Source: a virus. From it: DNA of 41,431 nucleotides. Location: positions 1-41,431 of the IMG/VR virus record IMGVR_UViG_3300010354_005064. One strand, written 5' to 3'. The notes under the pieces are model-generated. The model did no database searches. It had not been told where the DNA came from and saw only the letters and a program-made list of their open reading frames with translations. Shown here piece by piece: positions 1 to 41,431 of the stretch. How positions within the stretch are numbered: the stretch's first letter is position 1; each line of letters opens with the position of its first letter. Both the position numbers and the translations under genes were made by a program.

Positions 1-18
1 AAAAGATCCGGAGTTAAG

Positions 19-228
19 ATGAACGAACGAATTAAAGAACTTGCTGAACAGGCGACAGAGGATATTTTAGGTGTAAAGATATTAAATCAAAAAAAATTTG
101 CCGAGTTGATTGTTCGGGAATGTTGCGATATCTGTAACAAGATCTACTTTGATCGCTATCCCGATGCCGAAGATTGGGAACGAAGCGAAGAAGGTGATGC
201 TATCAAGAAACACTTTGGAGTTGATTAA
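19..228 (+). CDS. Small phage protein, ELIVREC family, copy 1
   Basis: This 69-residue acidic protein has no recognised function. It carries the segment FAELIVRECCDICNKI around residues 27-42 and ends in HFGVD. The gene at 533 repeats the same pattern (FTELIVREC and a terminal RFGVK), so the two are paralogues. A GGAG Shine-Dalgarno sits at bases 11-14, and the ATG overlaps a TGA at 20-22 that could end a gene lying mostly outside the window. The next gene starts at the last base of this stop codon (TAATG), so translation is probably coupled. Cytoplasmic; no signal peptide or membrane segment. The family appears from memory to be common in T4-like marine phages, but I cannot assign a role. 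Confidence 0.75.
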   Translation: MNERIKELAEQATEDILGVKILNQKKFAELIVRECCDICNKIYFDRYPDAEDWERSEEGDAIKKHFGVD

Positions 229-536
229 TGATTGACTATCACGAAGCCTTACGAGAAATGCACAAAGGCAATGTTGTCAAGTATGCAGGTACAGTTAACG
301 GTAATATAATGAGCGACAAAGGTGCCAGTTTTTGTATGTGTCGCGGTTGTATCTTTCTATACGATAATGAACCAAAGTGGAACAAACTGGGCTACATGGT
401 ATACGATCCAGACTTTCGATACGTGCTTACTGGAGAAACTGTGGATCCGAGGGCATGGAAGCCTGAACGGAATAGAGATCGTAAAGATATCAAGAGCAAG
501 TTAGGTTATAGTCGTGTAGGATTGGGTAATGTATGA
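228..536 (+). CDS. Hypothetical phage protein, 102 aa
   Basis: No function is recognised. The protein begins MIDYHEALREMHKGNVVKY and has a CMCRGCIF cysteine cluster near residues 37-44, followed by a tyrosine- and tryptophan-rich region. The N-terminal pattern (a helix, then a strand beginning VKYAG) resembles small phage proteins of the DUF2829/Thoeris anti-defence (Tad2-like) type, which start 'F..AL..LK.G..V.R..W'. The match is only at the start, so I treat it as a weak hint. The ATG overlaps the previous stop, and its own stop overlaps the next ATG (ATGA), which places it in the four-gene operon that ends at the terminator at 1251. Confidence 0.7.
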   Translation: MIDYHEALREMHKGNVVKYAGTVNGNIMSDKGASFCMCRGCIFLYDNEPKWNKLGYMVYDPDFRYVLTGETVDPRAWKPERNRDRKDIKSKLGYSRVGLGNV

Positions 537-787
537 ATAAAATACCGATGTTAGAACGGTTTGCCGCACAAAGTCTTGTTGAATATGACGGAGAACTAAT
601 CTTTAGTAAAGAAAAATTCACCGAGTTGATTGTTAGAGAATGTGCTAACCGTGAAGAATTGCTAGGTGCTATTGCCCGAGGTTGGTGTTCAGAAAAGAAC
701 TCACATAAAACTATGGATTCAGATTTGGCTCTTGCTATATTTGATGAAGTGGAAAAACATATTCGGGAACGCTTCGGAGTTAAATAA
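533..787 (+). CDS. Small phage protein, ELIVREC family, copy 2
   Basis: This 84-residue protein is a paralogue of the protein at 19-228. It shares the motif FTELIVREC (residues 26-34) and the ending RFGVK. It is longer, with an inserted middle part rich in Lys, Ser and Asp. The GGAG that encodes the terminal Gly-Val codons lies 7-8 nt before the next ATG, so the conserved C-terminal codons double as the ribosome binding site of the following gene. The same arrangement is seen at the end of copy 1. Cytoplasmic; function unknown. Confidence 0.75.
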   Translation: MNKIPMLERFAAQSLVEYDGELIFSKEKFTELIVRECANREELLGAIARGWCSEKNSHKTMDSDLALAIFDEVEKHIRERFGVK

Positions 788-1251
788 TGTCTAAATGCTA
801 TCAGCTAATCGGAGTACCCGCTAGCGGAAAAACTACCTGGGTAAACAACCAGGATTGGGCTATGGCCTGTGCTTATATTAGTACAGATAAGTGGGTAGAT
901 ATCTACGCCAAAGAAGTGGGCAAAACTTATAGTGATGTCTTTACTGATTTTATGCCTACGGCTGTAGAACTTATGGCCAAAGAAGTAGTTGTTGCTAGGG
1001 AAATGAATCGTGACATTATCTGGGATCAAACATCAACTACTGTAAAAAGTCGTGCTCGTAAGTTTGCCATGTTGCCTGATTACGAGCATATTGCAGTAGT
1101 GTTTAAAACACCAGAGCATAAAGAGCTTACACGTAGATTGTTAAGCAGACCTGGCAAAGACATTCCTGATCATGTTATTGCTAGCATGATTGCCAGCTTT
1201 GAAATGCCTACTTTAGACGAAGGATTCACACAAATTTGGTACGCAGAATAA
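787..1251 (+). CDS. P-loop kinase, polynucleotide-kinase-like
   Basis: This is a small (154 aa) P-loop NTPase of the AAA_33/zeta-toxin/T4 Pnk N-terminal type. The Walker A motif GVPASGKTT is at residues 9-17. The segment ISTDKW near residue 35 matches the S-x-D substrate-binding motif after strand 2 in polynucleotide kinases. IIWDQTSTT near residue 78 fits the 'vvvDnTn' Walker B-like strand, and the RRLLSRPGKDIP segment supplies the arginine-rich lid. It lacks the C-terminal phosphatase domain of T4 Pnk, so it should only phosphorylate, probably the 5' end of a nucleic acid or a small molecule. It is the last gene of the operon and is followed at once by a terminator. The fold is secure, the substrate is not. 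Confidence 0.85.
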   Translation: MSKCYQLIGVPASGKTTWVNNQDWAMACAYISTDKWVDIYAKEVGKTYSDVFTDFMPTAVELMAKEVVVAREMNRDIIWDQTSTTVKSRARKFAMLPDYEHIAVVFKTPEHKELTRRLLSRPGKDIPDHVIASMIASFEMPTLDEGFTQIWYAE

Positions 1252-1272
1252 GGGCCTCAGGGCCCTTTTTTT
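1251..1272 (+). terminator. Rho-independent terminator after the first operon
   Basis: A six-base-pair stem AGGGCC/GGCCCT with a TCAG loop is followed by a run of seven T. It begins at the last base of the stop codon of the P-loop kinase gene. Confidence 0.92.
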
Positions 1273-1298
1273 GTGGCCTAATGCTCTACTCCGGAATG

Positions 1299-1306
1299 TA
1301 TAAATA
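1299..1306 (+). promoter_or_regulatory. T4-like late promoter for the tail-fibre gene
   Basis: An exact TATAAATA lies 29 nt upstream of the ATG at 1336. This is the consensus read by the phage late sigma-like factor (gp55 type in T4). Transcription should start about 6 nt further on, giving a normal leader of roughly 24 nt that contains GGAG at 1323-1326. This contrasts with the very short spacing seen at the operons of the island. Confidence 0.85.
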
Positions 1307-1335
1307 CATGTATTACGATATCCGGAGATCTACAA

Positions 1336-2607
1336 ATGGCATTGCAAATCCGAAGAGGCTTAAACTCTGAAAGACTAACTAAAGTACTTCAGAATGGCGA
1401 AATTGCTTGGACAACAGACACTAAAAAACTCTACATTGGGGATGGTGTAACCACAGGCGGAACCAACATTCTACAGTCTGCACAGGGTATAGGACTGTCG
1501 TGGAATCCCGTAACTGAGCAGCTAGACCTAACAGCTTCTACACTGTTTATTAACAGTTCAAACGTTACTGAAACTACAAACTTATTCCATACTGCACAAC
1601 GAGCACAGGACGCCGCTGCTGCTTTGTTTACCAATGCTGCTGGAGATCATGTCGGAATTAGCTTTGTATATGACAGTGTAAATCATAAACTAACTGCTAC
1701 AGTTGCACAAGAAAATATTGAAGACAGAGTGGGTGCGGTTTTAGTAGCTGGAAATGCAACTAATACCGGTATCACATTCACTTACGATGCTACAGCAGAT
1801 ACTAATAATAGAATAAACGCAACAGTTGATGCCGAATATATACAAGATCAAGTGAATGTTTTATTTGGTGCCGGCGTACACTCAGGTATATCATTTACTT
1901 ACAATGATAATCTTAACTCTATGTCTGCTTCGGTAAATTTATCAGGTAATTTATCAGGTAATTTATCTCTAAACAATTATAATATTTCAGGTACAGGTAA
2001 TATTAATATTACAGGAAATGTTACAAATATTAAAACAGTATCGCAAACTGTTGAAACACCCGAAATGATTGGAAATCCTTTGAACGGAGTGGTAATTAAG
2101 GCTAATGGATCTAGACCTTTAAGTGTCAATGGGGTAGGAACACTTGGACAATCTAGTGGACAAGTATATTTTAATATTAATGCAGCAAAAGGAACTCTTT
2201 CAGCACCAACTACAACTACTGGTGGCGACGGACTAGGAGGTATTGCAATACAAGGTTATAACGGTTCTGATTATAAACCAGCATCACTAATTGTAGCAGC
2301 TTGGGAAGCAAGTGCATTATTAACAGATACGTTTCCTAAATCAATATTAAGGTTAATAACAGGCGCCGGCGGATCAAACCTTAATGTAGCTAATTTTACC
2401 AGCAACGGTGTCTTTGATGCTCCGGTACAAAAAACCACAGTATATTCTGTTGCAGGCACTGCTATTCCGTCGGCTTCATCGGCAGGTGCAGGTGCTAGAG
2501 CATTCGTTTCAGATGCAACAGCAAATACATTTGGAACTGCATATACAGGCGGCGGTGCAAATAGTGTTCCTGTTTACTCAAACGGCACAGCTTGGTATAT
2601 TGGATAA
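1336..2607 (+). CDS. Tail-fibre/adhesin-like structural protein
   Basis: This 423-aa virion protein begins MALQIRRGLNSERLTKV and continues GEIAWTTDTKKLYIGDG, the tail-attachment N-terminus seen in many phage fibres and in the major tropism determinant family. Residues about 90-205 hold three imperfect repeats of about 38 aa, each with a GISFxYD-type core. A short LSGN tandem repeat follows near residue 202. The C-terminus (GAGARAFVSDATANTF, GGGANSVPVYSNGTAW) is the typical tip sequence of marine T4-like fibre proteins. It should assemble on the tail or capsid surface and bind the host. It is expressed late from TATAAATA at 1299 and is flanked by terminators, so it is a single-gene unit. It borders the modification island and is an obvious candidate substrate, but that is inference. 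Confidence 0.85.
   Translation: MALQIRRGLNSERLTKVLQNGEIAWTTDTKKLYIGDGVTTGGTNILQSAQGIGLSWNPVTEQLDLTASTLFINSSNVTETTNLFHTAQRAQDAAAALFTNAAGDHVGISFVYDSVNHKLTATVAQENIEDRVGAVLVAGNATNTGITFTYDATADTNNRINATVDAEYIQDQVNVLFGAGVHSGISFTYNDNLNSMSASVNLSGNLSGNLSLNNYNISGTGNINITGNVTNIKTVSQTVETPEMIGNPLNGVVIKANGSRPLSVNGVGTLGQSSGQVYFNINAAKGTLSAPTTTTGGDGLGGIAIQGYNGSDYKPASLIVAAWEASALLTDTFPKSILRLITGAGGSNLNVANFTSNGVFDAPVQKTTVYSVAGTAIPSASSAGAGARAFVSDATANTFGTAYTGGGANSVPVYSNGTAWYIG
1939..1962 (+). repeat. 12-bp tandem repeat in the fibre gene
   Basis: Two exact copies of the 12-mer TTATCAGGTAAT, encoding Leu-Ser-Gly-Asn twice, are followed by a partial third copy (TTATCT). Slippage here would add or remove four residues in frame, without breaking the protein. 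Confidence 0.85.
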
Positions 2608-2626
2608 TTCATTAAATTTTAAATAT

Positions 2627-2657
2627 AAAATACCAATCTTAGGATTGGTATTTTTTT
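2627..2657 (+). terminator. Rho-independent terminator after the fibre gene
   Basis: A twelve-base-pair stem (AAAATACCAATC / GATTGGTATTTT) with loop TTAG runs into seven T in total. It separates the fibre transcript from the island operon whose promoter starts only six bases later. Confidence 0.92.
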
Positions 2658-2662
2658 GAATC

Positions 2663-2670
2663 CATAAATA
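2663..2670 (+). promoter_or_regulatory. Late promoter element, leaderless operon A
   Basis: CATAAATA differs from the T4 late consensus by one base and ends 5 nt before the ATG at 2676. If initiation follows the T4 rule, the first transcribed base is the A of the start codon. There is no Shine-Dalgarno in between. Confidence 0.75.
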
Positions 2671-2675
2671 TCAAC

Positions 2676-3323
2676 ATGTCACTAACATTATTAACCTCAG
2701 GAACAACCAAAGAACCTAAAACAGTTATTCACTCGTGGAACTACATAGAACAGTGTATTCAGAGATCCATTAAAGAAATTGGGTTAACTCAACGTGATAT
2801 TGTTTTAGATGTATTTCCCGCCAATACTATTGCACATTATACTGTGACTGCAATGCCAGCCTACCGAGTAGGTTCACAGCTTATATCTGCAAAATTTGAA
2901 GCGATTGATTACTTACAAAAATTTAATCAATACAGACCAACATACATTGCTCTTATACCGCGACATTGGGAAATATTAAAAGAACATTCTGAATGGGACA
3001 ACATGGACCTAAGTTGTGTGCGTTACATGGTAACTGGTAGTGGACTGGTACCGCAAGCAATGATAGATGACTTTGTTAGCAAAGGAGTTAAGACTGTTGC
3101 TAACTGGTATGGAATGACAGAGGCACCCCCTCCTGTATTTGCCGGATACAATTCGGAAAAATTTGATTTTACCGCAAAAGAAGGATACGCGGTAGAATTT
3201 TCAGACTTGGGAGAATGTATAATCAATGGAGTCTTTACTGGAGACTTATTTGATGTTAGTAATAAAAAATTTCTAAAAAGAAAATCTGAGGTAGTTAATA
3301 ATAGTACTTGGAAAAATGTGTAA
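2676..3323 (+). CDS. Miniature ANL (AMP-forming) adenylating enzyme
   Basis: The protein carries three signature motifs of acyl-CoA synthetases and NRPS adenylation domains. TLLTSGTTKEPKTV at residues 4-17 is the P-loop (A3). NWYGMTEAPPP near residue 145 is A5. TGDLFDVSNKKFLKRKSE near residue 190 corresponds to A7/A8, with the ribose-binding Asp and a basic residue. At 215 aa it is less than half the usual length (about 500): the N-terminal subdomain before A3 and most of the C-terminal lid are missing. Both ends look natural, since a promoter sits directly upstream and the next gene overlaps by TAATG, so this is a streamlined enzyme rather than a fragment. Likely reaction: ATP-dependent activation of a carboxylate. 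The acceptor is unknown. First gene of operon A. Confidence 0.8.
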   Translation: MSLTLLTSGTTKEPKTVIHSWNYIEQCIQRSIKEIGLTQRDIVLDVFPANTIAHYTVTAMPAYRVGSQLISAKFEAIDYLQKFNQYRPTYIALIPRHWEILKEHSEWDNMDLSCVRYMVTGSGLVPQAMIDDFVSKGVKTVANWYGMTEAPPPVFAGYNSEKFDFTAKEGYAVEFSDLGECIINGVFTGDLFDVSNKKFLKRKSEVVNNSTWKNV

Positions 3324-4060
3324 TGTTAACAAAGTATGATAATTTTTTTACAATAGACGAATGTAATTTATTAATAAATGAAGTAATTAAATATAGAAAT
3401 CTTTGGAAATTTAATCCGCTAACACAGTACAGAACGTTAGGAAATTGTTTTTTTAGCGCAATGATTCGATTAGAGTCAACAGAAGTTCAAAAATACAATA
3501 CAGAAACACCTGTTAATTTAAAAGTATATGAATTATTAAAAAATAAATTAACTAAACTTTTTCCTAAAGTTGAATTCACAAATAATTTTGGAAAACCTGG
3601 TTATACTATTATATTGCCAAACCAACCTAAGACTGCACTATGGCATTACGACAATGAGTTACCATTATTTTCTTACGAGAAAGAATTTAACGATTACAAT
3701 AAAAATTTTCATTCGTATTTTAATAAAGCCTATACATTTGTTATAATGATATCCAATGGTGACTATAGCTTCGACTATTATCCACAAACTGTAAGTAAAT
3801 ATAAAAATACGTCAGAAGAAGAAATGTCTAACTTTTTCTGTAAAGATCATGTTAAGTTAGTTGGAGATATTTGTTCAAACCCTAACTGTAATTTAAAAGA
3901 ATATCAAACAATAAATTACAAACAAGGAACTTTACTAATACAAGAAGAAAGATTTTTGCACAGGGCTAGTCCAGCTAAATTTAATTCTAACGACGATATG
4001 AGAATAATTATTAGAGGGTACGGAGTAATAAAAAATAATATTCTTTATATTTTCTGGTAA
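3323..4060 (+). CDS. Fe(II)/2-oxoglutarate-type oxygenase, 245 aa
   Basis: The protein has the double-stranded beta-helix iron triad of non-haem Fe(II) oxygenases. The first pair is LWHYDN (His108, Asp110). The distal His is in FLHRASP (about 213), and arginines in MRIIIRGYG (about 227-231) suit 2-oxoglutarate binding. An insertion of about 50 residues with several Cys (CKD, CSNPNC) lies between them. I chose the ATG at 3323, which overlaps the upstream stop as TAATG, over an upstream TTG. The gene is strongly AT-rich. Its 3' end overlaps the convergent methyltransferase gene by 16 bp. Substrate unknown; pairing with the adenylating enzyme suggests action on an activated acid or amino acid, which is inference. 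Confidence 0.7.
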   Translation: MLTKYDNFFTIDECNLLINEVIKYRNLWKFNPLTQYRTLGNCFFSAMIRLESTEVQKYNTETPVNLKVYELLKNKLTKLFPKVEFTNNFGKPGYTIILPNQPKTALWHYDNELPLFSYEKEFNDYNKNFHSYFNKAYTFVIMISNGDYSFDYYPQTVSKYKNTSEEEMSNFFCKDHVKLVGDICSNPNCNLKEYQTINYKQGTLLIQEERFLHRASPAKFNSNDDMRIIIRGYGVIKNNILYIFW

Positions 4061-4653
4061 ATTATTAACTTGTATAATTCTTTTTCAAAATCAATTGGTT
4101 TTCTTATAACATTATAATTTAAACCAACACATATTAATTGAGATTTGATTTCATTTAGTGTAAATGAGGCTTTTAAAGAATGCTTAAAATCATCTATAGC
4201 GTTAAATTTGTCAAACATTATATCTGTCATCGGCCTTTCAAAATCTTCAATATAGACATATCCTTTTGAAATTCTAGAAACTGTTTTCCAAAATTTAATA
4301 GGATCGTGCAGATGATGCAACGTATACATACACAATACACCGTCGCTGGTGTCATTAATGTCATATATATTACCTTTTTGAATCTCTACACTGGTATTTT
4401 CGTTGGCTAATGCAATCATAGCATCTGAGCTTTCGTAGCCAATAATTTTTAGATCAGGAAAACGAAGCCTCATATATTCTAAATGAACACCAGGTCCACT
4501 ACCTAAATCTATTAATGTACCTTTTGTTAACCCGCAGTATTTCTCATAATAATTTAAATATTGGTTGTTTTTGTATTGACGATGACTAACATTATTGTAT
4601 TCTTTACATTTTAAAGCATCAAGCATTATTTCAGGTTCTAATGTCCGTTTCAT
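4045..4653 (-). CDS. Class I SAM-dependent methyltransferase
   Basis: This 202-aa Rossmann methyltransferase has the SAM-binding motif I LIDLGSGPGVHLEY (residues 47-60), an acidic end of strand 2 (IGYESSDAM), motif GNIYDIN and the post-III segment YTLHHLHDP. It resembles the Methyltransf_11/UbiE-like group that methylates small molecules. It is the last gene of operon B, following a B12-type radical SAM gene that it overlaps by 23 nt. An alternative start at 4626 (Met10) would remove the overlap; neither start has a clear Shine-Dalgarno. The stop codons of this gene and the + strand oxygenase overlap tail-to-tail. Confidence 0.85.
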   Translation of the reverse strand: MKRTLEPEIMLDALKCKEYNNVSHRQYKNNQYLNYYEKYCGLTKGTLIDLGSGPGVHLEYMRLRFPDLKIIGYESSDAMIALANENTSVEIQKGNIYDINDTSDGVLCMYTLHHLHDPIKFWKTVSRISKGYVYIEDFERPMTDIMFDKFNAIDDFKHSLKASFTLNEIKSQLICVGLNYNVIRKPIDFEKELYKLIIYQKI

Positions 4654-6157
4654 TTTTAGTCCAATTTAATTTTTTCTCAATGTAATCATTTACAAACTCT
4701 TTACTTTTTTGTAAAAATAATTGATGATCAATTTGTTTCATTGTCTTATCAACAAATGCATCGTGTGGCAAATCTAGCGCCGCCTCGTACTCTCCTATAC
4801 GCCATATTGAAAGGCCTGAATATTCATCATGATCTTTATAAAAATTAACTACAATGTTCATTACATCTCTGATATCCCATTCATCATTTTCCCAACTTAA
4901 ACCAGTAGCTTGTAGTAAGCCTTCCCCCATACCGTACTGTGTTGGTATTTTTTTGTATAATTCTCTAATTTCAGGTAAGTAATCATATTGAGTTTCACGA
5001 TACCCGTACTTGCTATAATCGTTACTTATTCTTGAGTTTCTGTCTAATCCGATTTTAGGAATATACATTGGAAATAAAATAGTACATTCGGATTTCCAAT
5101 TAGTTCTTGTCCAGGATAACGTTTCTTGTAATGATTCTTTAGTTTCATACGGTAAGCCTGCAATCAAACTTAAATCACTTTTATATTCCGAATGTTTTTT
5201 AAAATAATTTCTTACCTCAATCAAACCTGGTAGGAGAATTTCAGGCTTTAAACCTTTTCCAATAGTTTTTAAAGTTTTTATGTTTGTAGATTCAATCCCG
5301 TAGTGATGACCAACAAACCCCATTTCAATCATAGTATCCCAATCATGTCGACGAGATACCAACAAGTCGGCTCTTGCAAATCCATACATTCTTGGTCTAA
5401 ACGGTAAATCTTTAATTACTTTTGCAAATTTTTCTAATTTTTCGCTATAATCATTAACAGTCTCATCAGCAATGATATATTTTGTAACACCGAATCTTTC
5501 ATAATTATCTGCTAATTCAGTATACAAATTTTCTGCTGTTCTAGTATGATCTGTTTTCACACCTAATATAGGAAAGTTGCAAAAACTACAGTTAAAAACA
5601 CACCCCCTACCTAATTCAGTTGTTAATGTTTCCGAGGGCAAAATAAAATCTCTATCTTCATACTTAATACTTAAATCTTTCATAGGAAAGCTAGGATAAT
5701 CTAGGTTACCGTTTATAACTTTTCTACCGTTAATCCCAAACTGCCACTTAACTGTTTCGTTTCCCACAATGTGTTTTAATAATGCCTCAAGTGCTCGCTC
5801 ACCAAAACCGTGGACATACCAATCTGCTTCTATTTTATAAAGATTTGAAACTTGCCCGCCCGCAATAATTTTAATATTAGGATATGTCTTTCTTATCCAT
5901 TCGAAATAAGCATCAATTGTTTCTGACCAAATAGGAAAAGTTCCTCCAAATCCAACAAAAATTGTTTTGTTTGTAATCCTTGACCGAGAAAGTTCTTTTA
6001 ATTGTTCAATATTCCAAGCCATAACAAATTCTATCACTTCAATGTCCCAGTCATGTTGTCTAAGATATGTAGCAATTCTGTGTGCTCCTGCGGTTCTTTT
6101 ACCTGATGCCTGGTCAGTTGAATGAGAGTTAAATCCTGTCAGTATCAATCCATGCAT
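4631..6157 (-). CDS. B12-binding-type radical SAM enzyme, copy 1
   Basis: This 508-aa protein has an N-terminal Rossmann-like half of the cobalamin-binding type (residues about 1-130, including IIAGGQ). No DxHxxG motif is visible, as in many 'base-off' members. The radical SAM core has the cluster motif CVFNCSFC (Cys about 186, 190, 193), then DETVND and GFVGHHYGIEST, as in B12-dependent methylases and cyclases of the BchE/HpnP group. The C-terminus (YIEKKLNWTK) matches that of the protein at 19325, its paralogue. I start it at the ATG at 6157, one base after the upstream stop, rather than the GTG at 6184. Probable reaction: radical methylation or rearrangement at an unactivated carbon. Substrate unknown. 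Confidence 0.88.
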   Translation of the reverse strand: MHGLILTGFNSHSTDQASGKRTAGAHRIATYLRQHDWDIEVIEFVMAWNIEQLKELSRSRITNKTIFVGFGGTFPIWSETIDAYFEWIRKTYPNIKIIAGGQVSNLYKIEADWYVHGFGERALEALLKHIVGNETVKWQFGINGRKVINGNLDYPSFPMKDLSIKYEDRDFILPSETLTTELGRGCVFNCSFCNFPILGVKTDHTRTAENLYTELADNYERFGVTKYIIADETVNDYSEKLEKFAKVIKDLPFRPRMYGFARADLLVSRRHDWDTMIEMGFVGHHYGIESTNIKTLKTIGKGLKPEILLPGLIEVRNYFKKHSEYKSDLSLIAGLPYETKESLQETLSWTRTNWKSECTILFPMYIPKIGLDRNSRISNDYSKYGYRETQYDYLPEIRELYKKIPTQYGMGEGLLQATGLSWENDEWDIRDVMNIVVNFYKDHDEYSGLSIWRIGEYEAALDLPHDAFVDKTMKQIDHQLFLQKSKEFVNDYIEKKLNWTKNETDIRT

Positions 6158-6158
6158 T

Positions 6159-6611
6159 TTATTTTTTCCAGTATACTGATACACTCACTAATACTCTAGG
6201 CGGTGCAGGAATCAATACGCTATGGAAACTCTTTACGTCTAATTTGTGCCATCTAAACGGCTCTATAGAATTTTCTTCTACTAACACCTGATCGTTATTG
6301 TGAAAATTTGTAATTGCGTTGCCGGTTTCTAACACATAATTGTAAGCAATATCTCGCATGTTATCTTTATGTACAGGTAAATTTCCAGACAAAACAAATA
6401 TATGAACGTCGTGATCAAAGTCAAATAGTGAACGTGTAAATTCTTTTAACTTTTCACTAGCATTTATACTGTTCCATGCATCATGCTTTTCAGCATCTGT
6501 AGCTTCAGGAACAGAGTGTCTTTCTCTTGGTGCAGTATTCCTAATAGTTTGATAAATGTCAACTATTATCTCTTCAGGTATTTTAGGAAGGTCTAGATAT
6601 TCTATATTCAT
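6159..6611 (-). CDS. Short Fe(II) oxygenase-like protein, 150 aa
   Basis: This is a compact protein with a recognisable His-x-Asp...His...Arg pattern: LPVHKDN (His81, Asp83), SFHSVLIP (His130) and PPRVLVSVSVYW (Arg139). The order and spacing fit the aspartyl/asparaginyl beta-hydroxylase-like branch of 2-oxoglutarate oxygenases, although 150 residues is short for it. The ATG overlaps the upstream stop as ATGA. It lies in operon B between another oxygenase and a B12-type radical SAM gene. Cytoplasmic. The family call is moderate because only the ligand pattern, not overall similarity, supports it. Confidence 0.6.
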   Translation of the reverse strand: MNIEYLDLPKIPEEIIVDIYQTIRNTAPRERHSVPEATDAEKHDAWNSINASEKLKEFTRSLFDFDHDVHIFVLSGNLPVHKDNMRDIAYNYVLETGNAITNFHNNDQVLVEENSIEPFRWHKLDVKSFHSVLIPAPPRVLVSVSVYWKK

Positions 6612-7174
6612 TTATAAACCTCTACAACTTTAAACTTATCATAATCAAAATCGCCAAACACTCTAATACTAATTTGCTTGCCATTACTATTAGGAAATCC
6701 GTGGGGAATAGAATCGTTAAAAAAGACACATTTTTCTTTGACTTCAACACCATCCTCCATCCACATAGGACCAGTCATTTTAGTTGCTATAGTTAATCCT
6801 AAATTTTTATTAAGATCTAAAGGTGTAGTATCATCGCTGTCAACATGAATAACTAAAGGTCCGGTAAGAATAAATGCTCGAACCATTCCTATAGTTTTTA
6901 TAGGTAACGATTCAATTAACGATCTAATATAAGGTGTATGAATTGAATCATCCCATGCCCAATCTGAATGTGGAATAAGTTTTGCTGTTTTGAAGTCTTC
7001 AAAAACTTGAGTAGAATTTTTATTTAGAAACACAGTTTTCCATCCATTACCATGTTCATTTAAATGCTCTGTGTTCCATCTATCACAAGGAATACTACAA
7101 AGTTCTTTTTCTAAAGCATCTTCATCTACATCTATGTTTACAGCAACAGCTTTGACTTTTGACCAATCCATCAT
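6608..7174 (-). CDS. Aspartyl/asparaginyl hydroxylase-like oxygenase, 188 aa
   Basis: The iron ligands are visible as LVIHVDSDD (His110, Asp112) and DSIPHGFPNS (His158), with Arg171 in ISIRVFG as the likely 2-oxoglutarate anchor. The text between them (GLTIATKMTGPMW, VFFNDS) fits the AspH/cupin double-stranded beta-helix. Such enzymes hydroxylate side chains of amino acids or peptides. It is the second gene of operon B. It begins ATGATG and its start overlaps the acetyltransferase stop as ATGA, so translation is coupled. Confidence 0.7.
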   Translation of the reverse strand: MMDWSKVKAVAVNIDVDEDALEKELCSIPCDRWNTEHLNEHGNGWKTVFLNKNSTQVFEDFKTAKLIPHSDWAWDDSIHTPYIRSLIESLPIKTIGMVRAFILTGPLVIHVDSDDTTPLDLNKNLGLTIATKMTGPMWMEDGVEVKEKCVFFNDSIPHGFPNSNGKQISIRVFGDFDYDKFKVVEVYK

Positions 7175-7929
7175 TCTTTCCTAAATGTCAGTGTTGGGAT
7201 ATCGTCCCATTTGCTATCATCTAACTTTGAAAACTTTTCTATAAATCTAAAAACGTTATCTGCCGGAAGAGATTTTAAAACTTCTAGTTTTGCATTCCAC
7301 CATTGTGTATTAAGCAATGCTTGTTTAACATCATCTGGAAATCTATCTCGAATCTTTTTTGCAGGAACACCTCCTACAATAGTATAAGGTTCTACATCTT
7401 TAGTTACTACAGCATTAGCAGCAACTACAGCTCCGTCACCGATCGTAACGCCAGGCATGACAACAATTCCATCACCTAGATAAACATCATTTCCTATAAT
7501 AACAGGCGTATTCATTCCTTCAATACTAGTTCTGTTCTTAGGAATGTTAAGGCGTTCTAGTTCATCGTCGGTGTAGTTAGATTCTCTGGCCATTATAGTA
7601 TCTGGATTTATACTAACCCCACTAAAATTGTGCATACCGCCTGCAATTGTGCATCGATAGCCAAATCCACTATGTCTGCCAATGAATACATTTGATCGCA
7701 TATAGCCGCCACTTCGGATGCTAGAATATGCGCCAATAAAAATTCTATTAGACACATCTTGAAAACTTGGACTCCAATTCATAGATCCTTTTTCAAACAT
7801 AATTCCTTCAAAATGACTAACTTCTTTATATCGTATATTATATTTGTTAAGGTTGCCCTCATGGAGGGAAATATCAGGAATCAATATTTTATCAAGGAAC
7901 TGTTGTAATTTTTCTTCGATGTGTTTCAT
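7171..7929 (-). CDS. Left-handed beta-helix (CatB-type) acetyltransferase
   Basis: This 252-aa protein has hexapeptide repeats from about residue 65 to 185. The C-terminal block IGNDVYLGDGIVVMPGVTIGDGAVV... is followed by AKKIRDRFPDD and a helical tail, typical of CatB/xenobiotic and sugar O- or N-acetyltransferases that work as trimers with acetyl-CoA. The catalytic-type His is probably in GGMHNFSG near residue 97. First gene of operon B: the ATG lies only 5 nt after a TATAAATA late element, so the message should be leaderless. In phages such enzymes usually decorate sugars; here the neighbours suggest a small-molecule or peptide target. Confidence 0.85.
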   Translation of the reverse strand: MKHIEEKLQQFLDKILIPDISLHEGNLNKYNIRYKEVSHFEGIMFEKGSMNWSPSFQDVSNRIFIGAYSSIRSGGYMRSNVFIGRHSGFGYRCTIAGGMHNFSGVSINPDTIMARESNYTDDELERLNIPKNRTSIEGMNTPVIIGNDVYLGDGIVVMPGVTIGDGAVVAANAVVTKDVEPYTIVGGVPAKKIRDRFPDDVKQALLNTQWWNAKLEVLKSLPADNVFRFIEKFSKLDDSKWDDIPTLTFRKE

Positions 7930-7934
7930 AAATC

Positions 7935-7942
7935 TATTTATA
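7935..7942 (-). promoter_or_regulatory. Late promoter element, leaderless operon B
   Basis: A perfect TATAAATA on the minus strand ends 5 nt (GATTT) before the start codon at 7929. By the T4 rule transcription would begin at the A of ATG. There is no Shine-Dalgarno. Confidence 0.8.
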
Positions 7943-7955
7943 TGCTTGTTTGTTC

Positions 7956-7963
7956 ACTAAATA
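7956..7963 (+). promoter_or_regulatory. Late promoter element, leaderless operon C
   Basis: ACTAAATA on the + strand ends 6 nt before the ATG at 7970, back-to-back with the minus element at 7935-7942. It keeps the TAAATA core but departs from the consensus in the first two bases. Confidence 0.6.
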
Positions 7964-7969
7964 TGTGTT

Positions 7970-8722
7970 ATGAGTAACCAACTTTTCATAGATTTAGAAC
8001 CTCACATTGACTTAACAGAGTGGGACAGATTAAAACCTGAAATTTGTCGAGGAATAGCCACTGCTAAAAATCTTGCCTGGGACGGAATACATTTCACCTA
8101 TGGTGAAATTAGACCACATGCTCAAGGAATACTAATTAATCCGTTATGGGAAGTAGTAAAACAGTGGAAGCAACTTTCCGAGGACGATCCTTTTAAAATA
8201 GCAGGTAAAGGATTAAATCATAATCAGCTTACTGACTATTTAAAAAATGCATTTGGTGCTTATGATTTTTATCGGGTTTACCCTGTTATTGAGGAAGGGA
8301 ATATACTAGGAGACTGTTCAAAACATTTTCCAGGCCTAGTAAAATGGGTGCATTTTCTAATCAAAACTGATGTGTTACTTGATTTATATCAAGTTAACTT
8401 GATAACTGTGGACTCTGGAGGAATTCCTTGGGAACATGCTGATTTTAACAGCCAAGATGCTCCTATGCCTGAAGCACCTGATCTTATAAAAGAATTTATT
8501 CATATAAAAACAGACTGCGATAGACCTTTTTATATTATTGATCCTAATACTGGAGAACGTGTTTTTATGAACACCCGAGCTGCTTGGTGGAATGAAAATA
8601 TTTGGCATGGCGGTCTTCCAATTCAACGACCTACATATACTTTAAGAATCAATGGAAGATTTACAGAAAAATTTAGAAAAATGATAGGAGCAGAAAAGAT
8701 TGTTCAAACCCCCGCTTGTTAG
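7970..8722 (+). CDS. Fe(II)/2OG oxygenase, AspH-like, copy 1
   Basis: This 250-aa oxygenase has ligands in IPWEHADFN (His156, Asp158) and NIWHGGLP (His213), with Arg226 in YTLRINGRF. It is clearly paralogous to the protein at 15054: both share an N-terminal F-I/D-L/I-x-P opening, a DDP(F/I)K.AG segment, a GAYDxY segment, RAAWWN and the C-terminal RI(N/D)G(R/K)FT.(K/E)FRK. The conserved RAAWWN just before the distal His is a good family marker. First gene of operon C. A 5-bp hairpin (ATTGC/GCAAT, 8726-8740) lies in the 44-nt gap to the next gene. Substrate unknown. Confidence 0.75.
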   Translation: MSNQLFIDLEPHIDLTEWDRLKPEICRGIATAKNLAWDGIHFTYGEIRPHAQGILINPLWEVVKQWKQLSEDDPFKIAGKGLNHNQLTDYLKNAFGAYDFYRVYPVIEEGNILGDCSKHFPGLVKWVHFLIKTDVLLDLYQVNLITVDSGGIPWEHADFNSQDAPMPEAPDLIKEFIHIKTDCDRPFYIIDPNTGERVFMNTRAAWWNENIWHGGLPIQRPTYTLRINGRFTEKFRKMIGAEKIVQTPAC

Positions 8723-8766
8723 ATTATTGCATCGAGCAATGTTTGATTATCCAGAAAGGAACAAAT

Positions 8767-9651
8767 ATGATAAACTATAAGTTAGACAAAAATAGTTGGA
8801 CTGTAATTATAGAAGATTTTAATATGGGTAATGCAATTCAAGAAGATATAAATCAAATATCGAAATTAGTTGCAAAACATACCTTAGTAGTTATTCGAAA
8901 TCAACATTTAAGCATAGAAGACGAAGTAAGAATTTTAAAAATGTTTAAAGATACACAAAAATTTGTTGTTGCTGAATCTGACAACTATGTTGGTACTTTA
9001 GCAGGTGCTATGGTAAAAGGATCTGAAGATTTGTTTCTACGAGTAAGCGGTAAAAAAGACGAACACGGTCGTGTAGGCATTGCCGCTTACGACTGTGAAA
9101 TGGTATGGCATTGTAACGAGCCCGGAGTTAAAGATAGAAAACCTATAGTTTGGTTACATAGCGTAGAAGGATCTAAAGGTTCTAGAACTAGTTATACTAA
9201 CAATAGTCTATCATATAACGACCTACCCGAAGATCTAAAACAAGAATTAGAAAACTGCCATCTTGAAATTTACCGAGGATTAGGATTAGGTAAGGACGAT
9301 CTAGAATCTGATTATGAAGAGTTATCAAAGATGGGAGAAGATGGCATTGCTAAATACCATCCGCCTTTAATAAAAATTAATAAAGCTGGAAACAAAGGAA
9401 TATATTTTCCTATGTATCATGTTCATAAAATTAAAGAACTAGACGAAAACAGAAGTAAAGAAATAACAGATTTTTTACGTGAGTTTGTAGTTCGAGAAGA
9501 ATACGTTTATCATCATGATTGGAAAGATGGAGATATTCTTATTGCTGATCAAGAAATAGGCATACATAAAAGATGGCCTTTTAATCGAATAACAGAAAGA
9601 ACCCTGCATAGGGCCTGTTTTGATTATCCAGATCAAGATTACACAAGTTAA
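8767..9651 (+). CDS. TauD/TfdA-family dioxygenase with altered HxD
   Basis: This 294-aa protein has the layout of the TauD/TfdA family: an N-terminal LVVIRNQHLSIEDEV segment, proximal iron site near residue 115, a central helical lid, and the C-terminal DILIADQEIGIHKRWPF (distal His267) followed by ERTLHRACF with the 2-oxoglutarate arginine. The proximal site reads VWHCNEPG, that is His-Cys-Asn where the family has His-x-Asp. Family members usually hydroxylate small acids or amino acids. The start is the ATG at 8767 with AAAGGA 6 nt upstream; longer reading frames begin at a TTG inside the upstream gene. Its stop shares TTAA with the convergent gene. Confidence 0.82.
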   Translation: MINYKLDKNSWTVIIEDFNMGNAIQEDINQISKLVAKHTLVVIRNQHLSIEDEVRILKMFKDTQKFVVAESDNYVGTLAGAMVKGSEDLFLRVSGKKDEHGRVGIAAYDCEMVWHCNEPGVKDRKPIVWLHSVEGSKGSRTSYTNNSLSYNDLPEDLKQELENCHLEIYRGLGLGKDDLESDYEELSKMGEDGIAKYHPPLIKINKAGNKGIYFPMYHVHKIKELDENRSKEITDFLREFVVREEYVYHHDWKDGDILIADQEIGIHKRWPFNRITERTLHRACFDYPDQDYTS

Positions 9652-10295
9652 GGCAGCTCGTCTATGACAATGTATTCGCCGCTGACGCCTTGTGCTTCAG
9701 CGGCATTTTCTATTAGTTTTTTCCATTCGTCTGTAGCATCATGTCTAGCAATAATCATATGCATACGATCTTCAGTACTTTCGTTAACTACCGAATGATG
9801 ATAATATAAATTCATAGCATAGACACCACCGGGTTCCATACTTATTTCTTCACCATCGCCCCATATCCACTTGCAACCTAGAGGATTATTAAGGGCGACA
9901 TTTATATTTTCAATTAACTTTATACTAGAATCGCTGTGTAGAGAAATCTTTCCGCCTGCACGTAGCAACATAAATCTAACCCTACCATATTTTTTGCACG
10001 GGAAAACTTCTTTAAGCCATTTAGTTGTTATAGGACACAGGTCTGCTATTTCTGTCCAATGCATATCATTACTAGCATCTTTTCCTTTTTTATAACCATA
10101 CGCATCATAATTTTCATGTTTGTTCCATCCGAGCCCGTGTAAGGTTAGACTTTCCCAACCAATATGACTATAATTGTCTCCTCTATGCGGAGAGAATTTA
10201 TCTATTAAAGCAAATGCTTCCTTACACATCTCTTCATACGGGAGTTTAATATCTAATTTTAAATAACGTCCTTCAGAGTTAAAATACTCTTTCAT
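9648..10295 (-). CDS. Aspartyl/asparaginyl beta-hydroxylase family protein
   Basis: This 215-aa protein matches the AspH domain well. FMLLRAGGKISLHSDSS gives His120 and Asp122, an INVALNNPLGCKW strand follows, the strand MEPGGVYAMNLYYHHSVVN gives His166/167, and Arg177 lies in EDRMHMIIARH. This family hydroxylates Asp or Asn, in peptides or as free amino acids, using Fe(II) and 2-oxoglutarate. It is the last gene of operon D, and its ATG overlaps the upstream stop as TAATG. It is the clearest AspH member of the island and offers a reference for the more divergent ones. Confidence 0.82.
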   Translation of the reverse strand: MKEYFNSEGRYLKLDIKLPYEEMCKEAFALIDKFSPHRGDNYSHIGWESLTLHGLGWNKHENYDAYGYKKGKDASNDMHWTEIADLCPITTKWLKEVFPCKKYGRVRFMLLRAGGKISLHSDSSIKLIENINVALNNPLGCKWIWGDGEEISMEPGGVYAMNLYYHHSVVNESTEDRMHMIIARHDATDEWKKLIENAAEAQGVSGEYIVIDELP

Positions 10296-11737
10296 TATAC
10301 TACTCCTATTGGGCGACTGCTATTATGTTGCCAATCTTCTTTATGCCAGTCGGGTGTTTTTAAATCTTTGATATCTGTATAAACAAAATTGCCAACTTTG
10401 TCATAATGTTGTTCATTTCTTTCTCTCCAGAAACCATCAGCAGCTCTAGATGTTAGCATGAGAACTACGTTAGGATCTTTATTTTTTAATTTTTGAAACA
10501 ACATATTTTCACAAGCAATTCGATACTTTACACTAGTTGATGCAATAAGCGGGGAGTGGTTATATAAATCACTTAAATTTAATAATGTTCTTCTGCCAGG
10601 CTCTAACCAATCAAAATTAAACGCTGCTGTATAATCAATAAGGATATAATCATAGGTTAATGTTTTAACTTGTGCCCACAGCGTATCCCAGTCATCAATT
10701 GTTAACAAAAATTGTTCCCACTGGTTCTGGACTTGTTCTTTATAATTTTCAGAGATGTGAGGAGCGTTATTAGGTAGCATTGGTTTATTCTTCCAATAAA
10801 ACTCTGCATAGTCTTTTCCGTCCCATTCGTCTACCATCTTCTTCATAAACATTAAACAATTATGATTAATGTCTGTAAAAATAACTTTTGTACTGTTTGT
10901 AAAACCAACTAGTTGAAGATTTTTAATCCAATTAAACCCAATGCCTACTGTAGCGTATTGATCTACAGGACCCTCAAACGGCAAGCTGTATCGTATGCCG
11001 TCCGAATTCCATCCTGCAAAAAAGTTTACGCCAAAGAAATGATAATTTTTTATTTGTAGTAACTCTTTTAAAAAAACATGGTCATATTCGTAGTATAGAT
11101 ACTTTTTACTTACACGTATTTCTTCATTGAGTGTTAGTATTTTTTTGTCATTTTCTAATCCTACGTTTAGTATATTCCACCCGTGTAATTTAACAGAGTA
11201 TGTTTTAAGCTCGGTGCCCTTATGCACCCATGCAGGAATCTCTGGATCATTGTACAACGACTCTACGCTACGCACAGGAGCAAGTTGTTGGTACTCAACC
11301 CACTCTTCAGTACCAACTAGTGGCCGGCTAAGGTTATTATAATCTTTTAAATTAATAATATAAAATTGTTGATGCAGTTCAAAACAAGCGTTCTTGTAAT
11401 ACGAATGATCACCCCTATCAAGAATATGGCCTGCAATAAAAAAATCTTCGTTGCATTGAGCTTCGATGGCTCCAAACAACCTGTCTGATAGTCCTAAACT
11501 AGTCCCGGCCGCAATGATAACAGCATGTTGATATCCTTCGTCAGCAGCAGCGTTTAGTAATGCATCTTCGTCTTTGCTTATAAGAATGTCATATCCTTTT
11601 AGGTCAAATCGATGTATTAAAAAATCAGTTAAGTTAACACAAACCTCTTTAGCATAACCGCTTTTACAATTATTAATAACATCTAGTATGCAACATACTA
11701 TTGATTTTTTCTTTTCAAGTTTAAACTTATCTACCAT
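10295..11737 (-). CDS. Unknown 480-aa protein of the island
   Basis: I do not recognise this protein. The first 130 residues look alpha/beta (IVCCILDVI, GYDILISKDEDALLNAA, HAVIIAAGTSL, DFFIAGHILDRG) and could be a GT-A-like or other nucleotide-binding fold. The middle (residues about 255-310: YATVGIGFNWIKNL, NSTKVIFTDINHNCLMFMKKM) resembles the first strands of a Rossmann methyltransferase, with an acidic residue ending strand 2. The last third contains IDYTAAFNFDWLEPG and LMLTSRAADGFW. It may thus be a two-domain transferase. It lies in operon D between a GNAT-like protein and an AspH oxygenase. Cytoplasmic; no membrane segment seen. Confidence 0.7.
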   Translation of the reverse strand: MVDKFKLEKKKSIVCCILDVINNCKSGYAKEVCVNLTDFLIHRFDLKGYDILISKDEDALLNAAADEGYQHAVIIAAGTSLGLSDRLFGAIEAQCNEDFFIAGHILDRGDHSYYKNACFELHQQFYIINLKDYNNLSRPLVGTEEWVEYQQLAPVRSVESLYNDPEIPAWVHKGTELKTYSVKLHGWNILNVGLENDKKILTLNEEIRVSKKYLYYEYDHVFLKELLQIKNYHFFGVNFFAGWNSDGIRYSLPFEGPVDQYATVGIGFNWIKNLQLVGFTNSTKVIFTDINHNCLMFMKKMVDEWDGKDYAEFYWKNKPMLPNNAPHISENYKEQVQNQWEQFLLTIDDWDTLWAQVKTLTYDYILIDYTAAFNFDWLEPGRRTLLNLSDLYNHSPLIASTSVKYRIACENMLFQKLKNKDPNVVLMLTSRAADGFWRERNEQHYDKVGNFVYTDIKDLKTPDWHKEDWQHNSSRPIGVV

Positions 11738-12267
11738 TTATATTTTTCCAACTGCTCTAAAAATACACTTGAATTTAATTTCCAAAACGTCTGTATATGA
11801 CCCCTATACTCTTTTTCAAATGCCTTATTAATTACGCCAACTCTTTCCATCGTAGGAGCCCAGACATTGTGAACCATACGCTGAGTTCCTATTTCACTAG
11901 GATGACTAGTAATATATATGTCTCCTTTGTTGTTTACCCATTCTATACAAACAGGCATAAAGAACTGTGCTGTGACGTGATTATGTGTGGCAATCTGGTT
12001 TCGTGTTCTTAGTGTATTTAAAGGAAGTAAATTCGACAACACACACGTTCTAGCACATATACGATATCCTTCGTCTATACTATGTGCGGCTACGCTACCT
12101 ACTGCCACATCATTATAATATAAAATCCATACTTGCCATTCACGTTCATTACGAAAGCAGTCTACCATTTCTTTTTGACTAGCGTTGTTTACAAATCCTT
12201 TAACATTACAATAATGATAAAAATTTGTTAAATCTAAATCTTTAGACCACGGAATTATTTTATACAT
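11731..12267 (-). CDS. GNAT-like acyltransferase (tentative)
   Basis: The 178-aa protein starts MYKIIPWSKDLDLTNFYHYC. Its central segment WQVWILYYNDVAVGSVAAHS resembles the beta-strand pair (receiving 'V..gg.ivG') of N-acetyltransferases, and the C-terminal half (VWAPTMERVGVINKAFEKEYRG) could supply the last strand and helix. The acetyl-CoA loop Q/R-x-x-G-x-G/A is not obvious (TLRTRNQIATH is a poor match), so the activity is uncertain. It overlaps its upstream kinase-fold neighbour by 13 nt and its downstream gene by 7 nt, which shows that it belongs to operon D. Confidence 0.5.
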   Translation of the reverse strand: MYKIIPWSKDLDLTNFYHYCNVKGFVNNASQKEMVDCFRNEREWQVWILYYNDVAVGSVAAHSIDEGYRICARTCVLSNLLPLNTLRTRNQIATHNHVTAQFFMPVCIEWVNNKGDIYITSHPSEIGTQRMVHNVWAPTMERVGVINKAFEKEYRGHIQTFWKLNSSVFLEQLEKYKW

Positions 12268-12977
12268 TCTTTAACACGCTCAATAAACTCTGCTGGGTAG
12301 TTAGTGCGGAAACTTTCCCAACACAACTGATCCATTACATTCCAAGCCTGCTTTTTATCCCATTCGATGCCTAACTTTTCTAGGTGTTTACGTATTTCGT
12401 CTTGTCGAGTAGTATAGATATGACTTTCAACTTCTGATATGCTAATTGTTGGTTCAGTTTTCCTATAGGTAAAAAAATAATTAATACTTTTTAATTTCCC
12501 GCCAACAACAAAATAACTGCTAGGATGCATACTATATTTGTGCAGTCCTAAGCTTTTATGAGCCTTAATAATTTCAATCATCTGATCCTGCCAGTCCGGT
12601 AATACAGAATCAAAATTTTCTGTTAGGCATCTTGCCTGTTCCCAAAAATCTGGACCATCGACTTCTAGGTATATTTTTTTATCATTTAAATCAATTTTAA
12701 GAATATTTGGAATTAAGTCAGGATAGGCATTACGCATCTGTGTGAGATAGTTAACTTCACGCAGCCATTTTTCTTCCATCTTGCTAGGATCAACTACTTG
12801 GTTCTTGCCTTTGTGATATTCTGTGTCATTATGATACCATTGTACAAATACAGTATTGTCTTCGGACATAAGACTCGTGTATATTAAATTGTTTCTACAA
12901 GGACCACTACCTGGCACATTGTTATAATAATAGTTAAATTTTTTGTCCATACAGTAATTATCATAAATATTTTTCAT
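12255..12977 (-). CDS. Kinase-fold protein, degenerate, copy 1
   Basis: This 240-aa protein is paralogous to the one at 18630. The plan is that of an aminoglycoside-phosphotransferase or lipid-kinase-like fold: an early loop (VPGSGPCRNNLIY), a helix with Glu (EEKWLREVNYL, about 69-78), a hinge strand (KIYLEVDGP) and a late catalytic-loop region HKYSMHPSSYFVVGGKLKSINYF (about 146-168). The catalytic Asp expected in the loop is Ser149, and the metal-binding Asp after strand 'LKSI' is Asn166. It may therefore be a pseudokinase or bind a ligand only. First gene of operon D. Its start codon overlaps that of the divergent gene at 12976 (CATG), and no clear TAAATA element is found upstream. Confidence 0.6.
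   Translation of the reverse strand: MKNIYDNYCMDKKFNYYYNNVPGSGPCRNNLIYTSLMSEDNTVFVQWYHNDTEYHKGKNQVVDPSKMEEKWLREVNYLTQMRNAYPDLIPNILKIDLNDKKIYLEVDGPDFWEQARCLTENFDSVLPDWQDQMIEIIKAHKSLGLHKYSMHPSSYFVVGGKLKSINYFFTYRKTEPTISISEVESHIYTTRQDEIRKHLEKLGIEWDKKQAWNVMDQLCWESFRTNYPAEFIERVKECIK
12962..12969 (+). promoter_or_regulatory. Late promoter element, leaderless operon E
   Basis: CATAAATA on the + strand ends 6 nt before the ATG at 12976. It lies inside the first codons of the divergent kinase-fold gene, so promoter and coding sequence are shared. Confidence 0.75.
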
Positions 12978-14016
12978 GGATAAAATAAGTGATACTATTT
13001 CTCTTTGTGAGGATTGTTATAGACACGTACCTGCTGTAAAATTTCAGAGGGACGGAGCAATTTGGTTGGCAAAAACTTGTCCAAAACACGGATACCATGA
13101 AACCCTAGTAGACATTGATGCAGAATTTTATCTTAATCAACAGTACGAAAGACGCAGACCCAGTTCATATTGGTTAGACATTACTAATAGATGTAATCTA
13201 GATTGCCCGCATTGTTATCAAATGCCTGATAATAACAGCAAAGATCCTAGCATTGATTATCTGTTATCTGAGGTGCAATCGTGGCCCGATAACGGTTATG
13301 CGGTTAGTCTTGTCGGTGCTGAGCCTACAGTAAGAAAGGATCTTGTTGATTTAGTGTTAGCCATACAGGCATTACCTGGAAAACCTAGAAATATTATAAT
13401 AGTCACTAATGGAGTGTATCTTGCTAAATGGGATTATGTAAAGAGATTCCAAGGTATTCCTAGACTCAAATGGACATTTGGATTGAACCATCCTGATTAT
13501 AACGGTGGACAAATTCGAGACAAACAAATGATAGGATTAGAAAACTGCTTTCGGCTAGGACTAGATGTAAAAACATTAACTTATACATTAGCTAACTTAG
13601 AACAACTATCTGATGTAATGTATGAAGTGCAAAAGTTTGGTATTAGTGCTAGAATACAATTAGGAGTCGAAATTGGTCGTGTGCCAGAAGGAGACTTTAA
13701 AGAATTGTATTTGTCAGAATTAGTAGCGGTTGCTAAACAGTTTTGTTTAGACAATGAATGGACTTGGGAGCCTGACTACATAGGCGGTAACCGTACACAC
13801 TTTGCTGTACGCATAAACAAAATCGAACACAAATTTATTAAATGGTGCGATGTAAGAACTATCGATTTGGAAGAAGTGCAAAGTGAGTCATGGGCTAGCA
13901 TTGTGCCAGGTAAACCTATGAGTTCACTATTACACCAAGTTATATTAAGAGATCAGGCAGTTAATAAAGGACAGATGTTGTTAGATACAGTACCTGAAAA
14001 ATATAGACATGAATAA
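12976..14016 (+). CDS. Radical SAM enzyme, MJ0619/Tes-like N-terminus, copy 1
   Basis: This 346-aa radical SAM protein has the cluster motif CNLDCPHC at Cys73, 77 and 80, and the GGE-type motif is SLVGAEPTVRKDL near residue 112. Before the core is a Cys ribbon (Cys11, Cys14, Cys35-Pro-x-His38-Gly) followed by a D-x-x-x-Y segment. This order resembles the N-terminus of the archaeal MJ0619/tetraether-synthase group, whose members join or alter lipid or other carbon chains. The protein is shorter than those enzymes, so the functional link is weak. The tail (PGKPMSSLLHQVILRDQAVNKGQ) is almost the same in the next gene, its tandem paralogue (8-nt overlap). First gene of operon E. Confidence 0.87.
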   Translation: MDKISDTISLCEDCYRHVPAVKFQRDGAIWLAKTCPKHGYHETLVDIDAEFYLNQQYERRRPSSYWLDITNRCNLDCPHCYQMPDNNSKDPSIDYLLSEVQSWPDNGYAVSLVGAEPTVRKDLVDLVLAIQALPGKPRNIIIVTNGVYLAKWDYVKRFQGIPRLKWTFGLNHPDYNGGQIRDKQMIGLENCFRLGLDVKTLTYTLANLEQLSDVMYEVQKFGISARIQLGVEIGRVPEGDFKELYLSELVAVAKQFCLDNEWTWEPDYIGGNRTHFAVRINKIEHKFIKWCDVRTIDLEEVQSESWASIVPGKPMSSLLHQVILRDQAVNKGQMLLDTVPEKYRHE

Positions 14017-15076
14017 AATACACGATACAACATCGATATGTGAACATTGTTATAGACACGTTTCTGCTGTGCTATTTGAAAGAAATGGTTCTATATGGTT
14101 GAGTAAAAAATGTAAGCAGCATGGAGTATCTGAATATCTAGTAGAGCCAGACGCTGATTTTTATATTAACTATAAGTATCCTACGCCAAGCAATAAAACA
14201 TATTGTCTAGAGATTACAAACAAATGTAATTTAAATTGTCCTCATTGCTACCAAATTCCTAATAATATGAGTAAAGATCCTCCTATTGAACAAATTTTAG
14301 AGATAGTTAAATCTTGGGAGGATGATGGTTATAATGTTGCACTAATGGGTGCAGAGCCTACTGTGAGAAAAGATCTTCCTGAACTTTGTAGATCTATACA
14401 ATCACTTCCAGGAAAACATCGTGCTATTATGATTTTAACTAATGGTGTTTGTTTAGCAGATTACGAATACGCTAAACAGTTTGCCGACATGAAAACAGTA
14501 TCATGGACGATTGGTCTTAACCACCCCGACTATCAAGGACACACTGTTAGAAAAAAACAAATAGAAGGAATTGAAAATTGTTTAAAGTTAGGCATGAAAA
14601 TTAAAAATGTTAGTTACACATTAGAAACTATAGCTCAACTTGAATACTGCCTAGAAGAGATACAACTATTCGGCGATCGTATTTGTGATCAATATAGAAT
14701 TCGAGTAGGTACCGACATTGGCAGGCATCCGGGTGAAGAAAAAATTTATCTTTCACAACTATTGCGAATGGTAATCGATGTGTGCGAACGCAAAGGATGG
14801 ACACATGAATATGATCCAAAATATGGTATACGTGTGCATTATCCATTACGTATTAACGGCATATTAGTAAAAATTATACAATGGCCAGATGTGAGAACTA
14901 TTGATTTAGAAGAAGATCAAACAGAATCATGGGCAGACATGTTGCCCGGCAAGCCAGTAAGTCCGTTGGTCCATCAAGTTATATTACGCGATGGTGCTAT
15001 AAACAAAAATCTGCCATTGTATGATACAGTGCCAGAAAAATATCAGAGAAAATATGATACACGGCATAAACAATAA
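14009..15076 (+). CDS. Radical SAM enzyme, MJ0619/Tes-like N-terminus, copy 2
   Basis: This 355-aa tandem paralogue of the preceding gene has the same Cys ribbon (Cys11, Cys14, Cys35, His38), the cluster motif CNLNCPHC (Cys73, 77, 80), and the GAEPTVRKDL motif. The C-terminal block PGKPVSPLVHQVILRDGAIN is also shared, as is DVRTIDLEE. The conserved spacing shows a gene duplication in place. Divergence is spread over the whole length, so the two copies have probably been kept for different substrates or as partners in a heterodimer. Its 3' end overlaps the start of the oxygenase at 15054 by 23 nt. Confidence 0.87.
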   Translation: MNKIHDTTSICEHCYRHVSAVLFERNGSIWLSKKCKQHGVSEYLVEPDADFYINYKYPTPSNKTYCLEITNKCNLNCPHCYQIPNNMSKDPPIEQILEIVKSWEDDGYNVALMGAEPTVRKDLPELCRSIQSLPGKHRAIMILTNGVCLADYEYAKQFADMKTVSWTIGLNHPDYQGHTVRKKQIEGIENCLKLGMKIKNVSYTLETIAQLEYCLEEIQLFGDRICDQYRIRVGTDIGRHPGEEKIYLSQLLRMVIDVCERKGWTHEYDPKYGIRVHYPLRINGILVKIIQWPDVRTIDLEEDQTESWADMLPGKPVSPLVHQVILRDGAINKNLPLYDTVPEKYQRKYDTRHKQ

Positions 15077-15857
15077 ACCATATTTTGATATAACTCCGTA
15101 CCTTAACATGGCGGAGTTTGATCAACTACAACCTGAGATTCTAACAGGATTTGCCTTAGCACGAGAGTATGCCAAAGAGGGCACATGGATGACTCCTGGT
15201 TTTACCTTTGATGATATGAGCTATCGAGTAAGTTGGAAACCTATTTACGAAGCCATGCAAGAGTTTCAACAATTGCCAGATAATGATCCTATCAAACAAG
15301 CAGGCATGAAGTTGATGCCTAAAGATTTTAAGAACTTTCAAGAACGAAATATCTTTACACGTTATTTAAAACATGCTATGGGTGCTTACGATCCTTACAT
15401 TTATTATTACTTGTGGGAAGAAGGATCTTGGGATGACAGAACTGCACCTCGAAAATTAACTCCAGAAGCTGAATACTTTCCTAGTGTAGTTAAATGGGTG
15501 GAAAGTCTAGTTGGTACAGTGTTTGAAGACATAGGTCGTGTTATATTTTTCCATTGCGAAGCAGACGGCATTCCATTTGAGCACCGCGACTTAGATGCTA
15601 AGAACGGTGTTAACGTTGTTAAACCACACCGCAATGAATTTATACACATCCGTCCTAATACAAAGAAAGCATTTTATTTGTGGGATCCAGAGACTAAAGA
15701 TAAAACATACTTAAACTGTCGAGCAGCTTGGTGGAATGATGTAGATTGGCATGGCGGTGAACGTATTATGGAACAATCTTATTCACTACGAATCGACGGT
15801 AAGTTTACCAAGGAATTCCGTAAGAAATTAGGTATTGATCATTTGGAGACATATTAA
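15054..15857 (+). CDS. Fe(II)/2OG oxygenase, AspH-like, copy 2
   Basis: This 267-aa paralogue of the protein at 7970 has the first ligand pair in IPFEHRDLD (His177, Asp179), the distal ligand in VDWHGGERI (His233) and the anchor in YSLRIDGKF (Arg246). It shares RAAWWN and GAYDPY with its relative. I prefer the ATG at 15054 over 15021 because the protein then starts at the same distance from the conserved YFDI/LFID strand as its paralogue, and because AGAG lies upstream. Third gene of operon E, downstream of two radical SAM genes, so the three probably act on a common substrate. Confidence 0.75.
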   Translation: MIHGINNKPYFDITPYLNMAEFDQLQPEILTGFALAREYAKEGTWMTPGFTFDDMSYRVSWKPIYEAMQEFQQLPDNDPIKQAGMKLMPKDFKNFQERNIFTRYLKHAMGAYDPYIYYYLWEEGSWDDRTAPRKLTPEAEYFPSVVKWVESLVGTVFEDIGRVIFFHCEADGIPFEHRDLDAKNGVNVVKPHRNEFIHIRPNTKKAFYLWDPETKDKTYLNCRAAWWNDVDWHGGERIMEQSYSLRIDGKFTKEFRKKLGIDHLETY

Positions 15858-16549
15858 TGAAAGACACTGATTTTTTTCTAAAATTAAATGTTCCTAATTT
15901 ATTAGAAATGCAAGCAGAAGTATTAGACTATTTAAAAAATCACCCGGAGCACGATAAATCAGGAATATTAGATAGAGAAACATGGACTAGGTTGCCTAAC
16001 GAATGTTTTCCAACAATTTTTTCGTTCGTTTCTAACAGATCTAAAAACAGAATTTACGAAATTGCTGTAAGAACAGTTCCTCCAGGTTTTACAACAGATA
16101 TACATGTAGACGGTGTGAAAAAAGACCCTGATCTATTTTATACAAATCAAATAAAACAATCGATACAAAATCAACCAGACAGATCGTTTGACGACATTAA
16201 TTGGGATAACTATCCGTATAATAGTCAATATGTGTTAATAATTCCAATTAGTAATTATGAAAATACTATAAACTATTGGTATGACCCAACTAATGATAGC
16301 GATAAAGAAATTACACACTACTACGAAAGAAAAGAATTTCCATTTAAATTTTTTATTAATTTTTATAAAGGAAGCGATGGCCCTATTAAAGAAATAATAA
16401 TTGACAAACCTACTTTCATAAAATCAAACATCTATCATAATGTAAAAAACTATGGAACAAAAACTCGAATAGTAGTAACTGTAAGAATACTTGAATACGA
16501 AAAATATTCATCGCTTAATCAGTATTTTAATTATGATGGATTAGTATGA
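15857..16549 (+). CDS. Fe(II) oxygenase-like protein, 230 aa
   Basis: The ligand pattern is TTDIHVDGV (His83, Asp85), NIYHNVKNYG (His194) and TKTRIVVTVRI (Arg204), consistent with a 2-oxoglutarate oxygenase of the double-stranded beta-helix type. A long, polar insertion between the ligands (residues about 90-185) carries the YVLIIPISNY strand. The ATG overlaps the upstream stop as TAATG, and the stop overlaps the next ATG. It is markedly AT-rich. The family call rests on the ligand pattern. Confidence 0.62.
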   Translation: MKDTDFFLKLNVPNLLEMQAEVLDYLKNHPEHDKSGILDRETWTRLPNECFPTIFSFVSNRSKNRIYEIAVRTVPPGFTTDIHVDGVKKDPDLFYTNQIKQSIQNQPDRSFDDINWDNYPYNSQYVLIIPISNYENTINYWYDPTNDSDKEITHYYERKEFPFKFFINFYKGSDGPIKEIIIDKPTFIKSNIYHNVKNYGTKTRIVVTVRILEYEKYSSLNQYFNYDGLV

Positions 16550-17070
16550 AATACATAGGCAATTTTTTAAACTGGATTACAGAGCAAAACATTCTTGAAC
16601 ATTTGAAATCGTGTCAAGGAGATCGCACTCCAGTATGGCAACCTGATAGGTGGAGGGGAAATGCCTTGCTAGAAAAGTTTACAGAAATGGCTAGGCCTGG
16701 ATACTCTAATAACAAATACTTCTTTCATCAGATGAATCCATCTTCTCCTGAGATGCAAGATTTTAAATTTACATTACCGGACGTTCCAGAAAAAAGAACA
16801 AAAGTTAACTGGTGGTTTATAATGCTGTATCCTGGTGAGTTTCAGGCCATGCATATAGATCCACAATTAACAGAAGTATCAAATTTTGTAAGATATACAA
16901 TGTTTCTACAAGACTGGGAGCCAGGACATGTATTTGTTTGGGATAACAAGTATATTGCTGACTACAAAGCTGGAGATATGTATGAATGGAATAATCCTAT
17001 GACGATTCATGGTCCTGCAAATATTGGTTATAATACTCGCTACACTTTACAGATTACTATGTACGACTAA
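16546..17070 (+). CDS. Fe(II) oxygenase-like protein, 174 aa
   Basis: This compact oxygenase has the pattern EFQAMHIDPQ (His103, Asp105), MTIHGPANIGYNTRYTLQI (His155, Arg165) and an aromatic strand FVRYTMFLQDWEPGH. It belongs to the same broad group as the protein at 18146, which has equally spaced ligands and a GH(V/I)F(V/I) strand in the same place. It is the last gene of operon E and overlaps the convergent radical SAM gene by 14 bp. The start overlaps the previous stop as ATGA. Confidence 0.68.
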   Translation: MKYIGNFLNWITEQNILEHLKSCQGDRTPVWQPDRWRGNALLEKFTEMARPGYSNNKYFFHQMNPSSPEMQDFKFTLPDVPEKRTKVNWWFIMLYPGEFQAMHIDPQLTEVSNFVRYTMFLQDWEPGHVFVWDNKYIADYKAGDMYEWNNPMTIHGPANIGYNTRYTLQITMYD

Positions 17071-18145
17071 GTTGTTCGCTAATTTTAATAAAAGGCGAAT
17101 TGTTACCGCATAATATCTTGCAAGTAGAAGACGACTTTGTTTCCCATTTAGTATGCATTAAGGTCTGCCAGACCTCTGTACTCATAATAGTTTTAATAGA
17201 ATTTTTCTTAGCATCAAGAGATTCTAGGCCACCTAACTCTTGTAGTATAGTAAGCACTTCTTGTTGAACTTCTCTTGCAATTCCTATAATACTAGTTTCG
17301 TCTACAACACTATACTTCTTATAAAGATCAACATCGTAGTTAGCATACAAAAATGAACTGATTAGACAGCAAGGCATTACGTAGCCATTGGCATCGATGA
17401 ACAACTCTTTTGAGTCAAAAGTAAAACAACTTACATCATTTTGCCATTGTTTGTAGTCTTTCAAATCTACAAACTCAACTGGTTTAATTCTACTGTGGCT
17501 AGGAGGTTCTATATAGTATGTAATGCTACCTTGTCTATCGAGCACAGGAAATTGTTTACCAAATCGTTTACTATCTTTAAGTGTAAATGCAGTAAATCCT
17601 AATTCTTGTGCTAAATCTCTAGCGGTTTCAATTTGATGCTCATTGTGCTTAAATCTAATAAACATCCAATGTGCTATGCCCCCTGCATCGATAAATGCTT
17701 TGGCATTTCTAATAATCATGTCATAGTTTGTACCAATACGATAGATAGAATGTGTGTCTTGTAGTCCGTCTATAGCAAAAATTACTTTGTGTTCTTTGGG
17801 CAGGGCATGTGCTAGCCTTTGCCACCAATCACTAGTGTGAGCAGAACCGTTAGTGCTTATTATAATTTCTAAACTTGTCTTCTTTTCTGTAGCATAACTG
17901 CACATAGCAATCAAATTATTATTCATAATAGGATCGCCAAAGTTGCCGCAGAAGTTTATAGACTTGATTCTCTCTAAAACTTCACTAGTAAATATATCTT
18001 GAAACCGTTGTAGATCCCAGTCTGTTAACAGCAATGATGGATTATCAATGCCGCCGTGTATATTTCTCAAGCACATAGGGCAGCTTGCTTGACAGCGATT
18101 TGTTATTTCAACTTGAACTTTAGATAACTGGTCAAAAGAAAACAT
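17057..18145 (-). CDS. Radical SAM enzyme with SPASM-like tail, copy 1
   Basis: This 362-aa enzyme has cluster motif CQASCPMC (Cys18, 22, 25) close to the N-terminus, preceded by VQVEITNR. The GGE position reads NFCGNFGDP, a variant shared with the paralogue at 30123. Later motifs are STNGSA, FAIDGLQDTHSIYRIGT and the C-terminal SPASM-like block CFTFDSKELFIDANGYVMPCCLIS plus CKILCG, which should bind at least one auxiliary Fe-S cluster. Enzymes of this build (MoaA/anSME/SPASM) modify peptides or proteins, or make small molecules. Last gene of operon F; its ATG directly follows the upstream stop. Confidence 0.88.
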   Translation of the reverse strand: MFSFDQLSKVQVEITNRCQASCPMCLRNIHGGIDNPSLLLTDWDLQRFQDIFTSEVLERIKSINFCGNFGDPIMNNNLIAMCSYATEKKTSLEIIISTNGSAHTSDWWQRLAHALPKEHKVIFAIDGLQDTHSIYRIGTNYDMIIRNAKAFIDAGGIAHWMFIRFKHNEHQIETARDLAQELGFTAFTLKDSKRFGKQFPVLDRQGSITYYIEPPSHSRIKPVEFVDLKDYKQWQNDVSCFTFDSKELFIDANGYVMPCCLISSFLYANYDVDLYKKYSVVDETSIIGIAREVQQEVLTILQELGGLESLDAKKNSIKTIMSTEVWQTLMHTKWETKSSSTCKILCGNNSPFIKISEQLSRT

Positions 18146-18637
18146 TTAGTATCCTATAATATGAAACATATATTTGTTTTCAAGTCCACCGTTTATTCCG
18201 TTGTGCCATTCTCTGTAGTTTGACCATTTAACTATTGTGCCTTGTGGTTTATTGTAAAAGTATTCTTTACCTAATATAAAAATATGTCCTATACTAGGTT
18301 CGCTGATAAAAACTGAATAACGCTTCAATAATCCGTACTTTAAATATTCTTCTTCGTTATCATCTATATCATAGTGATAGCCTGTCATAAATCCAGGCTC
18401 TACACAACTGATCCAACTCCGCAATGGTGTTATGTTTAACTCGTTAGCTATCTTAGTTTCTATTTCTTTGGTATCGTAAAAGTTTGTCCACTTAACACTA
18501 TCTGTATTAAAATTTTTAGATTTCCACAGTTCCAGCATTTGTTGATATTCGGGATTGGCCATGTTCCATCGTGCAGGGTCAACAGTGATTACTCGACCAT
18601 TTTTGAGATTAGATATTACGGTATTCCAATTAATCAT
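18146..18637 (-). CDS. Fe(II) oxygenase-like protein with Lys for Arg
   Basis: This is a 163-aa protein with MTGYHYDIDD (His88, Asp90) and REWHNGINGG (His145) as iron ligands. At the place of the usual 2-oxoglutarate arginine it has ENKYMFHI, a lysine. Overall it resembles the 174-aa protein at 16546. I start it at the ATG at 18637, which overlaps the upstream TAA; the longer frame would use a TTG at 18655. It lies in operon F between a kinase-fold gene and a radical SAM gene. Confidence 0.62.
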   Translation of the reverse strand: MINWNTVISNLKNGRVITVDPARWNMANPEYQQMLELWKSKNFNTDSVKWTNFYDTKEIETKIANELNITPLRSWISCVEPGFMTGYHYDIDDNEEEYLKYGLLKRYSVFISEPSIGHIFILGKEYFYNKPQGTIVKWSNYREWHNGINGGLENKYMFHIIGY

Positions 18638-19328
18638 TCTTATAAACTTCTTCAAATATATCAGAAAATATTGTATTTCCCCAGGAACGTTCTTTTAAAT
18701 GTTTTGTTATTGTGATTTCAAAGAACTTTTTAAAATCGATAAATCCACGTTCGTCAGTTGAATGATCAAATCGATAAGCACCATCCTTGCCAATTATGCC
18801 TTCAATAATTTTTCTTTCTATGAATCGTTCTTCGTAAGGAATAACTGCATAGTTGTCTATAGTTTTTAATTGACCATCTTTTGAAATAAAGAAACAATTC
18901 GGATACAACGATACCTTCCAAAAATTATTTTCTTTTGTCGAAATAAAAAACGCTTTCATTTGTTCTTTCCAATCGGGAATTTCTATATCTAAATCTCTAC
19001 CAGGAGTAAACAATATCTGCGATAGAGTTTCTTTGTTCCATTCCATAAAGATTTTTCTGTTTTCATAATCTACTTCATAGAGTGCTGGCGTAGTTTTAAG
19101 ATGAGATAATTGATTTAAAAATTTAACATCTCTATGAAAAAACCATTCAACTAAATTTTCCGGTACTATCGTAGTTTCTTCCGGTCTGTATGCAGGATCA
19201 ATACAATAGTGAGCACACATTATAGTTTTTTCTGGATTGACTCTAGGAGTATACAACAGGTTTGATGGATACGGAGTTCCTGTGGGATTTAATTTATGGT
19301 AATAACCCCAGTTGCTTATGTCTGTCAT
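18630..19328 (-). CDS. Kinase-fold protein, copy 2
   Basis: This 232-aa paralogue of the protein at 12255 shares the early loop (TPYPSNLLYTPR), the segment IPDWKEQMKAF (LPDWQDQMIEI in the other) and the late loop FWKVSLYPNCFF...QLKTIDNY (about 136-160). It keeps the loop Asn (144) and the metal-type Asp (158) of kinase-fold phosphotransferases, but the catalytic Asp position is Ser140. It is less degenerate than copy 1. Members of this fold phosphorylate small molecules, or bind nucleotides without catalysis. The start follows GGAG and overlaps the upstream stop as ATGA, in operon F. Confidence 0.6.
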   Translation of the reverse strand: MTDISNWGYYHKLNPTGTPYPSNLLYTPRVNPEKTIMCAHYCIDPAYRPEETTIVPENLVEWFFHRDVKFLNQLSHLKTTPALYEVDYENRKIFMEWNKETLSQILFTPGRDLDIEIPDWKEQMKAFFISTKENNFWKVSLYPNCFFISKDGQLKTIDNYAVIPYEERFIERKIIEGIIGKDGAYRFDHSTDERGFIDFKKFFEITITKHLKERSWGNTIFSDIFEEVYKND

Positions 19329-20866
19329 GTTTTACTCCAATTTAATTTTTTATCAATATAACTTTGAACTTGTTCTTTAAACTTTTGATCAGAAGTATCT
19401 ATTCTTGATACTTTGTGATCGTATACATCTTCATAAGAATTAGTTTCGTAGTATGCAAACAATCTATCTGATAGGAAAGGATTACATCCTCTAAGTCCTT
19501 TAAACCCTGCATCGGAATAAAATTCCTGTACTAAGGTTTCTGCTTGATACCAATCCATTGTGTTGTGTTTCCAAATAACAACATCATTTCTTGTGCTGCC
19601 TACACCACCGCCACGTGGTGTTGTAGATTTGAATATAACATTTCCGCCACTGTCTTTAGATACTTCGTATCCTGGATTTTGTCTAGCTTCTAATTTAATT
19701 AATCCGTTACTAACTAGTTCTTTAGTAAAGCGACTTTGGTTAGTTAGTGTTTCGTCATAGTCAGGTACTTCTAAAATATGTGCGCTAGCACTTTGCCTAG
19801 TCCAATATATATTAAGCCATTGCAGTGATTCATTCCATGACTCTATGCTTTCTCCAGGTATTCCGCAGATCATTTGTATATTTGCTCTGTAGCGTCTAGG
19901 TGCATGAATATCAGTATAACCTTGGAACTCTAATAGTCCTTCTTTTAGTTTGTCAGGATCCATGCCCTTTCGAACAAGTTTACCTGCCTCTTTATTAAAC
20001 GTTTCAATACCCATGCTATGACCAAGAAACCCTAACCTAATATATGTGTCCCAATGTTCACGGTGTTTAACAACTAGGTCACCTCTAGCAAATCCACATA
20101 TCCAAGGATTGTACCCTAACTCATCAACTGCTTCTGCATACTTCTGTAGTTTTTCGGGACGATCGTTAAATGTTTCATCCATTACCCGCCAATTAACAAT
20201 TCCCCACTTCTCGTAGCCTGTTTGCATCTGGCGTTTAAATTCTTCTTTGCTTACACTAACGTCTTTAGCCTGTCCTATAATAGGAAAGTTACAGTAAGAG
20301 CAACTAAACATGCAACCACGTGCTGTTTCAATTTGCGGACACTCCCAAGGCATCATAAAGTCTCGTGCTTCGTAATCGACTAAGTAGTTTTCTAGCGGAG
20401 CACTAGGATAGTGATGCAGTCCTCTAATAACTTTCTTGTGAGGTATTGTTATATCAGTTTTAAGTCTTTCACCTAGTGTTCCAATGAGATGTTGACAAAG
20501 TGCAAGAACAGCATTTTCTCCGTAGCTGTCTACCCAATAGTCTACTCCTTCTGCTGGAGTAACCATTGCATTGTTTCCGCCTACAACAACAGGAACATTG
20601 GGATATTCTTGCTTTAGCCATGCAATAAAATCATTTAGGTAAGGGCTCCACGGATTTAAGAATGCTGTACCAAAGCAGAACATAACTGTTTTATTAGTAG
20701 TTCTAGAACGAACAAACTCTTGCAACTCTTCTAGTTTCCAAAACGCCGTAAAGTCTACAACTTCTGCATCCCAGTTGTTCATTCGCAGAAATGTAGCAAC
20801 TCGGTGTACCCACAGAGTGCGCTCCCAGCGTTTACCTGTTAACGAAAAGAATAATGCATGGCTCAT
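19325..20866 (-). CDS. B12-binding-type radical SAM enzyme, copy 2
   Basis: This 513-aa paralogue of the protein at 4631 has an N-terminal cobalamin-type Rossmann domain (VMFCFGTAFLNPWSPY, VPVVVGGNNA; no DxHxxG). Then come the radical SAM core with CMFSCSYC (Cys185, 189, 192), VMDETFNDRPEKL, LGFLGHSMGIETFN, and the same C-terminal YIDKKLNWSK. It carries a glycine-rich stretch TPRGGGVGSTRND absent from copy 1. Probable chemistry: B12-assisted methyl transfer or another carbon-skeleton change. Third gene of operon F, joined to its neighbours by ATGA overlaps on both sides. Confidence 0.88.
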   Translation of the reverse strand: MSHALFFSLTGKRWERTLWVHRVATFLRMNNWDAEVVDFTAFWKLEELQEFVRSRTTNKTVMFCFGTAFLNPWSPYLNDFIAWLKQEYPNVPVVVGGNNAMVTPAEGVDYWVDSYGENAVLALCQHLIGTLGERLKTDITIPHKKVIRGLHHYPSAPLENYLVDYEARDFMMPWECPQIETARGCMFSCSYCNFPIIGQAKDVSVSKEEFKRQMQTGYEKWGIVNWRVMDETFNDRPEKLQKYAEAVDELGYNPWICGFARGDLVVKHREHWDTYIRLGFLGHSMGIETFNKEAGKLVRKGMDPDKLKEGLLEFQGYTDIHAPRRYRANIQMICGIPGESIESWNESLQWLNIYWTRQSASAHILEVPDYDETLTNQSRFTKELVSNGLIKLEARQNPGYEVSKDSGGNVIFKSTTPRGGGVGSTRNDVVIWKHNTMDWYQAETLVQEFYSDAGFKGLRGCNPFLSDRLFAYYETNSYEDVYDHKVSRIDTSDQKFKEQVQSYIDKKLNWSKT

Positions 20867-21525
20867 AATATATTGATTTGAAATTTATCTTTAGAGATTT
20901 TATCTAGTTCATTTTTAAATCTAAGGTCTAAATTAAATCTTACCCCATCGGTAAGAACTTTGAAATTGTCTATTGCTTCTTTTTTGTTCATACTACTTAA
21001 CCATGAACTAACTTCGTCATCAAATACAAATCTAGGCTTTTCACAGATTGGTTTAATTTCAACTGTGTTAAATTCTTGAAGATTCGTATTGTTGAGCAGT
21101 TTTCTTACTACTAATTGTACTCTATCAACACTACCAAAGTTTACTGCTGAGTGCCTTGCCCCAGCGTCCATCTCATACCACACTCCGTCTTGTGTTTGCG
21201 GGAACATCTCTAGTGTGTCTAGATTGACTAGAAATGAGTATTGTCCACTTATGTTTAAATGGTATCTGTCGTCTATGTCAGCATGACTCTGATAACAAGT
21301 TCCAGGTTTTAATACTATTAGTCTAGCTTCACCAATCTTCATTGGTAATGTGTTGAGAATAGTCTCCCAAACTGTTCCAACATATTCTTTTTTAAGAGTC
21401 CAAGGTTCATAAAAAAAATCACCAGTTGGTTCGTTTAGTGCATACCTAAATTGTGTAAAATCAACAGTAGAAATAGCCGACGTTAACGTTGAAATAGGTA
21501 CAGTATACTTTAGTGCAGATATCAT
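20863..21525 (-). CDS. Aspartyl/asparaginyl beta-hydroxylase-like protein, 220 aa
   Basis: The AspH-type pattern is clear: IVLKPGTCYQSHADIDD (His81, Asp83), YSFLVNL, GARHSAVNFG (His125) and DRVQLVVRK (Arg135). It resembles the protein at 9648 in the order LLRAGG../VLKPGT.. before the His and HSVVN/HSAVN at the distal His. The C-terminal 75 residues are an extra charged region. Expected reaction: 2-oxoglutarate-dependent hydroxylation of an amino-acid side chain. It overlaps both neighbours by ATGA in operon F. Confidence 0.75.
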   Translation of the reverse strand: MISALKYTVPISTLTSAISTVDFTQFRYALNEPTGDFFYEPWTLKKEYVGTVWETILNTLPMKIGEARLIVLKPGTCYQSHADIDDRYHLNISGQYSFLVNLDTLEMFPQTQDGVWYEMDAGARHSAVNFGSVDRVQLVVRKLLNNTNLQEFNTVEIKPICEKPRFVFDDEVSSWLSSMNKKEAIDNFKVLTDGVRFNLDLRFKNELDKISKDKFQINIL

Positions 21526-22946
21526 AACAGATGCTCAAGCTCTGGAAAAACTTTTTTAAAGTCTGTGTTACGTTGGACATCCATAACTTTTATATATTCT
21601 TTAAAATCTGGTAACAAGTGAGAGTGATCTTCAGCTTCCATCCAATCTAGAATTCCCTCCCATCTCTTCCAGCCATATGGATCTACTTTCCAGAAGTTAT
21701 TGTCCTGTGTATAGTTATCCCACAGCCATTGTTTTAAATTTTCAAACAGTCTACGGACTTCTTCTTTATCTTCTTTAGGCAATACTCTTAAACTTAACCA
21801 TGTCGGTATCCAAACTAAGTGTGCGCTAAAAATTCCTCCACTGTGTGTCTCTCCCGCTATGTTATCGTTTAAGTTAATTCTTTTAAATCCTTGCGTTAGT
21901 TTCCATTTTATAAAATCTGGAATGTGCTTAATGTTTAGTACTTGCACAGCGCAGGCTATAGTTGTTTCGATGTTAGCAGGTGCTGTGTCTAGTATGTGCA
22001 AATTTTTCACAACGGTATCCCATTCGGTTGGGTAGCGAATGTAGTGCAAACGCTCTCCCATGCCATCTATACTAAATCCATACTTAACTTTACGGAAATG
22101 CTTCCACACTTCAATGATAGGTTTATCTATCAATATGCCGTTGCTGTTGTAACGTAGTTCTATTTTGTCTGCATATCCTTGTTTGATAATCTCTTGTAAG
22201 AACATTTTATGCTCTTTAATCATTAACGGTTCTCCGCCAGCAAAATAAATTTGTTTAATATTAGGAATCTGTTTGTAAATCTCTTTCCAAAATTCCGGAT
22301 TCTCATGCCAAAAGTTGTCAAACCCGCTACGTTCCCAACTTAGTTGTTTTTTAATTAAAGGACTTTGAAATAATGGATAGACTTTCTTGTGATCTCCCAC
22401 CCATTGACTACTATCATGTGGACTGCACATAATACATTTTAAATTACAGGTGTGACCTAATCGAAGGTCAATGTACTGCAACTTGTAAGGAATATAACCT
22501 TCTTCAGTTGTTTGTTGTATAAGTGCAGGGATGTCAATTCCGTTACGGTGCCATGTGCCAGTTTCCCAAATTCTTTTACTAACTATTCCGTTGCTTTCTT
22601 CATCGTAGCATTTTTTACAACTAGCAGGTACACCCCCTTCTAGCATTATTTTTCGAACGCTACGCATATAATCGTTATTAAATGCCTGAGACGGCAAATC
22701 TTTTCCAAAATTTGCAGGATCTCCATTTTCTTTCTTAACAAGACCTACAGTATAATTTCCATTATTGGCGCCACTAGCATTAGCAACACAGCATATACGC
22801 ATGTCACCATTTGGCCGTGTTGCTAAGTGTATCCACGGTAAAACACAAAAACTTGGGCTTCCTGATATTGCTGTGATTTGATTTTGCCAATTACCTAGTT
22901 GTGTAACCTTAGATTGTAGCCAAAACTGTTTTCTTGATTGTACCAT
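21522..22946 (-). CDS. Twitch-type radical SAM enzyme, copy 1
   Basis: This 474-aa enzyme carries an N-terminal Cys domain (FCVLPWIHLATRPNGD, then CC at 52-53 and CKKC at 110-113) before the radical SAM core. The core has CNLKCIMC (Cys167, 171, 174) and YFAGGEPLM as the GGE motif. The N-terminal domain reads like the 'twitch/SPASM' cluster-binding module found here ahead of the core instead of behind it. The same layout occurs at 22985 and 26173. The C-terminus ends in DFKKVFPELEHL, similar to the other two. First gene of operon F, with the start 4 nt after TATAAATA. These enzymes likely act on a peptide or on a carrier-bound substrate. Confidence 0.88.
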   Translation of the reverse strand: MVQSRKQFWLQSKVTQLGNWQNQITAISGSPSFCVLPWIHLATRPNGDMRICCVANASGANNGNYTVGLVKKENGDPANFGKDLPSQAFNNDYMRSVRKIMLEGGVPASCKKCYDEESNGIVSKRIWETGTWHRNGIDIPALIQQTTEEGYIPYKLQYIDLRLGHTCNLKCIMCSPHDSSQWVGDHKKVYPLFQSPLIKKQLSWERSGFDNFWHENPEFWKEIYKQIPNIKQIYFAGGEPLMIKEHKMFLQEIIKQGYADKIELRYNSNGILIDKPIIEVWKHFRKVKYGFSIDGMGERLHYIRYPTEWDTVVKNLHILDTAPANIETTIACAVQVLNIKHIPDFIKWKLTQGFKRINLNDNIAGETHSGGIFSAHLVWIPTWLSLRVLPKEDKEEVRRLFENLKQWLWDNYTQDNNFWKVDPYGWKRWEGILDWMEAEDHSHLLPDFKEYIKVMDVQRNTDFKKVFPELEHLL

Positions 22947-22950
22947 GAAA

Positions 22951-22958
22951 TATTTATA
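22951..22958 (-). promoter_or_regulatory. Late promoter element, leaderless operon F
   Basis: A perfect TATAAATA on the minus strand lies 4 nt (TTTC) before the start codon at 22946. No Shine-Dalgarno is present. Confidence 0.8.
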
Positions 22959-22972
22959 TGCACACTTTGTAG

Positions 22973-22980
22973 GTTAAATA
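22973..22980 (+). promoter_or_regulatory. Late promoter element, leaderless operon G
   Basis: GTTAAATA lies 4 nt (TTTC) before the ATG at 22985. It is the mirror image of the operon F element, with two mismatches to the TATAAATA consensus at its 5' end. Confidence 0.65.
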
Positions 22981-22984
22981 TTTC

Positions 22985-24250
22985 ATGAACTATCAATATA
23001 GCAAAACATTCTGTATGCATCCATTTACTGGTCTAGCTACTAGAGAAGACGGGGCAATTAAAGCATGTTGTCGTAGTCACCCCGTTGGATTTATTGACAA
23101 AGAGTCGTTGGAGAAAATTTGGAACAATGATACTATGCGGCGCATCCGCAGGCAAGTACTAAACAATGAACGCCCTCCGGAATGCGAACCTTGTTTTAAT
23201 TTAGAAGACCAAGGTGTAGTAAGTTTACGTCAACGACATGTAGAAGCACGTATACCGGAAGCACGAGTTAATCTTTACCCTAAAGCACTAGATAGCCTGC
23301 AAGAAGATTATTCAATGCCGTTTGAGATTCCTACTATAGAGCTTAAACTAAACAATTTGTGTAATCTAAAGTGTCGCATGTGCCACCCTGGTGACAGTAC
23401 TAGTTGGAATGACTGGGAACAAATTGAAGATTTTTACAAGAAAGATAACAATATTATTTTTAAACTTGTAGAAGATCATAATTTAAAAAATAAACCATTC
23501 TTGGATAAGTTTCAAGATAATCCAGAGTGGTGGGCTAGTTTAGAAAAACTGTTGCCTTATTTCCGCCGTGTAGAATTTGCAGGCGGTGAGCCTCTAATGG
23601 ATCCGCAGCACTATCGTATATTAGACATGCTTGCTCCTTACGGAGATCAAATTGAAATTAAGTATGCAACGAATCTAAGTATGTTGGGTAAAAACAATCG
23701 TACGATTTGGCAGTACTGGCCTAAGTTTAAAAGTATCGCTGTTAATGTAAGCATAGATGGAATTCATACAAGCTACGAATATATTAGAGGTAATGCCAGT
23801 TGGTCTGAGCTTGTGAATAATATCAAACAAATACAAACTATTCCTAACATTAGCCGTATTGTTGGTGCCTTTACTGTGCAGGTCAGCAACGTTCTATTTT
23901 TAGATAAAATTATTGAATATTTTTTAGATGATCTTGGAATTGTTTTTCACTCACATAGAGTTGAATTTCCTAGAGAACTATCGGCACAGGTAATGCCACG
24001 TCCATTAGTAGAACTAGCAATAAGTAGGTTAGTAGCAGTTAAAGAAAAAGTGGCAAATTTTAGACTAGTTAAAGAGCACCCGCAACTGTTAAAATATACA
24101 TTAGATCAAATTCAAGATAATATTAATTATCTACAGGCAAGAGATCAAAGTTACCGTTGGGCTGACTGTGTAGAATTTAATCGTAGATTAGATACAACTA
24201 GGAATCAAAGTTTTACAGACGCAGCACCGGAGTTTAAACCCTATGTTTAA
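22985..24250 (+). CDS. Twitch-type radical SAM enzyme, copy 2
   Basis: This 421-aa protein has the same build as the one at 21522: an N-terminal Cys domain (TFCMHPFTGLATREDG, CC at 28-29, CEPC at 67-70) and a radical SAM core with CNLKCRMC (Cys126, 130, 133) and EFAGGEPLM. The segment NPEWWASLEKLLP matches NPEFWKEIYKQIP of copy 1, and VNVSIDGIHTSYEYIRG matches its GFSIDGMGERLHYIRYP, so substrate handling is probably similar. It starts operon G (twitch, A-type, B-type radical SAM genes), a trio that recurs in operon H. Overlaps the next gene by 8 nt. Confidence 0.88.
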   Translation: MNYQYSKTFCMHPFTGLATREDGAIKACCRSHPVGFIDKESLEKIWNNDTMRRIRRQVLNNERPPECEPCFNLEDQGVVSLRQRHVEARIPEARVNLYPKALDSLQEDYSMPFEIPTIELKLNNLCNLKCRMCHPGDSTSWNDWEQIEDFYKKDNNIIFKLVEDHNLKNKPFLDKFQDNPEWWASLEKLLPYFRRVEFAGGEPLMDPQHYRILDMLAPYGDQIEIKYATNLSMLGKNNRTIWQYWPKFKSIAVNVSIDGIHTSYEYIRGNASWSELVNNIKQIQTIPNISRIVGAFTVQVSNVLFLDKIIEYFLDDLGIVFHSHRVEFPRELSAQVMPRPLVELAISRLVAVKEKVANFRLVKEHPQLLKYTLDQIQDNINYLQARDQSYRWADCVEFNRRLDTTRNQSFTDAAPEFKPYV

Positions 24251-25154
24251 GGTTACTAGTCGATGGGATCATCAAAACTCAATTAAGGTTGAATGGAACT
24301 TGGGTAAAAGATGCAACTATGATTGTAGTTACTGCCCTAGCTTGATACACGATAATACGTCAGAACACACGGATATTAATCTGTTAAAAAATGTAGTAGA
24401 TAAGTTAAGTATGATCGGTAAGCCCATTCGTTTAAGTCTAACGGGTGGTGAACCATGTGTACATCCTAAATTTCAAGAATTAATAATGTACGCTAGACAT
24501 AAAGGAATACACTGGATTAGCATAACAACTAACGGGACTCTTCCTTATGAATTTTATCGAATATTACCTGTTGATCAATATGTTTTTAGTATTCATTTTG
24601 AATATGATTGGTTGCGTGTATATAATACTATAAGTAAAATTGCAGATGCTACAAAGATTAAATTAATAGCACAGATTATGTGTCATCCAGAGCACATGGT
24701 AAATGCTATAACAGTATATGCACGATGCATATCTGATCAAATTCCTTGTACACTAAGACGTATACGTTGGACTCAAGGAGACCACGATGTTTTCGATGAT
24801 ATGAGATACAATTTGCACGATTTAGAATGGATTAAAGAACACGAAGCAACTGTTCAGGCAAATACTTTGTTGTTCTATAAAGATAAACCTATGGAACAAT
24901 TACATGCCAACGATGTAATTAAATTGCATCTGAATCAATACAATGGATGGACCTGTGCGGCTGGCATTGAAAGTTTAATGATTAACTGGGACGGTAACGT
25001 ACACCGAGCTACTTGTAGAGTTGGGGGGAGTTTAGGTAACATTTATAACGGTACATTTATAGTACCTTCAGAACCTGTTATATGCAATAGGAAATTTTGC
25101 ACTTGCGCCGCAGATATACCACTAACAAAATATGATAAAAACTACAGCAATTAA
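24243..25154 (+). CDS. Radical SAM enzyme, A-type, copy 1
   Basis: This 303-aa enzyme starts almost directly with the cluster motif CNYDCSYC (Cys24, 28, 31), then SLTGGEPCVHP and SITTNGT. A C-terminal Cys set follows (WTCAAGIES near 236, CRVGGSLGNIYNG, then CNRKFCTCAADIP) that should hold an auxiliary Fe-S cluster. The pattern W-x-C-x(n)-aromatic strand-DG-x(n)-C and a final CxxxxCxC is repeated at 28569 and, in part, at 31091; I call this set A-type. It is the second gene of operon G. The sequence IHFEYDWLRVYNTI after the TNG motif matches VHHEFANVKHIM in the copy at 28569. Confidence 0.86.
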   Translation: MFKVTSRWDHQNSIKVEWNLGKRCNYDCSYCPSLIHDNTSEHTDINLLKNVVDKLSMIGKPIRLSLTGGEPCVHPKFQELIMYARHKGIHWISITTNGTLPYEFYRILPVDQYVFSIHFEYDWLRVYNTISKIADATKIKLIAQIMCHPEHMVNAITVYARCISDQIPCTLRRIRWTQGDHDVFDDMRYNLHDLEWIKEHEATVQANTLLFYKDKPMEQLHANDVIKLHLNQYNGWTCAAGIESLMINWDGNVHRATCRVGGSLGNIYNGTFIVPSEPVICNRKFCTCAADIPLTKYDKNYSN

Positions 25155-26181
25155 GTTAATTAACAAACTAGAACCGATGATGATCACTTGGGAAATTGGT
25201 CGCAGATGTAATTATGACTGTAGTTATTGTGAGGCTACCCGGCATAATAATTTCAGTAAACATCGAACCTTTGAAGAGATGAAGGCTACATTAGAATTCA
25301 TCAAAGAATATGTTAAACTTTATAATTGTGACAAAGTTAACATTAACTTCACTGGCGGCGAACCGACTAACAATCCAATCTTTTTTGATTTTGCGGATTA
25401 TGCAAAAACACAAGGCAACTTTGGATTAGGGTTAACTACTAACGGCGCTTTTAGTACTAAGTTTATAGACAATATCGTAAAAAACTTTAACTGGGTAACT
25501 GTTAGCTATCATGCAGAATCAAATCAGAAATTAAAAGATAATGTTTTACAGAATATTAAAGAACTTAGCAACAAGGATATTAGATTATCTGTTAATGTAA
25601 TGATGCATACTGATTACTGGGAAGAAACTGTTAACGTGTGTGAAATATTAAAGGAGTGGGGTGTTAAATTTAATCCTCGCCCTATTGGTGATGGTAACAT
25701 AACCGTTAAGGGTTGGTTCTTAGACACAGACGGAACACTACGTAGAACAAGTCAAGAATATACTACAGAGCAACAAGAATGGTATTTTAACTTTATGGAT
25801 ATTCCAAATCCTGCTGACACTAACAGAGAAGGAACAGAATTAGGACGAAATTGCTGCGGAGGACGTTGCATCCAAGGTAAAGTAAACAACGAGTGGACTA
25901 ATGTTAAACTTGTAGATACACACTTCAAAAGTTGGTACTGCGGTGTAAACAAATACTTTTTACATATAGATCACGAAACAGAAGCTGTTTATCATCATCA
26001 GACCTGCAAGGCAAAGTTTGATGGTACTAAAGGACCAATTGGTTATTTGTTTGACACATCTGCATTGTTACAGTATGTGAAAGACAATAAAGATACTGTT
26101 ATTAGATGTCCTAATGAGAGATGTGGTTGTGGAATGTGCATCCAAAAAGCAGAGACTCTAGACGAATACAAACTACTCTAA
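25132..26181 (+). CDS. Radical SAM enzyme, B-type, copy 1
   Basis: This 349-aa enzyme has CNYDCSYC (Cys26, 30, 33), NFTGGEPTNNP and LTTNGA, then VSYHAESNQK. The C-terminal half is Cys-rich: GRNCCGGRCIQG near 240, SWYCGVNKYF, TCKAKFDGTKGPIGYL and finally CPNERCGCGMCIQKAETLDEY. These should ligate one or two auxiliary clusters. The paralogue at 27425 repeats each of these blocks. It overlaps the previous gene by 23 nt and ends 9 bp inside the convergent twitch gene at 26173. Confidence 0.86.
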   Translation: MIKTTAIKLINKLEPMMITWEIGRRCNYDCSYCEATRHNNFSKHRTFEEMKATLEFIKEYVKLYNCDKVNINFTGGEPTNNPIFFDFADYAKTQGNFGLGLTTNGAFSTKFIDNIVKNFNWVTVSYHAESNQKLKDNVLQNIKELSNKDIRLSVNVMMHTDYWEETVNVCEILKEWGVKFNPRPIGDGNITVKGWFLDTDGTLRRTSQEYTTEQQEWYFNFMDIPNPADTNREGTELGRNCCGGRCIQGKVNNEWTNVKLVDTHFKSWYCGVNKYFLHIDHETEAVYHHQTCKAKFDGTKGPIGYLFDTSALLQYVKDNKDTVIRCPNERCGCGMCIQKAETLDEYKLL

Positions 26182-27432
26182 CCAGTCTATTTCAGGAAAT
26201 GCTTCTTTAAAATTTAATCCCCGACGACGATCATACTCAACAATAAATTCTTTTAGTGCTGTACAACCTTCTGTTTGTCCAGTATCGTAATAAGTTAATA
26301 TCTGCTCAAATCGTAATTTAGTTTGTTCATTACTAATATTGGCCTTTATATAATCTAAACTTTCAACAATTCTGTGTCTATTGTTCAAAGGTAAAAGCCT
26401 TACATCAAAAAAGGCAGGATGTCTAATATACTTAGGCATAACAATTATCCTTCTTACACCAAACTCATCTGCAAAGGACTTTAAATCCTGTAACATGCCA
26501 GTGTAGCTATAAGGAGACAAAACTGTGTAAGTAGACATCACACCTATTTTAACGTTTTGCGTAGATGATAAAATCTTCCTAATGTTGTTTATCCACTGGT
26601 TGTAATTTAGACCGTGTCTTAGATACTCTGCTTGCAGTCCTTTAGCTTCGTTACTAGTGTATATAGACACACTCGAAACAAGATTTCTTTCTTCTATTTG
26701 TTTTAAGAGATCAATTAATTTATCGATCAATTTATCTTCAACACACAAATTGCTATTGATGTTAACATTTAGATTTTTATTTGGATGTGCAATGATGTAT
26801 TCTAAACAGCGATATGTGTCTTTAATCATTAAAGGTTCGCCACCGTTAATAACTAGGTTATATAGACCAGGATATATCTCTTTAAACCATTGCCAAAAAT
26901 ATTCAGAATAGAGATTCTCAGAAGCTATCCTTTGAACATCGTTAGGAATAGAATTGTAGTTGTTAGGATACACTCCCTCTTCTTCAATATCTTTAACCCA
27001 TGTGCTACTGCTCTGTGGACCACAATAACTACATGCTAAATTGCAGACATTGTTAAATGACACATCAACAGAAGTTGGTTTAAAATCTTGTCCCCAATCA
27101 TTAATAATAGAATCGTAATGTTTTAAACTTCTCTCCCTACCGCTAACTATAATTCTATCACTTACGCCACCCTGTTTTTCAACAGAAGAACAAAAGTTAC
27201 ACTCGTCAGGCCAATCCCCTTGTATCATTATTTTCCTTTGTTCTTTTTTATATGGAGTATTGTGGATAGCGTGTATGTTCTTTTTAACTTCTTCAAGAGG
27301 AATGGTATGACCCGGACAATGATGGCAACTGTTGGTTACTCCCCTTTGAAGATGAAAGACAGCACTTGTCCATTTTTCTAAACAGAATCCTAGACCGATC
27401 TTGTCTAACTTTAACTTTACATCTTTAGACAC
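26173..27432 (-). CDS. Twitch-type radical SAM enzyme, copy 3
   Basis: This 419-aa member of the twitch-type set has an N-terminal Cys domain (FCLEKWTSAVFHLQRG, CHHC at 36-39, CNFC at 78-81) and a radical SAM core with CNLACSYC (Cys130, 134, 137) and VINGGEPLM. Near residue 140 it has GPQSSSTWVKDIE, similar to SPHDSSQWVGDHK in copy 1 and to GDSTSW in copy 2. The C-terminus NFKEAFPEIDWL matches copy 1. It uses a GTG start that overlaps the upstream gene. Last gene of operon H, facing operon G tail-to-tail. Confidence 0.87.
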   Translation of the reverse strand: MSKDVKLKLDKIGLGFCLEKWTSAVFHLQRGVTNSCHHCPGHTIPLEEVKKNIHAIHNTPYKKEQRKIMIQGDWPDECNFCSSVEKQGGVSDRIIVSGRERSLKHYDSIINDWGQDFKPTSVDVSFNNVCNLACSYCGPQSSSTWVKDIEEEGVYPNNYNSIPNDVQRIASENLYSEYFWQWFKEIYPGLYNLVINGGEPLMIKDTYRCLEYIIAHPNKNLNVNINSNLCVEDKLIDKLIDLLKQIEERNLVSSVSIYTSNEAKGLQAEYLRHGLNYNQWINNIRKILSSTQNVKIGVMSTYTVLSPYSYTGMLQDLKSFADEFGVRRIIVMPKYIRHPAFFDVRLLPLNNRHRIVESLDYIKANISNEQTKLRFEQILTYYDTGQTEGCTALKEFIVEYDRRRGLNFKEAFPEIDWLE

Positions 27433-28582
27433 GTTTAAAATACCTAGTCATCATAGTGTTGTATGTGTCTAGCGTTTTAGCCTTAGGAGCACATAACCCA
27501 CAGAAACACATTTTCTTTTTACAAATCATTACAGGTCGTGTTCCTGTAGTAATTTCTTCTCGCATTTTATCTAAAATCTTTCTTGCATCTTTTAGATATC
27601 CCATAGGACCAACTTTACCATCAAATCTCATTCGACAGTCTTTATTATGTCTTATGCTTTGATCATCTTGTTTTACAAAAACAAAAAACCTATTAATGCT
27701 ACAATGCCAATCTTTGAATCTGTTGTCTTTTACAAAGAATACTGTATCATTAAAATTACCATTGGTGCAGAGTGTTTCTCCACCGCAACAGGCTCTTCCA
27801 ACATTTGTTAAATTAACCTTATAACTAACAACCTTTTTAATTAGACCCTTAACCTTATCACGGAATTTAATTTTTGGTTTTTCTATAACAATTCCGGGCA
27901 ACGGCTTCTTGCTTTTACGTTTATATTCTCCATCAAACCACTGAACTTGTTCTGCTGTATAGTTGTACTTTCTTGTAGACCAACCCCAATGGTCTAACTG
28001 TCTCGGCAAATACTTTATTCCGTTTTCTTTACAGAATTCTATAAATGATAGATTCTTGTGAAACAAGGGAGCATTCATCAAAACAGCAACATGGTATCCT
28101 TTTCCTGTTTGATGTAATGCTAACACATTTCTTCTAAACTGTTCTTCTTGTTTGTCACTATTCTCTGCATGGTAACTAACTGTAAAGAAGTCAATTAGCT
28201 CTATGCTCCTGTCCCAAACTTTGGTAGTAGCAATGGCATTAGTAATTAAACCTAAATGAAGAACCCAGTTATCTTTATACTTTGCTTCGTACTCTTTACG
28301 AATGTATTCTAAAATCTCAATAAAGTTAGGATGATAGATTGCTTCACCGCCAAACAAGTTAAAAATAACTTTTTTATAGTTAAGTGCGCTGTCAATAAAA
28401 TTTATATCAGCGTACTCTAGTAAAAAGTCAACTGTTTCTAAGCACTCCTTTAAAGAAGGATGTTTTTTTCTGTTATCGTGGCTACCACAGTACCCGCAAT
28501 CTAAATTACATTTTAGAGTTAGTTCCCAATCCATGTGAAAGATTTGAGGATTAACTGGTTCTAATCTATTAAAGTCTGGCAT
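27425..28582 (-). CDS. Radical SAM enzyme, B-type, copy 2
   Basis: This 385-aa protein has CNLDCGYC (Cys25, 29, 32), FNLFGGEAIYHP (GGEA instead of GGEP) and the segment TVSYHAENSDK. In the C-terminal half, GRACCGGETLC, DWHCSINRFF, DCRMRFDGKVGPMGYL and CKKKMCFCGLCAPKAKTLDTY align block by block with the protein at 25132. An extra basic stretch lies near residues 225-260. The shared Cys blocks make these two a defined subfamily, with auxiliary clusters expected. It overlaps the upstream gene by 14 nt in operon H. Confidence 0.86.
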   Translation of the reverse strand: MPDFNRLEPVNPQIFHMDWELTLKCNLDCGYCGSHDNRKKHPSLKECLETVDFLLEYADINFIDSALNYKKVIFNLFGGEAIYHPNFIEILEYIRKEYEAKYKDNWVLHLGLITNAIATTKVWDRSIELIDFFTVSYHAENSDKQEEQFRRNVLALHQTGKGYHVAVLMNAPLFHKNLSFIEFCKENGIKYLPRQLDHWGWSTRKYNYTAEQVQWFDGEYKRKSKKPLPGIVIEKPKIKFRDKVKGLIKKVVSYKVNLTNVGRACCGGETLCTNGNFNDTVFFVKDNRFKDWHCSINRFFVFVKQDDQSIRHNKDCRMRFDGKVGPMGYLKDARKILDKMREEITTGTRPVMICKKKMCFCGLCAPKAKTLDTYNTMMTRYFKRV

Positions 28583-29546
28583 GTTTTCTTATTGTGATTT
28601 CACTTGTGCATCCACATAAACTCTGCTGGCATATTACAGGAATAATCTTTGGGGAGAATTGTTTGCAGAATTGTTCATCGTATAAATTGTAGTAACTACT
28701 TAGTCCATAGATTTGTTGTCTACAGTTTCCTGATATGGTACCGTCTTGAAATATTTCTATATGATCAACACCGAGATTACATTGCCACCCTTTAAATTTA
28801 TTTAAATCGTGTAACATAAACCAACCATTATTGGAAACCTTAAATTGCTTACCATAATCATCTACAACATCAACTCGTGTTCTAAACATTGGATTTTTTA
28901 AAGTTTTCCAATACCAAAATAAATTTGGAATACGCTTAAGGTTTAAAATTAAATATTTTTTTTGCTCTTTAGAATATCTAGTTTGTCCGTTGAAGTGAAC
29001 ACTTTTTGCAATAATAGGCCAACGCTTCTTACTACCTTTCATTTGTTTAACTATAGATTTACATTTTTCAAAATGATCAGGATCCATCATTACATTGCAA
29101 ACAACACTAACATCTAAGTTGTATAACAGGTCCGACACTGCCATTATGTGTTTTACATTTGCAAACTCATGATGAACTGAAATTTCTATAGTGTCAAACA
29201 CCTTACAATTATCTTGCCACCAATCTAGTTTACGTGTTCCGTTTGTAGAGATATTAATAATAGCATCATATTTCTCCTTTAAAAAGAAACATAGCTCGGG
29301 TAGGTCCTTCCATAAGGTAGGTTCTCCACCAATAAGATAAAACTGAAATTTAGTTTTTCCGTTTCTTTTATAATGATCTAACAAATGTCCTAGATTTTTT
29401 TTAACTAGATTAATGTTTGGCCAAGGATGTGTTCCTTCATTACTACCTGGAAAACAATATGAGCACTTATGATTGCACAAATTGCCTAGCATAAATTCTA
29501 TTCTAAGCAAGTCAGCAGGATAGTTATTTTTAATTTCTTTTATCAA
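28569..29546 (-). CDS. Radical SAM enzyme, A-type, copy 2
   Basis: This 325-aa enzyme has CNHKCSYC (Cys24, 28, 31), FYLIGGEPTLWKDL and NISTNGTRK. Its C-terminal Cys set, WQCNLGVDHIEIFQDGTISG, NCRQQIYG and CQQSLCGCTSEITIRKH, matches the A-type protein at 24243. The start is a TTG at 29546, overlapping the upstream TGA as TTGA, and it is supported by AGGAAAG just upstream. No ATG is available nearby. Fourth gene of operon H. Together with 27425 and 26173 it forms the same A/B/twitch trio as operon G. Confidence 0.86.
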   Translation of the reverse strand: MIKEIKNNYPADLLRIEFMLGNLCNHKCSYCFPGSNEGTHPWPNINLVKKNLGHLLDHYKRNGKTKFQFYLIGGEPTLWKDLPELCFFLKEKYDAIINISTNGTRKLDWWQDNCKVFDTIEISVHHEFANVKHIMAVSDLLYNLDVSVVCNVMMDPDHFEKCKSIVKQMKGSKKRWPIIAKSVHFNGQTRYSKEQKKYLILNLKRIPNLFWYWKTLKNPMFRTRVDVVDDYGKQFKVSNNGWFMLHDLNKFKGWQCNLGVDHIEIFQDGTISGNCRQQIYGLSSYYNLYDEQFCKQFSPKIIPVICQQSLCGCTSEITIRKHARL

Positions 29547-30139
29547 AACTTCTTTCCTATAATCATAAATCTTTTGTACAAAGGCAAGTCTAATTCATCT
29601 GCAAACAAGACATTTTCTAAACCGCATTGTTCTTTAAAATCTTCTAAACTCTGTGCTGTTCTAACGTGTTCTGGAATTTCGTAATTGTTGCTTTGAAGTA
29701 CTAATAACCTGTCATGCGGTAAACTAGACTTCCATAGGTCAAATTTTTGTTGTGTAATATGTTCACACGATGTGTTAATAATAATGTCTGCGTCGCTTCT
29801 AATGTCACACATATCTCCAGTAACTGCTCTAAATTTTCCTGCAATTTCTTCTTTTTTATTCATCAAAATTGCAACAGGTTCACAGTCGGGATCTATATCA
29901 ATACTACGTATAGTAGTTATTGGTATATTGCTTTGAAATAACATACTAGCCAACACGCCAACCCAACCGCCGTGGATGTCAATACTAGATCCAAAATGAA
30001 CATGTTCATCTAAACATTCTATTAGCCATTCTTTACTGTGAAGTTGGCCCTTCCAAAATGCGTCAAGGGTGCGTATAGGATATTTGCTTTCTCGAATAGC
30101 GCACATCCAAAAGTGTAAATGTTCAAGATCTATTTTCAA
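29543..30139 (-). CDS. Probable SAM-dependent methyltransferase, 198 aa
   Basis: The middle of the protein reads as a class I methyltransferase: SIDIHGGWVGVLASML (residues about 52-67) at the motif I position, then IRSIDIDPDCEPVAILMN with an acidic residue ending strand 2, FRAVTGDMCDI, and ADIIINTSCEHI as motif IV (NTSCEH in place of a DPPY-type motif). The glycine motif is GGWVG instead of the usual GxGxG, so the fold is likely but the activity is less sure. The start is TTG with AGGAG about 7 nt upstream. It sits between radical SAM genes in operon H. Confidence 0.7.
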   Translation of the reverse strand: MKIDLEHLHFWMCAIRESKYPIRTLDAFWKGQLHSKEWLIECLDEHVHFGSSIDIHGGWVGVLASMLFQSNIPITTIRSIDIDPDCEPVAILMNKKEEIAGKFRAVTGDMCDIRSDADIIINTSCEHITQQKFDLWKSSLPHDRLLVLQSNNYEIPEHVRTAQSLEDFKEQCGLENVLFADELDLPLYKRFMIIGKKF

Positions 30140-31103
30140 ATTGGGCTCCTAACTTGTCAAACTTTCCGCATTGCTTACTGCATTCTTGTAGACCAGTTTT
30201 CCAAGCAGTTTCTATTTTATTAAAAAAATTACTTTCAAAAATTTCTTGCAAATTTTGATCACATAGATTTGGAAACTCTCCAATTTTATCCATATATTCT
30301 ATTCTGTTTTCTTGTCTCGGTAACTGCCAAGACAAATCCAACCAACAACAAGGACTAACATTACCGTCAGCACTTACATAAATCTGTTTGTACTTTTGTG
30401 CTTTACAATCTACTTGGCAGGTAAACTTAGAACTTACTTGGTTAGATAAAACTTTACTTTTTTCTGTAGGGTATAGAATATGTGTTGTTCGGCCAAGATC
30501 ATCTAAAACATTAAATTTTTCATTGATAAATCTTGTAGTATGTTTAACTTGAAAATTTTTAAAATTCATCCGACTAGCCATAAGCTGGCAAGCGTCTATT
30601 TGATTTTCATTGTGTTGGAATGCCAGCATGTGCCACTCTGCTTCGCCGCCTGCCTGAATAAATGCTGTAGCATTTTCAATAACCTTGTCAAAACTAGTAC
30701 CTATTCTATATAATAAGTGAGTGTCTTTTAAGCCATCGATACCAAAAACTACTCGAGTTTTTGTATAGGCTAATTGTTCCCACCATTGTAAACTTCTAGC
30801 ACTACCATTAGTGTGCATAGATAGTTTTATTGTAGGGTTTGTTTCTTTAATGTATTGCAGAATTGTAAGACAATCTTGTGCGATTATAGGATCGCCTAAA
30901 TTTCCGCACAGAAACAAACTATCTAGTTGTTTTAAAAATGTTATAGGAAACCATTCTTTAAAAGTTTTTAAATCAATTTCTGTTTCTGTTATTAAAGGAT
31001 TTATGGGGCCGCCGTTGATACGTCGTGGGCACATTGGACAACGTGCTTGACATTTGCTAGTAAGTTCTAGGTGAACATTTTTTATATCTTCTAATTCATA
31101 CAT
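30123..31103 (-). CDS. Radical SAM enzyme with SPASM-like tail, copy 2
   Basis: This 326-aa paralogue of the protein at 17057 has CQARCPMC (Cys18, 22, 25), LFLCGNLGDPI in the GGE position, HTNGSARSLQWWEQLA, FGIDGLKDTHLLYRIGT and a C-terminal cluster block CKAQKYKQIYVSADGNVSPCC plus CSKQCG. Copy 1 shares almost every one of these blocks. Both lack the canonical GGEP and have G-N-x-G-D-P, as some SPASM peptide-modifying enzymes do. Second gene of operon H. Confidence 0.88.
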   Translation of the reverse strand: MYELEDIKNVHLELTSKCQARCPMCPRRINGGPINPLITETEIDLKTFKEWFPITFLKQLDSLFLCGNLGDPIIAQDCLTILQYIKETNPTIKLSMHTNGSARSLQWWEQLAYTKTRVVFGIDGLKDTHLLYRIGTSFDKVIENATAFIQAGGEAEWHMLAFQHNENQIDACQLMASRMNFKNFQVKHTTRFINEKFNVLDDLGRTTHILYPTEKSKVLSNQVSSKFTCQVDCKAQKYKQIYVSADGNVSPCCWLDLSWQLPRQENRIEYMDKIGEFPNLCDQNLQEIFESNFFNKIETAWKTGLQECSKQCGKFDKLGAQFENRS

Positions 31104-32071
31104 TTTGGTATTTTACTATCAGCTGAACTTATACAGCTAGGTGTCGTACAAATTTTAGGTCTATCAAATAATTTAAAACCATCTGTTAATGTTCCTAATG
31201 ATTTATCGTGGCAACTATAACTACGTTTAACTTCATTTCCTCTTATTATAACACTTTGATATCCGCTATTACAAACCCAGCCTTTAAATTTATTGAATCC
31301 AAACGCATTAAATCTTTCGGCTTGATCAAAAAGATATTCTCGGCCTTCATTATCATAAAGAGCTATTTGATATATATCTTCTCCGATGGCATGCTGGGGA
31401 AATCCTGTACGCATTAATGAAATCATTTCATCTGTATACCCGTCTACAATAAAACTAGCAGTAGAATCACTTTGTGGTTTAAGTGTTACGTTTATTCCTT
31501 GATTATGAAATCTTTGACACCTTTCATAATATTCCCAAAACTTTTCAGGAACCATTACTTGGTTAACTGTAACGAAAACACTATTATACATTAGCCTGTG
31601 TATTTTTTCTATAAAGTCTTTTTCTTTAGCAAATTCGGCATGGTAACTGGCAGTAATACTTTTTCTGGCAAACATAGATACAGCATTAGACCAACTGCGC
31701 CACCAATTTTCACTAGGACTTAAATTCGTAGTCATGTGAATACTTTGATAAGGTGTTTCTATTCCGTCATCTAGATGATGTGTTAATTCTAATAAGCCTT
31801 TATAAGCAGTAGGTTCGCCTCCACTAAAACTCCAGTGAAATTGATTAAATCCATTTAGTCTTGCCTGACGTTTAATTTCGTCAACGGTTGTTTTATACAA
31901 ATCTATATTTTGATAATCGGGTGTATCTGATCTAGCATACGGCCAGCAATAACTGCATTTGTAGTTACAAAAACGTCCAATTATCCAACTTACAGAAAAT
32001 AACGGACGATCAAGCATAGTGCGTTGCCCAAATTTTACAATATTTTGGAAAGGAATGTGTTCGAAGCTCAT
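31091..32071 (-). CDS. Radical SAM enzyme, A-type-like, copy 3
   Basis: This 326-aa protein has CNYKCSYC (Cys35, 39, 42), WSFSGGEPTAYKGL and TTNLSPSENWW. The segment ITASYHAEFAKEK follows, and then a C-terminal set WVCNSGYQSVIIRGN, YSCHDKSLGTLTDG and CTTPSCISSADSKIPKC. The last block has the Cys spaced differently from the other A-type proteins. It begins operon H: the ATG lies 6 nt after a TGTAAATA element, and the start codon itself overlaps the -35 of the divergent sigma70-type promoter for the tRNA-like RNA. Its last codons overlap the next gene by 13 nt. Confidence 0.86.
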   Translation of the reverse strand: MSFEHIPFQNIVKFGQRTMLDRPLFSVSWIIGRFCNYKCSYCWPYARSDTPDYQNIDLYKTTVDEIKRQARLNGFNQFHWSFSGGEPTAYKGLLELTHHLDDGIETPYQSIHMTTNLSPSENWWRSWSNAVSMFARKSITASYHAEFAKEKDFIEKIHRLMYNSVFVTVNQVMVPEKFWEYYERCQRFHNQGINVTLKPQSDSTASFIVDGYTDEMISLMRTGFPQHAIGEDIYQIALYDNEGREYLFDQAERFNAFGFNKFKGWVCNSGYQSVIIRGNEVKRSYSCHDKSLGTLTDGFKLFDRPKICTTPSCISSADSKIPKCMN

Positions 32072-32099
32072 TGACTATATTTACAAACGGCTATATAAT
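32071..32099 (+). promoter_or_regulatory. Sigma70-type promoter of the tRNA-like RNA
   Basis: TTGACT (32071-32076), a 17-nt spacer and a perfect TATAAT (32094-32099) are followed 7 nt later by base 32106, the first base of the tRNA acceptor stem. This position fits a start of transcription exactly at the RNA's 5' end. Confidence 0.82.
32078..32085 (-). promoter_or_regulatory. Late promoter element, leaderless operon H
   Basis: TGTAAATA on the minus strand ends 6 nt before the start codon at 32071. It lies wholly inside the spacer of the divergent sigma70-type promoter, so late transcription of operon H and early transcription of the tRNA-like gene should exclude each other at this site. Confidence 0.65.
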
Positions 32100-32105
32100 A
32101 TAATC

Positions 32106-32214
32106 GTAGACGTGAGTGGAATCTGGTATACCTCCCCCAAAGGCTTCGGCCTGCGGGGGGAACAGCCCAGCCAATATGGCGGCTTTGCAGGTTCGAATCC
32201 TGCCGTCTACACCA
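32106..32214 (+). tRNA. Unusual 109-nt tRNA-like RNA with encoded CCA
   Basis: The ends are those of a tRNA. The acceptor stem GTAGACG/CGTCTAC pairs perfectly over 7 bp and is followed by ACCA. The T arm GCAGG-TTCGAAT-CCTGC is perfect (32187-32203). A D-like arm GTGG...CCTC (one T-T mismatch) contains the conserved A and GG of the D loop. The middle is abnormal: CCCCC/GGGGG (32134-32138 and 32155-32159) encloses a 16-nt segment that folds again as AGGC-TTCG-GCCT, and a further arm AGCC..GCC-AATAT-GGC-GGCT follows, like a long variable arm. No 7-nt anticodon loop can be placed, so I cannot give an amino acid. It could be a type II tRNA with an enlarged anticodon arm, a decayed tRNA or a tRNA mimic. 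Confidence 0.6.
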
Positions 32215-32237
32215 TGTTCAACTTTAAAGGCTCAAAA

Positions 32238-32558
32238 ATGAAAAAGGCTCTTGCAATTGCACTGTCACTGTTAACCTTTAATGCTTCGGCTCAGATAGAA
32301 AAATCTGCTTACGAAATGTTTTCCATTAGGCAAAACATGATGACCAATACTTCAACTATTACAATTAGGTCTGTAGATAATGTTAGGGAAGCTTGTGAAG
32401 CAGAAAGTCGTAAACGAGGTAACGGTGGTTTTGGATTTGCTTTAAACGCCTGTGCCTTTTGGGAGGACAAGAAATGTACCATTATTGTTGGTCCTAGGGT
32501 TAATAACGATATCTTAGGCCATGAAGTTCGTCATTGCTTTCAAGGAAACTTCCATTGA
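32238..32558 (+). CDS. Exported small HExxH protein, 106 aa
   Basis: The protein starts MKKALAIALSLLTFNASAQ, a clear signal peptide with an A-S-A cleavage site, so the mature part (about 87 aa) should reach the periplasm. It ends with GHEVRHCFQGNFH, containing the zinc-binding motif His-Glu-x-x-His (HEVRH), plus three more Cys (EACEAES, NACAFWEDKKC). It may be a minimal metallopeptidase or a zinc protein. I start it at the ATG at 32238; the reading frame stays open upstream through the tRNA-like gene, but that part is not coding. Its stop overlaps the TTG start of the next gene. Confidence 0.75.
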   Translation: MKKALAIALSLLTFNASAQIEKSAYEMFSIRQNMMTNTSTITIRSVDNVREACEAESRKRGNGGFGFALNACAFWEDKKCTIIVGPRVNNDILGHEVRHCFQGNFH

Positions 32559-33145
32559 ACACTCCCATATCAAAAAGCCCGCAACGTAATACTTTTCAAA
32601 AAGAAAAGTATCTTGAGCGTCAAGCCGAAAAAGGCAAGACTCCGGAAAATGACGAAGACACCCGTCTTATGCTAGACTTCTACGAATCTTTTGATCTTAA
32701 AGAAGATGAAAGAGAAGCAGATCCTGAATGGCGTAAAAATAATCTTGAATGGGATTTACGTACTACAGATTGGATTCTTGAAAAAGTTCGTGCCGACGAA
32801 GCATATGCTCAAAACTTATATGCTGCAATGTGCAATAACGACTTTATCAAAAGAGAGATGTGGCCTCTACTAAAAGAACAAAAATGGTCATGCTCATGGC
32901 GTTATGCCGGCGGCATTATTGCTCACATGCGCCAAGAAGGTGATTACATTGATTGGTATTGCTCAGGTATTAGAGATATTGGTGTTTATGCCCCTGCTGA
33001 AGAAAACGAAGTGCTAACCAAAGAACAATTAGCTAGAAAAGCCATCTACGATCGATTTGTCAGTGAGTGCGTAGTCACGGAAGAAATCGAAAACGATTTA
33101 TACCGACTAGGTTGGATTGTTGTTAAATATAATGAACAAGAGTAA
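32555..33145 (+). CDS. Hypothetical phage protein, 196 aa
   Basis: This acidic, tryptophan-rich cytoplasmic protein has no recognised motif. It begins MNTPISKSPQRNTF; the middle contains WDLRTTDWILEKVRADEAYAQNLYAAMCNNDF and WSCSWRYAGGIIAHMR in separate blocks. The latter pattern (short helix, Cys-Ser-Trp-Arg) appears from memory in hypothetical proteins of T4-like marine phages. The TTG at 32555 overlaps the upstream TGA and has AAGGA at 32542-32546, 8 nt away, which decides the start. Confidence 0.75.
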   Translation: MNTPISKSPQRNTFQKEKYLERQAEKGKTPENDEDTRLMLDFYESFDLKEDEREADPEWRKNNLEWDLRTTDWILEKVRADEAYAQNLYAAMCNNDFIKREMWPLLKEQKWSCSWRYAGGIIAHMRQEGDYIDWYCSGIRDIGVYAPAEENEVLTKEQLARKAIYDRFVSECVVTEEIENDLYRLGWIVVKYNEQE

Positions 33146-33150
33146 TTATT

Positions 33151-33330
33151 ATGGAAAATGAAAAATACATTTTTACCGCAGAAGAAATCTTTGAGGATAT
33201 TCCAGGAGATCCTAATAATGTTATACTAAAATTTCCAGACGAGGTTCTTAAGGAAACTGGTTGGAAAGAAGGCGACGAACTTGATGTTACTATTGAAGAT
33301 GGAAAGATTGTAATTAAAAAACATGGCTAA
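33151..33330 (+). CDS. AbrB/MazE-type (SpoVT-AbrB) small protein
   Basis: This 59-aa protein contains the swapped-hairpin fold of the AbrB family: VILKFPDEVLKETGWKEGD (residues about 24-42) followed by ELDVTIEDGKIVIKK, which matches 'i.iP.evrk.lgwk.Gd.l.v...dg.ivi.k'. AbrB/MazE proteins bind DNA as dimers and act as regulators or as antitoxins. No toxin gene is adjacent, so a regulator is the simpler reading. The last 8 bases overlap the start of the IF-1 gene, which couples the two. Confidence 0.8.
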   Translation: MENEKYIFTAEEIFEDIPGDPNNVILKFPDEVLKETGWKEGDELDVTIEDGKIVIKKHG

Positions 33331-33541
33331 AGACGATATACTAGAACTCACAGGCACAGTAGAAGAAGTACTACCGGGTAATATGTTTAGATGCAAAGTA
33401 GACAATATGACAAATGTACTACTCTGTTATATGGGCGGCAGATTAAAGCAAAATAAGATTAGAATTATTTTGGGAGACGCAGTAAAAATTGAAGTTAGTC
33501 CTTACGACCTTACCAAAGGCAGGATAACATATAGGTTGTAA
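33323..33541 (+). CDS. infA: Translation initiation factor IF-1
   Basis: The 72-aa protein matches bacterial IF-1 over its whole length. It has the MAKDD start, LTGTVEEVLPGNMFRCKVDN, then the GGRLKQNKIRIILGDAVKIEVSPYDL block and KGRITYRL at the end. E. coli IF-1 has 72 aa and the same landmarks (GTV.E.LP..MFRV, IRIL.GD.V.VE.TPYDL.KGRI). It is an OB-fold protein that occupies the ribosomal A site during initiation. It is intact, so it could replace or supplement the host factor during infection. It follows the AbrB-type gene with an 8-nt overlap. IF-1 has been reported in some very large phages but is rare. Confidence 0.93.
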   Translation: MAKDDILELTGTVEEVLPGNMFRCKVDNMTNVLLCYMGGRLKQNKIRIILGDAVKIEVSPYDLTKGRITYRL

Positions 33542-33543
33542 TA

Positions 33544-34206
33544 ATGAACACTATACTCGAACGTGTTAATGATGTATGCAAAAGCGTTCGAGATGAGTGT
33601 TCAATGCCAACAACTTTTAAAAAACTTGTATCAACTACAAGGAAAACTTTTAGAAGGCATGACTTCGATTTATCTATAAGATCAAAAAAAGATAAATCTT
33701 TGCATAATAATTCATTTTATGTTAATGCGTTCTATGATCCAGAAGATGATAAAAATTTAGAAACTTCTATAGAAGTATTAATACATCACAGTTTCGAACC
33801 AAACGACTTGTTCGAAGAAGTTCAAATAACGGAATTTTTAATTCAAATATATGATGCAGTAGTGCATGAATTTAGGCATCAACAACAGAGTAGAAAAAGA
33901 AATTTTAAAACTTATAGCGACCACGCCCAAGAACCATTTTCAAAATATCTTGCAGATCCGGACGAACTAGATGCATATAGCGTCAGTATAGCTATAGAAT
34001 TACTTAGAGTTATGCCTGCTTCGAGAGCCAAAAAATTTATGACTAAGATGTCTATTTTAAGTAGAATGAAACAGGGGAATCAATTAGTTAGTCCAAATTT
34101 ACGTGCATATGTTAATCATTTTGAAAATAATAATCTATTAAAACGGTTAGCCAAAAAGGTCAATAAACACTTGAATTTACTTGACAGCAGCCAAATTTTC
34201 CGTTAA
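33544..34206 (+). CDS. HExxH metalloprotein, paralogue 1
   Basis: This 220-aa protein has the zinc motif VVHEFRHQQQSR (His108-Glu109-x-x-His112), then DPDELDAYSVSIAIELL about 35 residues later, whose acidic residues could be the third ligand. It shares this order with the protein at 40379 (LHEIIHTRQYRSR, then DTDEIGAFSFNIACEL), so the two are paralogues of a gluzincin-like phage family. No signal peptide, therefore cytoplasmic. A protease role is possible, but a substrate cannot be named. It ends just upstream of a sigma70-type promoter whose -35 lies inside its last codons. Confidence 0.72.
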   Translation: MNTILERVNDVCKSVRDECSMPTTFKKLVSTTRKTFRRHDFDLSIRSKKDKSLHNNSFYVNAFYDPEDDKNLETSIEVLIHHSFEPNDLFEEVQITEFLIQIYDAVVHEFRHQQQSRKRNFKTYSDHAQEPFSKYLADPDELDAYSVSIAIELLRVMPASRAKKFMTKMSILSRMKQGNQLVSPNLRAYVNHFENNNLLKRLAKKVNKHLNLLDSSQIFR

Positions 34207-34209
34207 AAT
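34181..34209 (+). promoter_or_regulatory. Sigma70-type promoter, TTGACA/TAAAAT
   Basis: A perfect -35 TTGACA (34181-34186), a 17-nt spacer and -10 TAAAAT (34204-34209) lie ahead of the gene at 34243. The host RNA polymerase should read it early in infection. Confidence 0.85.
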
Positions 34210-34242
34210 ACAAGTATCATAAACGAAAACGGAGCGAATACT

Positions 34243-34938
34243 GTGTCAAAAGAGTTTAATACTCAAAAAGTTTTAGAACTTGCCTGTTCAGCTCAGCGTC
34301 TCAACGGAGAGTATCTCAAAGAAATGACTGCCGTTTACGACGACAACGGCGCTGTTCGTTTCTATCGACAACCTAATAAAACTCACATACTCTACAGTCT
34401 TGGGGCAATTGTTTGGGGTAACGAGCAAGATCCTAGAATGATGCCAGTTCGATTGCAAATAGATCAACAGGATACAGAGCTCGCCGACGATATTCGTAAA
34501 TTTTTCAAGCGCCTGTTGTTTAGTGCAGTCAAAGGTGAAAACGAATTCGAAACTAAAGTTAATGCTATTTTGAGCAATGAACTGTTGCCTAGTAACGAAA
34601 TTGGTTATGTTGCCTGTTTGCCAAGCGTGTATGTGAGAGAAAAGAATAAGTACAATCTTGAAAAGAGAATTAAAACGGCAGACGAAGGTTGGTTAGCTGA
34701 TGTTGGGCAAACTGTTCTTGATCGTGATGGAGAAATTCTGTCCTGTCAACGTTCAAAAAACTTTGATGCATGGAATGTTGATGCTATAATCGATAACAAA
34801 GTAGTATCTTGGATGAGCCAAAAAGAGCTTAAACTTGGACCTACTGTAATTATCAAAGCAAAAATTAAAGAGCACGGGTTCCATTGGAAGTACAAAAACC
34901 CTATTACTAGACTAAATTATGTAAAGGCAGCACAATGA
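34243..34938 (+). CDS. Hypothetical phage protein, 231 aa
   Basis: This cytoplasmic protein begins at a GTG with GGAG 8 nt upstream, directly behind a strong promoter. There is no recognised domain. Notable parts are the beta-rich middle (GAIVWGNEQDPRMMPVRLQ), the helix LADDIRKFFKRLLFSAVKG, a C-terminal stretch with ILSCQRSKNFDAWNVDAII and KELKLGPTVIIKAKIKEH. The last part resembles proteins of T4-like phages that pair with WYL/SH3-like small proteins, which is only a loose impression. The stop overlaps the next ATG (ATGA). Confidence 0.75.
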   Translation: MSKEFNTQKVLELACSAQRLNGEYLKEMTAVYDDNGAVRFYRQPNKTHILYSLGAIVWGNEQDPRMMPVRLQIDQQDTELADDIRKFFKRLLFSAVKGENEFETKVNAILSNELLPSNEIGYVACLPSVYVREKNKYNLEKRIKTADEGWLADVGQTVLDRDGEILSCQRSKNFDAWNVDAIIDNKVVSWMSQKELKLGPTVIIKAKIKEHGFHWKYKNPITRLNYVKAAQ

Positions 34939-35387
34939 GTTATACTGAAGAACAATACGACGAATTCCATCGCCGTATGAAAGAACAGTTTCCTAAACTA
35001 CTCTCTGGTAAGTATGGTGGATTTGCTGTTGGTCCAGGGTGGTGGCATATCCTCGAAACATTGTGCGAAAGAATTAATAGCCATGTAGAATGGAAGCAGA
35101 ATCAATTAGAAAAGTATCAACGTGGTCCTGGGTGTCCGGATGTGATAGTAGCACAAATCAAAGAAAAATTTGGTGGGCTGCGTTTTTATTATGACGGTGG
35201 TGACGATACTGTAGACGGCATGGTTCGTATGGCAGAGTCGTGGGCAGGTCAAACATGCGAAGAATGTGGTAAACCTGGTAAGAGTCGTAACGGCGGTTGG
35301 ATTAAAACACTGTGCGACGAGCATGAAGCAGAACGCCAAGCACGTTATAAAGAAAGATTCAAAGATGAAGATAAAATTAGTCAGTGA
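34935..35387 (+). CDS. Conserved phage protein with Cys pair, 150 aa
   Basis: The segment VIVAQIKEKFGGLRFYYDGG (residues about 72-91) and then GMVRMAESWAGQTCEECGKPG are characteristic of a widespread phage protein family of unknown function. The Cys-x-x-Cys pair (114, 117) and a later LCDEH may bind one zinc. The N-terminal part holds an aromatic GPGWWHILE segment. The C-terminus is charged and helical. It is translationally coupled to the upstream gene, and its end overlaps the metallophosphoesterase start by 23 nt. Confidence 0.78.
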   Translation: MSYTEEQYDEFHRRMKEQFPKLLSGKYGGFAVGPGWWHILETLCERINSHVEWKQNQLEKYQRGPGCPDVIVAQIKEKFGGLRFYYDGGDDTVDGMVRMAESWAGQTCEECGKPGKSRNGGWIKTLCDEHEAERQARYKERFKDEDKISQ

Positions 35388-36210
35388 CCTCCATTTAGAG
35401 TTTGCTGACATTAACATCAAAAACGAAGAAGGATGCGATGTCCTAATTCTCAGCGGCGACATTATGGTTGCTCAGGATCTACATGATCATCCAGAAATGG
35501 ATTACGGCATGTACAGCAATGTTAACCTTGCCGACCTCGGGCGTCGTCAACAAACTGCACTTCGCTTTCGTGACTTCTTGAAGCGTTGCAGTTTTCAGTT
35601 TCCTAATGTAATCTATGTTGCCGGAAACCATGAATTCTATCACGGCAAGTGGAATCAAACACTTACCATTCTAAGTGAAGAATGCCGCAAACATCCTAAC
35701 ATCTATTTCCTTGAAAGAGGATATAAAAAAATTGATGACGTAATCTTTGTTGGAGGTACACTTTGGACTGACATGAATAAAGCAGATCCAATTACACTTC
35801 ATTCGGCTCGTAGTATGATGAACGACTTCCGTATAATCCGTAAAGAATACGAAGGGTATACTACTTTAAAGCCGGCAGATACTGTATATCGTCATCGTGA
35901 TACATTAAGATATATTGAAGAAATTGTTGATCGTAAGGAAGTGGAAAAGTACGTAGTTGTTGGACATCACAGTCCTAGCTTTCAGAGTTGTCACGAGTCT
36001 TACAAAGACGACATGGTTATGAACGGTTGTTATCATAGCGAGTTAGGTAACTTCATTGCAGATCGTCCTCAGATTAAGTTATGGACACATGGTCATACAC
36101 ATCATCCGTTTGATTATGTGATTGGGGAAACTCGTATTGTCTGTAATCCTAGAGGATACGATGGTTATGAAAATACAGGATGGAATCCTAACATTGTATT
36201 GGAGATTTAA
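35365..36210 (+). CDS. Calcineurin-like metallophosphoesterase
   Basis: This 281-aa enzyme shows all blocks of the family: VSDLHLEF (Asp8, His10), LSGDI (Asp33), VAGNHEFYHG (Asn, His), VVGHHSPS (His) and LWTHGHTHHPFD (His pair). These ligands hold two metal ions that hydrolyse phosphomono- or diesters. Relatives in phages include nucleotide and RNA-end phosphatases and cyclic-nucleotide phosphodiesterases; the substrate is open. The ATG at 35365 (MKIKLVSDLH) is the proper start: an earlier GTG at 35266 would add 33 residues that lie inside the upstream gene. Confidence 0.9.
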   Translation: MKIKLVSDLHLEFADINIKNEEGCDVLILSGDIMVAQDLHDHPEMDYGMYSNVNLADLGRRQQTALRFRDFLKRCSFQFPNVIYVAGNHEFYHGKWNQTLTILSEECRKHPNIYFLERGYKKIDDVIFVGGTLWTDMNKADPITLHSARSMMNDFRIIRKEYEGYTTLKPADTVYRHRDTLRYIEEIVDRKEVEKYVVVGHHSPSFQSCHESYKDDMVMNGCYHSELGNFIADRPQIKLWTHGHTHHPFDYVIGETRIVCNPRGYDGYENTGWNPNIVLEI

Positions 36211-36384
36211 ATGGATTTAGAATCTAAAAAAATTAGTGATATGCTTAGAGAAACCGGAGACAACTATTCTGCCTTTATGTTGCATGTTGCCAATCATATT
36301 GACAAATTAGAGTCCCATATTCTTAAGCTAGAACAAAGAATTCTTGAATTAGAGGAAGAAGATGAAAATCGGAAACCTGAATGA
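36211..36384 (+). CDS. Small coiled-coil protein, 57 aa
   Basis: A short gene starts at the base after the metallophosphoesterase stop (TAAATG). The protein has a helical N-terminus (KKISDMLRETGDN) and a heptad-like stretch from about residue 29 (HIDKLESHILKLEQRILEL), so a coiled-coil dimer is likely. It has no known function. GGAG in the last codons of the upstream gene lies 6-9 nt before the ATG. It overlaps the next gene by 23 nt. Confidence 0.65.
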   Translation: MDLESKKISDMLRETGDNYSAFMLHVANHIDKLESHILKLEQRILELEEEDENRKPE

Positions 36385-36688
36385 AAAAGATTCTAAGCTT
36401 TTTAAAAAATGGCTTACGAGTCATCTAGCATTTGGACCTGTAACTGTTGTCTTTACTAAAAAAGATGGTACTGAAAGAGTAATGGAGTGTACAACCTCTC
36501 CATCACTCGTTCCGGTTGAAATAACTGAAGAAAAACATTATACTAATACAGACAACCCTGTAGACTTTCCTGCTCTAAAAAAAGAAAAGAAAGTCAATGA
36601 GGATGTTTGCCCAGTCTATGACTTAGAAGTCAAGGCATGGCGTAGTTTTCGATGGGACTCTATTAAATCTGTAAGGTTTGAAATATAA
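36362..36688 (+). CDS. SH3-like DUF2693-type phage protein
   Basis: The protein (108 aa) shows KLFKKWLTSHLAFGPVTVV and then FTKKDGTERVMECTTSP in its first half, the signature of a small beta-barrel phage family (DUF2693 / 'SH3 beta-barrel fold-containing protein'). The C-terminus VYDLEVKAWRSFRWDSIKSV is also typical: it describes a switch to default values ('conpvydl...wRsfr.dsi'). Molecular role not established. It is common in T4-like phages. The stop overlaps the next ATG. Confidence 0.82.
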   Translation: MKIGNLNEKDSKLFKKWLTSHLAFGPVTVVFTKKDGTERVMECTTSPSLVPVEITEEKHYTNTDNPVDFPALKKEKKVNEDVCPVYDLEVKAWRSFRWDSIKSVRFEI

Positions 36689-37134
36689 TGAAAATTGGTC
36701 TTAGCTATAGTCGTTGCGTTCGTGATATTGTCGAAGGTAAAGTAGACATCGCTGACGTTCTTGTTATTATTGCCCGTACGAATTTCGATCCTACTAACGA
36801 CGAACAATGGCGGGGTATTTGGCTAGGTTATGCTGGCGGTAGTAATCGAGGCAGCATGATTAGAATGTTTGGAGGTTCGAATCCAGAGTGGTCCGGTTAC
36901 GGTGACGAAGACGAGGAATTGTTCCGTAGCGTTAGTATTGAGTTATGGGAATCTGGTAAATTGCACCAACCTCGCAAGTTTGGAGCACATCCTCGACGTC
37001 TGCCCTACATCTGGGTAGAAACATTTCTACCCGACGAAGAACTAGATAAAAATCCAGCTGCTAAGAAAGCATTTGAAAAATTTCAAATGGTTGCTGGGTT
37101 GATTTCTCCAACACCGTTAAAAACCGATCATTAA
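36688..37134 (+). CDS. Hypothetical phage protein, 148 aa
   Basis: The protein begins MKIGLSYSRCVRDIVEGKV and contains VLVIIARTNFDPTNDEQW, then a Gly/Ser-rich middle (GYAGGSNRGSM) and WVETFLPDEELDKNPAAKKAFEKF in blocks. The N-terminal half resembles conserved hypothetical proteins of T4-like and other aquatic phages. No catalytic motif, signal or membrane segment is visible. It overlaps both neighbours by one base of start and stop. Confidence 0.75.
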   Translation: MKIGLSYSRCVRDIVEGKVDIADVLVIIARTNFDPTNDEQWRGIWLGYAGGSNRGSMIRMFGGSNPEWSGYGDEDEELFRSVSIELWESGKLHQPRKFGAHPRRLPYIWVETFLPDEELDKNPAAKKAFEKFQMVAGLISPTPLKTDH

Positions 37135-37388
37135 TGAAAAGTTTACTGTTAGTATTTTGTATGTTTGGCATAACTGGCTGCAACTCAAACATACCAACCT
37201 ATCAACAGTTAGTTGACTATCCGGTAAGTTGTTCTAAGGCCGACGAGCAGTTAAAGCACTTAAAGGAAGTACAGCAATTTAAAAATTTTAATCCCGATCC
37301 CGACTTTCTAAGTGAAGAAGATCGCGCATATAACGGTCGTTTGAAAGCTACTATCTGGTGGTATGCTTACAGGTGTAACAAATCATGA
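37134..37388 (+). CDS. Small lipoprotein, 84 aa
   Basis: The N-terminus MKSLLLVFCMFGITGC is a lipoprotein signal peptide with the lipobox I-T-G-C, so Cys16 should be lipidated in the host envelope. The mature part (about 69 aa) has two more Cys (PVSCSK, YRCNK), which could form a disulfide, and a charged centre. It is the first of five consecutive genes for exported or membrane proteins. Function unknown. Confidence 0.78.
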   Translation: MKSLLLVFCMFGITGCNSNIPTYQQLVDYPVSCSKADEQLKHLKEVQQFKNFNPDPDFLSEEDRAYNGRLKATIWWYAYRCNKS

Positions 37389-37726
37389 AAAAACTTTTTA
37401 TTAGTTTGTTGTTAGCAACATCTAACACCTGGGCGACCGAGTGCAAAACAACTACTGTTTCTATTGAAAGGAACGGTAAGATTGAATCTGAAAGTGCTAC
37501 AGTGTGCAAAGAAGGTTCACCAATTGAACGTAAGATTTATGTTGGTGATATTATTTTAGAAAATGAAGTAGGAAAAAGTAAAGTATCTGAATACTTCATT
37601 TACCGCAATACCAAATGTAGAATGTTCACTGAACACACTGCCAAAAACAAAGAACTTAGAATATATCACGGGGTCATTTGTCAAATTAACAATAAAGAAG
37701 ATTGGCTAGTCATTGACAAATGGTGA
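37385..37726 (+). CDS. Exported Cys-containing protein, 113 aa
   Basis: MKKLFISLLLATSNTWA is a typical signal peptide with cleavage after A-T-W-A or close to it. The mature protein (about 96 aa) is beta-rich with four Cys (ECKT, TVCKEG, KCRMF, VICQ) that could form two disulfides in the periplasm. I do not recognise a family. It overlaps the upstream lipoprotein gene as ATGA and is the last gene before a new promoter at 37736. Confidence 0.75.
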   Translation: MKKLFISLLLATSNTWATECKTTTVSIERNGKIESESATVCKEGSPIERKIYVGDIILENEVGKSKVSEYFIYRNTKCRMFTEHTAKNKELRIYHGVICQINNKEDWLVIDKW

Positions 37727-37735
37727 AATCGAAAG

Positions 37736-37764
37736 TTGACTTTTAACTAAAGCTTGATTATAAT
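37736..37764 (+). promoter_or_regulatory. Sigma70-type promoter, TTGACT/TATAAT
   Basis: TTGACT (37736-37741), a 17-nt spacer and a perfect TATAAT (37759-37764) lie 31 nt before the ATG of the small membrane protein at 37796. It should drive the envelope-protein genes early. Confidence 0.87.
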
Positions 37765-37795
37765 AAACACATCCTTAACACACAGAGAGGCAGAC

Positions 37796-37924
37796 ATGCT
37801 CAAGTACCTAGTTGTTTTTATTGCAGGCGGAATTTTCTTTACTGTTGGATTCAGTGGAGTTGCTCGAATTTTAGATAAAGGCGTCGAAACTGTTAAAACA
37901 CAATCACAGGAGATGGCAAAATGA
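37796..37924 (+). CDS. Small single-span membrane protein, 42 aa
   Basis: A short gene opens 31 nt after a strong promoter, with GAGAGG as ribosome binding site. The product has one hydrophobic segment, YLVVFIAGGIFFTVGFSGVA (residues about 4-23), and a polar tail ending in QEMAK. It is probably an inner-membrane miniprotein. The stop overlaps the next ATG (ATGA), which couples it to the entericidin-like gene. Confidence 0.72.
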   Translation: MLKYLVVFIAGGIFFTVGFSGVARILDKGVETVKTQSQEMAK

Positions 37925-38046
37925 AATATCTAATTATTGCTTTGTCAGCCGTTGTCTTTACTGCTTGTTCAACCATTGATGGCGTCGGTAAAGATATTTC
38001 TTCAACAGCTCAATGGACTAAAGAAAAGATGGGTGGATCTAAATGA
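37921..38046 (+). CDS. Entericidin-like lipoprotein, 41 aa
   Basis: MKYLIIALSAVVFTAC is a lipoprotein signal with the lipobox F-T-A-C. The mature peptide starts CSTIDGVGKDISSTAQW, close to the entericidin A/B pattern 'CNT..GvG.Di...g..i'. Entericidins are small bacterial lipoproteins of the EcnA/EcnB toxin-antidote pair, linked to programmed lysis. In a phage it may affect envelope integrity or block superinfection. The similarity covers about 15 residues plus the signal, so the family is likely and the function open. It overlaps both neighbours as ATGA. Confidence 0.75.
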   Translation: MKYLIIALSAVVFTACSTIDGVGKDISSTAQWTKEKMGGSK

Positions 38047-38603
38047 ACAAACTATTAACTATTGTATCTGTTATCGCATTGCTATCCGCTTGTGGTACCA
38101 GCGATCCATATGCTAAACGTGCAGAAGTGGAACGCGAGCGTAGTATGAAAAGTCAGGAACGCATTTTAGATAAAACTCCAAAATGGTTTAATGAAGTTCC
38201 TATTAGCTCCAGTGCTGTCTACGAAGTAGGCTTTGGCAGTTCATTTAACATGACCAACGCTGATGCTTATGCCAAAAATGATGCCTATGGCAAATTGTGT
38301 ATGACTGCTGGCGGCAAAACTAATCAAATGACCAAGACTTTTTCGTCCGAGGGTGAAAATAGTACCAACACATTTAATGAACGAGCAATTAAAAGTTTTT
38401 GCCCTAGTATTGACCTAACAGGTGTTGAACAAAAAGAAATCAAACGAATTGTAACTCCAAACGGTAAGTTCAACACTTATGTGTTGATTGTGCTACCTAC
38501 TGGAGATGCAAATATTCTTAAAAAGGCTAAAACGGCACAAGCCGAACGAGAAGCTGCTCTTCGCCGTGCTCCTAATGCATTTAAAGAAATGGATAATCAA
38601 TAA
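38043..38603 (+). CDS. LPP20-like lipoprotein, 186 aa
   Basis: MNKLLTIVSVIALLSAC gives a lipoprotein signal with the lipobox L-S-A-C. The mature part contains PKWFNEVPISSSAVYEVG, then NADAYAKNDAYGKLC, a plan (P.W....p......yavG....... A...A...A...L) shared with the LPP20/LPP-like family of envelope lipoproteins. A later region KRIVTPNGKFNTYVLIVLP fits the same fold. The role may be remodelling of, or signalling at, the host surface. Fifth exported protein in a row; probably host-derived in origin. Confidence 0.78.
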   Translation: MNKLLTIVSVIALLSACGTSDPYAKRAEVERERSMKSQERILDKTPKWFNEVPISSSAVYEVGFGSSFNMTNADAYAKNDAYGKLCMTAGGKTNQMTKTFSSEGENSTNTFNERAIKSFCPSIDLTGVEQKEIKRIVTPNGKFNTYVLIVLPTGDANILKKAKTAQAEREAALRRAPNAFKEMDNQ

Positions 38604-38872
38604 TGTTTGATTGGTTTAAAAAGAAAACATCAGAACCTACTAATGTAGTTCCGTTTCCCGAACTTAAAGAACTGCCTAAAATGCAGCTGCCAAAGGAAGA
38701 AAAGTCTCCTAACGTCTTTTATCGTATAGGCATAACAGACAATAATCGTGTTACCTTTCAAATGGGGCATGGTGAAATCACCATGAATAAAGAAGGCATT
38801 GATAATCTTATTAGACAATTGTCAGTGTTTCGTGACCAACTAGAAGATGAAGAAGATTTTACTGATGAATAA
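38603..38872 (+). CDS. Hypothetical phage protein, 89 aa
   Basis: The protein starts MFDWFKKK and has a proline-rich linker (residues about 12-35), followed by a small domain (VFYRIGITDNNRVTFQMGH) with a helix (KEGIDNLIRQLSVF) and an acidic tail. The tail codons overlap the start of the next gene. No family is recognised. The N-terminal W-F-K-K-K resembles an amphipathic membrane anchor, which is speculative. Confidence 0.7.
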   Translation: MFDWFKKKTSEPTNVVPFPELKELPKMQLPKEEKSPNVFYRIGITDNNRVTFQMGHGEITMNKEGIDNLIRQLSVFRDQLEDEEDFTDE

Positions 38873-39551
38873 TCTCTCTACCATTCAAAATTTATTTGGT
38901 TCTGAATATAGAGAGGAACCAGTTAAATTTGATATTAATCCATTAGTTCTTAGTGTACGTCTTAAAAAGATGCGAGAAGAAAACCCATCTCAATGGTTGA
39001 GGCTTGACGATTCTTCAGTAAAAGCTAAACTAATGGGTGATGACTTTAACGAAGCCGAAGTTATTAAAGAATACTACAGTAAAAAATTAATGTGGACAAC
39101 TATTAAAGATAGTAAATTATCTGCCTATAGGATTAGGCTTCAACAGTTGTTACAACATCCTAAAACTATATTGTCAAAAAAAGAAGTAGGGTTGTTTGTA
39201 ACTCTACCGTATTTTTATGAAGAAGATCAAGTATTAGATCAAATTGCCAAACAATATCGTATAGTCAACTGTCCTGAAGTTAAACTAAATCTTAAAAAAG
39301 TTCAAAGAGAATTAGCGTATATTCATCATACTACTAGATGGGTTAACAAAAAGAAATTTATTTTTTATTGGTTCGCTGACGATAATCAATTTGTTTACAA
39401 TATTCAATTAGATGAAGGTAATCTACTAAGAAAGTTTTTTGAACATATTGTGTTAACTAGATCAACATCTGTTTTTGAAACTAATTTAGCTAAGGTAAAT
39501 TATCCATTTGATTATTACAAAATGTTTGATTTTACATTAATTAAGGATTAA
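38865..39551 (+). CDS. Hypothetical phage protein, 228 aa
   Basis: This is a basic, helix-rich cytoplasmic protein without a known motif. Features: WLRLDDSSVKAKLMGDDF near residue 40, YRIRLQQLLQHP near 87, a VGLFVTLPYFYEEDQVL block and aromatic WVNKKKFIFYWFADD near 172. I take the ATG at 38865 (MNNLSTIQN), which overlaps the previous stop by 8 nt; an ATG at 38847 would add six residues and overlap more. It precedes a zinc-ribbon gene and clpP in the same operon. Confidence 0.7.
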   Translation: MNNLSTIQNLFGSEYREEPVKFDINPLVLSVRLKKMREENPSQWLRLDDSSVKAKLMGDDFNEAEVIKEYYSKKLMWTTIKDSKLSAYRIRLQQLLQHPKTILSKKEVGLFVTLPYFYEEDQVLDQIAKQYRIVNCPEVKLNLKKVQRELAYIHHTTRWVNKKKFIFYWFADDNQFVYNIQLDEGNLLRKFFEHIVLTRSTSVFETNLAKVNYPFDYYKMFDFTLIKD

Positions 39552-39552
39552 A

Positions 39553-39729
39553 ATGAGTGGTAGAGGATTTATAGCACAGCAGCCCGACGAAGTCTGTGAA
39601 ATGTGCGGTAAAGTAGACGAGTGTAGGCCATACGGCCCAAACGATGAAAACATCTGTTTTGACTGTGCGATGAAAGACGAAGAAACAACTAAGCGTAAAA
39701 TGGATGCTTACATTTTTGGAGAAGAATAA
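39553..39729 (+). CDS. Zinc-ribbon miniprotein, 58 aa
   Basis: This short protein contains two Cys pairs, VCEMCGK (Cys15, 18) and ICFDCAM (Cys35, 38), spaced as a treble-clef or ribbon-type zinc site. An acidic and basic tail follows ([13 protein letters not shown]). Such proteins bind nucleic acid or protein partners. The stop TAA shares its last base with the clpP ATG (TAATG), so the two are co-translated. This could be an accessory for ClpP, but only position supports that. Confidence 0.75.
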
Positions 39730-40319
39730 TGCCTAATTTAGTACCGATGGTTATCGAGCAAGAAGCTCGTGGAGAGCGTAGTTACGACATTTATAGTCGC
39801 CTGCTCAAAGATCGAATTGTTATGCTGGACACAGATGTTAACGAACATAGTGCTAGCCTTATCGTAGCACAGTTACTATTTTTGGAGAGTCAAGGAAATG
39901 AAGACATCAGCTTCTTTATCAACAGCCCAGGTGGAGTCGTTACTGCGGGAATGGCAATCTACGATACTATGCAGTTTATCAAACCCGATGTTAGCACCAT
40001 TGTTATGGGCCAGGCTTGCAGTATGGGCAGTCTCCTTGCCACAGCAGGAGCTCCGGGCAAGCGAAAAATGCTGCCAAACGCAAGACACATGATTCACCAG
40101 CCCTCGGGCGGTGCTCGCGGGCAAGCTACAGACATGCAGATCCAAGTCGAAGAGATCTTAAAAATGAAACGATCTTTAACTGAAATTTATGTCAAGCACA
40201 ATTCAAAGGGTAAAACTTTTGCCCAATTTAGCGTAGACATGGAACGTGACAAGTTTATGAGCGCACAAGAAGCCCTAGAATACGGGTTGATTGACGAAAT
40301 TGTAGAAAAACGCTCATAA
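39729..40319 (+). CDS. clpP: ClpP protease subunit
   Basis: At 196 aa it has the length of processed bacterial ClpP. The catalytic triad is complete: Ser98 in GQACSMGS, His123 in MIHQPSGG and Asp174 in MERDKFMSA. Other family marks are [19 protein letters not shown] at the N-terminus, the oxyanion-hole FINSPGG, and [10 protein letters not shown] near the end. ClpP forms a barrel of 14 subunits that degrades proteins delivered by an AAA+ unfoldase. No clpX or clpA is in view, so it would rely on a host unfoldase. The GC content is visibly higher than in its neighbours, which suggests a more recent gain from a bacterium. T4-like phages of cyanobacteria and others also carry clpP. Confidence 0.96.
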
Positions 40320-40340
40320 TATACGCATATAATTGGCTCT

Positions 40341-40365
40341 ACTATTATACTATAAATATAATAGT
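40341..40365. repeat. Inverted repeat around a late promoter
   Basis: ACTATTATA (40341-40349) and TATAATAGT (40357-40365) are exact reverse complements with a 7-nt gap (CTATAAA). An outer pair GGCTC (40335-40339) and GAGCC (40370-40374) extends the symmetry. The late promoter at 40351-40358 lies across the centre. Confidence 0.85.
40351..40358 (+). promoter_or_regulatory. T4-like late promoter for the HExxH gene
   Basis: An exact TATAAATA lies 20 nt upstream of the ATG at 40379. AAGGAG (40367-40372) is a good Shine-Dalgarno, so this late transcript has a short normal leader of about 15 nt. Confidence 0.85.
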
Positions 40366-40378
40366 TAAGGAGCCAAAA

Positions 40379-41107
40379 ATGGAACGCAAACCATTCAACT
40401 GGAGTCTTGTAGATCGTTATACTTTGTATAGTATGTTAAATTCTATGCAAAGTAAAGTAGTTGATCAAAGATTGCGTGTTGAACAGTTGCAGTCCTTAAT
40501 GAGTAAACACATTAAAAAGTTTTTACCGATAAAGGTAAGAATAGAAAGAGATCCCAAAAATGACAAGGGATACGTTTATGTAGGTGGTACATATTACAGT
40601 ATTCTTGATAAGGGCGGCAAATCTAAATATATCGAAATAATTTTTAGCTATAACTCAGAGCAAAAATGGCTAAAATTAAGTAGGCACAGATGGCAAAGAA
40701 TATGTCTATTATTTGCTGATACAATGCTTCACGAAATTATCCATACTAGACAATATCGTAGTAGATCCTTTAAAGCAATTCCAGGTTATCAAAGCTCTGC
40801 ATACTATGCTAGAGATAGAAAAGAACAAGAATACTACGGAGATACTGACGAAATTGGTGCTTTTAGTTTTAATATTGCCTGTGAACTAATGGATAAATTT
40901 GGTAAAAATGCCAGCGCAGCAGCCAAATATTTAGATTCAAATCTTTATATTAGAAATAAAAGAACTACATTTTACAAATATATGAAAACTTTTGATCATA
41001 ATCATAATCACCCTATTATCAAAAGAGTTAAAAAGAAAGCCCTTACATATTTTGTAAATGCTCAAATGGGCAAACCATTTAGGACATCAAACTATTTGAC
41101 CTATTGA
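40379..41107 (+). CDS. HExxH metalloprotein, paralogue 2
   Basis: This 242-aa protein has TMLHEIIHTRQYRSRSF (His118-Glu119-x-x-His122) and DTDEIGAFSFNIACELM about 40 residues later. Both blocks match the protein at 33544. Its N-terminal half (MERKPFNWSLVDRY, helices) differs more. It is transcribed late, while its paralogue lies among earlier-type genes. Because it is late, a role in virion assembly or maturation is possible. It is not recognisable as the T4 prohead protease, which is a serine enzyme. Confidence 0.75.
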   Translation: MERKPFNWSLVDRYTLYSMLNSMQSKVVDQRLRVEQLQSLMSKHIKKFLPIKVRIERDPKNDKGYVYVGGTYYSILDKGGKSKYIEIIFSYNSEQKWLKLSRHRWQRICLLFADTMLHEIIHTRQYRSRSFKAIPGYQSSAYYARDRKEQEYYGDTDEIGAFSFNIACELMDKFGKNASAAAKYLDSNLYIRNKRTTFYKYMKTFDHNHNHPIIKRVKKKALTYFVNAQMGKPFRTSNYLTY

Positions 41108-41124
41108 TACAATCTTGCTATAAT
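41096..41124 (+). promoter_or_regulatory. Sigma70-type promoter of the ligase gene
   Basis: TTGACC (41096-41101), a 17-nt spacer and a perfect TATAAT (41119-41124), with TG at -15/-14 as an extended -10 element. The -35 lies inside the end of the upstream gene. The ATG-equivalent GTG follows 31 nt later. Confidence 0.87.
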
Positions 41125-41154
41125 TTAGTATCGATTAACATCTAGGAGTCTATA

Positions 41155-41431
41155 GTGAGCGATCCTTGTACTAGTGTAATTTGGGCACTAGAAACACATA
41201 ACAGTCGTTTGGACAAAGAAGCAATCATTGAAGTTCAAATGAATGCCAATAATGATGAATTTTTTCATGGGTGCCGATTGGCTTTAGACCCTATGATTAC
41301 GTTTGGTATTAAACAAATACCGGAGAAAACAAATGAGGACGGTTCTGGTCTATCTTGGGATGGTTTTATTAGTGTCGTTCAGCGTTTATCTAATCGTGAG
41401 CTTACCGGTAACGTTGCCCGTAGTGCCGTCG
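41155..41431 (+). CDS. ATP-dependent DNA ligase, N-terminal part
   Basis: The open frame starts at a GTG with AGGAG 7 nt upstream and runs off the end of the window after 92 codons. The visible part (IWALETHNSRLDKEAIIEVQ, RLALDPMITFGIKQIP, then VVQRLSNRELTGNVAR) matches the N-terminal domain of T4 gp30-type DNA ligases, which have 'al..i....sr.eKeaiL' and 'lalDP...fgIk.iP' at the same places. The nucleotidyltransferase motif KxDG would lie beyond the edge. It should seal nicks during replication and is read from the strong early promoter at 41096. Confidence 0.85.
   Translation, partial: MSDPCTSVIWALETHNSRLDKEAIIEVQMNANNDEFFHGCRLALDPMITFGIKQIPEKTNEDGSGLSWDGFISVVQRLSNRELTGNVARSAV

Follow-up and report, generated by a model that had tools for sequence, protein, structure and literature searches.

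An infA-like initiation factor IF-1 as a core gene of T4-related freshwater jumbo phages, with early and late promoter motifs upstream

Features of the locus

The whole stretch of DNA analyzed here (the window) is a linear viral fragment of 41,431 bases, and on its plus strand lies an intact open reading frame of 72 amino acids which is infA-like and encodes translation initiation factor IF-1. The translation of this frame (33323-33541) is MAKDDILELTGTVEEVLPGNMFRCKVDNMTNVLLCYMGGRLKQNKIRIILGDAVKIEVSPYDLTKGRITYRL. Genes were called as simple open reading frames. The features needed for the following sections are given below with coordinates, strand and description.

31091..32071, minus strand: divergent radical-SAM-type gene, with a late promoter GTAAATA on the minus strand at 32078-32084
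32071..32099, plus strand: near-consensus sigma70 promoter TTGACT-17-TATAAT, heading the IF-1 operon
32106..32214, plus strand: tRNA-like RNA with 3' CCA, first element of the IF-1 operon transcript
32238..32558, plus strand: small gene with a signal-peptide-like start, kept in the block
32534..33145, plus strand: conserved function-unassigned gene upstream of the MazE-like gene, in 75/80 loci; the ORF list gives a TTG start, which may not be the true one
33123..33129, plus strand: late-type box with sequence TTAAATA, 21 nt upstream of the ATG at 33151
33151..33330, plus strand: MazE/AbrB-like gene, 59 aa, overlapping the IF-1 start by 8 nt
33323..33541, plus strand: infA-like IF-1, 72 aa, by translation, Pfam and structure matches
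33544..34206, plus strand: conserved gene directly 3' of IF-1, in 73/80 loci
39729..40319, plus strand: ClpP, like IF-1 a strongly conserved member of the block

The product of 33544..34206 carries a VHEFRHQQ stretch and is metalloprotease-like by sequence reading, with no family match. The region 4045-32071 holds about 28 kb of divergent blocks of radical-SAM-type, 2OG-oxygenase-like, methyltransferase-like and similar genes, as read from translations alone.

The IF-1 protein

Two profile searches matched the protein to Pfam family PF01176 (eIF-1a/IF-1) with E-values of 1.2e-20 and 1.5e-19 and with 68.8-69.8 bits, the curated cut-off being 30.2 bits, and the match runs over positions 2-64 of 64, i.e. 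the whole domain. Sequence matches to solved IF-1 structures were found with E-values from 2.8e-21 to 3.8e-12. Since profile matches at or below 1.5e-19 lie far beyond chance, the identification is confirmed at the level of sequence homology, and the full-length 72-aa IF-1 proposed in the initial annotation is borne out by the intact frame, the whole-domain match and the structure matches. The AlphaFold model of the phage protein has a mean pLDDT of 55 and was too poor for use.

The gene is under purifying selection, with a median dN/dS of 0.064 over 325 pairs. The equivalents of E. coli R45, Y59, R65 and R69 are unchanged in 46/46 distinct phage IF-1 sequences, and the 30S-contact residues (equivalents of R69, the KGR arginine and R45) are thereby kept in all of them; R69 has been reported as essential for 30S binding (PMC4611024). 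The phage proteins have a one-residue insertion at residue 29, in the turn after DN, and the window copy ends in YRL, with an RL end in all but one of the 46 distinct copies. All 46 also share a group-specific block made of LCY at 34-36, LKQ at 41-43 and K45, which lies within and beside the flexible loop that joins strands 3 and 4, and the ribosome-facing loop reads GKLKQHKIRI in phage IF-1 vs GKMRKNYIRI in cellular IF-1. Because this loop is altered and one residue is inserted, the activity of phage IF-1 could differ from that of the cellular factor.

RNA chaperone and antiterminator side activities belong to E. coli IF1, and the phage protein is an OB-fold RNA binder by homology, so a role outside translation of this kind was also considered. 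The invariant 30S-contact residues and the translation genes kept as company speak against it, and we regard it as very improbable.

Relatives and conservation of the gene block

A single scan of IMG/VR gave 483 IF-1 relatives. Among the best 80 of these the IF-1 proteins are 79-88% identical and the contigs reach up to 353 kb, and about 75 of these 80 have the same gene order around IF-1: the radical-SAM gene on the minus strand, the genes at 32238 and 32534, the MazE/AbrB-like gene at 33151, IF-1, the genes at 33544, 34243 and 34935 and a metallophosphoesterase, with ClpP and the gene at 40379 further on. The initial annotation had placed IF-1 in an accessory region, which does not hold for a gene order common to so many relatives; IF-1 belongs to a T4-related freshwater jumbo-phage group as a core gene. 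Median identities in the block are 85% for IF-1, the value being inflated relative to the neighbours as loci were picked by IF-1 similarity, 89% for ClpP and 41-50% for many neighbours.

The group is large, and it is uncultured but widespread. A Gp23-type (T4-type) capsid protein is present in the relatives G007 and G008, and the G008 protein shares 65-70% identity with its counterparts in Phosso, PA5oct, GAP32 and jumbo phages related to them. No Gp23-type capsid gene was found in the window, which is tied to G007 by gene order.

The rarity of IF-1 in phages, also claimed initially, stands for isolates only, where a search of 50,697 phage records gave 36 matches (several of them looking like bacterial contigs), and it does not stand for IMG/VR with its hundreds of relatives. 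The 36 matches, which include those of Lak phages and Sinorhizobium phage Phosso, are less than 60% identical in all but one case, and where a copy spans the protein its identity to the window copy does not exceed about 51%. Many phage and plasmid matches were set aside as ordinary bacterial infA, e.g. in a ribosomal operon. Two records are likely mislabelled contigs: phage record CAKLQH020000005 (L142), with the chromosomal genes leuB and truA around infA, and plasmid record NZ_CP149737 (L144), with infA inside a ribosomal-protein operon. IF1 of huge phages has already been published (PMC7162821; PMC12363816), and the gene described here is a known kind of phage gene, in a clade with its own features.

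In the tree the phage IF-1 copies form one group with support 99/76, placed beside betaproteobacterial extra infA (98/87) on 73 columns, which are too few for trust. The phylogeny against candidate hosts that had been suggested for this gene gave a single phage clade and no host, and assignment of a host from it was rejected; the betaproteobacterial neighbour serves as no more than a lead. Among 84,980 cellular genomes, the two patterns used for scanning returned one relative (L085), 51% identical, which lies upstream of the S13-S11-S4-rpoA genes of a ribosomal-protein operon and has a long branch in the tree.

These data bear on the reading that IF-1 is a bacterial gene present as a passenger or by contamination. 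Certain IF-1-bearing phage records do resemble bacterial DNA (Acinetobacter phage MD-2021a is one). The conserved gene block, the single phage clade, the low dN/dS and the lone, distant cellular relative all argue against this reading, no cellular chromosome was found with the same block around a near-identical IF-1, and we consider it extremely improbable.

Promoters upstream of IF-1

A near-consensus sigma70 promoter with a 17-nt spacer is present at most 1.5 kb upstream of IF-1 in 80/80 best relatives. In the window this early promoter on the plus strand overlaps (32069-32099) the leaderless-type late promoter of the divergent radical-SAM gene on the minus strand. Both members of this pair are found in 45/81 loci, and the overlap suggests an early/late switch built into the locus, as judged from the motifs. 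In a second branch of the group (L071, L074, L075, L077, L081) a sigma70 promoter lies 185-268 nt upstream of IF-1, which is placed after a tRNA array (seen in L071, L074, L075 and L077), and no late box was found at IF-1 in this branch.

The motif NTAAATA occurs 1-5 nt (mostly 4-5 nt) before the ATG of the MazE/AbrB-like gene in 69/81 loci, and wherever the distance is 1 nt, another ATG follows at a distance of 4 nt. The near late box is seen in 48/56 non-identical upstream contexts of this gene and in 39/40 alignable copies, and as control it was found at 0/479 starts of nine other block genes and at 0/81 of the IF-1 starts themselves. The distal 40379 gene has a near late box in 16/37 cases. 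An earlier view of IF-1 as purely early, drawn from the sigma70 promoter, was dropped once a late box had been recognised ahead of the MazE-like gene.

Across the loci the MazE/AbrB-like gene and the start of IF-1 share 1, 4 or 8 nt, so the two genes are probably coupled in translation. Given this overlap and the near late box at the MazE-like start, IF-1 is predicted, for most of the lineage, to lie second on a leaderless late message. The late box of the window stands 21 nt before the ATG, outside the leaderless spacing, and a short leader is therefore predicted for the IF-1 unit of the window.

The tRNA-like RNA heading the operon

The tRNA-like RNA of the window has 26 pairs, with 100% of cells paired in 21 sequences and 15 pairs changed on both sides, and 0/500 shuffles were as good. 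It keeps the acceptor, T arm, CCA and class II variable arm, and has a hairpin of varying size instead of the anticodon arm. It was missed by ARAGORN and at Rfam gathering thresholds, with a weak tRNA-Sec match. The covariance-supported form is seen in the window, in L002-L080 and in G008 (L104:10031); a model built on it finds copies in G001, G003 and G008, the G008 copy being away from IF-1, and in PA5oct, GAP32, Phosso and T4 its matches are at ordinary tRNA score level. This tRNA mimic merits a study of its own.

Leaderless-type layout and its relation to IF-1

Freshwater relatives carry the T4-type box WTAAATA before the ATG at two favoured distances, 4-8 nt and about 16-30 nt. Boxes at 3-9 nt number 5 in the window (0.6 in shuffles), 19 in G003 (1.4), 26 in G008 (2.6), 11 in G001 (1.5), 14 in G007 (2.7), 11 in G002 (1.1) and 16 in G006 (0.9); the layout is weak in G005, with 1 such box (0.5). 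Starts with a near box almost never have a Shine-Dalgarno-like motif, which about half of all starts have. In the T4 late-promoter register a near box would put the transcription start at or next to the ATG, and the near-box messages probably begin at the start codon without a leader. The leaderless-type layout is real and is present in nearly all IF-1-bearing freshwater relatives examined, in agreement with the late promoter layout noticed initially. Phage AR9 was tried as a further leaderless example and rejected, with transcript leaders of 26-491 nt (PMC5312081).

The initial annotation had joined the two features by way of initiation-factor balance and had named a lack of co-occurrence across relatives as refuting the connection. 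At the wider scale co-occurrence fails both ways. Environmental records are fragments, and absences count for complete genomes only; in Pelagibacter phage HTVC008M, whose genome is complete, the layout is seen at 8/113 starts (shuffle 1.2) and IF-1 is absent, and Phosso has IF-1 and lacks the layout (2/424 starts vs 0.9 in shuffles). From these two patterns, neither feature needs the other. Several large genes of HTVC008M (L155, L327-L329) have the box 5 nt before the ATG. No IF-1 was found in the whole records of PA5oct, GAP32, Vibrio phage 2.275.O and XaC1, and the stretches of them that were read (for XaC1, 160 kb) lack the layout. In G017, an environmental relative, the layout is present and IF-1 was not found in a 186-kb fragment.

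One reading of the arrangement is that phage IF-1 specifically favours leaderless late messages and, being itself made from a leaderless message in most of the lineage, closes a late feed-forward loop. The layout exists in the group and IF-1 follows such a promoter in most loci with a clean control, and as stimulation of in vitro leaderless translation by IF1 and IF2 has been reported (PMC9031893), such a loop is possible in this lineage. It would not be a general requirement across phages: HTVC008M and Phosso each have one feature only, the window spacing is leadered, the second branch is without a late box, and only about 4-10 per 100 starts are of the leaderless type. We regard this reading as unlikely. 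The link between IF-1 and leaderless messages is best described as real as a genome arrangement in one lineage and unproven as a function, and the connection drawn initially is supported in part.

Translation genes in the relatives

A gene for bS21 was found in 6/6 relatives larger than 130 kb, and no IF-3 partner was found in 17 records. The tRNAs of G001, G002, G003, G006 and G008 cover all 20 amino acids, and each of these relatives also has a tmRNA; G007 has 19 tRNA amino-acid types and a tmRNA in the 320 kb examined. About 27-37 tRNA genes are clustered in G001 (L120), G003 (L094) and G008 (L102-L103), and the tmRNA of the same phages has its own tag peptide.

The large IF-1-bearing relatives have an initiator-type tRNA-Met with a 1:72 mismatch (C:A, C:T or A:A) and a CTCATAA loop (G001 L120:3271, G003 L094:18312, G008 L103:4155 and L071:125; also G002 and G006). 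In G001, G002, G003, G008, L071 and L075 AGU:GCU replaces GGG:CCC, with G006 similar, and this form is without two of the three conserved GC pairs; G007 has AGG:CCU and keeps two GC pairs. The 3GC pairs of the anticodon stem have been described as highly conserved selection features (PMC7949028). Initiator-like tRNAs are also present in the IF-1-lacking PA5oct, GAP32 and Vibrio phage 2.275.O, for which reason an IF-1-specific link to the phage initiator tRNA was rejected.

With this tRNA and the invariant phage-specific block in the loop beside h44, it may be proposed that phage IF-1, through its altered loop, hinders host initiation and tolerates phage conditions, such as an initiator-type tRNA without two GC pairs. 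The variant tRNAs of G001, G002, G003, G006, G008 and others fit such a filter, but the IF-1-lacking phages with similar tRNAs and the IF-1-positive G007 with its two pairs retained do not, and we consider it improbable.

Proposed role of the phage IF-1

The gene, its purifying selection, its conserved binding residues, both promoter motifs and the translation genes of the relatives are direct observations, and the reading we favour, as probable, is that of a working IF-1 which supplements or replaces host IF-1 within a phage translation kit under early and late transcription. The phage factor would bind to the host 30S subunit at its A site and would supplement or replace host IF-1 during infection, by which initiation capacity would stay with phage messages. 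It would act together with bS21, the tRNAs for 20 amino acids including the initiator-type tRNA, and tmRNA. Early synthesis would come by read-through from the sigma70 promoter, and late synthesis, in most of the lineage, from the late promoter of T4 type that immediately precedes the MazE-like gene overlapping IF-1, if timing and coupling are as the motifs suggest.

A more elaborate initiation module, in which a leaderless late message gives IF-1 and IF-1 gives more leaderless late translation, tuned with the 3GC-variant initiator-type tRNA, bS21 and the anticodon-less tRNA mimic heading the operon, may also be imagined; we hold it to be unlikely.

Why phages carry initiation factors at all is a question for which this group provides a clean natural design, as its IF-1 has a group-specific ribosome-facing loop and is preceded by a late promoter of the leaderless type, initiator-type tRNAs are encoded by the phages, and some relatives have just one of these features. 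With features so separable, whether a virus alters the messages on which the host ribosome starts becomes directly testable in a reconstituted system.

Comparison with known systems

The IF1 of huge phages (Al-Shayeb 2020, PMC7162821; Lak phages; Jug phages, PMC12363816) is likewise carried by very large phages and has been read as redirecting host translation; what sets the freshwater clade apart is the insertion of one residue, an h44-facing loop that differs and, for the majority of members, an adjacent late promoter. Bacterial IF-1 (E. coli infA and the extra infA of Cupriavidus and Ideonella) is alike in length, domain and key arginines, whereas every phage copy has Y, L, K, Q and K in place of E. 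coli H34, M39, R40, K41 and Y43. The phage bS21 that is expressed late (PMC9723584) is likewise a phage part for the initiating 30S subunit, and bS21 is also found in these relatives; that study deals with a ribosomal protein and makes no mention of initiation factors, while IF-1 is a dissociable factor. T4-type late promoters have a TATAAATA-like box, as in this group, but in T4 and GAP32 the late box lies nearly always at least 10 nt from the ATG, whereas in the freshwater group it lies at 4-8 nt.
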